Shown here piece after piece: positions 1 through 53,596 of a stretch of DNA of 53,596 nt (positions within the stretch are counted from its first letter, which is position 1; each line of letters starts with the position of its first letter). This DNA comes from a virus. The DNA is taken from positions 1 through 53,596 of IMG/VR virus record IMGVR_UViG_3300025030_000023; one strand, given 5' to 3'. The position numbers and the translations under genes are program-made. The notes under the pieces were generated by a model that did no database searches, was not told the origin of the DNA, and was given only the letters and a program-made list of their open reading frames with translations.

Positions 1-83
1 CCCCCACCTGCCCCAAGATGCCAGTTTTAACCCATTGCAATGCACTGAGAGAGGCCAATAGAAAGGCCAAGGAGGGGAAATGA
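1..83 (+). CDS. 3' end of a small Cys-containing protein (complete copy at 53418)
   Basis: This is the C-terminal part of a 44-residue protein cut by the contig end. The complete gene is at 53418-53552. Base 1 is the second base of a codon, and the stop (81-83) overlaps the ATG of the next gene, which suggests translational coupling. Confidence 0.75.
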   Translation, partial: PTCPKMPVLTHCNALREANRKAKEGK

Positions 84-127
84 AGGTGATTTCCAGCATA
101 GAGTTTTCCATTCTCGACAATGGCAAG
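1..127. repeat. terminal direct repeat, copy 1 (assembly overlap)
   Basis: These 127 bases are identical to the last 127 bases of the window (53470-53596). The repeat falls inside coding sequence and 127 is a common assembler k-mer length. It is therefore best read as a circular contig opened at an arbitrary point rather than as a biological terminal repeat. The non-redundant genome would be 53,469 bp. Confidence 0.9.
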
Positions 128-445
128 TATCGGCTGGACAAGGCCATTATTTATCACTCCCCACGGTACGACCGCACCATCACCGTACCAGCCGGATATA
201 TCAGCGACGGCGCAACGGGGGCAATGGATATTGCGTCTCAAGCGTGGTGGGTCCATGATCGTGCGTGTGAAGGGAAATGGAATGATGGAACCGACATCTG
301 CAACTGGGAGTGTTCCCAAATCTTGCAGGACATTTTGGCGGCAGAGGGCAGGTGGTGGCAGTCAAAATATTGGTTCGCCGCAACATTCCTGTTTGGAGGC
401 GGCAAGGCTCGCAAGAACGGGATGTTCAAAGTGAGGACAGCATGA
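80..445 (+). CDS. DUF1353 family phage protein
   Basis: This 121-residue protein resembles DUF1353. It has the family-like stretch VPAGYISDGATG near residue 37, followed by a WWVHDRACEG block corresponding to the family's conserved His-Asp. DUF1353 proteins are common near phage lysis and tail genes and their function is not established. A ribosome site (GGAGGGG) precedes the ATG. The gene follows the lysis cassette once the circle is closed and overlaps the next gene by ATGA. Confidence 0.7.
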   Translation: MKVISSIEFSILDNGKYRLDKAIIYHSPRYDRTITVPAGYISDGATGAMDIASQAWWVHDRACEGKWNDGTDICNWECSQILQDILAAEGRWWQSKYWFAATFLFGGGKARKNGMFKVRTA

Positions 446-633
446 AACGTCGCATTGGCTCCGCCGCAGGGGGCGCTATCGCTACGGCTGCAATACCGGC
501 AGGAATGGGCGTGTGGGACTTGAAAGTATTAGCGGGAGCTGCTGCAATTGGCGCGATAGGGGGGCTGTGTGGGGTGAACGTCGCGCAAAGGGTGCAGAGG
601 GCAATGGCGCAAAGAAAAGCGCCCCCACCGTAG
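442..633 (+). CDS. small Gly/Ala-rich membrane protein
   Basis: This 63-residue protein has a basic start (MKRR) and two Gly/Ala-rich hydrophobic stretches (about residues 5-22 and 26-46), followed by a basic tail. It is probably an inner-membrane peptide. I chose the ATG at 442 because it overlaps the stop of the DUF1353 gene and GAGGA lies just upstream. Its position after the lysis genes allows a holin or holin-regulator role, but there is no diagnostic motif. Confidence 0.6.
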   Translation: MKRRIGSAAGGAIATAAIPAGMGVWDLKVLAGAAAIGAIGGLCGVNVAQRVQRAMAQRKAPPP

Positions 634-648
634 CAGGGGCGCGGGTGG

Positions 649-912
649 TTACTCTGCCGGTTCGTAAGTGGCTGCGAAAATATCCGGTTTGCAAGGGTAA
701 AACTCGCCCTTAATCCCCTTAATAATCCAGTCGCCTTTGTCTGCTCTGTGTGTACCTTCAAGCGTCGGGATGGAAAGACTCCCATTCACCCAACTAGCCA
801 ACTCATTGCCTGGGCGGTAACCTTTGTTTATCCAGTGGAGCAAACCATAACTTTCAGCATCGTCGTTAAACTGATGCGCCTCTATCACTACCGGCTTTTT
901 TCTGAACTTCAT
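649..912 (-). CDS. small conserved phage protein (MKFRKKPV type)
   Basis: This 87-residue protein starts MKFRKKPVVIEAHQF and ends with GDWIIKGIKGEFYPCKPDIF. From memory this pattern is widespread in phages, with a TLEG...GDWII core and no established function. It is the last gene of the leftward block and converges on the rightward gene ending at 633. I do not assign a role. Confidence 0.7.
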   Translation of the reverse strand: MKFRKKPVVIEAHQFNDDAESYGLLHWINKGYRPGNELASWVNGSLSIPTLEGTHRADKGDWIIKGIKGEFYPCKPDIFAATYEPAE

Positions 913-1031
913 TTTTTCCTACCCCTCTGTTATGGCTCTCGCCGTGATAGTTATTCTAGTTCCAAACCCTTTTCGTTTCTCTCTTCAGTGGAGATGCCCA
1001 CATCTCGGATGGGGTGCGCTAGAACTTGCCG

Positions 1032-1064
1032 CACCGTCTCCTTGCCCTTGCCATTGACAGACAC
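1032..1064 (-). repeat. dispersed intergenic element, copy A
   Basis: Read on the minus strand this begins GTGTCTGTC and ends GGAGACGGTG. About 11 nt later a conserved tail, AGCGCACCCCATCCGAG, follows (toward position 1005). It begins 7 nt after the stop codon of the gene at 1072-1341. Related copies are at 8357-8389 (minus), 10105-10138, 21417-21449 and 25190-25223 (plus). Confidence 0.75.
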
Positions 1065-1071
1065 TCAAGAA

Positions 1072-1341
1072 TCAATCATCCCATAACTGATGCTTCGAAC
1101 AAATTGCGTCCATGTCGGGCCTTCCACGATAAACACGCAACTCCCCGCCATCTTTGTAGACATGCTTGATGTACCGCTGGCCCGGCAGGATCTTGAACCC
1201 GTCCGTCTGCGCAGCAACATACCCTGGTACATCCTCATCCGGCAAGTCTTGGACACATGACCCGTTATGAAATACCCTTGACGCATCGCAGAAGTACTCT
1301 TTTTTAGCTCTTGGCTCAGATGCCTTTATCAAATCGCCCAC
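1072..1341 (-). CDS. hypothetical protein
   Basis: This protein of about 89 residues contains three Cys and a hydrophilic core (GFKILPGQRYIKHVYKDGGE). I do not recognise a family. A longer frame from a GTG at 1383 exists. I prefer the GTG at 1341 because a clean GGAGG lies 7 nt upstream of it, whereas the 1383 start has no ribosome site. It belongs to the leftward block. Confidence 0.6.
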   Translation of the reverse strand: MGDLIKASEPRAKKEYFCDASRVFHNGSCVQDLPDEDVPGYVAAQTDGFKILPGQRYIKHVYKDGGELRVYRGRPDMDAICSKHQLWDD

Positions 1342-1365
1342 GGTCCATCCTCCCTGTTTTTTAGT

Positions 1366-1540
1366 GCCTGTCAGTGACCGCACCCCGCAAACACCGCACT
1401 CCGTTCCGGATGCACCCCTTGCGAGATAGCGGCATTGCGGTGAAGCTTCTCACCAAACGCCTTTGACTTTCCTACGCTCAACAGATAACCAGCAACCATA
1501 TCAGTATGAGCAAAAAGGTTGTCTCGGCTTCCACTGGCTA
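1366..1540 (-). other. possible small coding remnants (unresolved)
   Basis: On the minus strand a 42-codon frame beginning MVAGYLLSVGKSKAFGEK and ending FAGCGH looks protein-like. The open frame extends upstream of the ATG without a start codon or ribosome site. A separate 18-codon frame (MEAETTFLLILIWLLVIC) does have GGAGG 8 nt before a GTG and would encode one membrane helix. Either could be real, or the stretch could be a decayed gene. Confidence 0.3.
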
Positions 1541-2008
1541 TCCCTCCGTAGATGTAGGGGCAAGGGCTTCACGGGCGATGTCGGCTAAGCAGTGCTTATA
1601 CCACTCGGGGTGAACGGATATCCGGCATAAGGCTTTTCTGTATCTGTCCCTCTCCCCCTTCACCTCTTTCAGCTCCGCATAGATGGCGTCATGGGCGACT
1701 CACCATGTGTCGCGCTCAGCAATGGTCATTTCTAGTGTCTTCGCAAGAGTTCTTACGCACTCTTTCTGCCCATCAAGTTCGGACTCAGTTGCCTCAGCCC
1801 GTTCAACAAACGAATGGCCAACTGGACCATTGGCCCAATCCGTCACGAGGCTGTCAAAGTTGGCCCTTGACTGTGCCAACTCCCCCTCTACGGTAGAGAG
1901 TTGCTGGCGCAAAAATTCTATCTGTTCGGCGTGGCGCTCAATCAACCTGTTGGTTTTGGCGTTGAACTCGGCCTCAATTTCGGCTATGAGCTTGCCTGCG
2001 TTATCCAT
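1538..2008 (-). pseudogene. coiled-coil protein gene with an in-frame TGA
   Basis: The first part (MDNAGKLIAEIEAEF..., start ATG at 2008 with GGAGG 5 nt upstream) is a Glu/Arg-rich coiled coil that stops at TGA 1700-1702. The same frame then continues for 53 more codons with equally protein-like sequence (HDAIYAELKEVKGERDRYRK ... REALAPTSTEG) to TAG at 1538. The whole resembles phage Ea22-type variable coiled-coil proteins. Nonsense decay, readthrough or a sequencing error are the options. The first 102 residues could still be made. Confidence 0.55.
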
Positions 2009-2081
2009 ACTTCCCTCCTTATCCCACATAGTTAAACATCTAAAATCATTCGTTTCTCCCCTCCGCGCAGCCGCCGACATG

Positions 2082-2159
2082 CTAGGTGGGGTGCTCCGAT
2101 ACTAATTTGTTAATGATATAAACTTCTTGGGCGTTACGGCTTTGCCGCCGCTCTGTCAT
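2082..2159 (-). CDS. very small ORF (25 aa)
   Basis: The peptide is MTERRQSRNAQE followed by VYIINKLVSEHPT. It lies between the methyltransferase remnant and the coiled-coil gene, and its stop is just before an alternative upstream ATG (2080) of that gene. The ribosome site is weak (GAGG about 9 nt upstream). It may act only in coupling. Confidence 0.3.
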   Translation of the reverse strand: MTERRQSRNAQEVYIINKLVSEHPT

Positions 2160-2211
2160 GAACTGAGCCTCTGTGAGCCTCAGCCCTTCGGGTGACGGTC
2201 GCTAACGCTTA

Positions 2212-2970
2212 TCAGCCTATCAGCGTTTCCCATGCCAGTTTAACCACTGCTGGAACTTGGCCGTTTCCAGTTGCCGCAAGCCTGTCCACGATTGTGGCCA
2301 CAGCATCAAGAGTTCGTGCATCGTCGGACAAAGCCATCCGTCCTGCGTCCAGAGCTCGACCGCTGGTCTGAACCACATCAGACTTGACCCTACCGACGCC
2401 CCACTTGGTCGAGATTCTCTGCGTTCCTTTCGGCCCATTGTTGTTTTGCAGACTACTTTCAGACCATCGGTTTTGCATGGAGTCGGCCAAAATCCAGATG
2501 CGTTCGCGGAGGTGTCGTGCTCCAGCATCCGCTGCTGAAAACACTCCCCACCTAGCATTAAACCCCATCTCGGCCAAGTCTCCGAGAACCCTTCCAAGTC
2601 CCCTAGAAGTGAGAATTGGTGAGTTTTCCACGAAGACAAATCTTGGCTGTACCTCGCAAATGATCCTCGCCATTTCTCCCCAAAGTCCTTATCTTTTGCC
2701 TTCAATTCCTGCACCGGTCCCTGCACAACTAATGTCTTGGCAGGGAAACCCGCCAGAAACCACGTCAACAATGCCTCGCCACGGTCTGCCGTCAAAGGTG
2801 CAAACGTCATCCCAGACAGGGAAGGTGCCGAGAACGCCGTCATTCTGTCGCTGCATAAGTACGCTAGCGGCATAGGGGTCTCGTTCAACGGCACAGACGG
2901 TGCGCCATCCGAGAAGTTTGCCACCGAGTATTCCTCCACCAGCGCCTGCGAAAAGTGCCAACTCATTCAC
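2212..2970 (-). pseudogene. dcm-like: C5-cytosine DNA methyltransferase split by an in-frame TAA
   Basis: Read across the stop, this frame carries the C5-methyltransferase motifs in order: I (LALFAGAGGG), IV (GGFPCQD with the catalytic Cys), VI (FVFVENSP), VIII (RERIWILA) and X (ATGNGQVP). The start is GTG 2970 with GGGGAG 6 nt upstream, overlapping the end of the RepL-like gene. TAA at 2689-2691 interrupts it just after GAGIEGKR. An ATG 15 nt downstream of the stop (MARIICEVQP) is preceded by GGGGAGA, so two subunits could in principle be made, as in the split enzyme M.AquI. Nonsense decay is equally possible. Confidence 0.7.
2220..2966 (-). CDS. overlapping alternative-frame ORF of the methyltransferase gene
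   Basis: This 248-codon frame lies on the same strand as the split methyltransferase, shifted by one base, and has no stop across its full length. Its ATG (2966) overlaps the RepL-like stop as ATGA, a classic coupling arrangement. The product contains stretches I remember from many phage proteins annotated as methyltransferase-related: AGFPAKT, SSWKTHQFSLL, SETWPRWG, SGFWPTP and a C-terminal WTGLRQLETAKFQQW. Those blocks are the shifted reading of C5-MTase motifs IV, VIII and X. Whether the protein is made is unknown. Confidence 0.4.
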   Translation of the reverse strand: MSWHFSQALVEEYSVANFSDGAPSVPLNETPMPLAYLCSDRMTAFSAPSLSGMTFAPLTADRGEALLTWFLAGFPAKTLVVQGPVQELKAKDKDFGEKWRGSFARYSQDLSSWKTHQFSLLGDLEGFSETWPRWGLMLGGECFQQRMLEHDTSANASGFWPTPCKTDGLKVVCKTTMGRKERRESRPSGASVGSSLMWFRPAVELWTQDGWLCPTMHELLMLWPQSWTGLRQLETAKFQQWLNWHGKR

Positions 2971-3427
2971 TGGTTCTCCCCTCTGTCTCACTCGGCGGGG
3001 CGGATAGCGAAAGATACTCTTGATAGATGTTGGCGCGTTCATCACCTGTGACCATACAGGCATACAACGGATTGACAATATATGCACTACCCCCCTTGGC
3101 GCGAGGCCGCATAATGTCTTTCGCTATGAGCGTGGCTTTTATCTTCTTACAGTTGGCTAGTGAAACTTCGATCTCCCGTAAAATCTCTTCGGGGTCAAAG
3201 AAAACCAAATTATCCTTGCGCATATTGAGGACAAGAAACTGTATAACCTCATGCGTTGCACCTGACATCCCTTTAGGGAACATACGCCCTCTCCCGTTTT
3301 GGAACACCTTGTAAAAGATGTCCTGTAAGTATGGTGCAAACTCGGTAGCCATAAGGCTTTCACCGGTCTGCTCGTTAAAAACTTCCCTCTTTCCCTTGTA
3401 CTTCCATTTTGTGCGTTGGTTGTGCAT
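2963..3427 (-). CDS. RepL-like winged-helix protein, copy 1
   Basis: This 154-residue protein is a diverged paralogue of the protein at 8942-9388. Shared features are a basic N-terminus, GRGRMFPKGMSG matching ERGYRMYPKEMNQ, a helix-turn-helix-like central part, and a YIVNPLYAC block matching YMVNPGHAC. The layout recalls the RepL plasmid-replication family. The next gene in both copies is a cytosine methyltransferase. Here the promoter -10 box ends 5 nt before the ATG, so the mRNA should start at or next to the start codon. With palindromes in the promoter, an autoregulating transcription factor is as likely as a replication protein. Confidence 0.65.
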   Translation of the reverse strand: MHNQRTKWKYKGKREVFNEQTGESLMATEFAPYLQDIFYKVFQNGRGRMFPKGMSGATHEVIQFLVLNMRKDNLVFFDPEEILREIEVSLANCKKIKATLIAKDIMRPRAKGGSAYIVNPLYACMVTGDERANIYQEYLSLSAPPSETEGRTSE

Positions 3428-3432
3428 GAGCC

Positions 3433-3477
3433 ATATTACAAGATACGTCTGTATCCGTCAAGGATAAAATCGTATCC
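3433..3477 (-). promoter_or_regulatory. promoter with operator-like palindromes for RepL-like copy 1
   Basis: On the minus strand TTGACG (3461-3456) and TAATAT (3438-3433) are separated by 17 bp. The perfect palindrome GATAC-N4-GTATC (3442-3455) fills the spacer. A second, GGATA-N6-TATCC (3462-3477), sits just upstream of the -35, and a GTATCC half-site is at 3495-3500. Only 5 nt separate the -10 from the ATG (3427), which implies a leaderless transcript repressed from inside the promoter. Confidence 0.7.
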
Positions 3478-3500
3478 CGATAAGGTGTACTTTTGTATCC

Positions 3501-3646
3501 ACGGCACATAAGAATTACGGTGACTTACGGGCCGCACTTCTTAGTCTAGTTCATACCCTTACTGTTGAACCTTTAGCCGGTGAGTTTTTGGCTTGGTTCA
3601 CCACACTTGAAAAGAGCTTTTGAATCTCCCAGATAAGGTTTTGACT
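3501..3646. other. intergenic stretch with no recognised feature
   Basis: This lies between the RepL-like promoter and the end of the HNH gene. I see no convincing ORF, terminator or RNA here beyond a weak GGTGA/TCACC inverted repeat near 3581-3601. Confidence 0.4.
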
Positions 3647-4171
3647 TTACCGCCTGCGTTCCAACATCTGATTATATTTCTCGTTCAGATTGGTAATTGT
3701 AGCCTCAACATCTATACCGTAGTGATTCCAGAACTCCCACCCCGTTAGCCTCGCTGACCCGTGATAGCTTCCTGGCAGCGCAGGAGTGCCACCCAGAGTA
3801 TGATGCCAACAGCATATAGGCAATGTGCGGTATGAGCTGCAAACACCGCCCTTTCGCCCTTCCTTGCGCTTATTTTGGTGATGACTTTGTGCGGGACCAC
3901 CGCAGATCAAGCACGGCAAACTGCGTATCCACGCCATGTACTTTTCATCGACAACAGGGACCTCTTTTATCTGCGCCCTCATCTCCGGTCGGCTATGATT
4001 GCCCGACATCCCCCCAAGGGAAGGCTTACCGCGCTCTGCTGGGGAGGGGGTATGAAGCCTTGCACATTTTCGGCGGCAGAACTGAGAGCGTAGCCGCTCC
4101 TTGTAGTCATCATCAGACTCGGCGTAATACTGGCCCTGTATGATTTCTATGCCGCAGTGTTTGCAGTTCAT
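3647..4171 (-). CDS. Ref/DUF968-like HNH nuclease with N-terminal zinc motif
   Basis: This 174-residue protein has an N-terminal Cys pair (CKHCG) and later C..KC. Its core reads YMAWIRSLPCLICGGPAQSHHQ, then SYRTLPICCWHHTLGG. A CxxC followed by HH and a second C-WHH block is the pattern I associate with the DUF968/Ref recombination-linked HNH nucleases. A nuclease role in recombination or DNA processing is inferred. ATGA overlap with the upstream small gene shows co-translation. Confidence 0.6.
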   Translation of the reverse strand: MNCKHCGIEIIQGQYYAESDDDYKERLRSQFCRRKCARLHTPSPAERGKPSLGGMSGNHSRPEMRAQIKEVPVVDEKYMAWIRSLPCLICGGPAQSHHQNKRKEGRKGGVCSSYRTLPICCWHHTLGGTPALPGSYHGSARLTGWEFWNHYGIDVEATITNLNEKYNQMLERRR

Positions 4172-4329
4172 CAGCCGTTGTCCCTGCCAGACATTGCCGC
4201 GCTGTGACAGTCTTCGCAGTAAGGACCAGTTTTAGCGCCGTCAATTTCCCATGTTAAATAAAGGCTGTCTTCGCCCTCGCCTGCTTTGCCTGTCGGGTAT
4301 CCGCAATTGATACATATTTCTTCTTCCAT
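4171..4329 (-). CDS. small zinc-ribbon-like protein
   Basis: This 52-residue protein has two Cys pairs (CINCG near residue 6 and CEDC near residue 39), enough for one zinc site. The ATG at 4329 follows GGGAGGG by 4 nt, and the stop overlaps the HNH gene start. No function is assigned. Confidence 0.65.
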   Translation of the reverse strand: MEEEICINCGYPTGKAGEGEDSLYLTWEIDGAKTGPYCEDCHSAAMSGRDNG

Positions 4330-4413
4330 TATTCCCTCCCCCTTTTCAGTTGATCCAGATGAAACACCGCCACACTAAACGCGCTCCGCAGGTCACTTGC
4401 CCCTACTAGGGGT

Positions 4414-4743
4414 TTACGTTATCAGTAGGTCAATGCCATGTACTGACTTCATCAAGTGCATCTTGACGCGGAACACATCAGTCTGGACCCCTTTCACGTC
4501 CTCAACAACCGTCTTCCCTGTCGCATCATCAATGTAGACGAAATCAGCACAGTACCGCAGGGCTGGCTTACGCCTCCCATGCAGAACCACAGAAGGTGCC
4601 AAGATGAAAACCCGTTGGCGGTCTAATTCTCTGATCTTGCCCACTTTGTAAAGCATCTTCAAATCTTGCCACCGGCGTCCTTCCTTGGCTGAGTCAAACT
4701 TGATGCCATCTATTACCACCTTCTTGTTGCCGTACTTGGGCAT
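4414..4743 (-). CDS. DUF1064 family protein (nuclease-like fold)
   Basis: This 109-residue protein matches the DUF1064 pattern as I recall it. It starts MPKYGNKKVVIDGIKFDSAKE, has YCADFVYIDD in the middle and VVEDVKG near residue 82. The E (start), D, and E-x-K arrangement resembles PD-(D/E)XK nucleases, and DUF1064 genes often sit among phage recombination genes. An endonuclease or junction-processing role is likely but not proven. The 4330-4413 gap has no assigned gene, although a frame ending LDQLKRGRE there looks protein-like and lacks a start. Confidence 0.7.
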   Translation of the reverse strand: MPKYGNKKVVIDGIKFDSAKEGRRWQDLKMLYKVGKIRELDRQRVFILAPSVVLHGRRKPALRYCADFVYIDDATGKTVVEDVKGVQTDVFRVKMHLMKSVHGIDLLIT

Positions 4744-4769
4744 CTATTCCTCCAGTAAAGGGTGGTGTG

Positions 4770-5486
4770 CTAGGCTATCTGCTTATGAGCTACAGGAACG
4801 AGAGACTTGCCTATCAAATCGGCATAGCTTTCGACCCTTTTCTTTGCCAGAATATAAATCTCTTTGTAGTGCAACCCTTGGTCCATACCATCCCTCAGGG
4901 CTTTCATTACAACTTGGTCAGCACTTTTGACTGTGGAAAGCTGATGAAGGTCTAGTAGGTTGCGGATGTTTTTGTACTTCTGCTCCAAAAGGAACAGGGC
5001 CTTGTTCTCCATCGTGGTCAGTGTGATGTAATACTTCGCCGCATTCATGCTGCCTTGCGCTGTGGCGTAGTCAGTGAAGTTTTTGATGGTATCAGTGGTG
5101 AGCAATCGCGTTTCCTTGCCAAGCTTGCGCTGCTCCAACCATTCAGCGTTCTGATGCATAGCCGCAAGCTGTGACAGTCGCCGTTCCATCTGGTTGAAGG
5201 CGTCAATGTATTGCAGCTTAAACTCAAGAGCTTTCTTGCCAGTGAAACCCATTGCCAATAAACTGAAGCCGTCACGGTTCATGGTAAACATGACCTGAAG
5301 CCTCTGCTGCTCGTTGAGATACGTTGACTCCCCAAAAATGGGGAGACGTTCCGGCGGCAGTTCGCCCATTAGTTTTCTGATATCGCGGATAACATGGTCA
5401 TGGCGTTTGCCGAAAACTTCAGCCACGATCAAGCTAGTGGTTTGCGCCTCCTCGCGCTGTATCGTCACTAACTGTTGCACTGTCAT
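4770..5486 (-). CDS. rha: Rha family regulatory protein, copy 1
   Basis: This 238-residue protein has the Rha-type DNA-binding N-terminus: TSLIVAEVFGKRHDHVIRDI, then FTMNRDGFSLLAMGFTGKKA and the basic-hydrophobic helix LEFKLQYIDAFNQME. Rha proteins of lambdoid phages act in the lytic/lysogenic decision. The C-terminal half is a variable helical domain. The start overlaps the end of the repressor gene at 5483, so both come from the 5705-5732 promoter. A second, different Rha is at 28736. Confidence 0.8.
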   Translation of the reverse strand: MTVQQLVTIQREEAQTTSLIVAEVFGKRHDHVIRDIRKLMGELPPERLPIFGESTYLNEQQRLQVMFTMNRDGFSLLAMGFTGKKALEFKLQYIDAFNQMERRLSQLAAMHQNAEWLEQRKLGKETRLLTTDTIKNFTDYATAQGSMNAAKYYITLTTMENKALFLLEQKYKNIRNLLDLHQLSTVKSADQVVMKALRDGMDQGLHYKEIYILAKKRVESYADLIGKSLVPVAHKQIA

Positions 5487-5680
5487 GCCACGTCTCCTAT
5501 CTTCTTGGGCTCAACTTCCAGAGCCGCCGCCAGTTTCTTGAGCACACCAAGTGACACAGCACCCCCTTTCTCTGCATGGCAGATGGTGGGGACCGACACC
5601 CCTGACTTCTCTGCCAAGTCTTGCTGTGTGAGGAAGTTCTCGGCCCGAAGCCGTCGCAAGTCTTTAATATGATATTCCAT
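5483..5680 (-). CDS. Cro/CI-type helix-turn-helix repressor
   Basis: This 65-residue protein is a single XRE-type helix-turn-helix: LRRLRAENFLTQQDLAEKSG, then VSVPTICHAEKGG, then LKKLAAALEV. I chose ATG 5680, which has GGAGG 6 nt upstream, over a longer start at 5713 without one. It is the first gene of the leftward operon and faces the rightward early promoter, so it is probably the local switch repressor. There is no peptidase or dimerisation domain. Confidence 0.8.
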   Translation of the reverse strand: MEYHIKDLRRLRAENFLTQQDLAEKSGVSVPTICHAEKGGAVSLGVLKKLAAALEVEPKKIGDVA

Positions 5681-5704
5681 GTACACCTCCGTTTTGTTTC
5701 GTCC

Positions 5705-5732
5705 AATATACATGACCCCACGCTAGAGTCAA
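5705..5732 (-). promoter_or_regulatory. leftward promoter of the repressor-Rha operon
   Basis: On the minus strand TTGACT (5732-5727) and TATATT (5710-5705) have a 16-bp spacer, 25 nt from the repressor ATG. It is divergent from the promoter at 5789-5817. Confidence 0.7.
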
Positions 5733-5788
5733 GGTTTTTATCTACGATCGACCAAAAGATATTTCTTGCCTTTATGCAAACTTTGTCC

Positions 5789-5817
5789 TTTACAACCCCC
5801 TCCCTCCGTGCTAAATT
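5789..5817 (+). promoter_or_regulatory. rightward early promoter
   Basis: TTTACA (5789-5794) and TAAATT (5812-5817) are separated by 17 bp. The first gene of the rightward early block starts at 5854 with AAAGGAGGG upstream. It is probably controlled by the repressor encoded at 5483-5680. Confidence 0.65.
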
Positions 5818-5853
5818 TGCCCCATCAGACAGACCAACTAAAGGAGGGATAAG

Positions 5854-6171
5854 ATGGACACCATGCATAAACGTACAATGAAGTTCAACGGCAACGAGAT
5901 AGTTTTCACTGATACCCCTAACTGCGGCATAGCCGGTATCGCCAATGACCAACCCGAAGAGTTGGCGGAAGAGATTGTCAATCGCTGGAACCAACACACA
6001 TGCGGCGTCGGCATGTACGGTGAAACTCCCCGCGTCCAGATCGGCAAGTTTTCCCTTTGCCGCCAGGATGACAACAGCGTGTGGTTAGAAATCGAAGGTG
6101 AGGAAGGCCAGCAGATTGGCGATGCTGTTATGGAAGCCGACTTGCAGGAAATCTTTGACAAGAGATTTTAG
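5854..6171 (+). CDS. hypothetical early protein
   Basis: This 105-residue acidic protein is the first gene of the rightward early block, with a perfect AGGAGG ribosome site. It starts MDTMHKRTMKFNGNEIVFTD and contains EELAEEIVNRWN. I do not recognise a family. As the first gene after the switch promoter it may be an early regulator or a host-takeover protein, but nothing in the sequence says which. Confidence 0.65.
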   Translation: MDTMHKRTMKFNGNEIVFTDTPNCGIAGIANDQPEELAEEIVNRWNQHTCGVGMYGETPRVQIGKFSLCRQDDNSVWLEIEGEEGQQIGDAVMEADLQEIFDKRF

Positions 6172-6179
6172 GGGGAACC

Positions 6180-6428
6180 ATGACCTACTCGGACAAAAGA
6201 ACACTGGTAGCGTTTCTCGGCATCATGCAGCACTCGCGGGACTACTCGCAACGGAAGATGGCAGATTACAGGAAGATAGCTGCAACGGTAGAGAACGACC
6301 TTGACCGCGACCTTGCCAACAGGATGAAAGCCAGATACGAGGCGAAGTCGGAAACGGCGGAAGAATTTATTGAAGATTTCATGGAGCTGTACGCCGAAGA
6401 GTTGGGGGAGTTGTCCAATGGCGAATAA
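6180..6428 (+). CDS. hypothetical small helical protein
   Basis: This 82-residue, largely helical protein has an acidic C-terminus (EEFIEDFMELYAEELGELS). GGGGG sits just upstream of the ATG. Spacing of 8 nt from the previous gene indicates one operon. No family is recognised. Confidence 0.6.
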   Translation: MTYSDKRTLVAFLGIMQHSRDYSQRKMADYRKIAATVENDLDRDLANRMKARYEAKSETAEEFIEDFMELYAEELGELSNGE

Positions 6429-6495
6429 CGAATTTAGCTGTGCCGTGAGGCACGAGCGGGTGTTAAACCCGCAAGGAGGGGGTGGTGGCGATTAG
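6418..6495 (+). CDS. possible 25-aa peptide
   Basis: This ORF (MANNEFSCAVRHERVLNPQ...) overlaps the ends of both neighbours and ends in a run of Gly created by the downstream gene's ribosome site. GGGGGAG precedes it. It may serve only to couple translation. Confidence 0.3.
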   Translation: MANNEFSCAVRHERVLNPQGGGGGD

Positions 6496-6949
6496 GATCA
6501 GGACTGTCAATGGCGTAACGGTAGCATTATGCGCCGTCGAATCTGATGAACGGCAAGGAGATATCTACCTGGACGATGGGGCACACCATGCCCTTTCAAC
6601 CAAATTCGGTCTTGATTTTCACTCAATGGGGTACTTGGACAATCCACGGGCGGACCCTCTCGTTGTTGAAGTTATGGCTACGCAGAAAGTAAGAGATGCC
6701 GAGGAAGAACATAATCTTTGGGAAAGGGAAAGGAATGCCTGTCGCAGAGGCGGTGCGGCCACGATAGAGATCATCAAAATCCTGTGGGGCGGATTGCTCT
6801 GCTTCGCTGGCATCCACGACGGAGCGCCTGATGGCGACTGGCTCACCTGTGACCGTTGCGGCGACAAGATGCCGATGTCTCGCATCATCCCGCTAGGGGC
6901 TGATGCACGGAAACAGGCCAAAGAGTACAGGGACAGAGAGTCGGTTTAA
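6485..6949 (+). CDS. hypothetical protein with C-terminal Cys pair
   Basis: This is about 154 residues from GTG 6485. I prefer it over GTG 6482 because the GGAGGG at 6475-6480 is better spaced. The N-terminal part (RIRTVNGVTVALCAVESD) is beta-rich. A later segment has a Trp-Gly hydrophobic helix and a CDRCG zinc-like pair. No family is recognised. Confidence 0.6.
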   Translation: MAIRIRTVNGVTVALCAVESDERQGDIYLDDGAHHALSTKFGLDFHSMGYLDNPRADPLVVEVMATQKVRDAEEEHNLWERERNACRRGGAATIEIIKILWGGLLCFAGIHDGAPDGDWLTCDRCGDKMPMSRIIPLGADARKQAKEYRDRESV

Positions 6950-7051
6950 CGGATGGCGCATGAGGCGCACCAACCCGCGCCAGCTTGCGCAAACTATCAC
7001 ACACCAGCCGCCTCGATGCGCTGGTTACACAAGCACAAAGGAGATTATGCA

Positions 7052-7888
7052 ATGAAATGCTTTTATCACAGTGCAGACCTGGACGGGCAATGCAGCGGGG
7101 CTATCGTGAAGATGGTCAACCCTGAGTGCGAGATGATCGGCATCAATTACGGTGACACTTTCCCCTGGGAGAAGATCGACCAGGGCGAGACGGTGTTCAT
7201 GGTGGATTTCTGCCTCCAGCCGTTCTCTGACATGCTGCGCCTTCAGGAGTTGGCGGATTTCATCTGGATCGACCATCACAAAACCTCGCTGGAAGCTGCG
7301 GAGGGGTCCGGCTTCAACATGGTCAATGCGCTGCTGGAAATCGGACGGGCGGGCTGTGAACTGACTTGGCAGTGGTTCCATGAGGCGGATGTCTTTCTAC
7401 CCCGCACCGTTTTCCTCCTGGGACGCTATGACGTGTGGGACCACCACAACCACGCCGGCGCGCTGGAGTTCCAGTACGGGATGAGGAATGTTGGCGACAC
7501 GAGGCCCGACAACCAGTGGCTCTGGCAAAACCTCTTTAACCATGCCGGAGATGTCGAGGATATCATCGGAAAGGGCGGGGCTCTTCTCGCCTACGAGGAA
7601 CGGAACAACGAGATGTACGTCAAGTCCTGCGCCTTTGAGACGGAACTGGACGGCCTGCGCTGCATCGCCGTGAACAAGGGGCTGACGAACTCGCTGTTGT
7701 TCAAGTCGGTCTATGACCCGGCGAAACATGACGCCATGCTTTCTTTTGTTCGTCGCCCTGGTAAGTGGACTTGCTCCCTTTACGCCGACAAGCCGGAGGT
7801 GGACGCCTCGGCGATCTGCAAGGCTCGCGGTGGTGGCGGTCACAAGGGCGCGGCGGGGTTCCAGTGCGAGACGCTGCCGTTTGTGTAA
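7052..7888 (+). CDS. DHH family phosphoesterase
   Basis: This 278-residue protein has the DHH superfamily motifs: HSADLDGQCSG near residue 6, the metal-binding IDHHKT near residue 72, DVWDHHN in the middle, and the DHHA1-type GGGGHKGAAGF near residue 260. Family members cleave short oligoribonucleotides or cyclic dinucleotides in the cytoplasm with Mn2+. I chose ATG 7052 because AAAGGAG lies 8 nt upstream; a longer frame from 6953 lacks one. In a phage it may recycle nanoRNA or remove a nucleotide defence signal; the sequence does not decide. Confidence 0.8.
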   Translation: MKCFYHSADLDGQCSGAIVKMVNPECEMIGINYGDTFPWEKIDQGETVFMVDFCLQPFSDMLRLQELADFIWIDHHKTSLEAAEGSGFNMVNALLEIGRAGCELTWQWFHEADVFLPRTVFLLGRYDVWDHHNHAGALEFQYGMRNVGDTRPDNQWLWQNLFNHAGDVEDIIGKGGALLAYEERNNEMYVKSCAFETELDGLRCIAVNKGLTNSLLFKSVYDPAKHDAMLSFVRRPGKWTCSLYADKPEVDASAICKARGGGGHKGAAGFQCETLPFV

Positions 7889-7907
7889 CTATTTACTATC
7901 TAGCCGC

Positions 7908-7962
7908 GTGGCGGCATATCGCGCAAGGGCGATCAACGGGATTATCCTGTGATAGCCGCCAC
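7908..7962 (+). promoter_or_regulatory. 5' UTR hairpin
   Basis: GTGGCGGC (7908-7915) and GCCGCCAC (7955-7962) form a perfect 8-bp stem closing a 39-nt loop that itself contains ATCGC/GCGAT. It lies between the DHH gene and the zinc-protein gene at 7975. It has no T-run, so it is more likely a stabilising or regulatory hairpin than a terminator. Confidence 0.45.
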
Positions 7963-7974
7963 ATAGCTGAGATA

Positions 7975-8286
7975 ATGAAAACGCAAATACCGCCACAGGA
8001 GTCACCATTGATCTGTCCAAACTGCAGCTCAGACGACTACCACCGCAACGGCTACGCTGGCACCACCCGCTGCAACTATTGCGGCTACGACGCCAAACTT
8101 CCCCACATCCGCCCCGTTCTCTTCGTGGGACCACAGAGGGTAGTTGACGCAACGTGGCTAGCGGAGCAGGCGGAGTATATCGCGGAGCACGGGTATGGGT
8201 GCTGCGGAAGTAGGACAATTGGGCAGCACATGTACGACTGCCGACAGCAGCCGAGAGAGTATAGGACTATTAGACGCCGTGGATAA
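7975..8286 (+). CDS. zinc-ribbon protein
   Basis: This 103-residue protein has a classic zinc ribbon near its start: CPNCSSDDYHRNG, then TRCNYCGYDAK. Further Cys and a basic C-terminus follow. I start it at ATG 7975; an in-frame extension upstream runs through the DHH gene and is a shadow. The ribosome site is weak (GAG). Nucleic-acid binding is inferred. Confidence 0.55.
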   Translation: MKTQIPPQESPLICPNCSSDDYHRNGYAGTTRCNYCGYDAKLPHIRPVLFVGPQRVVDATWLAEQAEYIAEHGYGCCGSRTIGQHMYDCRQQPREYRTIRRRG

Positions 8287-8356
8287 TCAAAGGCTTACGG
8301 GGAGACAGAGCGCCAGAGCCTCCCACTGCACAGGTAGGGGCGCTCCGTGACACTGG

Positions 8357-8389
8357 CACCGTCTCCCTGCTACATTAACTGACAGGCAC
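8357..8389 (-). repeat. dispersed intergenic element, copy B
   Basis: On the minus strand this begins GTGCCTGTCAG and ends CAGGGAGACGGTG, followed after 12 nt by AGCGCCCCTACCTGTG. It lies in the 8287-8408 gap and is antisense to the flanking rightward genes. Confidence 0.75.
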
Positions 8390-8408
8390 ATGGGCCAGGG
8401 GGGGAAGT

Positions 8409-8657
8409 ATGAAGTGGATAAAAACAGCAGAACAGTTACCGGAGTTGGGCGAGTTGGTCGCAGTGATAAATGTTGATACTTTGCAGAACTCTCACACCGG
8501 CAACTATCCGGTAGGTAGGCTCGGCTACTTGGCAGAGTTTGGCGATAAATACTGGTCATGCTACGGGGAACGCGCCGACCGGCTGGAAGCCTACACCCAC
8601 TGGTGTGCTCTCCCTGCAATGCCCACAGAATTTACCAGCCAGTTTGACACTGAGTAA
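8409..8657 (+). CDS. DUF551-like protein
   Basis: This 82-residue protein begins MKWIKTAEQLPELGELVAV and ends with YTHWCALPAMP. That matches the DUF551 pattern (WI...LPE.G near the start, THW..LP near the end). The family is common in phage early regions and its function is unknown. The ribosome site is GGGGG at the end of the upstream gap. Confidence 0.65.
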   Translation: MKWIKTAEQLPELGELVAVINVDTLQNSHTGNYPVGRLGYLAEFGDKYWSCYGERADRLEAYTHWCALPAMPTEFTSQFDTE

Positions 8658-8907
8658 TCTAACCCCGTCTCCGGCTCCGCTGGAACGGGCAGCATAGGAT
8701 TAGAGGATAATTCAAAGGCGTATCTGGAAAAGTTAAAAGCGTTCTAGAAGCGGGGTGAGTCAAAACCAGTGGTCAAACTAAAGATTCAGCATTACAGGTA
8801 TAATAAAGACTAGAGACAACGCGGCCCCTTTGTAACGATTGCAGATACTTAGGGGCCAGCTTTTTATCACCCGTGCGTACTTTCTTTATCACCCATGATA
8901 AAAAGCG
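8658..8907. other. intergenic region with hairpin and operator half-sites
   Basis: A TATAAT box at 8799-8804 lacks a good -35. GGCCCCT (8823-8829) and AGGGGCC (8851-8857) can form a stem followed by CTTTTT, a weak terminator. A related ACTAGAG...GCGGCCCCT segment precedes the 21633-21664 hairpin. TTTATCACCC occurs at 8863-8872 and again at 8885-8894, 22 bp apart. The second copy is part of the palindrome TTTATCACCCATGATAAA (8885-8902). Confidence 0.5.
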
Positions 8908-8936
8908 TTGCAATGGTGATAAATAGGTAGTAATAT
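8885..8936 (+). promoter_or_regulatory. promoter with operator-like sites for RepL-like copy 2
   Basis: TTGCAA (8908-8913) and TAATAT (8931-8936) are 17 bp apart. The -10 is followed by exactly 5 nt (GCTTC) and then the ATG at 8942. This is the same geometry as RepL-like copy 1, so the mRNA should again be leaderless. GGTGATAAA (8915-8923) lies in the spacer and matches the palindrome TTTATCA-CCCA-TGATAAA at 8885-8902. Confidence 0.7.
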
Positions 8937-8941
8937 GCTTC

Positions 8942-9388
8942 ATGCGTAATTCAAGACGAGTTTACAAATATTCAGGTTCAAAAGAGACAGTAGACGTGAA
9001 GACCGGAGAGGTCGAACGGGCAGTTTTAGTCAAACAGAAAATTCAAGATATTAACTTCATCAAAATCTTTTTACCAGAGAGGGGATATCGTATGTACCCA
9101 AAGGAAATGAACCAGTCGGCTAGGGACTTGCTCGATTACTTGTGTGTGGTGATGGATAAGCAAAACATCGCCATTGCACCAGTTGCCGAGATACAGGAGA
9201 GGATGGACCTTTCCACCGCATCCATTGCAAGGGCCAAGCTACAACTTATGGAAATGGATTTTATTCGCCAGCGTACTCCGCACGTTTATATGGTGAATCC
9301 CGGCCATGCCTGTAAATCAGCCGGCGACGATAGGCAAACCGTTTACGAAGCATATTCCATGCTACCCCATAAGCTCAAAGAGAAATGA
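8942..9388 (+). CDS. RepL-like winged-helix protein, copy 2
   Basis: This 148-residue protein is a paralogue of 2963-3427. It has RMYPKEMNQSARDLLDYLC and a helix-turn-helix-like IQERMDLSTASIARAKLQL, followed by a wing-like beta stretch IRQRTPHVYMVNPG. The layout recalls the RepL family. The start lies 5 nt after the promoter -10, so the transcript is probably leaderless. The stop overlaps the start of a complete cytosine methyltransferase. The same two-gene pair, inverted and damaged, is at 2212-3427, which argues for a functional link between regulator and methylase. Confidence 0.65.
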   Translation: MRNSRRVYKYSGSKETVDVKTGEVERAVLVKQKIQDINFIKIFLPERGYRMYPKEMNQSARDLLDYLCVVMDKQNIAIAPVAEIQERMDLSTASIARAKLQLMEMDFIRQRTPHVYMVNPGHACKSAGDDRQTVYEAYSMLPHKLKEK

Positions 9389-10104
9389 ATGTCCTAGACC
9401 TGTTCAGTGGAATAGGGGGATTCTCGCTAGGGTTGGAACGGGCGGGGATGAAAACAGTGGCGTTTTGTGAGATAGAACCATATCCACAGGCGGTATTGAG
9501 AAAGAACTTTCCAGGAGTACCAATTTATGACGATGTGCGAACAATCTCAGCAGAGCGGCTGGCAACAGATGGAATTGGGCGCGTTGATCTTGTCTGCGGC
9601 GGTTTTCCCTGTCAGCCGTTTTCCAATGCTGGGAAGCGAAGAGGCAAAGATGATGACCGTTTCCTCTGGCCGGAAATGCTCCGCATTGTGCAGGAGTTCC
9701 AGCCCACTTGGGTCATTGGTGAAAATGTTGCTGGTTTCATCGACATGGCACTCTGCGATGTGTCATTTGACTTGGAAGCCGCAGGTTACGAAGTCCAATC
9801 GCTTGTTATTCCAGCTTGTGCCGTCGGACTCCCGCACCGGAGAGATCGTGTCTGGATTATGGCCCACAATCAGGAAAAGCGGCCAATCAAGGGCATGGAA
9901 AGCGTACCAAAGGGAAGACTACCACGGGAATTTGGAAGAGTGGATTTCAACTCGTGGGAAAACTGGCTGGATTCTACCGTTGTTACCACAGAATATGCAG
10001 GGATACCCCCTTGGTTGGGCGAGCTTGAGTGTTACGGAAATACCGTGACCCCGCTTATTCCTGAGATCATCGGTAACATCATTATGGAGATAGAAGGGTT
10101 CTGA
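9385..10104 (+). CDS. dcm-like: C5-cytosine DNA methyltransferase
   Basis: This 239-residue enzyme has motif I (LDLFSGIGGFSLGLE), motif IV with the catalytic Cys (CGGFPCQPFS), motif VI (VIGENV), motif VIII (LPHRRDRVWI) and motif X (YGNTVTPLIPE). It transfers a methyl group from S-adenosylmethionine to C5 of cytosine. At 239 residues it is shorter than typical members because the target-recognition region between VIII and X is very small. ATGA overlaps the RepL-like gene. No matching restriction endonuclease gene is nearby, so self-protection or regulation is likely. Confidence 0.9.
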   Translation: MNVLDLFSGIGGFSLGLERAGMKTVAFCEIEPYPQAVLRKNFPGVPIYDDVRTISAERLATDGIGRVDLVCGGFPCQPFSNAGKRRGKDDDRFLWPEMLRIVQEFQPTWVIGENVAGFIDMALCDVSFDLEAAGYEVQSLVIPACAVGLPHRRDRVWIMAHNQEKRPIKGMESVPKGRLPREFGRVDFNSWENWLDSTVVTTEYAGIPPWLGELECYGNTVTPLIPEIIGNIIMEIEGF

Positions 10105-10138
10105 GTGCCTGTCCGCCACCCGCAGCGAGGAGACGCCG
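10105..10138 (+). repeat. dispersed intergenic element, copy C
   Basis: It begins GTGCCTGTCCG directly after the methyltransferase stop codon and ends GAGGAGACGCCG, followed 10 nt later by AGCGCGACCCTACCCGTG. It is the most diverged of the five copies. Confidence 0.65.
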
Positions 10139-10235
10139 CCAGTGATCCAGCGCGACCCTACCCGTGAAAATGGCGACTCCGCAGAAGTGAAAAACGTAAT
10201 GTTTACAGCAGTTAACCAGCAGAGAGGGGGAGAGT

Positions 10236-10970
10236 ATGACAGATACGCCGATAGGACTAGCAAAAATGAGGGAGGCTTTTCTGCCGAATCAGATCAGCAA
10301 ACTTTGCCGGTCTACGAAGAAGGATAACCCTAAAGGAAGCTGCAACGTGTGCGGCGGCTATCACGGCAAACCATCCATCGCGCTTGACTACGTGGGCCAT
10401 GCGGCACTGACCGACAGGCTACTTGACTGCGACCCCCTTTGGACGTGGGAGCCGCTATCGCTGGACCCTACCGGCTCGCCACTTCTGGACCGTGACGGTG
10501 GCATGTGGATTAAGCTAACCGTGTGCGGGGTGACTCGCTTTGGCTACGGTGATGCACAAGGCAAGTCAGGCGGGGATGCCATGAAGGAGCGTATCGGTGA
10601 CGCTTTGCGGAATGCTGCAATGAGATTCGGCGCGGCTCTTGACCTCTGGCACAAGGGTGATCTTCACGTTGAGGAAGATGAGCCGAAAGCAAAGCCAGCA
10701 AAAGAACCAGTCAAGGCTAAAACGCTATCCGAGGACCAGATCAAATACTTCCCCCGCATCAAGGCCGCGCTAGATACCCTCCACGGCACCGATGTTGCGG
10801 CGAAGAAGGCAACCATTAAGGCTAACACCGCCATGCCCGCTAAAGACACGTATCCGCCGCGTGAGGGTGTAGAGGACTACCGCACACTTGACGGCAAACG
10901 GATTGAGTACTTGGCCCACGCATTAGAGGGGCTGGCGAAGAAGAAAGAAGCCAACAACCCGCCCGAATAG
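10236..10970 (+). CDS. putative Rad52-like single-strand annealing protein
   Basis: This 244-residue protein has an N-terminal domain with CNVCGGYHGKPS, a beta-rich part (WIKLTVCGVTRFGYGDAQGK) and the helix DAMKERIGDALRNAAMRFG. This G-DA-K...DA-K/R-A...FG signature is typical of Rad52/Sak-type annealing proteins of phage recombination systems. A Lys/Pro/Glu-rich linker near residue 150 leads to a variable C-terminal domain. The ribosome site is GGGGGAGAG. It fits next to Ref-like, DUF1064 and helicase genes. Confidence 0.55.
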   Translation: MTDTPIGLAKMREAFLPNQISKLCRSTKKDNPKGSCNVCGGYHGKPSIALDYVGHAALTDRLLDCDPLWTWEPLSLDPTGSPLLDRDGGMWIKLTVCGVTRFGYGDAQGKSGGDAMKERIGDALRNAAMRFGAALDLWHKGDLHVEEDEPKAKPAKEPVKAKTLSEDQIKYFPRIKAALDTLHGTDVAAKKATIKANTAMPAKDTYPPREGVEDYRTLDGKRIEYLAHALEGLAKKKEANNPPE

Positions 10971-10988
10971 GGCCACGGAGGGAAGGGG

Positions 10989-11252
10989 ATGAAACCGTCA
11001 GACTTCACAAAGACGCCGATTGCAGAGGCAACGCAGATACCAACTAAGGGCCAGTTTGTCCAGATACTCCGCGACCGCTTTTGGGCCGTGTCAGAGGACG
11101 ATTGCATACTCACCTACAAGGGAAGCAGCCCCCAATGTAATGATAACGAGGGAATCGTGGAGCGGATCATAAAAGGCGACCACCACCCCGGCGTCAAGGT
11201 CCAGTTTATTCCTCTAGTGTTCTTGCCACACGACTGCCGCGACTACGTTTAA
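10989..11252 (+). CDS. hypothetical protein
   Basis: This 87-residue protein (MKPSDFTKTPIAEATQIP...) has a good GGAGGGAAGGGG ribosome site. It is mixed alpha/beta with an acidic middle. I do not recognise it. It lies in the early operon between the annealing protein and several zinc-finger proteins. Confidence 0.55.
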   Translation: MKPSDFTKTPIAEATQIPTKGQFVQILRDRFWAVSEDDCILTYKGSSPQCNDNEGIVERIIKGDHHPGVKVQFIPLVFLPHDCRDYV

Positions 11253-11261
11253 GGAGACCCC

Positions 11262-11357
11262 ATGACCACCCAAGAGATAGCCACACAGGACGGAGAGCAA
11301 ACATTCTATTATCAGGAGGAAACATGCAAACACCGCAGGAGAGAGCCAAGGAACTAG
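11262..11357 (+). CDS. small ORF (31 aa)
   Basis: The peptide starts MTTQEIATQDGEQTFYYQEE. AAGGAG lies 5 nt before the ATG, and the 3' end overlaps the next gene by 34 nt. It may be a genuine small protein or a coupling peptide. Confidence 0.4.
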   Translation: MTTQEIATQDGEQTFYYQEETCKHRRREPRN

Positions 11358-12061
11358 CCGTAGCACATTGGTATGGATATGTAGAGGACACCGTCTCAGT
11401 ACACATGCCCGACCGCAACCGCACATACACTAGAGACGAGGTGCTGGCTATCGCAAAACACCACTACATCAGCGCATCGTGCCACGGATACAAGCACGCC
11501 ATTTCCGACGAACGTGCAGGCATCTTCCGCCCCCGTATCGGGGAACTGTCGGCGGTAGAGGTGGAGGCGATCGGCGGGGAGGTGGGCTTATGCGGGATGT
11601 GTAGGTCAGACCACTGCGAGGACTCCTACCCTACTGAGACATCATGTTCCAGTTATGTCCCGGCTATCGAAAGCCTCGCCCCTCTCGACCTCTCCCTCCC
11701 CTCTATCACGTTGCCAGGAACGGAGCATGATGTGTGGGCCAAATACCATGAAGAACTAGAAGAGTGTCGCAGAGAGCGCCCGTATTCTATGGGTTTTCTA
11801 GTGGAACGCTGGGACGTGCTACAGGCGCTTCAAACTCACAAGGAACGCGGGGGGCATAGCCCTGAAACTTATGCCACCGTTGCGCGGGATCTGGAAGACA
11901 TGCACGCAGGTGGTATGCCAGTTATGGAGGCGAAGCGGCAGATGATTTTGAAGAACGCCACCCGTATGCGGCCTACTGTCGGAGGTGAATGTACCGGCTA
12001 CTACGCCCCCGAAGTCTGCGCCCGTATCCTCGCCACCTCCGGCGCATCCTTCACCCCATGA
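11324..12061 (+). CDS. hypothetical protein with Cys/His cluster
   Basis: This 245-residue protein starts MQTPQERAKELAVAHW. It contains LCGMCRSDHCEDSYP near residue 87, a possible metal site, and a Leu/Pro-rich central segment. The ribosome site is AGGAGG. It may combine several short phage-type modules. No function is assigned. Confidence 0.55.
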   Translation: MQTPQERAKELAVAHWYGYVEDTVSVHMPDRNRTYTRDEVLAIAKHHYISASCHGYKHAISDERAGIFRPRIGELSAVEVEAIGGEVGLCGMCRSDHCEDSYPTETSCSSYVPAIESLAPLDLSLPSITLPGTEHDVWAKYHEELEECRRERPYSMGFLVERWDVLQALQTHKERGGHSPETYATVARDLEDMHAGGMPVMEAKRQMILKNATRMRPTVGGECTGYYAPEVCARILATSGASFTP

Positions 12062-12213
12062 GCAAGCCAACAGGGACGTGGCAACCCACCGCCTGCGCCG
12101 ATTGCCGCGTCCCTTTCACCACTAAGAGCGTCTACGTGGCCGACTCTGGCGCAGATGGCAAATTCGATTTCTATTGCTGGCGATGCTGGCTGAAAAGGAG
12201 GGGGTATGAGTAA
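12058..12213 (+). CDS. small zinc-finger protein
   Basis: This 51-residue protein has two Cys pairs (CADC near residue 13 and CWRC near residue 41), as in a small zinc ribbon. Its ATG overlaps the previous stop and its end overlaps the next start, so translation is coupled. Confidence 0.6.
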   Translation: MSKPTGTWQPTACADCRVPFTTKSVYVADSGADGKFDFYCWRCWLKRRGYE

Positions 12214-12583
12214 GGAGCCGCAGCACCCAACGCTGTATATCCGGACCATTTCCGATGGTGGCAAAGTGACATATCGGGAATATTCTGGGGCCGTCGCTGT
12301 TGTTGACCACACACCGAAGATTGCCGAAGACCTCAAGGCATCAGAGTTCGACGCAGCCGAGACAATCACATGGGCTGTGGCCCTCGCCATGACTCAACTG
12401 ATGATCTTGCGGAAACAGTTACCAGAACACGCGAGAAACGCCCGTAAGATCAAAGCGGTCGAAGAGTCTATCTACGACCTTGCCAAAGGCCACGGTAAGC
12501 CGCTGTCGGATGAAATGGTTGATTACGTGATAGGATGCTGGAATTCCACTATGCAACGCGTGCAAGCGGGGTTAGAGCCATGA
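12206..12583 (+). CDS. hypothetical protein
   Basis: This 125-residue protein has a beta-rich N-terminus (PTLYIRTISDGGKVTYREYS) and a helical C-terminal half. The ribosome site AGGAGGG lies just upstream. No family is recognised. It is coupled by overlap to both neighbours. Confidence 0.55.
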   Translation: MSKEPQHPTLYIRTISDGGKVTYREYSGAVAVVDHTPKIAEDLKASEFDAAETITWAVALAMTQLMILRKQLPEHARNARKIKAVEESIYDLAKGHGKPLSDEMVDYVIGCWNSTMQRVQAGLEP

Positions 12584-13146
12584 GCCTCGCCGCCACCATC
12601 TGCCCATCTTGCCAGAAGAACCCCCGCCCCTTTGGTCGCCAAAAGTGTGACCCGTGCGTTGAGGCTGCAAAGGTCGCCAGGGTAGCCAAGTACAACGAGT
12701 TGAAGCGGCAACAGCGTGCCTCCGCTGGTCCAAGGATGGAGCCTTGCCGATGCGGGTGTGGCGTCATGGTCGCATACCCTTACAGATACACGGTGGAGTG
12801 CGGAGAAACCGCGAAGGGTGCCAGGGCGAGGGCCAAGGCAAAGGAGTCGAAAAATGCGCGGCTGTCTTGCCCCAAGGTTGCCAAAGAGGATATTGCCCCG
12901 CCGCCCTTGGTGACCGACGAAGAGCAGACCGCAATCAATGAGGAGTCGCTACGCCGCGAAGCCGCGAGGGTAGACCGCATCTATCGGGAAATGGGACTTA
13001 CCTCCGCCAAGGGGCGTCAACTGGCATCCGAACCGCGCAGCCTCGCCCCTGAGGAGATAACCGCCATAGCGCACACCATCAAACCCCCGCGCCACTATCG
13101 GGATACGCTGGCGCCGTATGCGGTGGGGTGTCAGGCGGGGAGATAA
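12580..13146 (+). CDS. zinc-finger protein of unknown function
   Basis: This 188-residue protein begins with a zinc-ribbon-like stretch (CPSCQKNPRPFGRQKCDPC) and has a second Cys cluster (CRCGCGVMV). A basic Ala/Arg/Lys segment follows near residues 77-95. I chose ATG 12580, which overlaps the previous stop. Nucleic-acid binding is inferred from the zinc sites and basic charge. Confidence 0.55.
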   Translation: MSLAATICPSCQKNPRPFGRQKCDPCVEAAKVARVAKYNELKRQQRASAGPRMEPCRCGCGVMVAYPYRYTVECGETAKGARARAKAKESKNARLSCPKVAKEDIAPPPLVTDEEQTAINEESLRREAARVDRIYREMGLTSAKGRQLASEPRSLAPEEITAIAHTIKPPRHYRDTLAPYAVGCQAGR

Positions 13147-13165
13147 TATTGCCATAGGAGGGCAA

Positions 13166-13372
13166 ATGTCCAAGCAGAAAGAACACCCCATCCTCAACCA
13201 TCCCCGCACCGCTGGCCGCTGTCCCAAGTGTAACCACCGGAGCGGCTACCAGCCGCAGTGCGGCCCCATGCCCCCCGGCGAACACTGTCCCGTTTGCGGC
13301 TGGCACGACTTCGATATGGTGGCCATGAAAGAGCCGGATTGGGACGCGATGCCGGATACGAGGAGGGGATAG
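13166..13372 (+). CDS. zinc-ribbon protein
   Basis: This 68-residue protein contains CPKCNHRSGYQPQCG, then CPVCGWHDFD, a complete four-Cys zinc ribbon. The ATG at 13166 has AGGAGGG upstream; a longer frame from 13118 does not. The stop lies 3 nt before a promoter -35 box. Confidence 0.6.
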   Translation: MSKQKEHPILNHPRTAGRCPKCNHRSGYQPQCGPMPPGEHCPVCGWHDFDMVAMKEPDWDAMPDTRRG

Positions 13373-13375
13373 TTG

Positions 13376-13404
13376 TTGACAGTACCGGCGAAATGGGATA
13401 GTGT
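13376..13404 (+). promoter_or_regulatory. promoter upstream of the SNF2-like helicase
   Basis: TTGACA (13376-13381) and TAGTGT (13399-13404) have a 17-bp spacer. The transcript would begin near 13411 and meet an inverted repeat and a terminator before the helicase ATG at 13560. Confidence 0.65.
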
Positions 13405-13457
13405 CGCCCCACAATTTGATAGTGATTCGTCGGCCATGGCGAATTGCTCACGATAGT

Positions 13458-13549
13458 CCTCCCCCTCTTAACTTCTAGCCGTCGTTGCGCGGGGGAGGAT
13501 GAACAGCCCACACCCAGGATGGCCCCTGAGTGTGGGCGTTTTTTATTTT
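13458..13549 (+). terminator. leader inverted repeat and intrinsic terminator before the helicase gene
   Basis: CCTCCCCC (13458-13465) pairs with GGGGGAGG (13491-13498). A perfect 8-bp terminator stem follows (GCCCACAC 13506-13513 with GTGTGGGC 13530-13537) with a T-rich tail (GTTTTTTATTTT). The helicase gene starts about 10 nt later. The position between promoter and gene suggests attenuation, antitermination or a small RNA. Confidence 0.75.
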
Positions 13550-13559
13550 GGAGGGGTGG

Positions 13560-14945
13560 ATGGAGTACAACGAGTTTCTGCAAACAAAACTCATAACATC
13601 AGCACCATCTGGATTTGACATTGATCGGGGCAGTTTACCGGCTCAGTTGTATGAATACCAGAAAGATTTGGTGCAGTGGTCGTGCAAGAGAGGTAAAGCC
13701 GCACTGTTTACCATGACTGGCACCGGCAAAACTGCCATGCAGGTGTCATGGGCTGATGAGGTGGTCAAGCACACTGGCGGCAAGGTTCTGGTGCTGGCAC
13801 CTTTAGCCGTATCGAAGCAGACCGTCAACGAGTCGCTGAAATTCGGCGTAAATGTTCAGATATGCCGGTTTTCGGATGATCTGACTGACGGCAACAACAT
13901 ATCCAACTACGAGAAACTGCACCATTTCGACCCTGCCGATTTTGTCGGCATTGTGCTTGATGAGAGCTCCATCATCAAAGCCCAAGACGGCAAAACCCGG
14001 CAAGCTATCATCGAGTTCGCACAGCGGATACCCTACCGGCTTGCTTGCACCGCTACCCCCTCGCCCAACGATTACATGGAGCTTGGCAACCATGCCGAGT
14101 TCTTGGGGATTATGAGCTACACCGAAATGCTCGCCACGTACTTTGTGCATGACGGCGGAGAAACTGCCAAGTGGCGGCTTAAAGGCCACGCAGAAGAGAG
14201 ATTTTGGGAATGGCTCGCGTCGTGGGGTGTGTTCCTTACCAAGCCGTCCGACCTTGGATACTCGGATGAAGGATTTGACCTCCCACCGCTTTGCACCCAT
14301 CAACACGTGGTGGCGTCGGCTCCCACGGAAGGAAGCCTTTTTGTGGTGGAAGCATCCAGTCTCACCGAACGGCGCGCAGCAAGGAAGGAGTCGCTTGAAC
14401 GGAGGGTGGCAAAATGCGCCGAGATTGTCGCGCAAAGCCGCAAGCCTTTTCTGGTATGGTGTGGGCTTAATGCGGAGTCGGAAATGCTTAAGGCCGCTAT
14501 TCCCGGCGCGGTAGAAGTGACCGGCAGCGACAGCGACGAACACAAAGAGAAGTCCATGCTTGATTTTGCCGCTGGCAATATTGACGTGATGATTTCGAAG
14601 TCTTCGATCTGTGGTTTCGGCATGAACTGGCAGGTTTGCGCAGATACCGCGTTCGTCGGCATGTCGGACTCTTTCGAGGCTCTGTTCCAGTCTACCAAGC
14701 GTTTTCACCGTCACGGCCAGACCCGCGAAGTCAACCGGCATCTGATAATCAGCGAAGCCGAAGGATCGGTGTTAAACAACGTCAAGCGCAAGGAAAAAGA
14801 GTTTGAAACCATGATTGCTCACATGGTTGAACATACCAAGAAAATGAGCATTGCCAACATTCGCAGTCTTACCAATCAGAAGGATTCTTACAGAGCAGAG
14901 GATGATATTATCATCCCGGCATGGCTCAAAGAGGGAGGGTATTAA
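13560..14945 (+). CDS. SNF2-like superfamily 2 helicase/ATPase
   Basis: This 461-residue protein has Walker A (MTGTGKTAM, near residue 52), a DESS Walker B (near residue 133), motif III (ACTATPSPND) and a SNF2-type motif VI (QSTKRFHRHGQTREV). It hydrolyses ATP to move along duplex DNA. Such helicases are often found beside the type of methyltransferase encoded at 15782, as here. I chose ATG 13560 because GGAGGGG is directly upstream. Its transcription must pass the terminator at 13506-13549. Confidence 0.85.
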   Translation: MEYNEFLQTKLITSAPSGFDIDRGSLPAQLYEYQKDLVQWSCKRGKAALFTMTGTGKTAMQVSWADEVVKHTGGKVLVLAPLAVSKQTVNESLKFGVNVQICRFSDDLTDGNNISNYEKLHHFDPADFVGIVLDESSIIKAQDGKTRQAIIEFAQRIPYRLACTATPSPNDYMELGNHAEFLGIMSYTEMLATYFVHDGGETAKWRLKGHAEERFWEWLASWGVFLTKPSDLGYSDEGFDLPPLCTHQHVVASAPTEGSLFVVEASSLTERRAARKESLERRVAKCAEIVAQSRKPFLVWCGLNAESEMLKAAIPGAVEVTGSDSDEHKEKSMLDFAAGNIDVMISKSSICGFGMNWQVCADTAFVGMSDSFEALFQSTKRFHRHGQTREVNRHLIISEAEGSVLNNVKRKEKEFETMIAHMVEHTKKMSIANIRSLTNQKDSYRAEDDIIIPAWLKEGGY

Positions 14946-14946
14946 C

Positions 14947-15186
14947 GTGGAAATCAAGATTCCCGGGTGGGTCGGCAATGGCAAATCCAATACTCCGGTG
15001 CCAGTCAAAGAACAGCCGAAGAAAAAGGATCGCGTCCCGCACCGCATCACATTGCAAAGGGTTAAGTTGGAGTGGGAGGCTTGCACTATCATAGATGCTT
15101 TTGACCCCGATATGGTTGACTGGCTCATATCCAGAGTCGAAACACTTGAGCGGAGACTCGCAAAACACAGGGGTCAAGAATCATAG
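14947..15186 (+). CDS. hypothetical small protein
   Basis: This 79-residue protein starts at GTG 14947 with GAGGGAGG 8 nt upstream. It has a Lys/Pro-rich N-terminus (PVKEQPKKKDRVPH) and a helical C-terminus (MVDWLISRVETLERRLAKH). It sits between helicase and methyltransferase and may assist one of them. No family is recognised. Confidence 0.55.
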   Translation: MEIKIPGWVGNGKSNTPVPVKEQPKKKDRVPHRITLQRVKLEWEACTIIDAFDPDMVDWLISRVETLERRLAKHRGQES

Positions 15187-15193
15187 ATTTGCC

Positions 15194-15222
15194 TTGCTCT
15201 ATTCGGGTTCGTATAGTATATT
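15194..15222 (+). promoter_or_regulatory. weak promoter of the HNH gene, with a start-site hairpin downstream
   Basis: TTGCTC (15194-15199) and TATATT (15217-15222) are 17 bp apart. Downstream, CATGG (15223-15227) can pair with CCATG (15242-15246), enclosing the ribosome site GGAGGG and the start codon. Transcripts starting at this promoter would begin near 15229 and lack the 5' arm. Confidence 0.45.
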
Positions 15223-15243
15223 CATGGCAAGGAGGGTTTACCC

Positions 15244-15798
15244 ATGGTTATAAAATACGAGTTCGATTGCAAGGTTTGCGGCAAGCACGTAGTGAAGTCG
15301 AGGGCAGAATGGCAGACACCTCCGACATTTTGCAGCAATGAGTGCAAGTTCAAGGGGCAAGTTGGGAAAGAGCGCAAGAAAATTATCAACACTGATTTTG
15401 CATGTCTTTATTGCGGCAAGCACGTCATTGGATACCGTGGGCCTCAATACCTAGCCAAGTACGGCCAACCACAATTTTGCAGCGCTCAATGCTTGGGTGC
15501 TTCACGCCGTGGGGCAAATAACCCAAACTACAAAGAAGGTGTCCGCAAGATGAAGGGAGGATATATCGGCATACATGTGCCCGATCATCCGGCAGCAATC
15601 GCAGACGGTACGGTGCCAGAACATAGGCTAGTCATGGAAAAGCACCTTGGCCGGTATCTCGCGGATGAAGAGATAGTACATCACGATGACGAAAATAGGT
15701 CTAATAACAAAATAGAGAACTTGGTTCTTTGCGCGAATCAATCTGAGCATTCCAAATTACATCGTCACGGGGGGCGGCATTATGAAAAAAAACACTAG
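15244..15798 (+). CDS. HNH endonuclease (homing type)
   Basis: This 184-residue protein has N-terminal zinc-ribbon-like pairs (CKVCGKHV, CSNEC, CLYCGKHV) and a C-terminal HNH_3-type nuclease: EHRLVMEKHLGRYL, then IVHHDDENRSNNKIENLVL and SEHSKLHRHG. The catalytic HH and N residues are present. The gene is more AT-rich than its neighbours, has its own weak promoter and overlaps the methyltransferase gene, as expected for a free-standing homing endonuclease. Confidence 0.8.
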   Translation: MVIKYEFDCKVCGKHVVKSRAEWQTPPTFCSNECKFKGQVGKERKKIINTDFACLYCGKHVIGYRGPQYLAKYGQPQFCSAQCLGASRRGANNPNYKEGVRKMKGGYIGIHVPDHPAAIADGTVPEHRLVMEKHLGRYLADEEIVHHDDENRSNNKIENLVLCANQSEHSKLHRHGGRHYEKKH

Positions 15799-16714
15799 CA
15801 TTATGGATCAAGAGGTTAACGATAAGTTCGCAGTGTATCATGCCGACTGTGTGGAGGTGGCAAAATCAATTCCTACAAATTCCATTCACTATTCCATATC
15901 ATCAATTCCATTCGCATCGTTGTACACATACAGTAACAGTTGCCGCGATTTAGGAAATTGCCGCACCTACTCCGAGTTCGGCGACCACTTCGCGTTCATG
16001 GTGAAGGAGTGGCACCGCGTCATGATGCCGGGGCGTCTGGTGTCGATCCACTGCATGAACCTGCCAACTAGCAAGCAGCATCACGGCTATATCGGGCTGC
16101 AAGACTTTCGTGGAGATATCATCCGGTGGTTTCAGTCCGAAGGGTTTATCTATCACTCGGAGGTCTGCATCTGGAAAGATCCTGTAGTCGCCATGCAGCG
16201 AACCAAGGCACTCGGTCTGCTGCACAAGCAGATCAAGAAGAACAGCGCCATGAGCCGCCAGGGAATACCCGACTACCTTATCACGTTCCGCAAGCCCGGC
16301 GACAACCCCGAGCCTGTTACCCATACCAATGAGTCATTCCCTGTCCAGATGTGGCAGAGGTACGCCGATCCGGTATGGGTAACAACCAACCAGATAGAAG
16401 AAGATGGTTTCTTCAAGCTTACCCAAGACATCAACCCAAGCGACACTTTGCAGAAACAATCGGCCCGTGACCATAAAGACGAGCGCCACATTTGCCCTTT
16501 GCAGCTCAAAGTCATTGAAAGGGGTATCAAACTATGGAGCAACCCCGGCGACGTGGTGTATGATCCATTTGGGGGCATCGGCAGCACTGGCTATGTGGCA
16601 CTCAAGAACCAACGGCGAGCAGTTATGTCGGAGCTGAAAGAAAGCTACTTCAAGCAGCTCGCTCTTAATTGCCAGTCAGCGGTTGACCACAGAGACAGTA
16701 TGCTGCTTTTCTAG
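15782..16714 (+). CDS. amino-group DNA methyltransferase (N4/N6 type) with altered motif IV
   Basis: This 310-residue protein resembles the phage methyltransferases that sit next to SNF2 helicases. Motif I is near the C-terminus (DVVYDPFGGIGSTGYVAL), and HCMNLPTSKQ and RQGIPDYLITFRKPGDNPE are typical of the group. It uses S-adenosylmethionine to methylate adenine N6 or cytosine N4. The catalytic motif that I expect as SPPF reads SIPF here (ISSIPFASLY), a Pro-to-Ile change that could weaken catalysis. It overlaps the HNH gene by 17 nt. Confidence 0.8.
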   Translation: MKKNTSIMDQEVNDKFAVYHADCVEVAKSIPTNSIHYSISSIPFASLYTYSNSCRDLGNCRTYSEFGDHFAFMVKEWHRVMMPGRLVSIHCMNLPTSKQHHGYIGLQDFRGDIIRWFQSEGFIYHSEVCIWKDPVVAMQRTKALGLLHKQIKKNSAMSRQGIPDYLITFRKPGDNPEPVTHTNESFPVQMWQRYADPVWVTTNQIEEDGFFKLTQDINPSDTLQKQSARDHKDERHICPLQLKVIERGIKLWSNPGDVVYDPFGGIGSTGYVALKNQRRAVMSELKESYFKQLALNCQSAVDHRDSMLLF

Positions 16715-16727
16715 CCCCACTTCCCCC

Positions 16728-16756
16728 TTGACACTCATTAGCAAAACTGCTAGGGT
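16728..16756 (+). promoter_or_regulatory. promoter upstream of the DUF1376 gene
   Basis: TTGACA (16728-16733) and TAGGGT (16751-16756) have a 17-bp spacer. The preceding CACTTCCCCCTTG is nearly repeated at the promoter of the second Rha gene (28659-28669). Confidence 0.65.
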
Positions 16757-16846
16757 GGGGGTACAACTGAATACCAGATACACATCGTGCGAGGATGTGT
16801 TATCATAGAAATTCGTAGGCTCTCCCCCTTACCAAATGAGGGGTGC

Positions 16847-16913
16847 GGGTCTGCGAGACACTAGACCCCCCGTTCGACAGCTCGCACCTGTCGGCGGGGG
16901 TCTTTTTATTTTG
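16847..16913 (+). terminator. attenuator-like pair: antiterminator stem and intrinsic terminator
   Basis: The terminator stem is GACCCCC (16864-16870) with GGGGGTC (16896-16902), extended by CGACAG/CTGTCG inside, and followed by TTTTTATTTT. An upstream GGGTCT (16847-16852) can instead pair with AGACCC (16863-16868), the same bases used by the terminator's 5' arm. The two structures exclude each other. It lies between the promoter at 16728 and the gene at 16941. Confidence 0.7.
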
Positions 16914-16940
16914 TGCTATGTAGTTGCAAAGGAGCGGCAA

Positions 16941-17291
16941 ATGGGACTACCTTGGTATGCTTTTTACCCTGGCGATTATGCAAGGGATACGGCAGACCTT
17001 TCACTTCTTGAGCATGGTGCTTACCGTTTACTCCTCGATTTCTACTATTCCACGTGCAGTTTTTTACCCGATACCTACGAACCTAACTACCGGATATGCA
17101 AGGCATATACGTCGGAAGAAAAGAAAGCAGTCAAGAAAATACTCCAAAAATATTTCGTGAAAGGTGGCGGCAACTTTAGACATTTACGCGCCGACATTGA
17201 GATAAACAAGCAGATGGAGAAAAGTGCTAGAGCCGCACAGAAAGCCACTGAAGCTGCTAAAAAGCGGTGGGAAAATGAAAGAAGCAAGTGA
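16941..17291 (+). CDS. DUF1376/YdaU-like replication protein
   Basis: This 116-residue protein starts MGLPWYAFYPGDYARDTADL and contains LEHGAYRLLLDFYYS, the DUF1376 signature. Such proteins are linked to phage DNA replication initiation and often carry variable tails. The frame ends KRWENERSK at TGA 17289. In the +1 frame the sequence continues (KEASDAWSNACGMLGAMLEQ) to TAA 17362, a low-complexity tail like those of relatives, so a frameshift near the GGGAAAA run is possible. Confidence 0.75.
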   Translation: MGLPWYAFYPGDYARDTADLSLLEHGAYRLLLDFYYSTCSFLPDTYEPNYRICKAYTSEEKKAVKKILQKYFVKGGGNFRHLRADIEINKQMEKSARAAQKATEAAKKRWENERSK

Positions 17292-17332
17292 TGCTTGGAG
17301 CAATGCTTGTGGCATGCTTGGAGCAATGCTTG
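17291..17332 (+). repeat. two 19-bp direct repeats (iteron-like)
   Basis: ATGCTTGGAGCAATGCTTG occurs at 17291-17309 and 17314-17332, a 23-bp period, followed by a partial GAGCAATGC. Tandem repeats about two helical turns apart, directly after a replication-initiation-type gene and before a helicase gene, are a candidate replication origin. They may alternatively be the coding repeat of a frameshifted protein tail. Confidence 0.6.
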
Positions 17333-17429
17333 AGCAATGCCATCCACAGCCACATAACTTCTAAAGGCTTCCTTGATAATACCAATGATACAGGGCGACT
17401 ATATTATGATGATAGTAAGGGGGATAGCA

Positions 17430-18983
17430 ATGCAGCTTAGACCGTACCAACAGAACGCGCTCGACCGAATCCGTGGAGCTTTTGTAAAGCACAAAGCCAA
17501 CAAGACGACTCCGAAGGTTTTGGTCTGTTCCCCTACCGGTTCCGGCAAGGGTGTGATGTTGTCCAGCGTAATCAACAGCGCAGCGTCCAAGGGTACTAAG
17601 GTTTTGTTTCTTGTCCACCGGACCGAGATACTTTTCCAAGTGTCGGACTACATGGACCACTATGACATTCGCCACGGAATCATCAAGGCGGGGGAAGAGT
17701 ATGACCCTAGGCACAATGTTGACCTTGCCAGTGTCCAGACCATGATTCGGCGCATCAAGCACAAAGACTTTGGCACATACGACATGATAGTAGTAGACGA
17801 GGCGCATCACAGCACGGCAGACACCTACGTTGAAATCATCGAGAAGTACGCCCCAAAGTTGCTCTTGGGGTTTACAGCTACCCCTTGCCGCAGTACAGGT
17901 CTAGGGCTTGGTACGCTTTACAACGAACTTATAGTAGTGGCAACCATGCAGGATTTAGTTGACCAGGGCTTTCTTGTTCCAGTCAGATATTTCGCCCCGT
18001 TTGAGCCTGATCTGAAAGGCGTCAAAATCACGGCAGGGGATTACAACCTAAAGCAGCTCAACATGACCATGATGCAAGGAGCAATAACAGCTAACATAGT
18101 GGAGAAGTGGAAGCAGTTAGGAGAAGACCGGCAGACGGTGTGTTTTACTACCACAGTTGCTCATTCGGTGGCAGTATGCGAAAAGTTTCGCGCCGAAGGT
18201 ATCAGCGCCGAGCATGTTGACGGTGCCACTGATCCCGATGAACGGAAGGAAATTCTCAGGCGGTACGCCAAAGGGGAGTTCAAAATACTTTGCAACTGCG
18301 CCGTGTTTACAGAGGGCGTAGATATTCCCTCAATTTCATGTGTCATAATGGCGCGGCCTACCAAGTCAATTGTCATGTACCTGCAATGTGTCGGCAGGGG
18401 TATGAGGCTTGCCGATGGTAAGAAGGACATGGTTTTGCTGGATATGGCCGGTGTCTATTGGGAACACGGTCCGATTACCGAAATCACCAACTGGACCCTT
18501 TCGGAAAAGACCAAAGCGGCCAGCGCGAAGAATGAAGAGCGCAAAGAGCGCAACTCCCGCCCAATCACTTGTCTCTCATGCCAACACGTGTACACAGGGC
18601 AGCTAAAATGCCCCCATTGCGGCACGATCCCCGTAAAGGAAAGGTACGGGCAGGACGTGGAAGAGATAGACGCCATATTGGGCGAAATCGTCTACAAGGG
18701 GAACACCGGCAAAGACAAGGGGAAGAAAGAGCGCCCTGCGACAATGGAAGAGAAACAGTCTTGGTACAGCCAGCTTATCCAGCATGGGAAAAATAAGGGA
18801 TACAAGGAAGGTTGGGCGGCAAATCAATATAGGGCCAAATATACAACGTGGCCGAATAAACTTGAAAAGGTTCCAAAGCCAATAACGATAAATGTTGCCA
18901 ACTGGATCAAGTCGCAAAATATCCGAAAAGCTCATAGCCCGAATAAGGTTGACAGCCATACCCAGAATATGTTACCGTCATAA
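17430..18983 (+). CDS. DEAH-box superfamily 2 helicase with C-terminal zinc finger
   Basis: This 517-residue protein has motif I (CSPTGSGKG, near residue 33), DEAH (VVDEAHHS, near 122), motif III (GFTATP) and motif VI (QCVGRGMRLADGK). A four-Cys zinc finger (CLSCQHVYTGQLKCPHCG) lies near residue 379, followed by a basic C-terminal region. It resembles phage helicases of the SSL2/RAD25 type that unwind DNA during replication. I chose ATG 17430 because AAGGGGG lies upstream. It is the first of the helicase-primase set. Confidence 0.85.
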   Translation: MQLRPYQQNALDRIRGAFVKHKANKTTPKVLVCSPTGSGKGVMLSSVINSAASKGTKVLFLVHRTEILFQVSDYMDHYDIRHGIIKAGEEYDPRHNVDLASVQTMIRRIKHKDFGTYDMIVVDEAHHSTADTYVEIIEKYAPKLLLGFTATPCRSTGLGLGTLYNELIVVATMQDLVDQGFLVPVRYFAPFEPDLKGVKITAGDYNLKQLNMTMMQGAITANIVEKWKQLGEDRQTVCFTTTVAHSVAVCEKFRAEGISAEHVDGATDPDERKEILRRYAKGEFKILCNCAVFTEGVDIPSISCVIMARPTKSIVMYLQCVGRGMRLADGKKDMVLLDMAGVYWEHGPITEITNWTLSEKTKAASAKNEERKERNSRPITCLSCQHVYTGQLKCPHCGTIPVKERYGQDVEEIDAILGEIVYKGNTGKDKGKKERPATMEEKQSWYSQLIQHGKNKGYKEGWAANQYRAKYTTWPNKLEKVPKPITINVANWIKSQNIRKAHSPNKVDSHTQNMLPS

Positions 18984-18987
18984 AAAA

Positions 18988-19009
18988 GCATACATGGGGG
19001 GCAATATGC
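18988..19009 (+). promoter_or_regulatory. hairpin over the start of the GIY-YIG gene
   Basis: GCATA (18988-18992) can pair with TATGC (19005-19009), which contains the ATG, enclosing the ribosome site GGGGGG. A TTGACA box is at 18949-18954 without a good -10. This resembles the arrangement at the two HNH genes but is weaker. Confidence 0.35.
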
Positions 19010-19884
19010 CAAGGAAAATAAACACATGCGGGATATACGCGATCAAAACCCCTGCGGGTTCTACTTATGTTGGAAGTTCCATCCACATCGAAAGACGTTT
19101 TTGTGAGCATAAGAGCATGTTAAGGCGAGGACAGCACCATAGTCATAGATTGCAAAAAGCGTATGAGAGACACGGTGACAAACTTGTATTTTCTATACTT
19201 TGTACGTGTGAAGAATGTGATCTAGTCAGTTTGGAACAGCAATATATCAACAGCCACAAAGCTAAACTTAATGTGGCTCAAGATGTAAACAATGTATGGA
19301 CTAACCCACAAGTTAGAGCCAAACTTGAAGCAACGTATTCTTCACCTGAATATCGCGAAAAGAGAAGCATTATTGCCAATAGACCCTCTAAAAGCTGGAA
19401 GAAGGTTGAATGTAGTGACGGTTCAATTTATAGAAATATGACAGAGGCTGGCCGAGCATACGGTATTAGTGCTTCCCATGTAAAAGAGATGATACGAACC
19501 GGATACCCTGGCAATAAGATAACGGTTAGGTTTAAATTGCTCGGACAAGATTGGATTCATAACTTTTCTCATGGAGAACGGTTGAGACAATCTAGGGTTA
19601 AAAATGGCAATGATAAAATGTCGGAAGATGCAAAACGTAAAATGCGTATTGCGGCTATAGGAAGAAAGCCATGTCAAAATGCAATCAATGCGTCCGTGAG
19701 AGTGTCATCAATCGCAGTCAAAGGTATTAATCTAAATACAGGCGAAGAGGTAATATACACGTCTTCTATGTCTGCTGCTCGCGCTCATGGCAATGAAAGG
19801 GTAAGGACTGCGGCCTCGCAAATCAACAAGTGTATCAAGGGAGTCAAAAAAACGGCATACGGTCACACTTGGAGCTATGCATGA
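19006..19884 (+). CDS. GIY-YIG homing endonuclease-like protein
   Basis: This 292-residue protein has the GIY (CGIYAIKTP) and YVG (TYVGSS) halves of the GIY-YIG motif at its start, then IHIERRFCEHKSMLRRG with the conserved Arg. The acidic residue expected later is in LEQQYINSHKA. The C-terminal half has repeated NUMOD-like DNA-binding segments (EAGRAYGISASHVKEMI and a similar MSAARAHGNE). It is AT-rich, sits between helicase and primase and overlaps the primase start by ATGA, typical of an invasive homing gene. Confidence 0.8.
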   Translation: MPRKINTCGIYAIKTPAGSTYVGSSIHIERRFCEHKSMLRRGQHHSHRLQKAYERHGDKLVFSILCTCEECDLVSLEQQYINSHKAKLNVAQDVNNVWTNPQVRAKLEATYSSPEYREKRSIIANRPSKSWKKVECSDGSIYRNMTEAGRAYGISASHVKEMIRTGYPGNKITVRFKLLGQDWIHNFSHGERLRQSRVKNGNDKMSEDAKRKMRIAAIGRKPCQNAINASVRVSSIAVKGINLNTGEEVIYTSSMSAARAHGNERVRTAASQINKCIKGVKKTAYGHTWSYA

Positions 19885-20705
19885 AACAGCGCGTAACCGG
19901 CAAATACCTGTACCATGCCGCAGATGGCACATTGGTCTATTACAAAGAGCGTATTGAGCCAGGGCGCAAGACTGCCAAAGAGTTCCGGTTCTACCACGGG
20001 AGAAAAGAACTAGGGCGCGGTAGTGATCCGATACTTTACAACCTTCCCAACGTGATAAGGTCCAAGGCGGTTATCTTCACCGAAGGGGAGAAGCAAGCCG
20101 ACATAATCAACAAGTGGGGGCTTTGCGGCACTACTTTTGACAGCGGAAGCAACAGCAAATTTCCATCGGAGATGGTGCCGCACCTGAAAGGCAAAAGAGT
20201 TGCCGTGCTGAGGGACAATGACTCAGCCGGTTTAGTTTATGCCGAAATGATAGCCAACACTTTGCACAACATATGCGAGGTTTCGCGCATTGTGCTTTTG
20301 CCAGGACTACCGCCAAAGGGTGACGTTTGCGATTGGGTGGAGTCAGTCGGGAATGATAAAGCCGCCATGCTTGAGATTATCAAGGATACGCCACTATTCC
20401 AATATGTGCCACCACCCCCTAAAGCCGAACTGTTCAAAAAAGGGGCAGTCAAGAAGGGTGATATTGACGGGGATATGGTTGCAATAGCCAAGGCGTTTCC
20501 GGTAGAAAGGTTGATCGAGTTTCACCAAGGGTATGCGCTGTGCCTGTGGCACAAAGAAGAAAAACCGAGCCTTCACCACCATGCGGCGAGCAACCGCGTC
20601 AAATGCTTTTCCTGCGGTAAAGGTGCAGATTCGGTCGAAATCATTATGAAGCGTGACGGTCTAAGTTTCCCCGAAAGTGTGAGGGCTTTATGCGGTTCTC
20701 TGTGA
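19881..20705 (+). CDS. primase with TOPRIM first and CHC2-type zinc ribbon last
   Basis: This 274-residue protein has a TOPRIM core (VIFTEGEKQAD near residue 64, LRDNDSAG near 110) that binds Mg2+ for primer synthesis. Near residue 220 it has a zinc ribbon like that of DnaG: CLWHKEEKPS, then VKCFSCGKGADSVEIIMKRD and GLSFPESVRAL. In DnaG the zinc ribbon precedes TOPRIM, so the order here is reversed, and no separate polymerase domain is evident. It follows the DEAH helicase gene and a homing gene. Confidence 0.75.
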   Translation: MKQRVTGKYLYHAADGTLVYYKERIEPGRKTAKEFRFYHGRKELGRGSDPILYNLPNVIRSKAVIFTEGEKQADIINKWGLCGTTFDSGSNSKFPSEMVPHLKGKRVAVLRDNDSAGLVYAEMIANTLHNICEVSRIVLLPGLPPKGDVCDWVESVGNDKAAMLEIIKDTPLFQYVPPPPKAELFKKGAVKKGDIDGDMVAIAKAFPVERLIEFHQGYALCLWHKEEKPSLHHHAASNRVKCFSCGKGADSVEIIMKRDGLSFPESVRALCGSL

Positions 20706-21028
20706 ATGTCGGCGGGAAGTGGAAAAAGGAAGTACCATGCCATGTTTTCAAGTGGCTGTGGCGTAATGACGGCGTGACTTCTGTGGTGATAGATGATGAT
20801 GCCAATACCTACTATTGCGGGACCATCGCGCTTATGGAGACATATCAGAGTAAGTGGGCCGCAGAGGGGAAGAAGGAAGACCCCCGCCGCGCATCCACCT
20901 TTGCCGCGCTCGGCCAGGTCCTCTACGCGCAACAGCCGATGCCGGATCATACGCAAAGTGCTGCATGGTGCAAAAGGATGCAAGTGCTGTGCAGCGAGAA
21001 GGTGGGGTGTGGCAAAGAATGTTGCTAA
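20690..21028 (+). CDS. hypothetical protein beside the primase
   Basis: This 112-residue protein starts inside the last codons of the primase (16-nt overlap). It begins MRFSVNVGGKWKKEVPCHVF and ends with a Cys cluster (CSEKVGCGKECC). A metal site is possible. Tight overlap suggests a role with the primase. No family is recognised. Confidence 0.55.
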   Translation: MRFSVNVGGKWKKEVPCHVFKWLWRNDGVTSVVIDDDANTYYCGTIALMETYQSKWAAEGKKEDPRRASTFAALGQVLYAQQPMPDHTQSAAWCKRMQVLCSEKVGCGKECC

Positions 21029-21108
21029 CCGCCCACCTTCTTGACACACCGGAGCAGTTGAGGGAGTGTATGGACATCAAACGAAGTACGCCGGGGAGGT
21101 TGAAATGA
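21019..21108 (+). CDS. small ORF (29 aa)
   Basis: The peptide starts MLLTAHLLDTPEQLRECMD. It overlaps both neighbours, and its TGA overlaps the tandem ATGs of the next gene. It may be a coupling peptide. Confidence 0.35.
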   Translation: MLLTAHLLDTPEQLRECMDIKRSTPGRLK

Positions 21109-21416
21109 TGCAGAGAATCAAACGTATATGGTGCGATATGTGGGGATGCCGCGATGATGAGGATTTCACCGGATGCACCCGTTGCGGATCGCATTACTAC
21201 GGCGGTCATGACGGCGGCAACCCTTTCTACACTGAGGGCCGGTTATTCTGGCTGCAATGCAGGGTGTGGAGGGTTAAGTGGTGGCTTAGGGATACATGGC
21301 AGTACGTCAGCCGTGCTCATATCTGCGCGGAATGCGGCGAAAGGATGGAGAGATGGAACCAGCGGAAAGATAGCTGTTGCTCGGAAGAGTGCTATCAGCA
21401 GCATGTGCCGTTCTGA
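21105..21416 (+). CDS. zinc-finger protein, last gene of the rightward early block
   Basis: This 103-residue protein has CTRCGSHYYGG, then ICAECGERMERWNQ and CCSEECYQQH, which can form one or two zinc sites, plus a Trp/Arg-rich helix. GGGGAGG precedes two tandem ATGs. The stop codon is immediately followed by a copy of the dispersed element. Confidence 0.6.
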   Translation: MMQRIKRIWCDMWGCRDDEDFTGCTRCGSHYYGGHDGGNPFYTEGRLFWLQCRVWRVKWWLRDTWQYVSRAHICAECGERMERWNQRKDSCCSEECYQQHVPF

Positions 21417-21449
21417 GTGTCTGTCAGCGACCGCAGCAGAGAGACGGTG
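21417..21449 (+). repeat. dispersed intergenic element, copy D
   Basis: It starts GTGTCTGTCAGCG directly after the TGA of the preceding gene and ends GAGAGACGGTG. Ten nt later AGCGCACCCCATCCGAG follows, identical to the tail of copy A, and a further AAGGTTTGGA is shared with copy A. Confidence 0.8.
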
Positions 21450-21671
21450 GGATAATCACAGCGCACCCCATCCGAGCAAGCGGCAGAAGGGTGAACTTTC
21501 ACCCCAAAAGGTTTGGAGAAGGAAAACGCGCTTAAAGGGGTGAGAGCGGTAAGGGTAGGGGTTGGTTTGCACCTGTGCCATAAGACATCCGGAAAGCGGC
21601 AACACAGCGCAGGAAACTAGAGTTAGACGAAGCGCGGCCCCTGTCCAGTGAGGAAGGGGCCGCGAAGGGGG
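21450..21671. other. intergenic region between convergent blocks, with a strong hairpin
   Basis: After copy D there is no convincing ORF. CGCGGCCCCT (21633-21642) and AGGGGCCGCG (21655-21664) form a perfect 10-bp stem with a 12-nt loop. There is no T-run on either strand, so it may act as a bidirectional roadblock or RNA stabiliser between the rightward early block and the leftward operon. Confidence 0.5.
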
Positions 21672-22136
21672 TTACTCGGTGTATGTGTAAACGAGGGTGC
21701 CAGTTTTGCCGATGGGGATGTCATCCGGGAATGGTGCCACTCTTACCCATCTGCAAGACCCTGAACGGTCCTCTACCAAAGAGGCGTTGTGCAAGGTCCA
21801 GATCTTCTCTACAGGCTGTTTCTTGGGGCGCTGGTAGGAGCCGGTGAGCGATACAACTTGGTATTTGAAAAATGGGGAATTATCATTACCAACTTGGCTC
21901 CGCTGAAGATCCTCGTTGCCGCTTGTCGTTTCGACAAACCCAGACGGGGCGACTATGGCCCACACCGTCACCTCCACCGTCTCCATCTCAGGGGGAGAAG
22001 CTAAAACTTGCTGGATAGCCCTTATTGCGCTAGCAGCGTTTTCCGAATCTGCGCGGAAAGAAAACTGTTTCATGTTAGTGAATGAGTCCAGAGCAATTTC
22101 AACAGCCTTTTCCAGCCTCTCTATTTTCGTTTTCAT
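21672..22136 (-). CDS. hypothetical protein
   Basis: This 154-residue protein has a helical N-terminus (MKTKIERLEKAVEIALDSF) and a beta-rich remainder. It is the last gene of the leftward immI-like operon, with GGAGGG upstream. No family is recognised. Confidence 0.55.
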   Translation of the reverse strand: MKTKIERLEKAVEIALDSFTNMKQFSFRADSENAASAIRAIQQVLASPPEMETVEVTVWAIVAPSGFVETTSGNEDLQRSQVGNDNSPFFKYQVVSLTGSYQRPKKQPVEKIWTLHNASLVEDRSGSCRWVRVAPFPDDIPIGKTGTLVYTYTE

Positions 22137-22155
22137 ACTCCCTCCTTGTAATGGG

Positions 22156-22335
22156 CTATTTGCCCTCGTAATACCTGCGTTGCGCCTCTTTCCTCATCCC
22201 CGCCACCTCCCCATCCGTCACCCCTGCCGCTCCGTCCAGCTGACCGCTGTAGTGGTAGAGGGCGAGGGTGCCGAGGGTGATGAAGGCGAGGGTGAGGTAG
22301 GTCATGAATGACAGGGTGCGGGGTTTATTCATCAT
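22156..22335 (-). CDS. small single-pass membrane protein
   Basis: This 59-residue protein has one hydrophobic helix (LSFMTYLTLAFITLGTLALY) followed by a charged tail ending RRYYEGK. Tandem ATGs are used as start; the gene overlaps the upstream small membrane gene. The function is unknown; membrane location is inferred. Confidence 0.55.
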   Translation of the reverse strand: MMNKPRTLSFMTYLTLAFITLGTLALYHYSGQLDGAAGVTDGEVAGMRKEAQRRYYEGK

Positions 22336-22426
22336 GATCCCGCCCCACGGCCAAAATGCACATTATCACCACGCCGACGAAGGCTCCCCCCGTGGCAGAT
22401 ACCACGCATAGCATGAAAGTGGTCAT
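22325..22426 (-). CDS. small hydrophobic protein (33 aa)
   Basis: The peptide MTTFMLCVVSATGGAFVGVV plus ICILAV-like sequence forms one membrane helix and ends GRDHDE. Its ATG overlaps the stop of the upstream gene (ATGA). Two overlapping small membrane genes in a row may form a pair. Confidence 0.5.
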   Translation of the reverse strand: MTTFMLCVVSATGGAFVGVVIMCILAVGRDHDE

Positions 22427-22593
22427 CGGAGCACCCCGTCAAGGATGCAACAAAGCTGCCGAGATCCAGGGAGGTCAAAGTCGTTTGCCTGTCCCATGGC
22501 CTTGCGCCACTTTTCAGCGTCTTCGATTGTCTCGAATATCAGCCCAACGGTTACAGGCTTGAACCCCTCAGTTATCTGCTTTTGTACCTTCAT
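22423..22593 (-). CDS. hypothetical small protein
   Basis: This 56-residue protein starts MKVQKQITEGFKPVTVGLIF; GGGAGG lies 6 nt upstream of ATG 22593. It is mixed beta/alpha (ETIEDAEKWRKAMGQ). It is coupled by ATGA overlap at both ends. No family is recognised. Confidence 0.55.
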   Translation of the reverse strand: MKVQKQITEGFKPVTVGLIFETIEDAEKWRKAMGQANDFDLPGSRQLCCILDGVLR

Positions 22594-22757
22594 ACATTCC
22601 CTCCCGCCGTATGGCTGTGAGTAGTCCAGAATATGTCGCGTCTCGGAGCAGGCTGCCCAGGTGCGCAGATAACTTTCAGGCACGGAGGGCAGTAGCTCTT
22701 GCCGTTGGTCATATTACCGCACTGTAGGCAGGGGTGGGAGTAGTAGGCCATTCTCAT
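22590..22757 (-). CDS. small zinc-ribbon protein
   Basis: This 55-residue protein has CLQCGNMTNGKSYCPPC, a compact four-Cys zinc site. GAGGGGG lies upstream of ATG 22757, which overlaps the previous stop. No function is assigned. Confidence 0.6.
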   Translation of the reverse strand: MRMAYYSHPCLQCGNMTNGKSYCPPCLKVICAPGQPAPRRDIFWTTHSHTAGGNV

Positions 22758-23206
22758 GCTGTCACCCCCTCTGTCGCATCATGCCGTGCAGGCATCCCCG
22801 CGTTGGCCGCGATAGCGTCCGCCAGAGCCACTATCATCCCCGCGTTCTCCCTGTGGTGTTGTTCAAGCTCCCTTTCCTCCCGCGCCCTCATCATCCCTCG
22901 TACCACGTCCAGCAGCCAAGCGTCCCGATCCGCTTCATTGGCGAAAGTAAAGCCGTTGAGGTCTACCGGTTCCATCCAGCAGTCGGTCACAGACTGAAAC
23001 CCCGGCACACCCTGCACCAGTGGCTTGAGCAGTCCCTGCACCCTTGTCATGGCGTCGGCATAGGTGAGCGGCACGGCGTTGATGATGCTGGTATGGACCC
23101 CAACCCCGTTGGGAGAAGGGTAGCGGCGGGACATCAGCACGTTGAACAGGCAGATGTGGGGAGTGGCAAACTGCGCGGTGTGGGATACGGCGGCGGTTAC
23201 TTTCAT
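22754..23206 (-). CDS. hypothetical protein
   Basis: This 150-residue protein starts MKVTAAVSHTAQFATPHICL and has an acidic/basic helical segment (RAREERELEQHHREN) near the C-terminus. The ribosome site is AGGAGGG. It follows the Ala-rich gene in the leftward operon. No family is recognised. Confidence 0.55.
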   Translation of the reverse strand: MKVTAAVSHTAQFATPHICLFNVLMSRRYPSPNGVGVHTSIINAVPLTYADAMTRVQGLLKPLVQGVPGFQSVTDCWMEPVDLNGFTFANEADRDAWLLDVVRGMMRAREERELEQHHRENAGMIVALADAIAANAGMPARHDATEGVTA

Positions 23207-23236
23207 GTGTTCCCTCCTGAGATTGTATTGGGATGG

Positions 23237-23845
23237 TTAAGCCAAATAGGACTTGATGATTGTCGACTGGGCGTCCCTTGCTGCGTCCCTTGCTGCGGCC
23301 CTTGCTGCGTCCCTTGCTGCGGTCCATGCTGCGGCCCCTGCTGCGGTCCATGCTGCGGCCCCTGCTGCGGCCCGTGCTGCGTCCCTTGCTGCGGCCCGTG
23401 CTGCGTCCCTTGCTGCGGCCCCTGCTGCGGCCCCTGCTGCGGTCCATGCTGCAGCCCCTGCTGCGGCCCGTTCGGTTTCAGTGGCTTCCCCGTTGGCAAA
23501 TTTCCTAGCAACAGCAATAGCTTCACGTGGGCGGGTATCATCGGGTCGCTCCTGCTCGAAAATATGGAGTACAGAATCGGCACAGTCACAGGCGATATAA
23601 CGGGCGATCTTGTCGCGGTCGGGGTGTTTCACTGCACGTAGCGCCCACAGACAATCATCGGCGCCATTGGACTCCAGGATATGAAGTAGGTTGATAGGCT
23701 CCTTGTGGGCGAACCGGATGTAGATGTCACGATCTGAGTTGTACTCCTGTCCGCTGAGCGAGCATACCAGTTTGTTGTAGCCGCTGACACAGGCACCTTG
23801 TTTGCGAAGTTCTGCCAGTGTTACGGTGAAAGTTACTTTTTCCAT
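23237..23845 (-). CDS. protein with C-terminal Ala-rich tetrapeptide repeats
   Basis: The first 125 residues or so form an ordinary domain (MEKVTFTVTLAELRKQGACV, then LWALRAVKHPDRDKIARYIA and DTRPREAIAVARKFANGE). The rest, from about residue 127, is a tandem repeat of RDAA, GAAA and WTAA units that would form a long Ala-rich helix, before QSTIIKSYLA. The first domain resembles phage proteins that carry such tails, whose role is unknown. GGAGG precedes the ATG. Confidence 0.65.
   Translation of the reverse strand: MEKVTFTVTLAELRKQGACVSGYNKLVCSLSGQEYNSDRDIYIRFAHKEPINLLHILESNGADDCLWALRAVKHPDRDKIARYIACDCADSVLHIFEQERPDDTRPREAIAVARKFANGEATETERAAAGAAAWTAAGAAAGAAARDAARAAARDAARAAAGAAAWTAAGAAAWTAARDAARAAARDAARDAQSTIIKSYLA
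23268..23470. repeat. 12-bp unit tandem repeat coding for Ala-rich tetrapeptides
   Basis: Units of the form GCTGCGGCCCCT, GCTGCGTCCCTT and GCTGCGGTCCAT alternate for about 200 bp. Because the unit is a multiple of three without stops, several frames on both strands stay open; only the minus-strand frame of 23237-23845 is taken as coding. The tract is likely to change length by slippage or recombination. Confidence 0.8.
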
Positions 23846-23941
23846 TTCATCCCTCCTGAGATTGAATACCGAGTCTGCCGCGCTCGGCTGGCGGTGGGGG
23901 TTATTTACAAAAGGTGTCCAGTATAGACTTTCGTGGCTCCC

Positions 23942-24094
23942 CTACTTGGCATCGTCAAAAGTTGCGTTGAATCCGATTTTATCGCAGTGGTTGGCGGCCT
24001 GATTGAAAACGTTTTCGGGTGTCGGCCCCTCGAACACTTTTACCTCGACGGGGCTTTTCCCGGCATCTGCGTCTGCGGCACTCTTCCAGATCAT
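23942..24094 (-). CDS. small acidic ORF overlapping the antirepressor end
   Basis: The 50-residue frame starts MIWKSAADADAGKSPVEVKV and ends KIGFNATFDDAK. It overlaps the last 116 nt of the antirepressor gene in another frame and looks more protein-like than the Arg-rich antirepressor tail there. It may be a separate gene, or the true end of the antirepressor reached by a frameshift. Confidence 0.5.
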   Translation of the reverse strand: MIWKSAADADAGKSPVEVKVFEGPTPENVFNQAANHCDKIGFNATFDDAK

Positions 24095-24530
24095 TCACGG
24101 CAAGCGCAAATGCCACAAGGGGCTTTTGTTCTTCGAGCTGATTGGCTTGGTTCGATGCAAGTAGCAGAGCCTCAGCGTAGGTCTGCGGAATCTGGAACTG
24201 TGCAGTTTTCAAGGCGGCTTTCTCGCAAGCGATGAAGTAATCCCTCACCTCAAAACCTTTGTCGCACCCGCTCATCATGCTGATGTGCTTACCGGCTTCC
24301 GTGGTCAAGTGGTACTCTTTCGCGTTGTGGCCCCCCCGCTTTTTGCCTGACATATTTGTCGTGCAAACGAAGTCCCTGTTTTCTAACAACCTTGCCCTTT
24401 CGATCTGTGTTTTGACCCAGTTGGAGAACTCCGCCTTACTCTCAAGAAAAGAGTGGATATCCCTAGCGTTGACCGTCTGGACAGTCTCCCCACCGATGTT
24501 ACCTTGTGCGATGGTTATCAACTCGTTCAT
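23979..24530 (-). CDS. AntA-type phage antirepressor
   Basis: This 183-residue protein has the AntA/AntB domain: VNARDIHSFLESKAEFSNWV, RARLLENRDFV and the YHLTTEAGKHISMMSG block, ending with EVRDYFIACEK. Antirepressors inactivate the prophage repressor. After LVAFALAVND the frame becomes Arg-rich and unlike relatives, while another frame gives plausible sequence (see 23942). Its ATG overlaps the ribbon-helix-helix gene, as ant follows arc in P22. Confidence 0.75.
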   Translation of the reverse strand: MNELITIAQGNIGGETVQTVNARDIHSFLESKAEFSNWVKTQIERARLLENRDFVCTTNMSGKKRGGHNAKEYHLTTEAGKHISMMSGCDKGFEVRDYFIACEKAALKTAQFQIPQTYAEALLLASNQANQLEEQKPLVAFALAVNDLEECRRRRCREKPRRGKSVRGADTRKRFQSGRQPLR

Positions 24531-24679
24531 TTAGACAACTCCTTGTCGTGGGCTTGCTCTTTGTCAAACAGTGCGTCGATAGCGCGTCTCAACACTTCGG
24601 AACGGGAAAGACCGGTTTTGAGCATGAGGCCGGTCAACTTCGTGTCGTGCATTTGTGTCAGGCTGATCTGTCTTTGCAT
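24527..24679 (-). CDS. Arc-like ribbon-helix-helix protein
   Basis: This 50-residue protein begins MQRQISLTQMHDTKLTGLML and has KTGLSRSEVLRRAIDALFD, the beta strand-helix-helix pattern of Arc/CopG regulators. It is co-transcribed with and overlaps the antirepressor gene. In P22 the Arc repressor sits in the same place and represses ant, so autoregulation of this operon is inferred. Confidence 0.7.
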   Translation of the reverse strand: MQRQISLTQMHDTKLTGLMLKTGLSRSEVLRRAIDALFDKEQAHDKELSK

Positions 24680-24728
24680 GGTAGTTCCTTTAGGCCGGTA
24701 CGGTGCCCCGGCTAGGCAGTGGGAAGGG

Positions 24729-25052
24729 TTAGAAATCGTCAGATGGTTTGGTGCAAACCCCTGACAATGCGTTCAGCGTTTCCCGTTCGTAATCGGCACG
24801 GGCCTGTTTTGCCAAGTATTCAAAACTGGGGTGAAAGTAAACTTCGGGTTTGCGTCCGTTTCTTGCTAAGTGTTTAAGTTCGCCACATTTGGCTGCGGCA
24901 TTTAATGCTTTGCGGACCTGTTGGGGAAGTCGTCCTGTGACAACCTGGACCCTCGCCATTTTTACCTTTTCTACGTTTGCTTGGTCAGCGGTCATTTCGC
25001 CGCGCAGTAACATGTCTTGCAAGCGTTCCATATTGTTCTGTGTTAGTTTCAT
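24729..25052 (-). CDS. hypothetical protein, first gene of the immI-like operon
   Basis: This 107-residue protein starts MKLTQNNMERLQDMLLRGEM. I chose ATG 25052, with GGGGGCGG upstream, over a longer frame from 25136. The C-terminal half (LPQQVRKALNAAAKCGELKH, then RKPEVYFHPSFEYLAKQARA) could be a winged-helix-like DNA-binding domain. As the first gene under a strong promoter it may be a regulator. Confidence 0.55.
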   Translation of the reverse strand: MKLTQNNMERLQDMLLRGEMTADQANVEKVKMARVQVVTGRLPQQVRKALNAAAKCGELKHLARNGRKPEVYFHPSFEYLAKQARADYERETLNALSGVCTKPSDDF

Positions 25053-25092
25053 GTCCGCCCCCGTTTTCGTGTTGCTCAGTTCTTGAATAACA

Positions 25093-25121
25093 ATATAATG
25101 GTAATCGTGTACTATGTCAAT
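25093..25121 (-). promoter_or_regulatory. strong leftward promoter of the immI-like operon
   Basis: On the minus strand TTGACA (25121-25116) and TATATT (25098-25093) have a 17-bp spacer, 40 nt before the first start codon. Confidence 0.75.
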
Positions 25122-25189
25122 ACTATTTATAAACAAATCTGCAATTTATTTTATGCAGTGGTGGGCGGTGGGGTATTACGGCCTTTCGA

Positions 25190-25223
25190 GGGCCTGTCAG
25201 CCACCGACGGCAGGGAGACGGTG
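25190..25223 (+). repeat. dispersed intergenic element, copy E
   Basis: It begins GGGCCTGTCAGCC and ends CAGGGAGACGGTG, with AGCGCCCCAAGTGTGC about 25 nt later. It lies between the divergent immI-like and late promoters. Confidence 0.75.
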
Positions 25224-25291
25224 GAGCCGCTGACAGCGAGACACTACCGTGATAGCGCCCCAAGTGTGCACTTTCTCCCCATAAGTTTTTA

Positions 25292-25320
25292 TTGACACTC
25301 TTCTCATGAAGGGATATATT
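25292..25320 (+). promoter_or_regulatory. rightward late promoter
   Basis: TTGACA (25292-25297) and TATATT (25315-25320) are 17 bp apart. The first gene follows 300 nt later at 25620. It is the only strong promoter I see before the terminase and head genes. Confidence 0.75.
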
Positions 25321-25327
25321 CCCGCGC

Positions 25328-25525
25328 AACGAGCTATTCGTTCGGTTAATCTGGAGCCGTGGCCGTTAACGCACCTCATCAGTGCAACCTCCAGTGTCGG
25401 CGTGGCCCCTCCACCAGTAGCCGACCGTCAAGCTTGGATGTGCGTGAGATTCAGGCTGGCACTCGGGAAAGACCGAGAAGAAGTTAACACCGTTCCCGCT
25501 CTGCTTAGGCATCGGGCTTGTAAGA
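25328..25525 (+). ncRNA. structured late leader RNA, 5' part
   Basis: This untranslated stretch of about 200 nt has nested inverted repeats: CTGGAG (25351-25356) with CTCCAG (25389-25394) enclosing GCAC/GTGC, and CTCGG (25462-25466) with CCGAG (25473-25477). An ORF runs through it but starts inside the promoter and has no ribosome site. A role in late antitermination or mRNA stability is inferred. Confidence 0.45.
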
Positions 25526-25591
25526 TCCCCCTTAGCTCAAAGAGAGCCCCAACACAGATTGGGAGGTGCCGGAGCGTTACCGGTAGGGGGA
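25526..25591 (+). ncRNA. tRNA-like cloverleaf in the late leader
   Basis: The 66 nt fold in tRNA order. The acceptor stem is perfect (TCCCCCT 25526-25532 with AGGGGGA 25585-25591), followed by TA at positions 8-9. Then come a D-type arm GCTC/GAGC, an anticodon-type arm CCCAA/TTGGG with a 6-nt loop, a 4-nt variable region, and a T-type arm GCCGG/CCGGT with a 7-nt loop. It lacks the TTCRA T-loop, the D-loop GG, a 7-nt anticodon loop and an encoded CCA, so it is not a functional tRNA gene by normal rules. It may be a tRNA relic or mimic. Confidence 0.5.
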
Positions 25592-25619
25592 ACACAGCAA
25601 CCACACCACAGGAGGGAGT

Positions 25620-25958
25620 ATGGAAGGAAGAGTGGAATACGTAGGCCAGAAGGTAGGAGCGACGGTAGCGCACCGCACAACTTCAAACGGGTGTCTGGAA
25701 CCGGCGGCAAGGATGTCTCAGACCGAGGAACAGATATCGGAACTCGACCGCGTTCAAGGTCGACTCTCAGAGTGCATCGGCCGACTGGAGGAGAGGCTAG
25801 CCAAGGGGATGCGCGGCGACTATCCCAACGTCGATTGCTGCGAGAATGCCAAAGAAGAGGAATTGGTGCCGTTGGCTGACTCCATACGGTCCATCCGCAA
25901 GCGCATCTCTTGGGCATGTGACCGCGTAGACAGTATTCTCAATCGCATTGAACTGTAG
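25620..25958 (+). CDS. hypothetical first late-operon protein
   Basis: This 112-residue protein has a coiled-coil-like middle (TEEQISELDRVQGRLSECIG) and a second helical segment near the end. GGAGGG lies just upstream. It is the first gene after the structured late leader. No family is recognised. Confidence 0.6.
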   Translation: MEGRVEYVGQKVGATVAHRTTSNGCLEPAARMSQTEEQISELDRVQGRLSECIGRLEERLAKGMRGDYPNVDCCENAKEEELVPLADSIRSIRKRISWACDRVDSILNRIEL

Positions 25959-25972
25959 CAGAAGCCGTAGAC

Positions 25973-26021
25973 ACCCCGGACGTCTCTGATATAAGCGCAC
26001 CATCCGGGGTAGAGCATAAGG
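25973..26021 (+). repeat. hairpin and 14-bp direct repeat (left copy)
   Basis: ACCCCGGA (25973-25980) and TCCGGGGT (26003-26010) form an 8-bp stem. GGTAGAGCATAAGG (26008-26021) recurs at 26154-26167, so the two copies flank the small gene at 26024-26158. Confidence 0.6.
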
Positions 26022-26023
26022 CC

Positions 26024-26158
26024 ATGGACATAACGGAAGAGTTTGCAGAGTGGGCCAAGAGGAAAGGGCTGACCGCACCCTCCGATGAAGAGGACGCCTA
26101 TTACATCCTATGGGCGCAGTTTCTTGATGAAGAGTATAACGACCAGCACAATTGGTAG
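26024..26158 (+). CDS. small acidic protein (44 aa)
   Basis: The peptide begins MDITEEFAEWAKRKGLTAPS and ends EEYNDQHNW. It is flanked by 14-bp direct repeats, which suggests that it was acquired or duplicated as a unit. AAGG is the only ribosome-site-like sequence. No function is assigned. Confidence 0.5.
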   Translation: MDITEEFAEWAKRKGLTAPSDEEDAYYILWAQFLDEEYNDQHNW

Positions 26159-26198
26159 AGCATAAGGGGAGAGGGATGGCGAAGAAGGAGGGAACCAC

Positions 26199-26525
26199 AT
26201 GAACCTATCAGACCGCACCATTAACCCCCTCACCACTCTCCGCGCTGTTTTTCAGCAGCAGGAGAACGCCGCCCTCACCTACTCCATCGACTACACCGCC
26301 ATGCTCAACGGCGATGCTATTACCGAGTCAACGTGGACATGCAGGGACGCTATCACCATTACCCCCTCGCTCAGCGGCCAGGTGGCAAGCGCGACTATCA
26401 GCGGCAAAGCGGGGTGCTACAACATCGTCAACAGGATTACCACGGCAAGCGGCATGGTGGATGAACGGCTGATAGTGCTGAAGGTCCGGCAGAACGACGA
26501 AGGGGCGCAGGGGGATTACCAGTAA
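26199..26525 (+). CDS. Ig-like virion-associated protein (fibre-tail adaptor type)
   Basis: This 108-residue protein has YSIDYTAMLNGDAITESTW, then YNIVNRITTASGMVDERLIV. From memory this D-x-ID-...-L..GD.I....W and Y.V..RI.TS.G..D.R pattern is a small Ig-fold phage protein often annotated as a fibre-tail adaptor. It overlaps the terminase small subunit start by one base. Confidence 0.55.
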   Translation: MNLSDRTINPLTTLRAVFQQQENAALTYSIDYTAMLNGDAITESTWTCRDAITITPSLSGQVASATISGKAGCYNIVNRITTASGMVDERLIVLKVRQNDEGAQGDYQ

Positions 26526-27118
26526 TGGCAGGAGGGAAGAAAGACGCCACAATAGAAGAGAAGCCGCTCACTGAAAAAGAAGAGTGGCTTTGTCGTGAGT
26601 TCGTGTCTGATGCAGGGGAAAACCAGACTCGTGCATACATGCGGGTTTTCCCTAGTTGCGCCTATGATTCAGCAAGAACCTTGGCAGCACGTATGTTTGC
26701 AGATGTTCGCATAAGTCAAAGAATTGACGAACTGAGAGTGGAACGCACCAAGCGGCTGGAAATTACAGCAGACCGCGTGATGATGGAGCTTGCCAAGCTT
26801 GCATTTTACGACCCACGGGGGTTTTTTGACGATGATGGACGGCTGAAACCCATCAACGAGATTGATGCTGACCAAGCGGCGGTAATTGGTGGCATCGAGA
26901 CTATTCATAAGGTCGTTGGTGAAGAATCGGATGGGATAACCGTGCTCACCAAAATCAAGCTACCGGAGAAGAAGGGGGCGCTTGAACTGATAGGCCGCAA
27001 CCTCAACATGTGGAAAGAAGTAGGAAGCAAAGATAATCCTGTGACGGGGATAATGGAGCACAAACACGAACTCTCCGATGATATGCTGGCCGCGATAGCC
27101 TCCGGCGCAAATGGCTAA
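26525..27118 (+). CDS. terS: terminase small subunit
   Basis: This 197-residue protein has a helical N-terminal DNA-binding region (EEWLCREFVSDAGENQTRAY, then SARTLAARMFADVRISQRID) typical of terminase small subunits that recognise the packaging site. The middle LAFYDPRGFFDDDGRLKPIN and the late KKGALELIGRNLNMW match the Terminase_2 type. It overlaps the large subunit gene by 8 nt. Confidence 0.85.
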   Translation: MAGGKKDATIEEKPLTEKEEWLCREFVSDAGENQTRAYMRVFPSCAYDSARTLAARMFADVRISQRIDELRVERTKRLEITADRVMMELAKLAFYDPRGFFDDDGRLKPINEIDADQAAVIGGIETIHKVVGEESDGITVLTKIKLPEKKGALELIGRNLNMWKEVGSKDNPVTGIMEHKHELSDDMLAAIASGANG

Positions 27119-28658
27119 CCTCTCCCCCCAAGAAGCAGCGCGTGAACTCCTCCGCCGCCGCCTCGCCCGTAAAAGTCTCATTGGCTTTGCCAACTCCATA
27201 GAGATCCCCGGCGCTCCTGTTTCGGAAGACCCCGAAGAGTGGATGTTTTCGCCCATTGAAACTACCGTGGCAAAGCATCATGAGATTATCATGACTACGC
27301 TTGACGAGGTTGTGGTCGGGACCGTCAAAAGAGTGATGTTTTTCCTCCCTCCTGGCAGCGCCAAATCGACCTACGCCTCAGTTGTATTCCCCTCGTACTT
27401 TCTTGGCAAAGTTCCAGGTAGCAAGATAATTGCTACTTCCTACGGCTCTGACCTCGCCAAACGTATGGGCCGTAAAGCGAGACAGGTTACCCGCAGCAAG
27501 TCGTATGGCCCGATATTCTCTGCGACCCTCAGCACAGAAACTAGCGCCGCCGACGAATGGGCGCTGTCAAACACCAGTGAGTATCAAGCGGGGGGCATCC
27601 TTTCCGGTATCACAGGCTCAAGGGCGCACGGCATCATTATTGATGACCCTATTAGGGGGAGAGCTGACGCTGACTCAGAAATCATCCGAAATCGCACATG
27701 GGTAGCTTATCAAGATGACCTTTTAACCCGCCTCATTCCTGGCGGGTGGCAAGTGATCATCCAAACCCGATGGCATGAAGATGACCTAGCTGGCCGCATC
27801 CTTCCCAAAGAATGGAGCGGCGAATCCGGCGACATAGTATGCAGGGACGGCGAGACGTGGCGAGTCGTCTGCATCCAGGCGCAATGCGAACGGGCAGACG
27901 ATCCTGTCGGCAGGAAAATAGGCGAGTACCTTTGGCCGGGATGGTTTAGCGAGAAACACTTTGCACAGTTCAAGCGAGTGCCAAGGACGTGGAACGCTCT
28001 TTACCAGCAGATACCAGCGTCAGAAGAGGGCGACTACTTCCGCACCGAGTGCTGCCAGTGGTATGAGACTCGCCCCAAACACCTACGCATTTACGGTGCA
28101 TCCGACTATGCTGTGACGGACGGCGGCGGTGACTGGACGGAACACGGCATCTTTGGCGTAGACCCGAACGACGACCTCTACATCCTCGATTGGTGGTACG
28201 GCCAGACAACATCTGACGTGTGGATAGAGGAAAAGCTTGACCTCGTGCAGCGACACAAGCCGATAGCGTGGTATGGCGAAGCTGGCCCGATCCGCCGCGC
28301 TGTGGAGCCTACACTGTTGAGGCGAAGCAGGGAAAGGCGGGTGTACTGTGATTTCCAATGGCTCGCATCCATAAGTGATAAGCCGACCAGGGCAAGGGGC
28401 TTTCAATCCCGTTGGGCCATGAAGAAGGTCTACCTTCCCGCCAATGCCGCTAACTCTCCGTGGGCGGCTCGGCTCCTGCGCCAGTTATCCCGCTTTCCGG
28501 CAGGGGCAGAGGATGACGGCGTTGACGTTTGCTCGCTTATCGGCAGGGCGCTAGATAACATTTTCGGAGCCAGTGCGCCGACATCGGAGCAGAAACGGCA
28601 ACAGGATTACTACCCCCCCGAAGATGAGGATGATGGGGACGGGTGGAAAACGGCGTAA
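27111..28658 (+). CDS. terL: terminase large subunit
   Basis: This 515-residue packaging motor has Walker A (LPPGSAKST, near residue 79), Walker B (IIIDDPI, near 175) and a C-terminal nuclease domain with YGASDYAVTDGGGDWTEHG (near 325) and DVWIEEK, the RNase H-like acidic residues. It powers DNA translocation into the prohead and cuts the concatemer. Its type suits headful packaging. No frameshift is seen. Confidence 0.95.
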   Translation: MANLSPQEAARELLRRRLARKSLIGFANSIEIPGAPVSEDPEEWMFSPIETTVAKHHEIIMTTLDEVVVGTVKRVMFFLPPGSAKSTYASVVFPSYFLGKVPGSKIIATSYGSDLAKRMGRKARQVTRSKSYGPIFSATLSTETSAADEWALSNTSEYQAGGILSGITGSRAHGIIIDDPIRGRADADSEIIRNRTWVAYQDDLLTRLIPGGWQVIIQTRWHEDDLAGRILPKEWSGESGDIVCRDGETWRVVCIQAQCERADDPVGRKIGEYLWPGWFSEKHFAQFKRVPRTWNALYQQIPASEEGDYFRTECCQWYETRPKHLRIYGASDYAVTDGGGDWTEHGIFGVDPNDDLYILDWWYGQTTSDVWIEEKLDLVQRHKPIAWYGEAGPIRRAVEPTLLRRSRERRVYCDFQWLASISDKPTRARGFQSRWAMKKVYLPANAANSPWAARLLRQLSRFPAGAEDDGVDVCSLIGRALDNIFGASAPTSEQKRQQDYYPPEDEDDGDGWKTA

Positions 28659-28666
28659 CTTCCCCC

Positions 28667-28705
28667 TTGCGCTGGCACATTAGGTGTGATACTTTAACAC
28701 CTAAT
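28667..28705 (+). promoter_or_regulatory. promoter with 9-bp-arm palindromic operator for Rha copy 2
   Basis: TTGCGC (28667-28672) and TACTTT (28690-28695) have a 17-bp spacer. ATTAGGTGT (28679-28687) and ACACCTAAT (28697-28705) form a perfect palindrome around the -10. A second site with the same half-sites (AGGTGT, 10 bp, ACACCT) lies inside the gene at 28869-28890. A repressor bound to both could silence this gene within the late operon. Confidence 0.65.
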
Positions 28706-28735
28706 TGAGATACCACGGCGTAAGGGGCGATTTGC

Positions 28736-29479
28736 ATGAAAGAATTGGTAGAGGTCCAGCGCGGGGAAGTATATTGCGATAGCCAAATGGTGGCTGATAA
28801 GTTTGGCTATCAACACGTCCATGTGATGAGGGTTATCAGGAGGCTGATAGATGAGTACGGCAAACTTGAGGTGTGTCAATCCGCACACCTAAACTTTGTG
28901 GAAACTGAGCGGGAATGGCACGGCCAAAGGTTCAAAAGATTCATGATGGACCGCCGCGCTTTTTCCTTGTTGGCAATGCGGTTCCAAGGGGCCAAAGCTC
29001 TTGAGTGGCAGGTTAAGTTCAACGATGCGTTTTACCTCATGGAAAAGACGCTGCTTGTTGAACAGACAAACAAGGGCAACGCCTCATGGGTTACCCAGAG
29101 AGAACAAGGCAAACTTGCTAGGAAGGAAGCTACTGACACTATCAGCGAGTTTGTGGAGTATGCCAAGAACCAAGGGAGCCATAACGCTCAGTTCTACTAC
29201 AAGCATGTGACCGTGGCATGTTACAAATGTCTTCAACTGGTCCAGTCGGAAAAGCCCAAACTGCGCGATACCCTGGATATCATGGAGTTGAACCAACTAG
29301 CCCTTGCTGAACACCTCGCAGAAAAATCACTCAAGAAACACATGGCAAGCGGCGAACACTACAAGGCCATTTTCTCATTGGTCAAAGCCGACCTCGAACG
29401 GTTCGCAGAAGGTCTGATGATTGAACGGCCCAAACTGGCAGGGAAGAAAGAGGCACGGCGAGAGAAGGAGGCGGGGTGA
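28736..29479 (+). CDS. rha: Rha family regulatory protein, copy 2
   Basis: This 247-residue protein has the Rha N-terminus (YCDSQMVADKFGYQHVHVMR, then MDRRAFSLLAMRFQGAKALE and KFNDAFYLME) and a helical C-terminal half. It differs strongly from copy 1 at 4770. It sits between terminase and portal with its own promoter and operator, the arrangement of a moron gene expressed apart from the late genes. Confidence 0.8.
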   Translation: MKELVEVQRGEVYCDSQMVADKFGYQHVHVMRVIRRLIDEYGKLEVCQSAHLNFVETEREWHGQRFKRFMMDRRAFSLLAMRFQGAKALEWQVKFNDAFYLMEKTLLVEQTNKGNASWVTQREQGKLARKEATDTISEFVEYAKNQGSHNAQFYYKHVTVACYKCLQLVQSEKPKLRDTLDIMELNQLALAEHLAEKSLKKHMASGEHYKAIFSLVKADLERFAEGLMIERPKLAGKKEARREKEAG

Positions 29480-29712
29480 TGGCTCGCTACTGTGAATGTG
29501 GCCTCCCCCTCATTCAGAAACCCCGCGAGAGTGCCGCCGACTTCGCGTCCCGCCGCTATTGCGACTCTGCGCACCGATACCGATATTTTCGCCCATGTCC
29601 AGCTAGCAAGAACTTTGGCATGGAGCGCACCAAGCCAGAGGGACGGCAGAGAACGGGGCAGGGGCTGTTGCATTACCTTTACAGTAGGCCGCTGCCACAG
29701 GTGGCGAGATAG
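29479..29712 (+). CDS. small Cys/Arg-rich protein
   Basis: This 77-residue protein has CECGLPL, then RRYCDSAHRYRYFRPCPAS, a possible zinc site resembling an FCS/MYM-type short finger. Its ATG overlaps the Rha stop. It is probably expressed with Rha. The function is unknown. Confidence 0.55.
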   Translation: MARYCECGLPLIQKPRESAADFASRRYCDSAHRYRYFRPCPASKNFGMERTKPEGRQRTGQGLLHYLYSRPLPQVAR

Positions 29713-29722
29713 GGAGGGTAAA

Positions 29723-29914
29723 ATGGGAAGTTATGAACTGATATTGGCACTGTACAACGCCATATTGAAAGCGGACGCACTCAGCGCGGTCGGCGTGGCG
29801 GAAGGTCTTGACGCCGATCGCAAAGTTTTGAAGAAAGGTCAGGAAAGCGCCGAAGCTCCGTACAACAGGTGGAAGTTTGGAGAAGGCTTCAAATTCCCGT
29901 GGGAGGCCCAATGA
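29723..29914 (+). CDS. hypothetical small protein
   Basis: This 63-residue, helical N-terminal protein (MGSYELILALYNAILKADAL) has GGAGGG upstream. The C-terminus is Trp/Lys/Phe-rich. I start it at ATG 29723; a longer frame upstream overlaps the previous gene. No family is recognised. Confidence 0.5.
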   Translation: MGSYELILALYNAILKADALSAVGVAEGLDADRKVLKKGQESAEAPYNRWKFGEGFKFPWEAQ

Positions 29915-30132
29915 GAAAGCCTAGATACCTGAGCGCGAGGAACAAAGCTAACAAAGAAAAAGCCGAGGAGATAATGCGCAGGCTTGCCTTGGAAGACGAA
30001 CGTGGGAAGAAACACGGGCTTGGGCCTAGATTGATCACACCCGAAGAGTGCGAAAAATACTTGTATCCATTGGGCCTAGGGAGAAAGCTAAATGCTAAGA
30101 TCATGGCAGGCAGAATAAAAACTCTTGACTAA
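29911..30132 (+). CDS. hypothetical basic protein
   Basis: This 73-residue, strongly basic protein (MRKPRYLSARNKANKEKAEE ... KIMAGRIKTLD) has GGGAGG upstream and overlaps the previous stop. Nucleic-acid binding is possible. Downstream, before the portal gene, CTTCGC-TCAA-GCGAAG (30197-30212) forms a tight hairpin. Confidence 0.5.
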   Translation: MRKPRYLSARNKANKEKAEEIMRRLALEDERGKKHGLGPRLITPEECEKYLYPLGLGRKLNAKIMAGRIKTLD

Positions 30133-30220
30133 TTAAAGAATCCGTGTTTTTATCCTCATGAACCCTCCCCTAGCCATTTTTAGCAGCGTTGGCGTGCTTC
30201 GCTCAAGCGAAGGAATCTAA

Positions 30221-32089
30221 ATGGCCGAAAAAGCCGCAATTACCCTCACCCAAGTTATCCAGTATTTCGAGGAAGCCGAGGAACTCTCCTACGACTCCCG
30301 CACGTCTGCTGAAAAATGTCGAGATTATTACGACCACGACCAGTGGACGGAATCCGAGAAAGCCGCACTCCGCAAGCGCAAGCAACCCGCCGTTACCCGC
30401 AACAGAATCAAGCCCAAGGTCGATTTCCTCAAAGGGATGGAAACACAGACCCGCACCGATCCCAAGGCTTTCCCCCGCACCCCCGGTGACGATGACGCAG
30501 CAAGCGCGGCCACCGATGCCATCCGCTTTGTCTGCGATCAAGCCAAATTTACCGATACCAAATCCGGATGCTTTGAAAACCTCACCATAGAGGGGGTTTG
30601 CGGCGTTGAGGTATATGCTAAGCCAGGGCGTGGCAAGGATATTGACGTTTGCATCCGCCGCTTTCAGTGGGACCGCCTCTTTTGGGACCCGCACAGCCGC
30701 GAAAAGGATTTCTCCGATGCTCGCTATCGTGGCGGCGTTATCTGGATGGATTTTGAGGAAGCCGTAGACCGCTACCCAAGCAAGCGCGAAGCCCTTTCCA
30801 ATACCCTTTCTAAAGAAGGGTCCATGTCTAGCACCTACGATGACACCCCCCGCCTGCGTTGGGCCGATGACAAGCGCAAGCGCGTTCGCATCGTCAAGGT
30901 GGAGTTCAAACGTGGGGAAGAAGTTTACACCTGTGAGTTTACCAAGGGCGGAATCCTCTCCGACCCCGAACCGTCACCCTACGTTGACGAGAACGGCGTC
31001 CCTGATTGGTCGATTCTCCTTTACTCAGCCCATGTAAAACGCAATGGCGACCGTTACGGGTGGGTGCAGGCATGGCTCGACTTGCAGGACGAGATCAACA
31101 AGAGGGCATCCAAGGGGCTGCACCTCGCATCCGTTCGGCAGACGTTCGGCACCAAGGGCTCAGTATCGGACGTGAACAAGGCGAAGCGTGAGCTTGCCAA
31201 GCCGGATGGCCACCTTGAAGTTGAAATGGGGGAATTCGGCAAGGATTTCGGAATTCTGCCCACTGGCGACCTTGCAGCGGCTCAGTTCAGCATGTTGCAG
31301 GAGGCAAAACAGGAGATTGACTCGGTAGGCGTCAACGCGGCTCTCTCAGGCTCCGACCAGCGCGGGTTGAGCGGCAAGGCAATAGGCAGGTTGCAGCAGG
31401 GAGGATCGACAGAGATAAAGCCCCTCCTTGATTGTCTCGCATCGTTCAACAACGCCGTCTATCGCGCAGTATGGAACCGAATCAAACAGTTCTGGACCGC
31501 TGAGAAATGGATACGTGTTACCGACGATGAGAACAACCTGAAATGGGTAGGCTTGAATCAGCCTGTCACTCTCGGCCAGCAGTTGCAGGATGAAATGGGC
31601 GAACTGCCCCCTGAGTTCGCTGGTGACCCCAGGCTAAACGAGGTTGTAGAGGTCAAGAACGAAGTCACCCGGATTGACGTCGACATCATCATTGATGAAG
31701 TGCCGGATACCATCACCGTTATGCAGGAGCAGTTCGACGCTCTCACCGCTATATTCCCCGCCATCCCCGACATGCAGAAACCGGCCATGCTGGAAATGCT
31801 CATTGAATCGTCCTCGCTTCGCAACAAGAGCAAAATCCTTGAGCGGCTGAAGGGTGGCGATCAGCAAGACCCCGCAGCGCAGCAGGCACAAGCCGCGCAG
31901 GAATCCCAAATGCAGCAGATGCAAGCGCAGATGGACCAGATGACCGCCAATCTAGAGAAAACACAGAGCGAGACGGAGAAGAACCGCGCAGCCTCGCTGA
32001 AGAGCATGGCCGAAGCGGAGAGCCTAGTCAATCAACCGCAAATGACCGAGCAACAGATGATGTTAGCCGGGCAGATGGAGGGCATGTGA
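30221..32089 (+). CDS. portal protein (P22 family)
   Basis: This 622-residue protein resembles the P22 portal family: KCRDYYDHDQWTESEKAALR near residue 28, RNRIKPKVDFLKGMETQ near 60, WDRLFWDPHSREKDFSDARY near 145, and a Gln-rich coiled C-terminus from about 550. It forms the dodecameric ring at the unique vertex through which DNA enters and leaves. The gene starts 18 nt after a small hairpin. Confidence 0.9.
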   Translation: MAEKAAITLTQVIQYFEEAEELSYDSRTSAEKCRDYYDHDQWTESEKAALRKRKQPAVTRNRIKPKVDFLKGMETQTRTDPKAFPRTPGDDDAASAATDAIRFVCDQAKFTDTKSGCFENLTIEGVCGVEVYAKPGRGKDIDVCIRRFQWDRLFWDPHSREKDFSDARYRGGVIWMDFEEAVDRYPSKREALSNTLSKEGSMSSTYDDTPRLRWADDKRKRVRIVKVEFKRGEEVYTCEFTKGGILSDPEPSPYVDENGVPDWSILLYSAHVKRNGDRYGWVQAWLDLQDEINKRASKGLHLASVRQTFGTKGSVSDVNKAKRELAKPDGHLEVEMGEFGKDFGILPTGDLAAAQFSMLQEAKQEIDSVGVNAALSGSDQRGLSGKAIGRLQQGGSTEIKPLLDCLASFNNAVYRAVWNRIKQFWTAEKWIRVTDDENNLKWVGLNQPVTLGQQLQDEMGELPPEFAGDPRLNEVVEVKNEVTRIDVDIIIDEVPDTITVMQEQFDALTAIFPAIPDMQKPAMLEMLIESSSLRNKSKILERLKGGDQQDPAAQQAQAAQESQMQQMQAQMDQMTANLEKTQSETEKNRAASLKSMAEAESLVNQPQMTEQQMMLAGQMEGM

Positions 32090-32349
32090 AGAAGAAAGCA
32101 ACCCCGATGAAGAGTATCTTGGGACCGCCCAGGGGTAAACCCGCCGCGAAGAAAGCAGCACCGGCCAAGAAGACAGCCAGCAAGGGCAACATGGCGATGC
32201 CGGTCGGCTATTCCGACCCCAAGACAGTACGTATTACCAAAGCGGAGAACGGCCTGACCGTCTCTTGCTACGGGCCAAAAGGCGAAGAGTTACGCGTCGC
32301 CAAAAGTGACGCCGAAGCCATGCGCCATGCTAAAGACATGCTGAAGTAA
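32086..32349 (+). CDS. small basic virion-region protein
   Basis: This 87-residue protein starts at GTG 32086, overlapping the portal stop, with GGAGG 5 nt upstream. The N-terminal half is Lys/Ala/Pro-rich (GKPAAKKAAPAKKTASKGN); the rest is a compact beta-rich part. A DNA-binding or head-associated role is possible. Confidence 0.6.
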   Translation: MKKKATPMKSILGPPRGKPAAKKAAPAKKTASKGNMAMPVGYSDPKTVRITKAENGLTVSCYGPKGEELRVAKSDAEAMRHAKDMLK

Positions 32350-32377
32350 CACCTTCCCCCATAAAAGGAGATCCACC

Positions 32378-32755
32378 ATGAAAAGCTTTACTGTAGCACT
32401 CACCCTCTGCGCCATGCTGTTCGTATCCGCTGTCGCCTTCGCTGGCAACATCCACAAGGACGGCAACGGCGCGGCAATGCAGGTATTCACCCCCCTGCGT
32501 AACACCACCGTAACGCAGACCAAGGCCGACGTAACCTACACTCCCACCGCTGGGACCAAGGTAGTCAGGGTACAGCCGAATGCCGCCGTCACCTACAAGA
32601 TCAACGGGACCGGCGCAGCCTATCCCATCGCTTCCGGCGCGAATGAGGGTCCGTTTGGTATCGGCACCCGTATCGGCGCAGGCGTCAAGGTGTCTACCAT
32701 CGTTTTCGGCGGGGCCAGCTCCGCGACGAAGACGATCTACATTCAGGAGCAGTAA
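32378..32755 (+). CDS. exported protein with Sec signal peptide
   Basis: This 125-residue protein has a clear signal peptide: MKSF, the hydrophobic TVALTLCAMLFVSAV, and cleavage after AFA. The mature part is beta-rich (VTYTPTAGTKVVRVQPN, then STIVFGGASSATKTIYIQE). An exported protein between portal and scaffold is unexpected. It may decorate the cell or virion surface. AAAGGAG precedes the ATG. Confidence 0.65.
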   Translation: MKSFTVALTLCAMLFVSAVAFAGNIHKDGNGAAMQVFTPLRNTTVTQTKADVTYTPTAGTKVVRVQPNAAVTYKINGTGAAYPIASGANEGPFGIGTRIGAGVKVSTIVFGGASSATKTIYIQEQ

Positions 32756-32895
32756 TGACCGTCGAGCAAGAGCAGAGAGAAATCAGAGAAGCCTTCCGCC
32801 AGGACTTCGACCACTTCAAAAGATCGGCTTGCAAGTTGCCGTTCTGGAAGCGGCTGGGATTCTGCTGGAAGATCATGCACCGCGACCCCAAGTAG
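32755..32895 (+). CDS. small charged protein (46 aa)
   Basis: The peptide begins MTVEQEQREIREAFRQDFDH and has a C-terminal WKRLGFCWKIMHRDPK. Its ATG overlaps the previous stop. It may be a small membrane-associated amphipathic protein. No family is recognised. Confidence 0.5.
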   Translation: MTVEQEQREIREAFRQDFDHFKRSACKLPFWKRLGFCWKIMHRDPK

Positions 32896-32900
32896 GTTGC

Positions 32901-32965
32901 AGCCCGTCTTCGGGGCCAATCGGAAGCTAATACAAGAGCCGTCTTCGGGCTATATCGGAAGCGTA
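32901..32965 (+). repeat. tandem imperfect hairpin repeats before the scaffold gene
   Basis: AGCCCGTCTTCGGGGC (from 32901) and AGCCGTCTTCGGGCT (from 32937) are each followed by a five-base spacer and GGAAGC. Each can fold with a tight TTCG-type loop. The two copies are about 36 nt apart in the 5' UTR of the scaffold gene, perhaps tuning its level. Confidence 0.5.
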
Positions 32966-32976
32966 AGGAGAAGCAA

Positions 32977-33777
32977 ATGGAAGACATGGACAACATTCTC
33001 AACCCGACTATGCCGGATAGGGAGTCTGAAACTGTTCACGAAGAATCACCCCGTGAAGAGACGGAAACCGAAGGCGCGGGAAACGAAGAATCCGGACAGC
33101 ATGAAACGGGCGGGAAAGCGTCTCAGGTCGCCGCTGAGAAGGAAGAGAATCAGGAAGAGGCCAAACCCAACGCTACCGCCGAGGCCGTCCGCGCAGAACT
33201 CGCCGCACTGACCAAGGAACGCGAACGGTTGCGCCAGAAGACCGCCGAACTTGACGCTGAAAGGGAACGCCTCAAACATCCGGTAAAGGAAGAGGAAAAG
33301 CCCGACTTTTGGGAAGACCCCGAAGCGCAACTATCGGCACTTGAACAGCGCATGGAACAAAAGCTGGTTGCCGAGCGGCTGAACATCTCCGAGACCTATG
33401 CACGTGGGAAATACGCCGACTTCCAGGAAAAGCTCGACGTGTTCGCGGGGATGATCCAGGAAAGCCCCGAACTGCACCAGCGGATGCTCCGCGACCCGAA
33501 CCCTGCTGAATTTGCCTACCAGACTGCCACCAATAAGCAGAAAATGGCGAAGTTTCAGGAATTAGGCGACCCCGAAGAGTACCGCGCCAAACTTCGTGAC
33601 GAACTGAAAGCCGAAATCCTTGCAGACCTGAAAAAGGAAGAGGCCGAGAAGGTCGAAGCCAAGATCAGGGAAAAGCTCAAGGGTGGCGGGTTCAGCGAGC
33701 AGCGCAGCGTCGGCAATGAACGAACGACAACCAAGACTTTCAACGGGCCAACGCCGATGGGTAAAATCCTCGGCTAG
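32977..33777 (+). CDS. scaffolding protein
   Basis: This 266-residue protein is very acidic and helical, with Glu-rich N-terminus, long coiled coil (LAALTKERERLRQKTAELDA) and ending TTTKTFNGPTPMGKILG. Composition, length and position directly before the major capsid gene identify a head scaffold. It is probably lost from the mature head. Confidence 0.75.
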   Translation: MEDMDNILNPTMPDRESETVHEESPREETETEGAGNEESGQHETGGKASQVAAEKEENQEEAKPNATAEAVRAELAALTKERERLRQKTAELDAERERLKHPVKEEEKPDFWEDPEAQLSALEQRMEQKLVAERLNISETYARGKYADFQEKLDVFAGMIQESPELHQRMLRDPNPAEFAYQTATNKQKMAKFQELGDPEEYRAKLRDELKAEILADLKKEEAEKVEAKIREKLKGGGFSEQRSVGNERTTTKTFNGPTPMGKILG

Positions 33778-33830
33778 ACCAGCGAGAGTCGCAACCCTTT
33801 GCGGGATAATTACCCGCCAGGAGATACACA

Positions 33831-34997
33831 ATGAAACGTCTGCAAGCTTTCCTGAAAGGTTTTTTCAACTTTCACGCGATTGTAAGATCTCCACTCTGTG
33901 TTCTGTTTGGCACCGAGACCACCGCCGCCGAACGTGTCACCCAATGGGAAGACACCTTCTTTTCCGAGTACGTCCGCTCCAACCGCTATAAGCGGTACAT
34001 GGGAACGGATGAAAACGCCATCATCCAGATCAAAGAAAACCTGACCAAGACGCAGGGCGATGCTATCACCATCAATCTTGTGGGCGCTCTCGACGCTTCC
34101 GCTGGCCCGAATACCGGAACATCCGCCCTTGTCGGCTTCGAGAAGGCGCTCCCCAACGACGGCCACAAGATCACCGTTGGCGTGGTCCGCGATGCCGTCA
34201 CCGTCAACGGCATGGAAGAGCAGGCAAGCCCCATCGACATCCGTAACGCTGGTAAGGTCGCGCTGAAAGACCTCTCCATGCGCTACCTGCGTAACGGCAT
34301 CAACGACGCGCTGCACAGCATCAACGGCGTGGTCTACGCTTCAGCGAACGCCGCCGCCCGTAACACGTGGCTGGTAGACAACGCCGACCGCGTTCTCTTC
34401 GGCGGCTCCACGGCCAACAATCTCGCCAACGTCCACGCCGATTCCCTCGCCACCATCAACGACACCGACGATAAACTGACCGGCGATGTGGTGTCTCTGG
34501 CAAAGCGAATGGCGCAGACCGCCACCACCGCCAACGGTGACGGCATCCGCCCCTTCACCTACGGCGAGGATAACGAGACCTTCGTGATGTTCGTTCCGGC
34601 CCTTGCTTTCCGCGACCTCCGCAAATGGATGGTAGCGAATGGCCACTGGGACACCGCAATGGAGCGCAGCAAGGAAAACCCGCTGTACTCCGGTCCTACC
34701 TCCATCGAGTGGGACGGCGTAATCGTAAGGGAAATGCCGGAACTGCCGGTGCTGTCGGCGGTAGGCGCGGAAGGAATCAACGTGGCTCCCTGCTTCCTTT
34801 GCGGAGCGCAGGCTCTCGGCATCGCATGGGCCAAGCGGACCAAGACCACCATCAAGAAAGAGGACGATTACGAGTTCTCCCACGGTGTTGGCTTCATGGA
34901 AATCCGTGGCATCAACAAGATCCAGTGGGGCCAGGGCGGAGACGCCGTTGACTGGGCGGTCCTCACCTTGTACGTCAGTGCCGTTGCGGACGCCTGA
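33831..34997 (+). CDS. major capsid protein (N4 gp56 type)
   Basis: This 388-residue protein resembles the N4 gp56-type capsid group: TQWEDTFFSEYVRSNRYKRY, NLTKTQGDAITINLVGAL near residue 64, and the late EFSHGVGFMEIRGINKIQWG. It forms the HK97-fold shell. A GCGGG/CCCGC hairpin lies just before its ribosome site, and a strong stem-loop follows the gene, both likely to affect its level. Confidence 0.85.
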   Translation: MKRLQAFLKGFFNFHAIVRSPLCVLFGTETTAAERVTQWEDTFFSEYVRSNRYKRYMGTDENAIIQIKENLTKTQGDAITINLVGALDASAGPNTGTSALVGFEKALPNDGHKITVGVVRDAVTVNGMEEQASPIDIRNAGKVALKDLSMRYLRNGINDALHSINGVVYASANAAARNTWLVDNADRVLFGGSTANNLANVHADSLATINDTDDKLTGDVVSLAKRMAQTATTANGDGIRPFTYGEDNETFVMFVPALAFRDLRKWMVANGHWDTAMERSKENPLYSGPTSIEWDGVIVREMPELPVLSAVGAEGINVAPCFLCGAQALGIAWAKRTKTTIKKEDDYEFSHGVGFMEIRGINKIQWGQGGDAVDWAVLTLYVSAVADA

Positions 34998-35003
34998 TAG
35001 ACC

Positions 35004-35038
35004 AAAGCGGGGTAGGGGCGACTCTACCCCGCAGCTTT
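35004..35038 (+). terminator. stem-loop after the capsid gene
   Basis: GCGGGGTAG (35007-35015) and CTACCCCGC (35024-35032) form a 9-bp stem with an 8-nt loop, followed by AGCTTT. The T-run is poor, so partial termination or 3' end protection of the capsid mRNA is likely. Confidence 0.6.
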
Positions 35039-35049
35039 AAGGGGATAAT

Positions 35050-35349
35050 ATGAAATTCAGATACATCGGTGACAGCGACAGTATGAGGGCTTACGGGTAC
35101 GACTTCCGCAACGGCAACGAGCCGGATGTGACGGACGCCACCGCGATCAAGCGGCTGAGCGGCAACCGTTACTTTGAGGCTTTGCCCGAAGAGGAAGACA
35201 CAAAGCAGCCCGATACTCCGTTTGTTGCCGATGTTATCGCAGAAGCACAGATGTCAATAGTTGAGGGCGCACCGGCTTTGCCCCAGATCGTAGCAGTACC
35301 GGCCAGAAAGAAGCCCGGCAGGAAGCCCAAAACAGCAGCAACCGAGTAA
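35050..35349 (+). CDS. head-associated protein with AT-hook-like tail
   Basis: This 99-residue protein has a beta-rich start (MKFRYIGDSDSMRAYGYDFR) and a basic Lys/Pro tail (PARKKPGRKPKTAATE) with the AT-hook-like core PGRKP. It lies between capsid and tail genes. It may contact packaged DNA, but this is inference. Confidence 0.55.
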   Translation: MKFRYIGDSDSMRAYGYDFRNGNEPDVTDATAIKRLSGNRYFEALPEEEDTKQPDTPFVADVIAEAQMSIVEGAPALPQIVAVPARKKPGRKPKTAATE

Positions 35350-35358
35350 GGAGCCGCC

Positions 35359-36036
35359 GTGTACCCCATTTCGATACGGTATGACAAGGATTTAGGCAGT
35401 CTTGCAATCAACGCCCGTATGCTCTACGGCGCGGGATATTGGGACTTTGCCAATGGGGTTGAGTCGGCAGAGGACACGGCCAATTGTCGCGTGTTCCTTG
35501 CGGAACTCCCCACGTCTTCGCTTACCCAATCGTGGTACACGGTAGACGTTACCCTTCCCGCAGCTCCCGGCCCTTTCCCTATTGAGATATTCGATGGCAA
35601 CGGGGATTTGATAGGTGATGACCTCGCCCCAGGCACGGCGGCAGGGTCAACGGGCGGAGCAGGGTCAACAGCGGCAGGCATCACCCGTGAACAGTTGGCA
35701 ATCAAGGTGCTATCGGTACTTGGAGTTTACGAGCGAAGCGGCCTTGACGCAGAAGACCAGCAGAACGTACTTGACGCCTACGACGCAGTTTATCAGGAGT
35801 TGAAAGACGATGGTTTGGTTACATGGGCGCAGGGCGACGGCGAGGCTATCCCTGTTCGGTTCATGAACTCCATTATTGCCATTGTAGCGGCAACGGATGT
35901 GCTGTTAGGTTCATACCCTCAAGATTCCCTCAGCACCCAACGGATCATGGCGGGATCGGTGGCAGCGCAGCGCAGAATCAGGCGGCAGTTGGCAAGCGCG
36001 CAGGATACGGAAACCACCACAGTGGAGTATTTCTGA
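35359..36036 (+). CDS. head completion/tail accessory protein (P22 gp4-like)
   Basis: This 225-residue protein starts at GTG 35359 (GGAG upstream). A beta-rich N-terminal domain (MYPISIRYDKDLGSLAINAR...) is joined by a Gly/Ser/Thr/Ala linker near residue 95 to a helical domain (ITREQLAIKVLSVLGVYERS, then IAIVAATDVLLGSYPQD). The helical part has the character of P22 gp4, which plugs the portal. The position before the gp10-like gene supports this. Confidence 0.6.
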   Translation: MYPISIRYDKDLGSLAINARMLYGAGYWDFANGVESAEDTANCRVFLAELPTSSLTQSWYTVDVTLPAAPGPFPIEIFDGNGDLIGDDLAPGTAAGSTGGAGSTAAGITREQLAIKVLSVLGVYERSGLDAEDQQNVLDAYDAVYQELKDDGLVTWAQGDGEAIPVRFMNSIIAIVAATDVLLGSYPQDSLSTQRIMAGSVAAQRRIRRQLASAQDTETTTVEYF

Positions 36037-36281
36037 TGGGCCAAGCAGCGAAAATAGCCAAACTGAAGATAGCCCCGAAGTACAACCAACAAGTGGTTGA
36101 TACTCTGGAGACGCTCCTTGAACAGGCGAAACGGGGCGAAATCACTGAGTTAATGGCAACCACGAAGTGGAATGACGGCGACTATACCCATTGTTGGACC
36201 GGCTGTGAAAACCTGATGGAACTGGTAGAAGTGTTAGAAAGGCAGAAATTGCAGGCACTACGCAGGATGGACACGGAATAA
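36036..36281 (+). CDS. hypothetical structural-region protein
   Basis: This 81-residue, mainly helical protein (KIAKLKIAPKYNQQVVDTLE, then TTKWNDGDYTHCWTGCENLM) overlaps both neighbours by stop/start bases. It is probably a minor virion or assembly factor. No family is recognised. Confidence 0.55.
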   Translation: MGQAAKIAKLKIAPKYNQQVVDTLETLLEQAKRGEITELMATTKWNDGDYTHCWTGCENLMELVEVLERQKLQALRRMDTE

Positions 36282-37726
36282 TGCCAAAAATCCCCCTCGC
36301 ATTCGGTCAAATGGACCTTGAGAATGATCAGACCAGCCGCAAGGACACGGTTCTGGCTCATCTCATAAACGGCTTCCGTGTCGGTACAAGCCTGCACATG
36401 TGGCCGGACCATGCAGAGTACTGCGATTTAGGGGAAGGTGGCGCGGTAGCGGTCTACGTGTGGCAGTCTACCCTACATGGCGTCAAATATGCCGTTTGCG
36501 CGGGGAAACTGTACCGCGTCAATGGCGAAGGGCAAAAGACGGAGATAGCCGACACCAATTTGACCTCTGGCGTACCCCCCACCTTCACCGAAGACGCACA
36601 CCATGTCTTTGTCGCCGCCGCCTCGCCAATTCACCAGATCAGTGGGGATGTTGTACTGTTCAACGCAGAGGGGGATGCACCTCTTAACGTCACCTCTCTG
36701 GCGTATCTGTCGGGATTCCTCGTGGCAAACGGAGAAGATCCAAACGGAGGAGGATTGGCGGGTGATTTCGCCTATTCCGATACCGTGGGGGAGGATGGTG
36801 TTCCAACCTATGCCGTGTGGAGTTATGAGAATAACGCCAGCAAGCCGGATGCGCTGCAAGGTCTGATTGCCACGGCGGACGATTACCTTTATGCCATCGG
36901 CACGGAGTCCGTTGATGTCTCATATATCAGCGGCAACGTGGAGAACCCCTTTACCAGCAACAAGGCAGCGGCCCAACCTTTCGGCACTCCGGAACGCCAC
37001 ACTATAGCATACGACAGCCAGTCCATTTTCTTCCTGTCTATCATCCAAGGGAACAGGCAGATAGTACGGCTGGTAGGAGGTAGAACGCCGCAAATCATCG
37101 GCTTCCCCATTGGTGTACCTGTCCAGAACGCAGATATCACAGGGGCAAGGGCGCACTTGACAGGACACAGGGGGCAAACCTTCTACATCATCACATTCCC
37201 TCAGGCCAACGTCACCATTGACGACCTGTTCTTTCCCTCCCTCACCCTTGCCTTCAATATCCGCGCTGAAGAATGGGCCATTTTGGGGCAATGGGACGAC
37301 ATGCAGGGGCGATACGGTGACTATCTCGGTCAATCCTTCGCCTATGACGGCACAACTCGCTTAGTCGGCGGCGGTGACGGCAAGGTTTATACACTAGCCG
37401 ACGAAAGCCGCGTTGACGAGCCTGTTATGATGCACCGTTGGCGTAACGATGGACGCATGGAGTGGGGCAACGCTCGCAGCATCCCTTTAGGGGCCATTGG
37501 CGACCGTATCGGACCGAAGAAACAGCGGCAGTGCGGCAGATACTACAAGCGTCAGGATGAATTCATCCTTGCCAACGGTGGGACTCGCATGTCAATCCGT
37601 ACCGGATGGCGCACATGGGGCAAACTCGGCTTGAAAATCAGCAATGAGTACGCTTACGACGTGAAGCGCGGGGATATCGGCGTGGTGTTTGACGGTGTTG
37701 AGGAAGATATCAAGGTGGTTTCGTGA
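36281..37726 (+). CDS. packaged DNA stabilisation protein (P22 gp10-like)
   Basis: This 481-residue, beta-rich protein starts MPKIPLAFGQMDLENDQTSR, typical of the P22 gp10 hub family, with the features YAIGTESVDVSYISG and GTPERHTIAYDSQSIFFLS. In P22 it joins portal-gp4 to the tail needle and spikes. It lies in the expected position after the gp4-like gene. Confidence 0.8.
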   Translation: MPKIPLAFGQMDLENDQTSRKDTVLAHLINGFRVGTSLHMWPDHAEYCDLGEGGAVAVYVWQSTLHGVKYAVCAGKLYRVNGEGQKTEIADTNLTSGVPPTFTEDAHHVFVAAASPIHQISGDVVLFNAEGDAPLNVTSLAYLSGFLVANGEDPNGGGLAGDFAYSDTVGEDGVPTYAVWSYENNASKPDALQGLIATADDYLYAIGTESVDVSYISGNVENPFTSNKAAAQPFGTPERHTIAYDSQSIFFLSIIQGNRQIVRLVGGRTPQIIGFPIGVPVQNADITGARAHLTGHRGQTFYIITFPQANVTIDDLFFPSLTLAFNIRAEEWAILGQWDDMQGRYGDYLGQSFAYDGTTRLVGGGDGKVYTLADESRVDEPVMMHRWRNDGRMEWGNARSIPLGAIGDRIGPKKQRQCGRYYKRQDEFILANGGTRMSIRTGWRTWGKLGLKISNEYAYDVKRGDIGVVFDGVEEDIKVVS

Positions 37727-38763
37727 TAGCCAACCAGATACCCAAATCGCCGCGAGAATTGGAACAGTTCTACCGCGACCTCGTGCGGACGCTTGGCAAT
37801 TTAGCCGGTATCGCGTGGAGCCTTGTCAACAAAGCGGGGAGCCGCCTTAACGAGATCACCATTCGGCCTCACTCCGACCTTGAAGACATCCTTGATTGGC
37901 AGGACGGAGCTAACAGCCGCCATATCTCAGTTGCAGACGGCGAAGCGTGGCAATCCCACATTGAAGAGGTGAACGGCAATCCCCACGGCACCGACCATGC
38001 AATGCTTGACGCGATATCCGTGCTTGATCCCACCAGCGCAGACATAATTAAAGACCGTCATTTATCTGACGCGCAGGGTAAGGTTTGGCAGGACCACGTA
38101 GGAGCGTCACGGGACGTTCACGGCATCGGCGCAGGCAACAGCGTAGTAGGCACAGGCACGGCCCAGACCATCAGCGGCAAGAAGTATGGCAGCGATACCG
38201 ATTACAGCGAGTTTGAATCTGACGGGACGGCCCATTTTGTGGGGGACGCGACAGTCTGGAAAGATATTTTCTTCCCAATGGCACCCCCGAAGACCACAGG
38301 CGCAGGCAATCCGACACTGACAACATGGAACGGCAACCTGCGTGGCTATGTTTTTGCTGTCAACGATACCCACGACTTTGACCCTCAAGAGTTCGCCCAT
38401 GACGGCAAAGAGGGCAGTACTGCAACGTGGCACATTCACTTTGTTAGCCGAACCAACGTGGCGGCAGATAGAGCGGTCAAGTTCCAATTGGAATACTCCC
38501 AGGCCGACCGCAACGGAGTTTTCCCCGCGCCGACTACCGTGTCAACAGAGATTGTTATACCGTCAGGGACCACCGCTAACACCCACATCGCCGAAGACAT
38601 AGCCACCTTTACCACGGGCGACATTGCGGGGCAGATGTTTGTGAAACTCACCCGTATTGCGGCAGTAGGGACGGCACCGGCTGACGATCCTGTCATTATC
38701 GGCGTTCACTACCATTATGAATTGGACACCGTGGGCAGCCGCGAAATATTCAGTAAGGGGTAA
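37723..38763 (+). CDS. virion structural protein, spike/needle region
   Basis: This 346-residue protein starts at GTG 37723, overlapping the previous stop. N-terminal part: LEQFYRDLVRTLGNLAGIAW; middle: three His-containing helical repeats (WQSHIEEVNGNPHGTDHAML, WQDHVGASRDVHGIG). The C-terminal half is beta-rich. A tail needle or hub-associated role is likely from position. Confidence 0.6.
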   Translation: MIANQIPKSPRELEQFYRDLVRTLGNLAGIAWSLVNKAGSRLNEITIRPHSDLEDILDWQDGANSRHISVADGEAWQSHIEEVNGNPHGTDHAMLDAISVLDPTSADIIKDRHLSDAQGKVWQDHVGASRDVHGIGAGNSVVGTGTAQTISGKKYGSDTDYSEFESDGTAHFVGDATVWKDIFFPMAPPKTTGAGNPTLTTWNGNLRGYVFAVNDTHDFDPQEFAHDGKEGSTATWHIHFVSRTNVAADRAVKFQLEYSQADRNGVFPAPTTVSTEIVIPSGTTANTHIAEDIATFTTGDIAGQMFVKLTRIAAVGTAPADDPVIIGVHYHYELDTVGSREIFSKG

Positions 38764-38764
38764 T

Positions 38765-39565
38765 ATGTCCGAGATTTTAGACCAAATGGAACAACTCATG
38801 GTACAAATGCCGCAATCTCCTTGCCCTGTGGTCCACACTTTCCACGATAGCGTGTATATGCGGCAAGTGTTCATGCCAGCGGGGACCGTGGCAGTGGGCC
38901 ACTATCAGCGGTTTGAGCATATCAACATATTAGTGCAGGGCGCGGTTCAAGTGAGAAATGATGATGGTTCGCTGACTGTGCTAGAAGCCCCTTTGACTTT
39001 CATCGGGCAACCAGGGCGTAAGGTAGGTCTGGTTTTGACAGACATGGTATGGATCAATGTCTACAAGACCGACATAAACGATGTGGCAGAGGCAGAAGCC
39101 TACTTTTTAGACAAGTCGCAATCAGTGCCAATCCCACAGATAGAATCAGACCGTGCATCCGACCGTGCAGATTACGCGGCCATGTTGGTTGAAGTTGGGA
39201 TAAGCGAAGAAACGGTGCGCTCACAGGCTGAGGATACCAGCGATTGCATCCCCTTTCCCTCTGGCTCTTACAGTTGCGGTGTGTTTGATTCTCCCATCAG
39301 TGGCAAAGGGCTGTTTGCAACGGCAGACTTCCCCATAGGCTCCGTTATCGCACCGGCAAGAATAGGCGACCAACGCACCCCCGCAGGGCGATATATCAAC
39401 CATAGCGCCGATCCTAATGCTGATATGGTGGAATATGGCGGCAATATATACGCTGTAGCGACAAGGGACATTGCAGGATGTCGCGCTTCACTCTTGGGTG
39501 AGGAAATCACCACGGATTACCGCAAAAACGTAGGTTTGGTAAGGAGGTTGGCATGTCAGGTATAG
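38765..39565 (+). CDS. cupin-SET domain fusion protein
   Basis: This 266-residue protein has an N-terminal cupin (FMPAGTVAVGHYQRFEHINI, then VLEAPLTFIGQPGRKVG) like the small cupins of phage tail loci. Its C-terminal SET domain has SGKGLFATADFPIGSVI near residue 178, RYINHSADPNAD near 208 and LGEEITTDYR near 243, the conserved GxG, NHS and GEE-TxDY motifs of protein lysine methyltransferases. It lies among tail and ejection genes, so a virion or host protein may be the substrate. Confidence 0.75.
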   Translation: MSEILDQMEQLMVQMPQSPCPVVHTFHDSVYMRQVFMPAGTVAVGHYQRFEHINILVQGAVQVRNDDGSLTVLEAPLTFIGQPGRKVGLVLTDMVWINVYKTDINDVAEAEAYFLDKSQSVPIPQIESDRASDRADYAAMLVEVGISEETVRSQAEDTSDCIPFPSGSYSCGVFDSPISGKGLFATADFPIGSVIAPARIGDQRTPAGRYINHSADPNADMVEYGGNIYAVATRDIAGCRASLLGEEITTDYRKNVGLVRRLACQV

Positions 39566-40449
39566 CGACGGCAGTAGCAGTAACGGGGCTTGTTGGCGCA
39601 GGTGCAAGCATGGCGGCATCCAACAGCGCATCTAAGAAAGCATCTAACGCGACCAAGTACGCCGCCGATGCTGCCAGCCAAGTGCAATGGGACATGTACG
39701 ACCAGACGCGCCAGGACTTTGACCCTTTCCGCCAACCATCGAACCGCGCCATTGCCACACTTCAGAGCGCCCTTTACGGTGGAGATTTCCAATATGACGA
39801 TCCAACCACCACGGCGCTGACCCCTGAAGAACTGGCATCAGAGAATTGGAACGCGCTCCAGGGGAAACAGTTTGATTTTGGCGCGGATTTCAGAAAGGAC
39901 ATCGGCAACGGTGAAGACCCCGCAAGCCGGTTGGCCCGTGGAATGGGTAACGGCGATTACGCAGGGGTATTGCCTTACGATGCAACCCAAGAATGGTACA
40001 AGGGCGCAGACGGCAAACTAACCAACGTGGCCCCGCAACGGCTCACAGCCACCTTCAAGCCGCAGGAGTCGGAAGGGTTCAAATACACCAAGTCGCGCAC
40101 ACTGGAGGACTTGGGCCGCTCGCTCCGCATGATGGGGAGAGGGTCCGGCACCGTTGCCGCCAACTCCACGGGGCGTACCTTGGGTGATCTGAACGCCAAC
40201 AACGAGGCTACGCAGCGTAACGAGTTGTGGAACATGGTGAAGACGGGGCAGGGCGCTGCGGGGAGCATCGCAGGGGCGGGGCAGAACGCCGCCAACAACG
40301 TTTCCAACAACACTATGAGCGCAGGTAATAACCTCGCCAATATCGCCATGACGAACGGGCAGACGCAGGCCAACCTATGGGCTGGTTTGGGCGGAACGGC
40401 GGCTAACGCGGTCGGTGCTTACCAGATGGGGCAGTATCTCAACAAGTAA
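39553..40449 (+). CDS. putative DNA ejection protein 1
   Basis: This 298-residue protein has a hydrophobic Ala/Gly N-terminus (MSGIATAVAVTGLVGAGASM), then YAADAASQVQWDMYDQTRQD and FRQPSNRAIATLQS, which are typical of podovirus internal or ejection proteins, and an Asn/Ala/Gly-rich C-terminus. Equivalents of P22 gp7 leave the virion with the DNA. It overlaps the SET gene end by 13 nt. Confidence 0.65.
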   Translation: MSGIATAVAVTGLVGAGASMAASNSASKKASNATKYAADAASQVQWDMYDQTRQDFDPFRQPSNRAIATLQSALYGGDFQYDDPTTTALTPEELASENWNALQGKQFDFGADFRKDIGNGEDPASRLARGMGNGDYAGVLPYDATQEWYKGADGKLTNVAPQRLTATFKPQESEGFKYTKSRTLEDLGRSLRMMGRGSGTVAANSTGRTLGDLNANNEATQRNELWNMVKTGQGAAGSIAGAGQNAANNVSNNTMSAGNNLANIAMTNGQTQANLWAGLGGTAANAVGAYQMGQYLNK

Positions 40450-40463
40450 CAATGGGAGTCACT

Positions 40464-42110
40464 ATGGCCGGATTCGATCCGTGGGCATCTACAAATCAGG
40501 GGCTATCCAACCTCACCAATACGCTCGGAACTCTGGCGCAACTGAAGCGGCAGGATCAGCAGTACGCCGATGAAGCGCCGTTGCGGTCACTCCAGATGCA
40601 GCAAGCGCAGCAAGGTGTAGAACAACAGGGGCTGACCCTTGCCAATCTTAAAGGGCAGCAGAACGCCATGATAGGCCGGTACGGTACCAAGGACCAAACC
40701 GATCCACTTGCCAGAGCTTATGAGTTTCAAGCTGGAGAGCAGGAGGCCGCAGAGCAGCAAAAAGCGCAGATGGAAAAACAGAAATTCGCCTTTGACGCCT
40801 TCACCAAAGTCCAGGATGCCGTCAAAAACCGCCTCATTGACCCGGCCAAGGCTGGCGACTTTTACCACACTCAGATGAAGATTGCGGGGCTGGACCTTGA
40901 CGGTGCAGGGGTGAAGATGGAGTTTATGGACAGGGGCAGTTACTTTTCCGGCCCCATCACTCCTGAGGCGCTGTTTATGGTGAACGGCAAGCCCACCCCT
41001 TACGGTGGCAACGGGACCATAGAAAAGGCGCGGATAGTGGGGCAAGATCCGCAGACCGGCAAACCTATCTTTGAGATGGATGAGCATACCGCGTTCAAAC
41101 AAGCCGAAGTTCCCAAGGAAGCCCCTGAAACATGGGGAGAACCATACCAAGATAGCATCGGTGGTAAAAAAGCGATGTTGCAAAAGAGCAGCCGTGGGCG
41201 GGTTCAGCCCGTGATTCAGGATACCAGCACTACGGTAGTGGTGAAGCCGGGCAATCATGGCAACGGACATGGTGACAGCCCTGATGAATTTTCTAAATGG
41301 TCAAAAGAAGAAAAGCAATGGTGGTTTGAAAACCAAAAGGCAACAGGTCAAAAACCCGATTTAGGCGCTGGTGGTGCGTCTTCCAAGGCGAGGCAGCAAT
41401 ACACAAGAGAATATGCTGCATGGAACAGGGGAGAAGGTGTCAGAGGCATAGACGCGGCAGTAGAAGGTGAGGCGTTCAAGGCTGATTCTGCAGCATTCAA
41501 GGCGTCTATCTCCCAGCAACAGAAACAGGTAGGTGCAATGGGGTCTTTCGTCAAGAACATGGGCGCACAGATCAGCCGTGTTGACCAACTCGCCAAAGAA
41601 CTAAGCACCTTTGATACTCGCTTGCTCAACATACCTCTCCGCGCTGTACGTGGCCGAGTAGTTGGCTCCCCACAACAGGCTAAATATGACATGTACCTTG
41701 CCGAGATAGAGAGTGAGATCGGCAAACTGGCGACCGGCTCGGCTGGCAGTGTGTCTGAACTTTCCGTGGGCGCACAAGAAAAATGGGCAAAGATCCACGA
41801 CAAGAACCTTTCCATCAAGGATATGCAATCGCTGTTAAAAGAAACCAAGCACGCTGGCGAGCTCCGCATGAAGTCTGTGCAGGAACAGCTTGAAGAAACT
41901 CGAAAACAACAGAGGAACAGGGGCAAAACGGACGTCGGGGCAGGGAATACCGAAGTTGGCACATCATTCATTGCTAGCCAGTACGATGCTTACCGGAAAG
42001 CCAACCTTCCGGATGCTGACATCCAGGGCCGCATATACTCCAAACTGAAAGCGCAGAAGTGGACGAATAAGCAGATAGCCGCCGCATGGCAGGCATACAA
42101 GGGGCAATAA
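40464..42110 (+). CDS. putative DNA ejection protein 2
   Basis: This 548-residue, Gln-rich helical protein (LAQLKRQDQQYADEAPLRSL, then QQAQQGVEQQGLTLANLKGQ) has long coiled coil near the middle and C-terminus, comparable to P22 gp20-type proteins. I chose ATG 40464, with GGAG 5 nt upstream, over ATG 40452. It probably forms part of the ejection channel. Confidence 0.6.
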   Translation: MAGFDPWASTNQGLSNLTNTLGTLAQLKRQDQQYADEAPLRSLQMQQAQQGVEQQGLTLANLKGQQNAMIGRYGTKDQTDPLARAYEFQAGEQEAAEQQKAQMEKQKFAFDAFTKVQDAVKNRLIDPAKAGDFYHTQMKIAGLDLDGAGVKMEFMDRGSYFSGPITPEALFMVNGKPTPYGGNGTIEKARIVGQDPQTGKPIFEMDEHTAFKQAEVPKEAPETWGEPYQDSIGGKKAMLQKSSRGRVQPVIQDTSTTVVVKPGNHGNGHGDSPDEFSKWSKEEKQWWFENQKATGQKPDLGAGGASSKARQQYTREYAAWNRGEGVRGIDAAVEGEAFKADSAAFKASISQQQKQVGAMGSFVKNMGAQISRVDQLAKELSTFDTRLLNIPLRAVRGRVVGSPQQAKYDMYLAEIESEIGKLATGSAGSVSELSVGAQEKWAKIHDKNLSIKDMQSLLKETKHAGELRMKSVQEQLEETRKQQRNRGKTDVGAGNTEVGTSFIASQYDAYRKANLPDADIQGRIYSKLKAQKWTNKQIAAAWQAYKGQ

Positions 42111-44890
42111 TGGGCATCCTTGACGATATCACAGCAAAAGTGGGCGGCGGATCAGGCGGCGGGATACTCGACCGGATTGCTGGACTTGGGAACGAGCGCC
42201 AATCCGAGATTGGAAAAGGCGCGAAGATGACAGGCCAAGAGGTCAAGTCGTATTCATCCAACCGCGAAGCCTTTGAATCTGATGACGGTGATACATTGGC
42301 AACCCTCAAGCGCGGAGCAAAAAAGGTTGTCAAGACCGTCATGCCCTACGTGCGGCCAGTTCTGGAAGGCGGCGGGGCGGCTCTCGGCGGGATACTCGGC
42401 GCAGGTGGTGGAGGTCTCGCAGGTTTGGCAGGAGGACCAGCCGCACCCGCTACCGTTCCCTATGGGGCTATTGCCGGTGGAGTCGCAGGGGGCGCTACCG
42501 GATACGCTACGGGGAAATACCTTGCCGACGCGATAGAAGGCGCTCCGCAGTCAGCGCCCCAAACGCTGGCCGACCTTCGCACAGGAGCCATGTACGAAAT
42601 GGGGGGGCAAGGATTGGCCGCTGTCGGCGGTAAGGTTCTGAGTGCAGGTGCAAATGCTTACCGTAAAGGGGCGACCACATTGTCTCGCAACACCCCCGCA
42701 TTGACTAAAGCGGCCATCAACCGCAAGGCCGCTGAAACCATAGCAGAGAACACCGGCCAAGGTGCTGTCTATGAAAAGAACGCGGCAGAAGCGGCAAAAG
42801 TCAACATCCCTGGATATAAACCCTCACTCGGTGAAGCCCGTAACGATCCCGCGCTGATTAAATTGCAAAGGGGCATCGAGGCGCAGACCGGCACGGCGGG
42901 GAATACCATCATTGAGCAGAGAGCCGCTAATCAAACAGCGGTCAAGGAGTATCTGGAAAACGAGTTTAAGGGCGACGAGTCCATAGATGATGTGGTAAAT
43001 GCTCTCAACCAGAAAAAGGCCCAGATAGCGGCAACCACGGCGCAGTCTGAGCGTGGAGCGGCAGGGGCTAAGGGTGCGCTTAACCCTGCCGATTCGCAGA
43101 CCGTAGGCAGAGGCATTGCCGACGAAATAGACGATGCTGTAGCCCCCCTGAAATCGGCGGAGCGCGAAGCTTGGAAGAAAGTACCAAATTACCCGATACC
43201 TTCCAACAACTTCGATGACGCCGCCGAAATGCTCAAAAACACTCCAATGGTGGCAGAGACAGAAACGGCGGTAAAAAGCATTCTCAGCTATGCCGACAGG
43301 ATGCCAAAGACCACGGAAGGGCTGCAAAGCATCGAGCGCACCATTAACGATAAGATGTTTGCACCGAATGCCGACCCCAACATCAAGCGCGTTCTCGGTC
43401 AGCTTAAAAAAGCTATTGGGGATGATTTTAAAGCAATGGGCGAGGCGGCAGACGCCGGGGATATTGCACTGTTTGAGGACAAAGTGGTCCATCCATCCAA
43501 ACTGAAGGATGAACTAGACAACCTCACAACCAGAATTGCAGAAGGCAACGTGGCAAAAGCCGCTGAACCCGACATACCGGCTATCACCACTGCGCTCCGA
43601 GACGCGGGAGACTCCCCCAATCTGTGGATGAAACAGGTGAACGAAACCGGTAAGACCTACGGTGACCGCATTGCCGCGAGGTATCAGCAGAAAATAGGCA
43701 GCGCCCCGCCTATGTTGAAAGCCGAAGACTCTCCGCTTATAAAGGGGTGGAAAGACAGACAATCGCAGATTACCAACCAATTAGATAACCTGCAACCTGC
43801 CGATGATGTGGCGACCGCATACCGCGCAGCGAAGGACGTTTCAAAGGAGCGTTTCGACCGATTCGGCAAAGGTGTAATCAGTGATGTGACACAGAGCGGC
43901 AACCAAGCCAGTGGGCGCAAACTGCCGGATGCGATGATACCCCCCAAGGTATTTACACCTGATGGTGCAGACGATTTTATCCGCGCCGTTGGCAAAGATA
44001 AAGCCGCTGCCCATGCCGACCAGTACGCCGCGCAAGATCTTTTGTCCAAAGCCAATCCATTGACTGGAGAGATACCGGCTAAGGCTGTCGCTTCGTGGCT
44101 CAACAAGAACATGGTCATGCTTCGCAAGTATGGCATATCTGGCAAGTACACCACTGTTGCCAAGGCGCAGGCACAAGCCGAGATTGCACGGGCGGCAGAG
44201 ATTGATTTCACCAAGAGTGCCGCTAGTAGAATCTTAGGATCGGATGTTGACAAGGCGATAGGCTCGGCTTTCTCCTCCAATCCTTCTAATACCGGCGCTG
44301 TAGTCGATGAACTCTTGAAGCAGATAGGAAACGACAAGCAAGGCGTGAAGGGGCTGCAAAACGCTTTCAAAGAGTTCCTTGTGTCCAAGATCGAAACCAC
44401 CGCGAAGACTATCAGCGGAGATTCTGTGATATCCCCCGCCGCCATGCAGAAGCAACTAGCCAAGTACGCCCCCGCTATGCGGAGACTTTACGCCACCGAT
44501 CCCGGCAAAATTGCAGCACTCAAGAAAGTCAGCAACGCCATTGAGATTCAAGCGCGCTCGGCTAAAACACCTGCAATCGGCAGTTCCAGCACGGCAGAAA
44601 ATAACAACGTGGCGAGGGCCATGCTTGGCAAGGTAATAGGTTTAGTCCCTGGCGGCAATTGGACTATGCAGCTTGGTAAAATCGGGCTGTCGAAACTGAA
44701 CGAGTTGAACGCGGCAGAACTCAACAAGGTTATAGTTCGCGCTCTCTACGATGCCGACTTTGCACAGACGCTTACACTCGCAGCCAAACGCTACAAACCG
44801 CAGGTAGTGGAAAAGCGTATCAATAGCCACTTGGTAACAATGGGGCTGGCGGCAATGACTGACGAGAAAAGCGGGGAATCCAAAGATTAG
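42110..44890 (+). CDS. large internal virion/ejection protein
   Basis: This 926-residue protein has a Gly-rich N-terminus (ITAKVGGGSGGGILDRIAGL), a long glycine zipper-like hydrophobic segment (LGGILGAGGGGLAGLAGGPA near residue 90) able to enter membranes, and a mostly helical remainder with KPSLGEARNDPALIKLQRGI. It fits the third large ejection protein of podoviruses (P22 gp16 position). The start overlaps the previous stop. Confidence 0.65.
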   Translation: MGILDDITAKVGGGSGGGILDRIAGLGNERQSEIGKGAKMTGQEVKSYSSNREAFESDDGDTLATLKRGAKKVVKTVMPYVRPVLEGGGAALGGILGAGGGGLAGLAGGPAAPATVPYGAIAGGVAGGATGYATGKYLADAIEGAPQSAPQTLADLRTGAMYEMGGQGLAAVGGKVLSAGANAYRKGATTLSRNTPALTKAAINRKAAETIAENTGQGAVYEKNAAEAAKVNIPGYKPSLGEARNDPALIKLQRGIEAQTGTAGNTIIEQRAANQTAVKEYLENEFKGDESIDDVVNALNQKKAQIAATTAQSERGAAGAKGALNPADSQTVGRGIADEIDDAVAPLKSAEREAWKKVPNYPIPSNNFDDAAEMLKNTPMVAETETAVKSILSYADRMPKTTEGLQSIERTINDKMFAPNADPNIKRVLGQLKKAIGDDFKAMGEAADAGDIALFEDKVVHPSKLKDELDNLTTRIAEGNVAKAAEPDIPAITTALRDAGDSPNLWMKQVNETGKTYGDRIAARYQQKIGSAPPMLKAEDSPLIKGWKDRQSQITNQLDNLQPADDVATAYRAAKDVSKERFDRFGKGVISDVTQSGNQASGRKLPDAMIPPKVFTPDGADDFIRAVGKDKAAAHADQYAAQDLLSKANPLTGEIPAKAVASWLNKNMVMLRKYGISGKYTTVAKAQAQAEIARAAEIDFTKSAASRILGSDVDKAIGSAFSSNPSNTGAVVDELLKQIGNDKQGVKGLQNAFKEFLVSKIETTAKTISGDSVISPAAMQKQLAKYAPAMRRLYATDPGKIAALKKVSNAIEIQARSAKTPAIGSSSTAENNNVARAMLGKVIGLVPGGNWTMQLGKIGLSKLNELNAAELNKVIVRALYDADFAQTLTLAAKRYKPQVVEKRINSHLVTMGLAAMTDEKSGESKD

Positions 44891-44960
44891 TTCTAATCTT
44901 CTTGCAAACTAATGAACCAATAGTGTACTTTGCACCCATTAAACCACAAAGGAGTCACAC

Positions 44961-45080
44961 ATGCCGAAGAAGACCACTCCCGCACCGAAGAAGACAATGG
45001 CAATGGCACCGCACCCGCCCCGTTTTGGCAACATGAGCGGCGGGAAGAAAGGGACCAAGGGCGGCGGCAAGAAGTGCTAA
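44961..45080 (+). CDS. small Lys/Gly-rich basic protein (39 aa)
   Basis: The peptide begins MPKKTTPAPKKTMAMAPHPP and ends GGKKGTKGGGKKC. AAAGGAG precedes the ATG. It resembles in composition the basic N-terminus of the protein at 32086. A DNA-contact role in the head is possible. Confidence 0.55.
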   Translation: MPKKTTPAPKKTMAMAPHPPRFGNMSGGKKGTKGGGKKC

Positions 45081-45124
45081 CACTCGGGGCATCCTTGCCT
45101 CACTTCGAACACTAGGGGGCAGGG

Positions 45125-45376
45125 ATGCCAAGCGCCGAGATAATCATTTGGACGGCAATTTCGGGAATGATTGTGATGATGATAGCTCTCATCGCCTTTC
45201 TCATGAAATTCGGGCTTGACCGGATATTGACAGAGATACAGGGCTTACGCCTCGACATAAAGACCGAGAACTCGGAACGGGCCAAATTGGAGCTCCGACA
45301 GGAGCGCATGGAAACCCGATGCAAAGTGATCCACGGTGAAGACCCCATGCCGTGTAAAAGTATTCACCCCTCTTAG
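45125..45376 (+). CDS. membrane-anchored coiled-coil protein
   Basis: This 83-residue protein has one N-terminal transmembrane helix (IIIWTAISGMIVMMIALIAF), then a charged coiled coil (ILTEIQGLRLDIKTENSERA). Topology resembles inner-membrane spanins or small holin-like regulators, but it lies before the spike genes and the lipoprotein partner is far away, so this is only a suggestion. Confidence 0.55.
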   Translation: MPSAEIIIWTAISGMIVMMIALIAFLMKFGLDRILTEIQGLRLDIKTENSERAKLELRQERMETRCKVIHGEDPMPCKSIHPS

Positions 45377-45384
45377 GAGCCACC

Positions 45385-47868
45385 ATGAAACGCTTTCTCG
45401 CCTCCCTCCTCATAGCCGCCTTTCTTGCCGCTTGCGGCTCCCCTCACCCCGCCGAAGCAGCCACCAACGCACAGAGTATCACCTTTTTGCTCTCCCAGGT
45501 CCGCAACACATCGGGACCGCTGGCAGGGGGGAAGGTCTACGCATACGCGGCAGGGACCAGCACCCCGAAAACTATCTGGCTGAACAGGTCGAAATCAACG
45601 GTTGCCGCCAACCCCTACACACTGGACAGCAACGGCACGGCCCCCCTGTTTGGGGATGGTCTGTATCGCTTCGTTATCAAGACAGCGGCGGGTGTGACGG
45701 TCTACGACAGGGATTATGTTAGTGTCCGTGACGCTTCAGGGTACGTTTATAACGTGGAAGATTACGCATCCCTAGCAGCGGCAGTGGCGGCTATCGGCAA
45801 CACACGCGCAACGCTGCAATATTCAACAGATCAGACCTTATCCGCACATCTTTCTGTCCCATCAACACTAGAACTTTTGCCTGTAAATGGGGCCATTATC
45901 AACCACGGTTCTTATACGGTCTACTACGGGGGCAGCACGGCAAGGTGGGACTTAGCGCAGAAGTTCAACGGGACGGGAGCGGTTACCGGTCTTAGAGAGT
46001 TCCGCCCTGAATGGAACGGTGCAACAGGTGGTGCGGATGACACCATTGCGCTAAAGAAGACCTTTGTTGACGGTGCGGGGGCCAATATCTACTTGGTATC
46101 TGGCCGGACTTACACCACGGACGGCTCATTTATGAAGGTGTATTCCAACACCACCGTTTGGGGATACGGTGCGACATTGAAGATCAAGGACGGGTCCTAC
46201 ACCAGCGCGGTCTATTTCCTCGGAACCAGCGCAACCGTCAACCCAGTATCGGGCGACCCTTCGCTGGATGCAGTGACAGAAAATGTCACCATCCGTGGCC
46301 TTACTATGGATGGCAACACAAGCAACATTACCACCACGGCGTCAAGTACCGCAGTGTTCGTCTATCGGGGCAAGAACTGGACTATTGAGGATGTGGTTAT
46401 AAAGGAAATGCCGGGGGAGATCGGCGGCGGATACGGGATCATTGGGTCCATGTCCGATGGAGTCTATGTCAACCGCTGCGAGATTGACCGCACGGATCGC
46501 TCCAACGTTTACGTGTGGGAGACAAAGAACTTCGTCATCACCAACAGCAAGCTCAACGGCTCCTACTACCGCGACTGTATCACGGCTGGCGGGAATGACC
46601 CGCAGCAGTTCCAGCGGTCCAACCTGAAAATATCCAACTCGGTACTGACCAGCGAATATCCAACATCAACCCACGTACTCCGATTCAGCGGCCCGGTTGA
46701 CGGGATGCTGAACAACTTGGAAATCAACGGATATCTAGCTGACAATGGTGGGGGCAGTGGGGCCACGGCTACAGCCACCATATCGGGCGGAGTGGTCACA
46801 GGGGTCAACATCACCAGCGGTGGTTCAGGATACACCACCGTACCTGACATTCAGATTCTCGGTGGCGGCGGGAGTATAGCTACCGCGACGGCCACAGTAT
46901 CGGCAGGGGCTGTCGATACCATCACTGTGACGGATGGTGGCACAGGGTACACCAGCGCGCCCGACGTGAGAATAGGCGAGGGGTCGGAAGGCATCTACAT
47001 TGCAGGCACTATACCTATCTCGGTTGTCGCCAACAACGTGAGGATCAACAACGCTCAGTACGGTGTGCTGATGGAGACCAACGCTGCACACAACCTGCAA
47101 ATGAACAATTTTGAGATAGGAGGCACGACCGCTGCCCGTAACGGCATCCGCATACTGTCCTCCGGTTCCAGTGTCAAATTTACCAACGGGCTGATTAAAT
47201 CCACACTTCAACCTCTATATGTGGCGTTCGCCACACGGTCAAACACCTCTGGTGTTGATATCGAGGGAGGTAGTTCCGCTATATCGCTCTTGCCAGTTAC
47301 GGGCGGGACCACCGTATTTGCCAACAACACGATCAAGGGGATGACTTCCGCATCGTACTCTGTGCTGGTGGGCGGCGACAGCGCGGCAGTGCCGAGCATC
47401 ACAGGCAACGTGTGCAGGGGCAACACCGTCGATCAGATCAGAGGGCTTTACAGTGGTAGATTTATCGGTAATGACTGCACCGTTGTCGCCACTGGCGCTA
47501 ACTCCCAAATGGGCAATAGTACGCGAACAGTGCAGGCTTCTGCCGTCCCTGTGATAGATACTTGGGGTGTTAACGACAGGGCTGTCAGGTTCCCCTCCGC
47601 CGTAGGCCAACCCTGTGCGTGGTCGGTAACCACTGCGGGTGGGGCGTATTCCACTACCAGGGCAAATTCAACTGCGTACACGTCCAACACTTGGGCAAAG
47701 TGGACCACAGGAACGACAGTATGGAAATGCACCACAGCGGGGACTAGCGATGTAGCTGCACCTAGTATAGCCGGGAAAGTAGTAGGCGATACGGTAACCG
47801 ATGGAACTGTCATCTGGACAATGCAGAGTCTTACTTCTGCCGTATTTACCAGCGAAGGTAATCTCTAA
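45385..47868 (+). CDS. tailspike-like beta-helix protein with lipoprotein signal
   Basis: This 827-residue protein has a tailspike-like head-binding region after the leader (NAQSITFLLSQVRNTSGPLA, then VYAYAAGTSTPKTIWLNRSK) and a right-handed beta-helix pattern in the middle (NVTIRGLTMDG, NWTIEDVVIKEM, NFVITNSKLNG). Such spikes bind or degrade surface polysaccharide. The first 25 residues look like a lipoprotein signal peptide with the lipobox LAAC, which is unusual for a tail protein. AGGAG precedes the ATG. Confidence 0.75.
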   Translation: MKRFLASLLIAAFLAACGSPHPAEAATNAQSITFLLSQVRNTSGPLAGGKVYAYAAGTSTPKTIWLNRSKSTVAANPYTLDSNGTAPLFGDGLYRFVIKTAAGVTVYDRDYVSVRDASGYVYNVEDYASLAAAVAAIGNTRATLQYSTDQTLSAHLSVPSTLELLPVNGAIINHGSYTVYYGGSTARWDLAQKFNGTGAVTGLREFRPEWNGATGGADDTIALKKTFVDGAGANIYLVSGRTYTTDGSFMKVYSNTTVWGYGATLKIKDGSYTSAVYFLGTSATVNPVSGDPSLDAVTENVTIRGLTMDGNTSNITTTASSTAVFVYRGKNWTIEDVVIKEMPGEIGGGYGIIGSMSDGVYVNRCEIDRTDRSNVYVWETKNFVITNSKLNGSYYRDCITAGGNDPQQFQRSNLKISNSVLTSEYPTSTHVLRFSGPVDGMLNNLEINGYLADNGGGSGATATATISGGVVTGVNITSGGSGYTTVPDIQILGGGGSIATATATVSAGAVDTITVTDGGTGYTSAPDVRIGEGSEGIYIAGTIPISVVANNVRINNAQYGVLMETNAAHNLQMNNFEIGGTTAARNGIRILSSGSSVKFTNGLIKSTLQPLYVAFATRSNTSGVDIEGGSSAISLLPVTGGTTVFANNTIKGMTSASYSVLVGGDSAAVPSITGNVCRGNTVDQIRGLYSGRFIGNDCTVVATGANSQMGNSTRTVQASAVPVIDTWGVNDRAVRFPSAVGQPCAWSVTTAGGAYSTTRANSTAYTSNTWAKWTTGTTVWKCTTAGTSDVAAPSIAGKVVGDTVTDGTVIWTMQSLTSAVFTSEGNL

Positions 47869-47910
47869 CTTTTTAACCGTTTGCCGCCGAACAGCGACCA
47901 CGGAGGATAC

Positions 47911-50900
47911 ATGAAACGCTTTGCAACATACCTCGCCCTTGCCCTATGCCTCGCACTCCCCATCAGCCAGATTGTGCAGGGGGCCGCTACCCCTGTTGCC
48001 AATGTCGCCACAACCGAACGCGCGGGGATCGTCAAGCCCGGCGTCGGTCTTGAGGTTGAGGCAGACGGCACGCTCAATGCCACGGGTGAGACTACGGCGG
48101 GGATTTCTCCGGAAGTCTTCGCTAGCTACACCGGAGCAGGCGGGGGACGCGTCACCTTCGATCAAATCTCCTCGCTGGTAGGACCGGCAGGACAGGCAGC
48201 GACCATCGCTGTCGGCACCGTTACCACGGGCGCTGCGGGATCTTCGGCCACGGTCAATAACACCGGCACCAGCTCGGCAGCGGTACTTGACTTCTCCATT
48301 CCAAGGGGAGCAACGGGACTACAAGGCATCCAAGGCATCCAAGGTGTGCAGGGTGTGCAGGGTATCCAAGGCACCGCTGGCGGCTCAATGGCATGGCGCG
48401 GGGTTTACAGCGAAGTGGTCGAGTACTACGCCAATGATGCCGTCTCTTATGGCACCCCCGCAGCAACCTACATTGCTATTGCCACATCCACGGGCCAACT
48501 CCCCGACGCTGAAGGGTCCGCTTATTGGAGTATCAGCGCCGATCACGGCGAGCAGGGGATACAGGGCGAAACTGGCCCCGAAGGTCCGCAGGGGATACAG
48601 GGGTTCCAGGGATACAGCGGAGCTACCGGACCGCAGGGAATACAGGGAGAAACTGGCGAGACAGGACCGCAGGGGGCAGCGGGTACGGACGGCGGAACGC
48701 TCAATTTCCTAGGGGCATGGTCCGCCTTCACCAACTATTCAACGCTCGACTCCGTGACTTACAACGGCTCTAGCTTCGCGGCCAAACTGCCGTCGCTCAA
48801 CCTCCCTCCGTGGATACCTCCCGCAAGCCCGACCACCCCGCAGAATGACACATGGCAGATGCAGGCGCAGAAGGGCGCGGACGGCGCAACGGGGGCAACG
48901 GGTGCCACAGGCGCAACGGGTCCGGCAGGATCTACCGACCATGCCGCACTCAGCAACCTCGACTATGACGGTAGCGGCCACACGGGTTTTACATCTACCG
49001 CCGCCTTCACCTCCTATTCCACCGCCCGTGCCGCGCAGTTTACCGCTGCCAGTGCATTGATACAGCGGCCATGCAGCAAACTCGTTTGCGCCTCCAACGC
49101 CACCAACACCACGGGCTGCGATTACTTGGCAGACGGCACAGCGGATGAAGTGCAGATCAACGCGGCCATTGCAGCTGTCGGCACCTACGGCGCAGTATGC
49201 CTCTCCGATGGGGTGTTTGAGACTGACGCCACTATCACGATAAATAATTCATATTTCGCGCTTAAGGGGCAAGGCGGCGGTGCTACGGTCATCCACAGGA
49301 ACACTGACTACGGTGACACGGTGCTTGTCAGCCACTCCAGCCCCGTGACTTCCATGAGCTGGAACGTGGCAATTACCGGTATCAAGTTTCACAACGAGAC
49401 GGTTGCCATGACGGATGTCGGCGGAACCCTCCCCTACGGCTCGGCCCACATCCACCTCAAATCCGTGGGGCGAGTTCTTCTGGCCGATAATGAGTACAGG
49501 GGGCATTTAGGCGGTATCTTGAGCGAGGGTGCGCGGCAGGTAGAAATCACCCAATTCAAAGCTAATACCGGTTTGCTCTACACCGGAGGCGAAGACACCT
49601 ATAACTTCCGCTCGGTAGTCGGCCCAGGCGATGGAATATCAGTTGACCCGCAAAGCTACTCTGTCCACGTCCACGGCATGGAGTTCGGTAGCGAGTCAAC
49701 GGGGTTCTACAAGTATGGCTTTTGGGTGCAGTCGCTCGATGACTTCTCAGTAACGGGCGGTCACCTCAACGGATACATCCACAGCGGGGTTTTGCTGGAT
49801 AAAGTTGCAGCCAGTAAGTCAATCATTACCAGCAGGTTTCAGGGAGTCTACTTCGACGGCAACACGTCAGGAGCCAGTACCCGCGCCGTCACCATTCAAG
49901 GCACTGGCGGCACTGGTAACTATGGTGGGCTCACCTTTGCCAATGGTGCGTTCATGGGACAGGCGACCACTGAGAACGCCTTTTACATCAACTCCACCTC
50001 CGTCAAGGGTGTCCAGATCAAAAACAACGATATCTGGAATTACACACAAACCGGCATAGACATCGCGGCAGGTTCCGGAATCTCGGTCCAAGGCAACAGC
50101 ATTGCCAAGAACAACACTTCTGCCGGAGCGTATGATGGCATCAGCGTTGCCGATAGTCTGACCGATATTGATATCTCTGGTAACACCATCGGCGGCGAGG
50201 CTGTCGGTTCTGGCACTCAGACTGTCGGCCTCCATGTCGGCACGGGCGTAACGGAAAGTACTTTTGCCCCCAACACCTACGGCGCAGGGAATACCACCGA
50301 TTACACGGTTTCCGCTACGGCGCAGAACATGAGACTGCACGGTGCTCTTGAGTTTTCGGACGGCACCAGCATGAGCACTGCGGCTAGTGGCAGTGGTTCA
50401 GGCGACGTCACCTCTGGTTCCAACATCACAGATAACGCCATAGTGCGCGGCGATGGCGGGACAAAAGGTGTTCAAGAAAGTGCTGTCTCAGTGGACGATA
50501 GCGGTAACATGACAACTGTCGGTTCTCTCTCTCTCGGCCAATCCAGCGACACCACTTCACGCCTCACCCTTTTAGGTGGTAGTGGAGGTAACTCTGTCCT
50601 CAAAATGGAACGCACCGCAGGTACGACCGAAAAGTGGGAGGCGAGCCTCGCCGGAGGTGGGCTTAGTTGGAAAGATACGGTAGCTGCAAAGACTGCGCTA
50701 ACTATCGATGGCAACGCCTCATACTCATACCTCATGCTTGGCAATACCAACGTAGAGGGGGGCAATTCGCGGGTTTCGGCGGTGATAGGCGAAAGCGCGG
50801 CCACTGGTAGCACCAACACCGCAGGAGGGGTAATTCACATCAGGGGTGGAGCCGGTACGGGTAGCGCGGCCCATGGCGCTGTATTCATAGGCGGATATGC

Positions 50901-51570
50901 TCCAGTGGCAAGCGGGACGACTAAACAGAGCACGGCGAAGTTTGAAATAGGCGTTAGGACAAATGGCATACTGTTTGACCTTGACGGCGTATCTGACAGC
51001 TTTACGCCCGAAGCTGGGGTTGATTTCGGTTTTAATGGACCTGTTAAAGTCGAAACTCTCAACGGCAATACCATCACCACCGGCACCGGCACCCTCACCC
51101 TTGGGGCAGGCAAGACCCTTACTGCCAGCAACACCCTCACCTTGACTGGCACGGACAGCAGCTCGGTGGCCTTCGGTGATGGCGGCACGGTGGCTTATCA
51201 GGGCGGTGCGCTCGGGGCGGCTACGGCTACCACGGCAGCACCAGGGACCAACACGACGCAGGTAGCTACTACGGAGTTCGTGACTGCTGCGGTGTCTGGT
51301 GCCGCCGTGGTAACTGCCGCCGTCATATACGACGCCGCCAACATCACCGCTGGAACCAACGGGGCAATAAATTCGTTCACCGTGACCGGCGCGGCTGTAG
51401 GGGATATCGTACAGGTCAGCGTCAGCAACACGACAATCGGCAACAACCTCATTTTGACAGGGTACGTGTCATCCGGCAATGCCGTTGATGTCAAAGGGTA
51501 CAGACCGGCAGGTTCAGATTACGATCCTCCGTCGGCAACCTATTACATTCGAGTGATAGCTCACCCGTAA
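47911..51570 (+). CDS. tail fibre/spike with collagen-like repeats and signal-like leader
   Basis: This 1219-residue protein has collagen-like Gly-X-Y stretches near residues 130-155 (GLQGIQGIQGVQGVQ), 210-260 and 320-345, a beta-helix middle (DEVQINAAIAAVGTYGAVCL, then repeated N-I rungs) and a beta-rich C-terminus. It begins MKRFATYLALALCLALPIS with a plausible cleavage site at VQGA, a signal-like leader. The trimeric fibre would recognise the host. The C-terminal part has no recognisable chaperone motif. Confidence 0.75.
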   Translation: MKRFATYLALALCLALPISQIVQGAATPVANVATTERAGIVKPGVGLEVEADGTLNATGETTAGISPEVFASYTGAGGGRVTFDQISSLVGPAGQAATIAVGTVTTGAAGSSATVNNTGTSSAAVLDFSIPRGATGLQGIQGIQGVQGVQGIQGTAGGSMAWRGVYSEVVEYYANDAVSYGTPAATYIAIATSTGQLPDAEGSAYWSISADHGEQGIQGETGPEGPQGIQGFQGYSGATGPQGIQGETGETGPQGAAGTDGGTLNFLGAWSAFTNYSTLDSVTYNGSSFAAKLPSLNLPPWIPPASPTTPQNDTWQMQAQKGADGATGATGATGATGPAGSTDHAALSNLDYDGSGHTGFTSTAAFTSYSTARAAQFTAASALIQRPCSKLVCASNATNTTGCDYLADGTADEVQINAAIAAVGTYGAVCLSDGVFETDATITINNSYFALKGQGGGATVIHRNTDYGDTVLVSHSSPVTSMSWNVAITGIKFHNETVAMTDVGGTLPYGSAHIHLKSVGRVLLADNEYRGHLGGILSEGARQVEITQFKANTGLLYTGGEDTYNFRSVVGPGDGISVDPQSYSVHVHGMEFGSESTGFYKYGFWVQSLDDFSVTGGHLNGYIHSGVLLDKVAASKSIITSRFQGVYFDGNTSGASTRAVTIQGTGGTGNYGGLTFANGAFMGQATTENAFYINSTSVKGVQIKNNDIWNYTQTGIDIAAGSGISVQGNSIAKNNTSAGAYDGISVADSLTDIDISGNTIGGEAVGSGTQTVGLHVGTGVTESTFAPNTYGAGNTTDYTVSATAQNMRLHGALEFSDGTSMSTAASGSGSGDVTSGSNITDNAIVRGDGGTKGVQESAVSVDDSGNMTTVGSLSLGQSSDTTSRLTLLGGSGGNSVLKMERTAGTTEKWEASLAGGGLSWKDTVAAKTALTIDGNASYSYLMLGNTNVEGGNSRVSAVIGESAATGSTNTAGGVIHIRGGAGTGSAAHGAVFIGGYAPVASGTTKQSTAKFEIGVRTNGILFDLDGVSDSFTPEAGVDFGFNGPVKVETLNGNTITTGTGTLTLGAGKTLTASNTLTLTGTDSSSVAFGDGGTVAYQGGALGAATATTAAPGTNTTQVATTEFVTAAVSGAAVVTAAVIYDAANITAGTNGAINSFTVTGAAVGDIVQVSVSNTTIGNNLILTGYVSSGNAVDVKGYRPAGSDYDPPSATYYIRVIAHP

Positions 51571-51574
51571 CCCG

Positions 51575-51642
51575 CCCGATAGGGGCTAGGAGTTTGCGGC
51601 TAGGCTGATCCCCGAAAGCGAGAACCCTACTCGTTGCCGCAA
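51575..51642 (+). promoter_or_regulatory. direct repeat and structured leader before the holin candidate
   Basis: CCCGATAGGGGCTAGGAG (51575-51592) recurs at 51867-51884. Between the first copy and the gene at 51673, TTGCGGC (51594-51600) pairs with GCCGCAA (51636-51642), enclosing CGAG/CTCG. This leader may time lysis gene translation. Confidence 0.5.
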
Positions 51643-51672
51643 TTCACTTAGGGATATCCGAAGGGGGGATTT

Positions 51673-51852
51673 ATGGTTACTGTCTGGTTTTTTGGCTTTT
51701 TGATTACACTTGGGGCAACATTGGAAGCTAAGGCTGACGGTTTCCTGGACGGTTTACGCCTGTGGCTTATCTGCATGTTCTGGCCTCTGTTTTGGGGCGC
51801 AGTGGCGCGTAAATATTTAAAACTGAAGGGCGTTTTAGGAGAAGATTATTAA
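51673..51852 (+). CDS. holin candidate (two transmembrane segments)
   Basis: This 59-residue protein has two hydrophobic segments (VTVWFFGFLITLGATL and LWLICMFWPLFWGAVA) separated by a short charged linker and a Lys-rich tail, the outline of a class II holin. It follows the spike genes and precedes the peptidase, as expected. GGGGGG lies upstream of the ATG. No sequence family is recognised. Confidence 0.55.
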   Translation: MVTVWFFGFLITLGATLEAKADGFLDGLRLWLICMFWPLFWGAVARKYLKLKGVLGEDY

Positions 51853-51866
51853 TGCGATACTAACAC

Positions 51867-51884
51867 CCCGATAGGGGCTAGGAG
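51867..51884 (+). repeat. 18-bp direct repeat, second copy
   Basis: CCCGATAGGGGCTAGGAG repeats the sequence at 51575-51592. The two copies flank the holin candidate and each supplies the upstream region of a gene, so the holin gene may have entered by duplication or recombination at this repeat. Confidence 0.7.
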
Positions 51885-51889
51885 GGAAT

Positions 51890-52105
51890 ATGACACGGTT
51901 GAAACTTCTTATCAACGCTGCAATATATTGGCTCGACCCACAACGCGGGGCGATAGACGCATTGCTTCGCAAAGTGAAGGCGCAGGACGATTTGATTCTC
52001 ACCATTACGGCAGACCGCCAGTCTATCGAAAATGAGAATGCAAAGCTGTGGGCGCGCATTGCCGAACTTGAGTCTGTCGTGGAGGCACACGATGCAGCCG
52101 ATTAA
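51890..52105 (+). CDS. small coiled-coil protein in the lysis region
   Basis: This 71-residue protein has a hydrophobic helix near the start (LKLLINAAIYWL) and a coiled coil (SIENENAKLWARIAELESVV). The repeated element provides GGAGGG. It could be a spanin-like or holin-associated factor. No family is recognised. Confidence 0.5.
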   Translation: MTRLKLLINAAIYWLDPQRGAIDALLRKVKAQDDLILTITADRQSIENENAKLWARIAELESVVEAHDAAD

Positions 52106-52157
52106 CCGAGAAGCCTTTTTCGACTCCTACCGCACTCACTACCGAATTAGGTTGTAA
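52092..52157 (+). pseudogene. truncated start of a lysozyme-like gene
   Basis: The 21-residue peptide is MQPINREAFFDSYRTHYRIR plus Leu, with GGAGG 6 nt before its ATG. From memory, INR-FF--YR is how several phage endolysins begin, usually followed by L-Q-QV-G. Only that start remains, next to an HNH gene, suggesting deletion or replacement by the homing gene. Confidence 0.45.
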
Positions 52158-52200
52158 GTGTGGCGGTAAATGCAGTATAATATGACCTCCTTGAAGGAGG
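52152..52200 (+). promoter_or_regulatory. promoter and ribosome-site hairpin of the second HNH gene
   Basis: TTGTAA (52152-52157) and TATAAT (52176-52181) are 18 bp apart. CCTCC (52186-52190) pairs with GGAGG (52196-52200), which is the ribosome site of the HNH gene. Transcription from this promoter should begin near 52188, inside the 5' arm, so only its own transcript would leave the ribosome site open. This matches the known logic of T4 I-TevI. Confidence 0.65.
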
Positions 52201-52209
52201 ATAACAATT

Positions 52210-52755
52210 ATGGATAAACCTAGCTATAAATGGACTTATGCTGAGTGTAAAGCAAACGGTGTCTGCCCTTCTTGCAGATCAAAAACGCCTGTACCCGGCA
52301 AGGCTCTCTGTAAAGAGTGCCGAGAAAACAGAGCCTTGCCCCACAACAAAGCTCGTCAAAAAAAGATGGTCCAAGCCCTTGCCTCTAGATATCACGAAAA
52401 GGGAATGTGCCGGTGTGGTAGACCATCGTTGCCAGGGGTAAAGATATGCCAATCGTGTTCTGACAAAGCCAAAGTCGCGAGAGATAAAATCAGGGACAAC
52501 ATACTGGTACATTATGGAGACAAGTGTGCTTGTTGCGGGGAGCACAGGAGAGAATTTCTCACAATAGACCATATTAACAATGATGGACACCGTGAAAGGA
52601 AAAAGTTGGACTGTCGGGGGTACTCTGGTGGTTTTTACCACAGCATAATAAAACGTGGGTTCCCTGACCACTATCAAATTTTGTGCTGGAACTGCAACTG
52701 CGCAAAAGGTCGTTATGGCCAATGCCCACATGAAAAGGAGCGAAATAATGTCTAG
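52210..52755 (+). CDS. HNH endonuclease (homing type)
   Basis: This 181-residue protein has several zinc-binding pairs (CPSCRSKT, CKECREN, CRCGRPSLPGVKICQSC) and a C-terminal HNH core: CACCGEHRREFLTIDHINND, then YQILCWNCNCAKG. The DH and N residues of the active site are present. It is AT-rich compared with its neighbours and is inserted in the lysis cassette with its own promoter, as free-standing homing genes usually are. Confidence 0.85.
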   Translation: MDKPSYKWTYAECKANGVCPSCRSKTPVPGKALCKECRENRALPHNKARQKKMVQALASRYHEKGMCRCGRPSLPGVKICQSCSDKAKVARDKIRDNILVHYGDKCACCGEHRREFLTIDHINNDGHRERKKLDCRGYSGGFYHSIIKRGFPDHYQILCWNCNCAKGRYGQCPHEKERNNV

Positions 52756-53167
52756 AATTGGCACGCTTGAACCAGATTTCAAGCCGCTGATAGAGGAACT
52801 ATTAGCTAGGACCGAAGCCGCCACAAATCGCAAGTGGGGGATTAGCGATGCACGGCGAACTATGGCACAGCAGCGCAACATCTATGCACAGGGGCGCACC
52901 AAACCCGGCAAGGTAGTCAGCAATGCCAAACCGGGGCAGTCGGCGCACAACTTCGGATACGCTGTGGACCTGTGGCCGATGAAAGGTGATGACTTCGATT
53001 GGAACGCAAGTGCAAAGACTTTTAAGGTGATGGCCGACATCGCTGTCAGTATGGGGCTAACCGCTGGTTACTATTTCAAAAGTATCTTCGATGCACCTCA
53101 CATAGAGAGTCCCAAGTGGAAAAAGCAGCAGGCGCTTTGGAAGGACGGCGCTTTAGATGTCGCATGA
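52748..53167 (+). CDS. M15 peptidase endolysin (VanY/CwlK type)
   Basis: This 139-residue enzyme has WGISDARRTMAQQRNIYAQG, the zinc-binding SAHNFGYAVDLWP near residue 62 and the second His in DAPHIES near 114. These are the SxHxxGxAxD and final His of M15 peptidases that cut L-Ala-D-Glu or D-Ala bonds in peptidoglycan. There is no signal peptide, so release through a holin is expected. GGAG lies 8 nt before ATG 52748. It overlaps the lipoprotein gene. Confidence 0.9.
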   Translation: MSRIGTLEPDFKPLIEELLARTEAATNRKWGISDARRTMAQQRNIYAQGRTKPGKVVSNAKPGQSAHNFGYAVDLWPMKGDDFDWNASAKTFKVMADIAVSMGLTAGYYFKSIFDAPHIESPKWKKQQALWKDGALDVA

Positions 53168-53409
53168 AGGCGCTTGCCCTCCTTCTTGCCCTCTCTCTCA
53201 CCTCCTGCATCGGCCTCGGAGCTCGCCGCAGCTCCTTTGAGTATTCCGACGGCCGCAAGGTGATTGTTTACTGCCAGAGTGACGGGCGGTGTCAGGATGG
53301 GAACGTCATAATTGATAACAGAGGGCCGCTGGCGGCTGTGTGGGCGGCTGGTACGGCGGCGCTCGGCAGGGTCTACGACAGGATCAAGGATGAACCAACG
53401 GTGAAATAG
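53164..53409 (+). CDS. small lipoprotein, possible outer-membrane spanin
   Basis: This 81-residue protein has a signal peptide with lipobox LTSC near residue 15 (MKALALLLALSLTSCIGLGA). The mature part has a beta pair with two Cys (VYCQSDGRCQD) and a short helix. A small lipoprotein overlapping the endolysin gene suggests an Rz1-like spanin, although it is not Pro-rich and no adjacent inner-membrane partner is obvious. Confidence 0.6.
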   Translation: MKALALLLALSLTSCIGLGARRSSFEYSDGRKVIVYCQSDGRCQDGNVIIDNRGPLAAVWAAGTAALGRVYDRIKDEPTVK

Positions 53410-53417
53410 GGGGCAAC

Positions 53418-53552
53418 ATGGAGCCGACCTTTTGCACATGGGCACAGGGTGTCTGCCCTTACAACAACACCCCCACCTGCCCCAAGATGCCAGTTTTAAC
53501 CCATTGCAATGCACTGAGAGAGGCCAATAGAAAGGCCAAGGAGGGGAAATGA
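53418..53552 (+). CDS. small Cys-containing protein (44 aa)
   Basis: The protein starts MEPTFCTWAQGVCPYNNTPT and has CPKMPVLTHC, four Cys that could hold a metal. The ending NALREANRKAKEGK is basic. The gene runs through the contig junction; bases 1-83 repeat its end. Its stop overlaps the DUF1353 start. Confidence 0.65.
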   Translation: MEPTFCTWAQGVCPYNNTPTCPKMPVLTHCNALREANRKAKEGK

Positions 53553-53596
53553 AGGTGATTTCCAGCATAGAGTTTTCCATTCTCGACAATGGCAAG
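53470..53596. repeat. terminal direct repeat, copy 2 (assembly overlap)
   Basis: This is identical to bases 1-127, marking closure of a circular assembly. Confidence 0.9.
53549..53596 (+). CDS. 5' end of the DUF1353 gene (duplicate of 80-127)
   Basis: This is the first 16 codons of the DUF1353 gene, cut by the contig end. The complete gene is at 80-445. Confidence 0.85.
   Translation, partial: MKVISSIEFSILDNGK

Follow-up and report, generated by a model that had tools for sequence, protein, structure and literature searches.

A +1 reading frame overlapping phage cytosine-5 methyltransferase genes and its probable role as the small subunit of a split enzyme

Introduction

The beta polypeptide of M.EcoHK31I, a DNA cytosine-5 methyltransferase (C5-MTase) of a bacterial restriction-modification system (YGGCCR, alpha + beta), is reportedly the product of a different reading frame located within the gene for alpha, as described by Lee, Kam and Shaw in 1995. 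M.EaeI resembles M.EcoHK31I in its alternative-frame small subunit, and the subunit genes of M.AquI (CYCGRG, alpha + beta) are consecutive. The large subunit of M.EcoHK31I carries motifs I-VIII and X together with a predicted target-recognition domain (TRD), and its small subunit carries motif IX only; in M.AquI, motifs I-VIII are on one subunit and motifs IX-X on the other (PMC3404938). Out-of-frame HNH insertions of the ShiLan type have also been described in phage methylases (PMC11855218).

Here we analysed a stretch of 53,596 nucleotides (hereafter the window) that makes up the 53.6-kb IMG/VR virus record IMGVR_UViG_3300025030_000023 and encodes a P22-like portal. It contains two C5-MTase genes (frame A), each overlapped in the +1 register by a second reading frame (frame B). 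In its main architecture, the A/B pair would show the same partition as M.EcoHK31I, its large polypeptide bearing motifs I-VIII and X and lacking IX. The other-frame origin reported for the second M.EcoHK31I polypeptide also has its counterpart here, as the +1 frame is under selection and the overlap is found at 80 of 80 bacterial-genome B loci. We consider it likely that A and B work like M.EcoHK31I, to which they are likened by motif partition. The A/B pairs differ from that bacterial enzyme in being phage and prophage genes, in the many B proteins with WPTP repeats, in having two start architectures, and in a variant with motif X on B. A further group of loci (L224, L284, L332 and others) would have the partition of M.AquI; the M.AquI genes are consecutive, however, and here the part of the large-subunit gene that encodes motifs IV-VIII is also overlapped, out of frame, by the small-subunit gene. 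The TRD of M.EcoHK31I is predicted in its large subunit (PMC3404938), whereas we would place that of the A/B pair in B. ShiLan-type genes likewise hold a second protein out of frame within a phage methylase gene (PMC11855218), and HNH-like frames at two of our loci (L064 and L092) are similar, but the ShiLan element is a mobile insertion in some members whereas nearly all members sampled here have B as a component of the gene. A literature search, with most subscription journals outside its reach, found no published account of the overlap. Searches among plasmid and E. coli sequences yielded neither M.EcoHK31I nor M.EaeI.

Two overlapping methyltransferase loci in the window

The first locus (copy 1) is encoded on the minus strand and has the following features:

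2212..2970, minus strand: frame A, candidate C5-MTase large subunit, with motifs I-VIII and X and a GTG start at 2968-2970
2689..2691, minus strand: in-frame nonsense codon (TAA) of frame A, whose bases are read in frame B as parts of sense codons
2220..2966, minus strand: frame B, putative small subunit of 248 aa, an open frame with its own ATG 4 nt inside A; PHROG_1008 match at 2.5e-13; included in a 54-member alignment
2976..2982, minus strand: Shine-Dalgarno-like AGGGGAG common to both starts, 5 nt before the GTG of A and 9 nt before the ATG of B
2737..2754, minus strand: motif IV GGFPCQ with the catalytic Cys in frame A, from the translation
2283..2333, minus strand: motif-IX-like block LCPTMHELLMLWPQSWT in frame B, with G222L and G226S at two nearly invariant glycines
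2251..2268, minus strand: motif X GNGQVP of frame A; the motif-IX-like block of frame B starts 65 nt before it
2963..3427, minus strand: upstream RepL-like winged-helix gene whose TGA overlaps the ATG of B (ATGA)

The second locus (copy 2) is on the plus strand:

9385..10104, plus strand: frame A, apparently intact candidate C5-MTase large subunit of 239 aa, with motifs I-VIII and X; PF00145 match at 5.7e-45, reaching only to residue 176
9527..10048, plus strand: frame B, putative small subunit of 173 aa with an internal start, an open frame in the +1 register of A; PHROG_1008 match at 7.8e-16
9513..9517, plus strand: Shine-Dalgarno-like AGGAG within frame A, 9 nt before the ATG of B and enriched across the relatives of this copy
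9971..10021, plus strand: motif-IX-like block ILPLLPQNMQGYPLGWA in frame B, 65 nt before motif X GNTVTP of frame A (from 10036), read from the translations
8942..9388, plus strand: RepL-like winged-helix gene directly 5' of the methyltransferase (PF05732, 6.9e-12)

An earlier note made from the letters of the window had described copy 1 as a C5-MTase gene with a 248-codon frame starting at an ATGA overlap with the upstream gene, 4 nt inside frame A, and all of this description of frame B proved correct. Its account of frame A holds for the methyltransferase motifs, as PF00145 (Pfam) matches both halves of the frame, but not for an uninterrupted gene: the TAA at 2689-2691, the one internal stop in a translation that reads GIEGKR*GLWGEM at this place, had been overlooked, and because of it frame A is listed as two ORFs. 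The amino acid blocks that had drawn attention to frame B (AGFPAKT, SSWKTHQ, SETWPRWG, SGFWPTP, and LETAKFQQW) are indeed the +1 reading of motif regions of A and fall within stretches conserved among the 54 aligned B proteins. The same effect, which the note had also pointed out in the second methyltransferase, was found in the ORF at 9527-10048, and the B frames of both copies match PHROG_1008.

Frame B of copy 1 differs from its relatives at two of 41 conserved columns, which is not above the median, and both changes fall in the motif-IX-like block. These two changes are suggestive, at most, of B decaying together with A. Since A is interrupted by a nonsense codon and the motif-IX-like block of B is altered, copy 1 is probably a pseudogene, although the TAA may also be a sequencing error. 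Copy 2 looks intact, and it is most likely the copy that performs the function while copy 1 is inactive.

The two RepL-like winged-helix genes (2963-3427 and 8942-9388) each lie directly 5' of one overlapping methyltransferase, and the two modules are oppositely oriented. Elsewhere, the window carries another DNA methylase gene (N6_N4_Mtase, 15782-16714) and a gene for a 1229-aa protein with a collagen-like repeat (47881-51570).

Selection on both reading frames

Relatives of the copy 1 type (family 1) and of the gene at 9385-10104 (family 2) were compared, and the number of stop codons expected in the other frames was obtained by permuting synonymous codons within frame A. When copy 1 is taken by itself, such shuffling leaves the +1 frame free of stops with a probability of about 0.013. 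In a sample of 83 distinct loci selected by B, the +1 frame had three stops against 270 expected, and the +2 frame 876 against 770. Since this sample is biased by its choice, the test was repeated on loci picked by frame A alone. In the resulting 74 distinct phage loci of family 1, only two stops were found in the +1 frame, both close to the gene end, compared with 400 expected; the +2 frame of the same loci had 1245 stops (1001 expected). Because the loci within each sample are related, the counts are not statistically independent, yet the difference is very large.

Family 2, represented by 68 loci also chosen by frame A, has no +1 stops at A codons 60-202 except for one in an insertion column held by two of the 68 loci, and such stops are plentiful in the first 59 codons of A and beyond codon 202. 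Third-base identity at four-fold sites, measured in pairs with 45-75% amino acid identity, is 0.55-0.64 inside B and 0.27-0.28 outside B in the same genes, where 0.26 is expected at random, and it drops to random immediately past the stop of B. In family 1, four-fold conservation is highest across the motif-IX-like block of B. Simply comparing the two families in their codon-position divergence did not discriminate, because most of family 2 is also overlapped. As a control, 18 canonical C5-MTases from bacterial genomes were examined, and they have +1 stops in the expected numbers and no long +1 frame.

All 80 B loci examined in bacterial genomes overlap a C5-MTase in the same +1 register, and frame A is fully open in 77 of them; B is intact at some loci where A is broken. 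No stand-alone B gene was detected among these 80 loci, which were searched from a B profile that very distant genes could escape.

Taken together, we regard it as virtually certain that this family is truly dual-coding. The earlier note had left two branches, true dual coding or a widely annotated protein family that is a frame artefact. The former is supported by the avoidance of stops and the conservation of synonymous sites, both of them restricted to the B interval, and the counts in the A-selected loci led us to reject the latter. Two of the checks that the note had proposed gave positive results: relatives of frame B are abundant and share the overlap, and four-fold sites across relatives are conserved inside B and random outside it (family 2). 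The widely annotated family that it had referred to is PHROG_1008, named 'DNA methyltransferase', which matches the B proteins of relatives with E-values of 1e-27 to 1e-48. The note had not proposed the role of small subunit that B most likely plays.

Translation starts of frame B

The two families differ in how B begins. The usual family 1 start is ATGAATGAG or GTGAATGAG, the latter being that of copy 1, in which the first codon is the start of A and that of B follows after 4 nt. In family 2, the ATG of B is located inside A, typically at A codon 54, and both an in-frame stop and a Shine-Dalgarno sequence lie before it (for example, TAAGGAACTTAGATGG). A Shine-Dalgarno sequence precedes this internal start in 39 of 42 loci, whereas control windows from the same genes have one in 25%. 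Codon use in A is also biased here: for the Arg codon that forms the Shine-Dalgarno sequence, AGG is used in 29 of 31 cases (151 of 1144 elsewhere), and ATA encodes Ile in 22 of 29 cases (107 of 558 elsewhere). Both types of start signals are visible in the window, as AGGGGAG in copy 1 and as AGGAG in copy 2.

Proposed partition of the methyltransferase motifs between A and B

Frame A has the motifs that define C5-MTases (I, IV with PCQ, VI, and VIII) and the AdoMet-binding fold, copy 1 having the motifs together with its internal stop. It aligns with canonical enzymes across motifs I-VIII (hhalign, 2.5e-42), and motif X is also in A. Unlike in canonical enzymes, motif IX was not found between motifs VIII and X of the same polypeptide in the split loci. 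Canonical C5-MTases have motif IX in frame and no +1 ORF, whereas the split ones have no motif IX in A and LNPxWVEWLMGFP in the +1 frame. The B block at the place of the missing motif, LNPxWVEWLMGFPxGWT, resembles motif IX (the aligned M.HhaI segment is LHPRECARVMGYPDSY). Where both this block and motif X were found, the block is in the +1 frame and motif X in frame 0 in 189 of 198 cases, and the spacing is exactly 65 nt in 167.

Direct similarity between this block and motif IX is low. When B was aligned locally with canonical enzymes in hhalign, the top match was at motif IX, with an E-value of only 0.06-0.09 in single comparisons, and a motif-IX PSSM scores about 1 bit on B, compared with 34-57 for canonical enzymes, while picking the B block in 154 of 174 loci. 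The RE..AR residues of canonical motif IX are absent from the block. Searches of Pfam, NCBIfam, PADLOC, and PDB sequences revealed no known domain in B, and the sole Pfam methyltransferase match of any B is a marginal PF00145 hit (0.0086) at L341.

In the AF2 model of copy 2 A, confidence is high over most of residues 1-165 and over 218-239. Residues 169-208 and 211-217, at the position of the small domain in canonical enzymes, have pLDDT values below 50. The best solved structures matching this model in Foldseek are M.HaeIII and M.HhaI. B modelled alone has low confidence (pLDDT 56).

A second architecture and variant loci

At about a dozen loci (L224, L284, L285, L328, L331, L332, L341, L346, L352, L358, L360, L362, and L015), A ends shortly past motif VIII, and a further 107-300 codons are read in B only, which carries both the motif-IX-like block and motif X. 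In the B-only part of L224 and L284, the third-position differences are 0.458 against 0.179 and 0.146 at the other positions. This is a normal codon periodicity, indicating that B codes for protein independently of A. With this second architecture, essential methyltransferase motifs would lie on B, which is independent support for the two-subunit reading, and the architecture also suggests that B holds the TRD here.

Some other loci depart from the main arrangement. At L040 (2501-3378) and L054 (2501-3345), the head of A runs in frame into the tail of B, including the motif-IX-like block, after motif VIII. The L040 junction has a short tandem repeat that gives PDQTR in several frames, and this fusion could be switchable by slippage at the repeat. 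At L064 (2501-3856) and L092 (2501-3727), a third frame resembling an HNH endonuclease is located between the motif-IX-like block and motif X, with B open throughout; three frames may be coding locally. The variable region of long B proteins, such as those of L032, L141, and L164, contains one to several WPTP blocks, whose number varies among relatives. Multi-specific phage methyltransferases have several recognition domains, to which the varying WPTP blocks of B are comparable.

Discussion

The reading that we favour, and hold to be very probable, is that A and B are the two subunits of one split DNA cytosine-5 methyltransferase. Frame A would supply the catalytic large domain with motifs I-VIII and the C-terminal motif X helix, and frame B would be the small subunit that supplies the missing small domain, including a block that we infer to be motif IX; the variable stretch with WPTP blocks would be the target-recognition region. 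Ribosomes would start B independently of A, in family 1 at the ATG 4 nt after the start of A with a shared Shine-Dalgarno sequence, and in family 2 at the internal ATG near codon 54 of A with a Shine-Dalgarno sequence of its own. The A polypeptide would then assemble with B, and methylation would presumably need both.

Alternatively, B could be a true gene that overlaps A but acts separately, perhaps as a regulator, an inhibitor, or an anti-restriction protein, and whose place on the methyltransferase gene serves only co-expression. We think this improbable: B has no significant match to any characterised domain and stays intact at some loci with a broken A, but it never occurred without an overlapping C5-MTase among the 80 bacterial loci, A lacks motif IX exactly where B has its IX-like block at a fixed spacing to motif X of A, and motif X itself shifts onto B at some loci. 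A further rival is a +1 ribosomal shift in A after motif VIII, by which a fusion of the A head with the B tail would be the real product and upstream B would be unused. The two loci that join these parts in one frame after motif VIII are in its favour, but such a product would lose motif X, B has its own conserved start and Shine-Dalgarno sequence, and B is constrained over its whole upstream part, which makes this explanation very unlikely.

The probability that B is just an artefact of the sequence and codon use of A is negligible. Annotation pipelines do pick either frame, but this explanation was ruled out by the synonymous shuffles on the A-selected samples. Canonical C5-MTases show the expected numbers of +1 stops, and the constraint is sharply bounded at the start and stop of B.

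We only tentatively propose that B is a target-recognition subunit with exchangeable WPTP modules. It is similarly doubtful, yet conceivable, that phages in general share this overlap as an ancient and obligatory design, with the specificity subunit encoded across the catalytic gene and the WPTP repeats serving as its exchangeable modules. If the modules are exchangeable, one overlapping gene could alter target specificity while the catalytic frame is kept.

Long and conserved overlaps between genes on the same strand are rare in prokaryotes and their viruses, and such cases are disputed. The A/B overlap spans about 150-380 codons, is under clear selection on both frames, and is found in phages and prophages of many bacterial phyla.

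Distribution and annotation

The nested arrangement is widespread in phages and prophages and is inconsistently annotated as one half or the other. B was detected in phages of Pseudomonas, Salmonella, Vibrio, Klebsiella, Acinetobacter, Mycobacterium, Paenibacillus, Lacticaseibacillus, Microcystis, and others, and in genomes of Bacillota, Bacteroidota, Proteobacteria, Spirochaetota, Verrucomicrobia, Acidobacteria, and other groups. Annotators picked B at L002, L004, and L008 and A at L003, L009, and L010; in Paenibacillus phage Tadhana, both frames are annotated. Parts of B are matched by PHROG_1008, PHROG_26627, PHROG_35493, PHROG_27243, and PHROG_31772. Judged by its matches, PHROG_1008 is the B family and not the catalytic domain. 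The names 'DNA methyltransferase' and 'unknown function' given to the B families in PHROG should be revised to flag the second frame. What had been an annotation muddle, in which a family called 'DNA methyltransferase' is the other frame, would become a testable model for the evolution and maintenance of a split enzyme. There is also a practical warning: a phage methylase of this kind of which only the annotated frame is expressed may be dead.

Five closely similar copies (L183-L187) are present in a chromosome record of a Roseovarius MAG, partly about 46-83 kb apart, and they represent either repeated prophages or an assembly effect.
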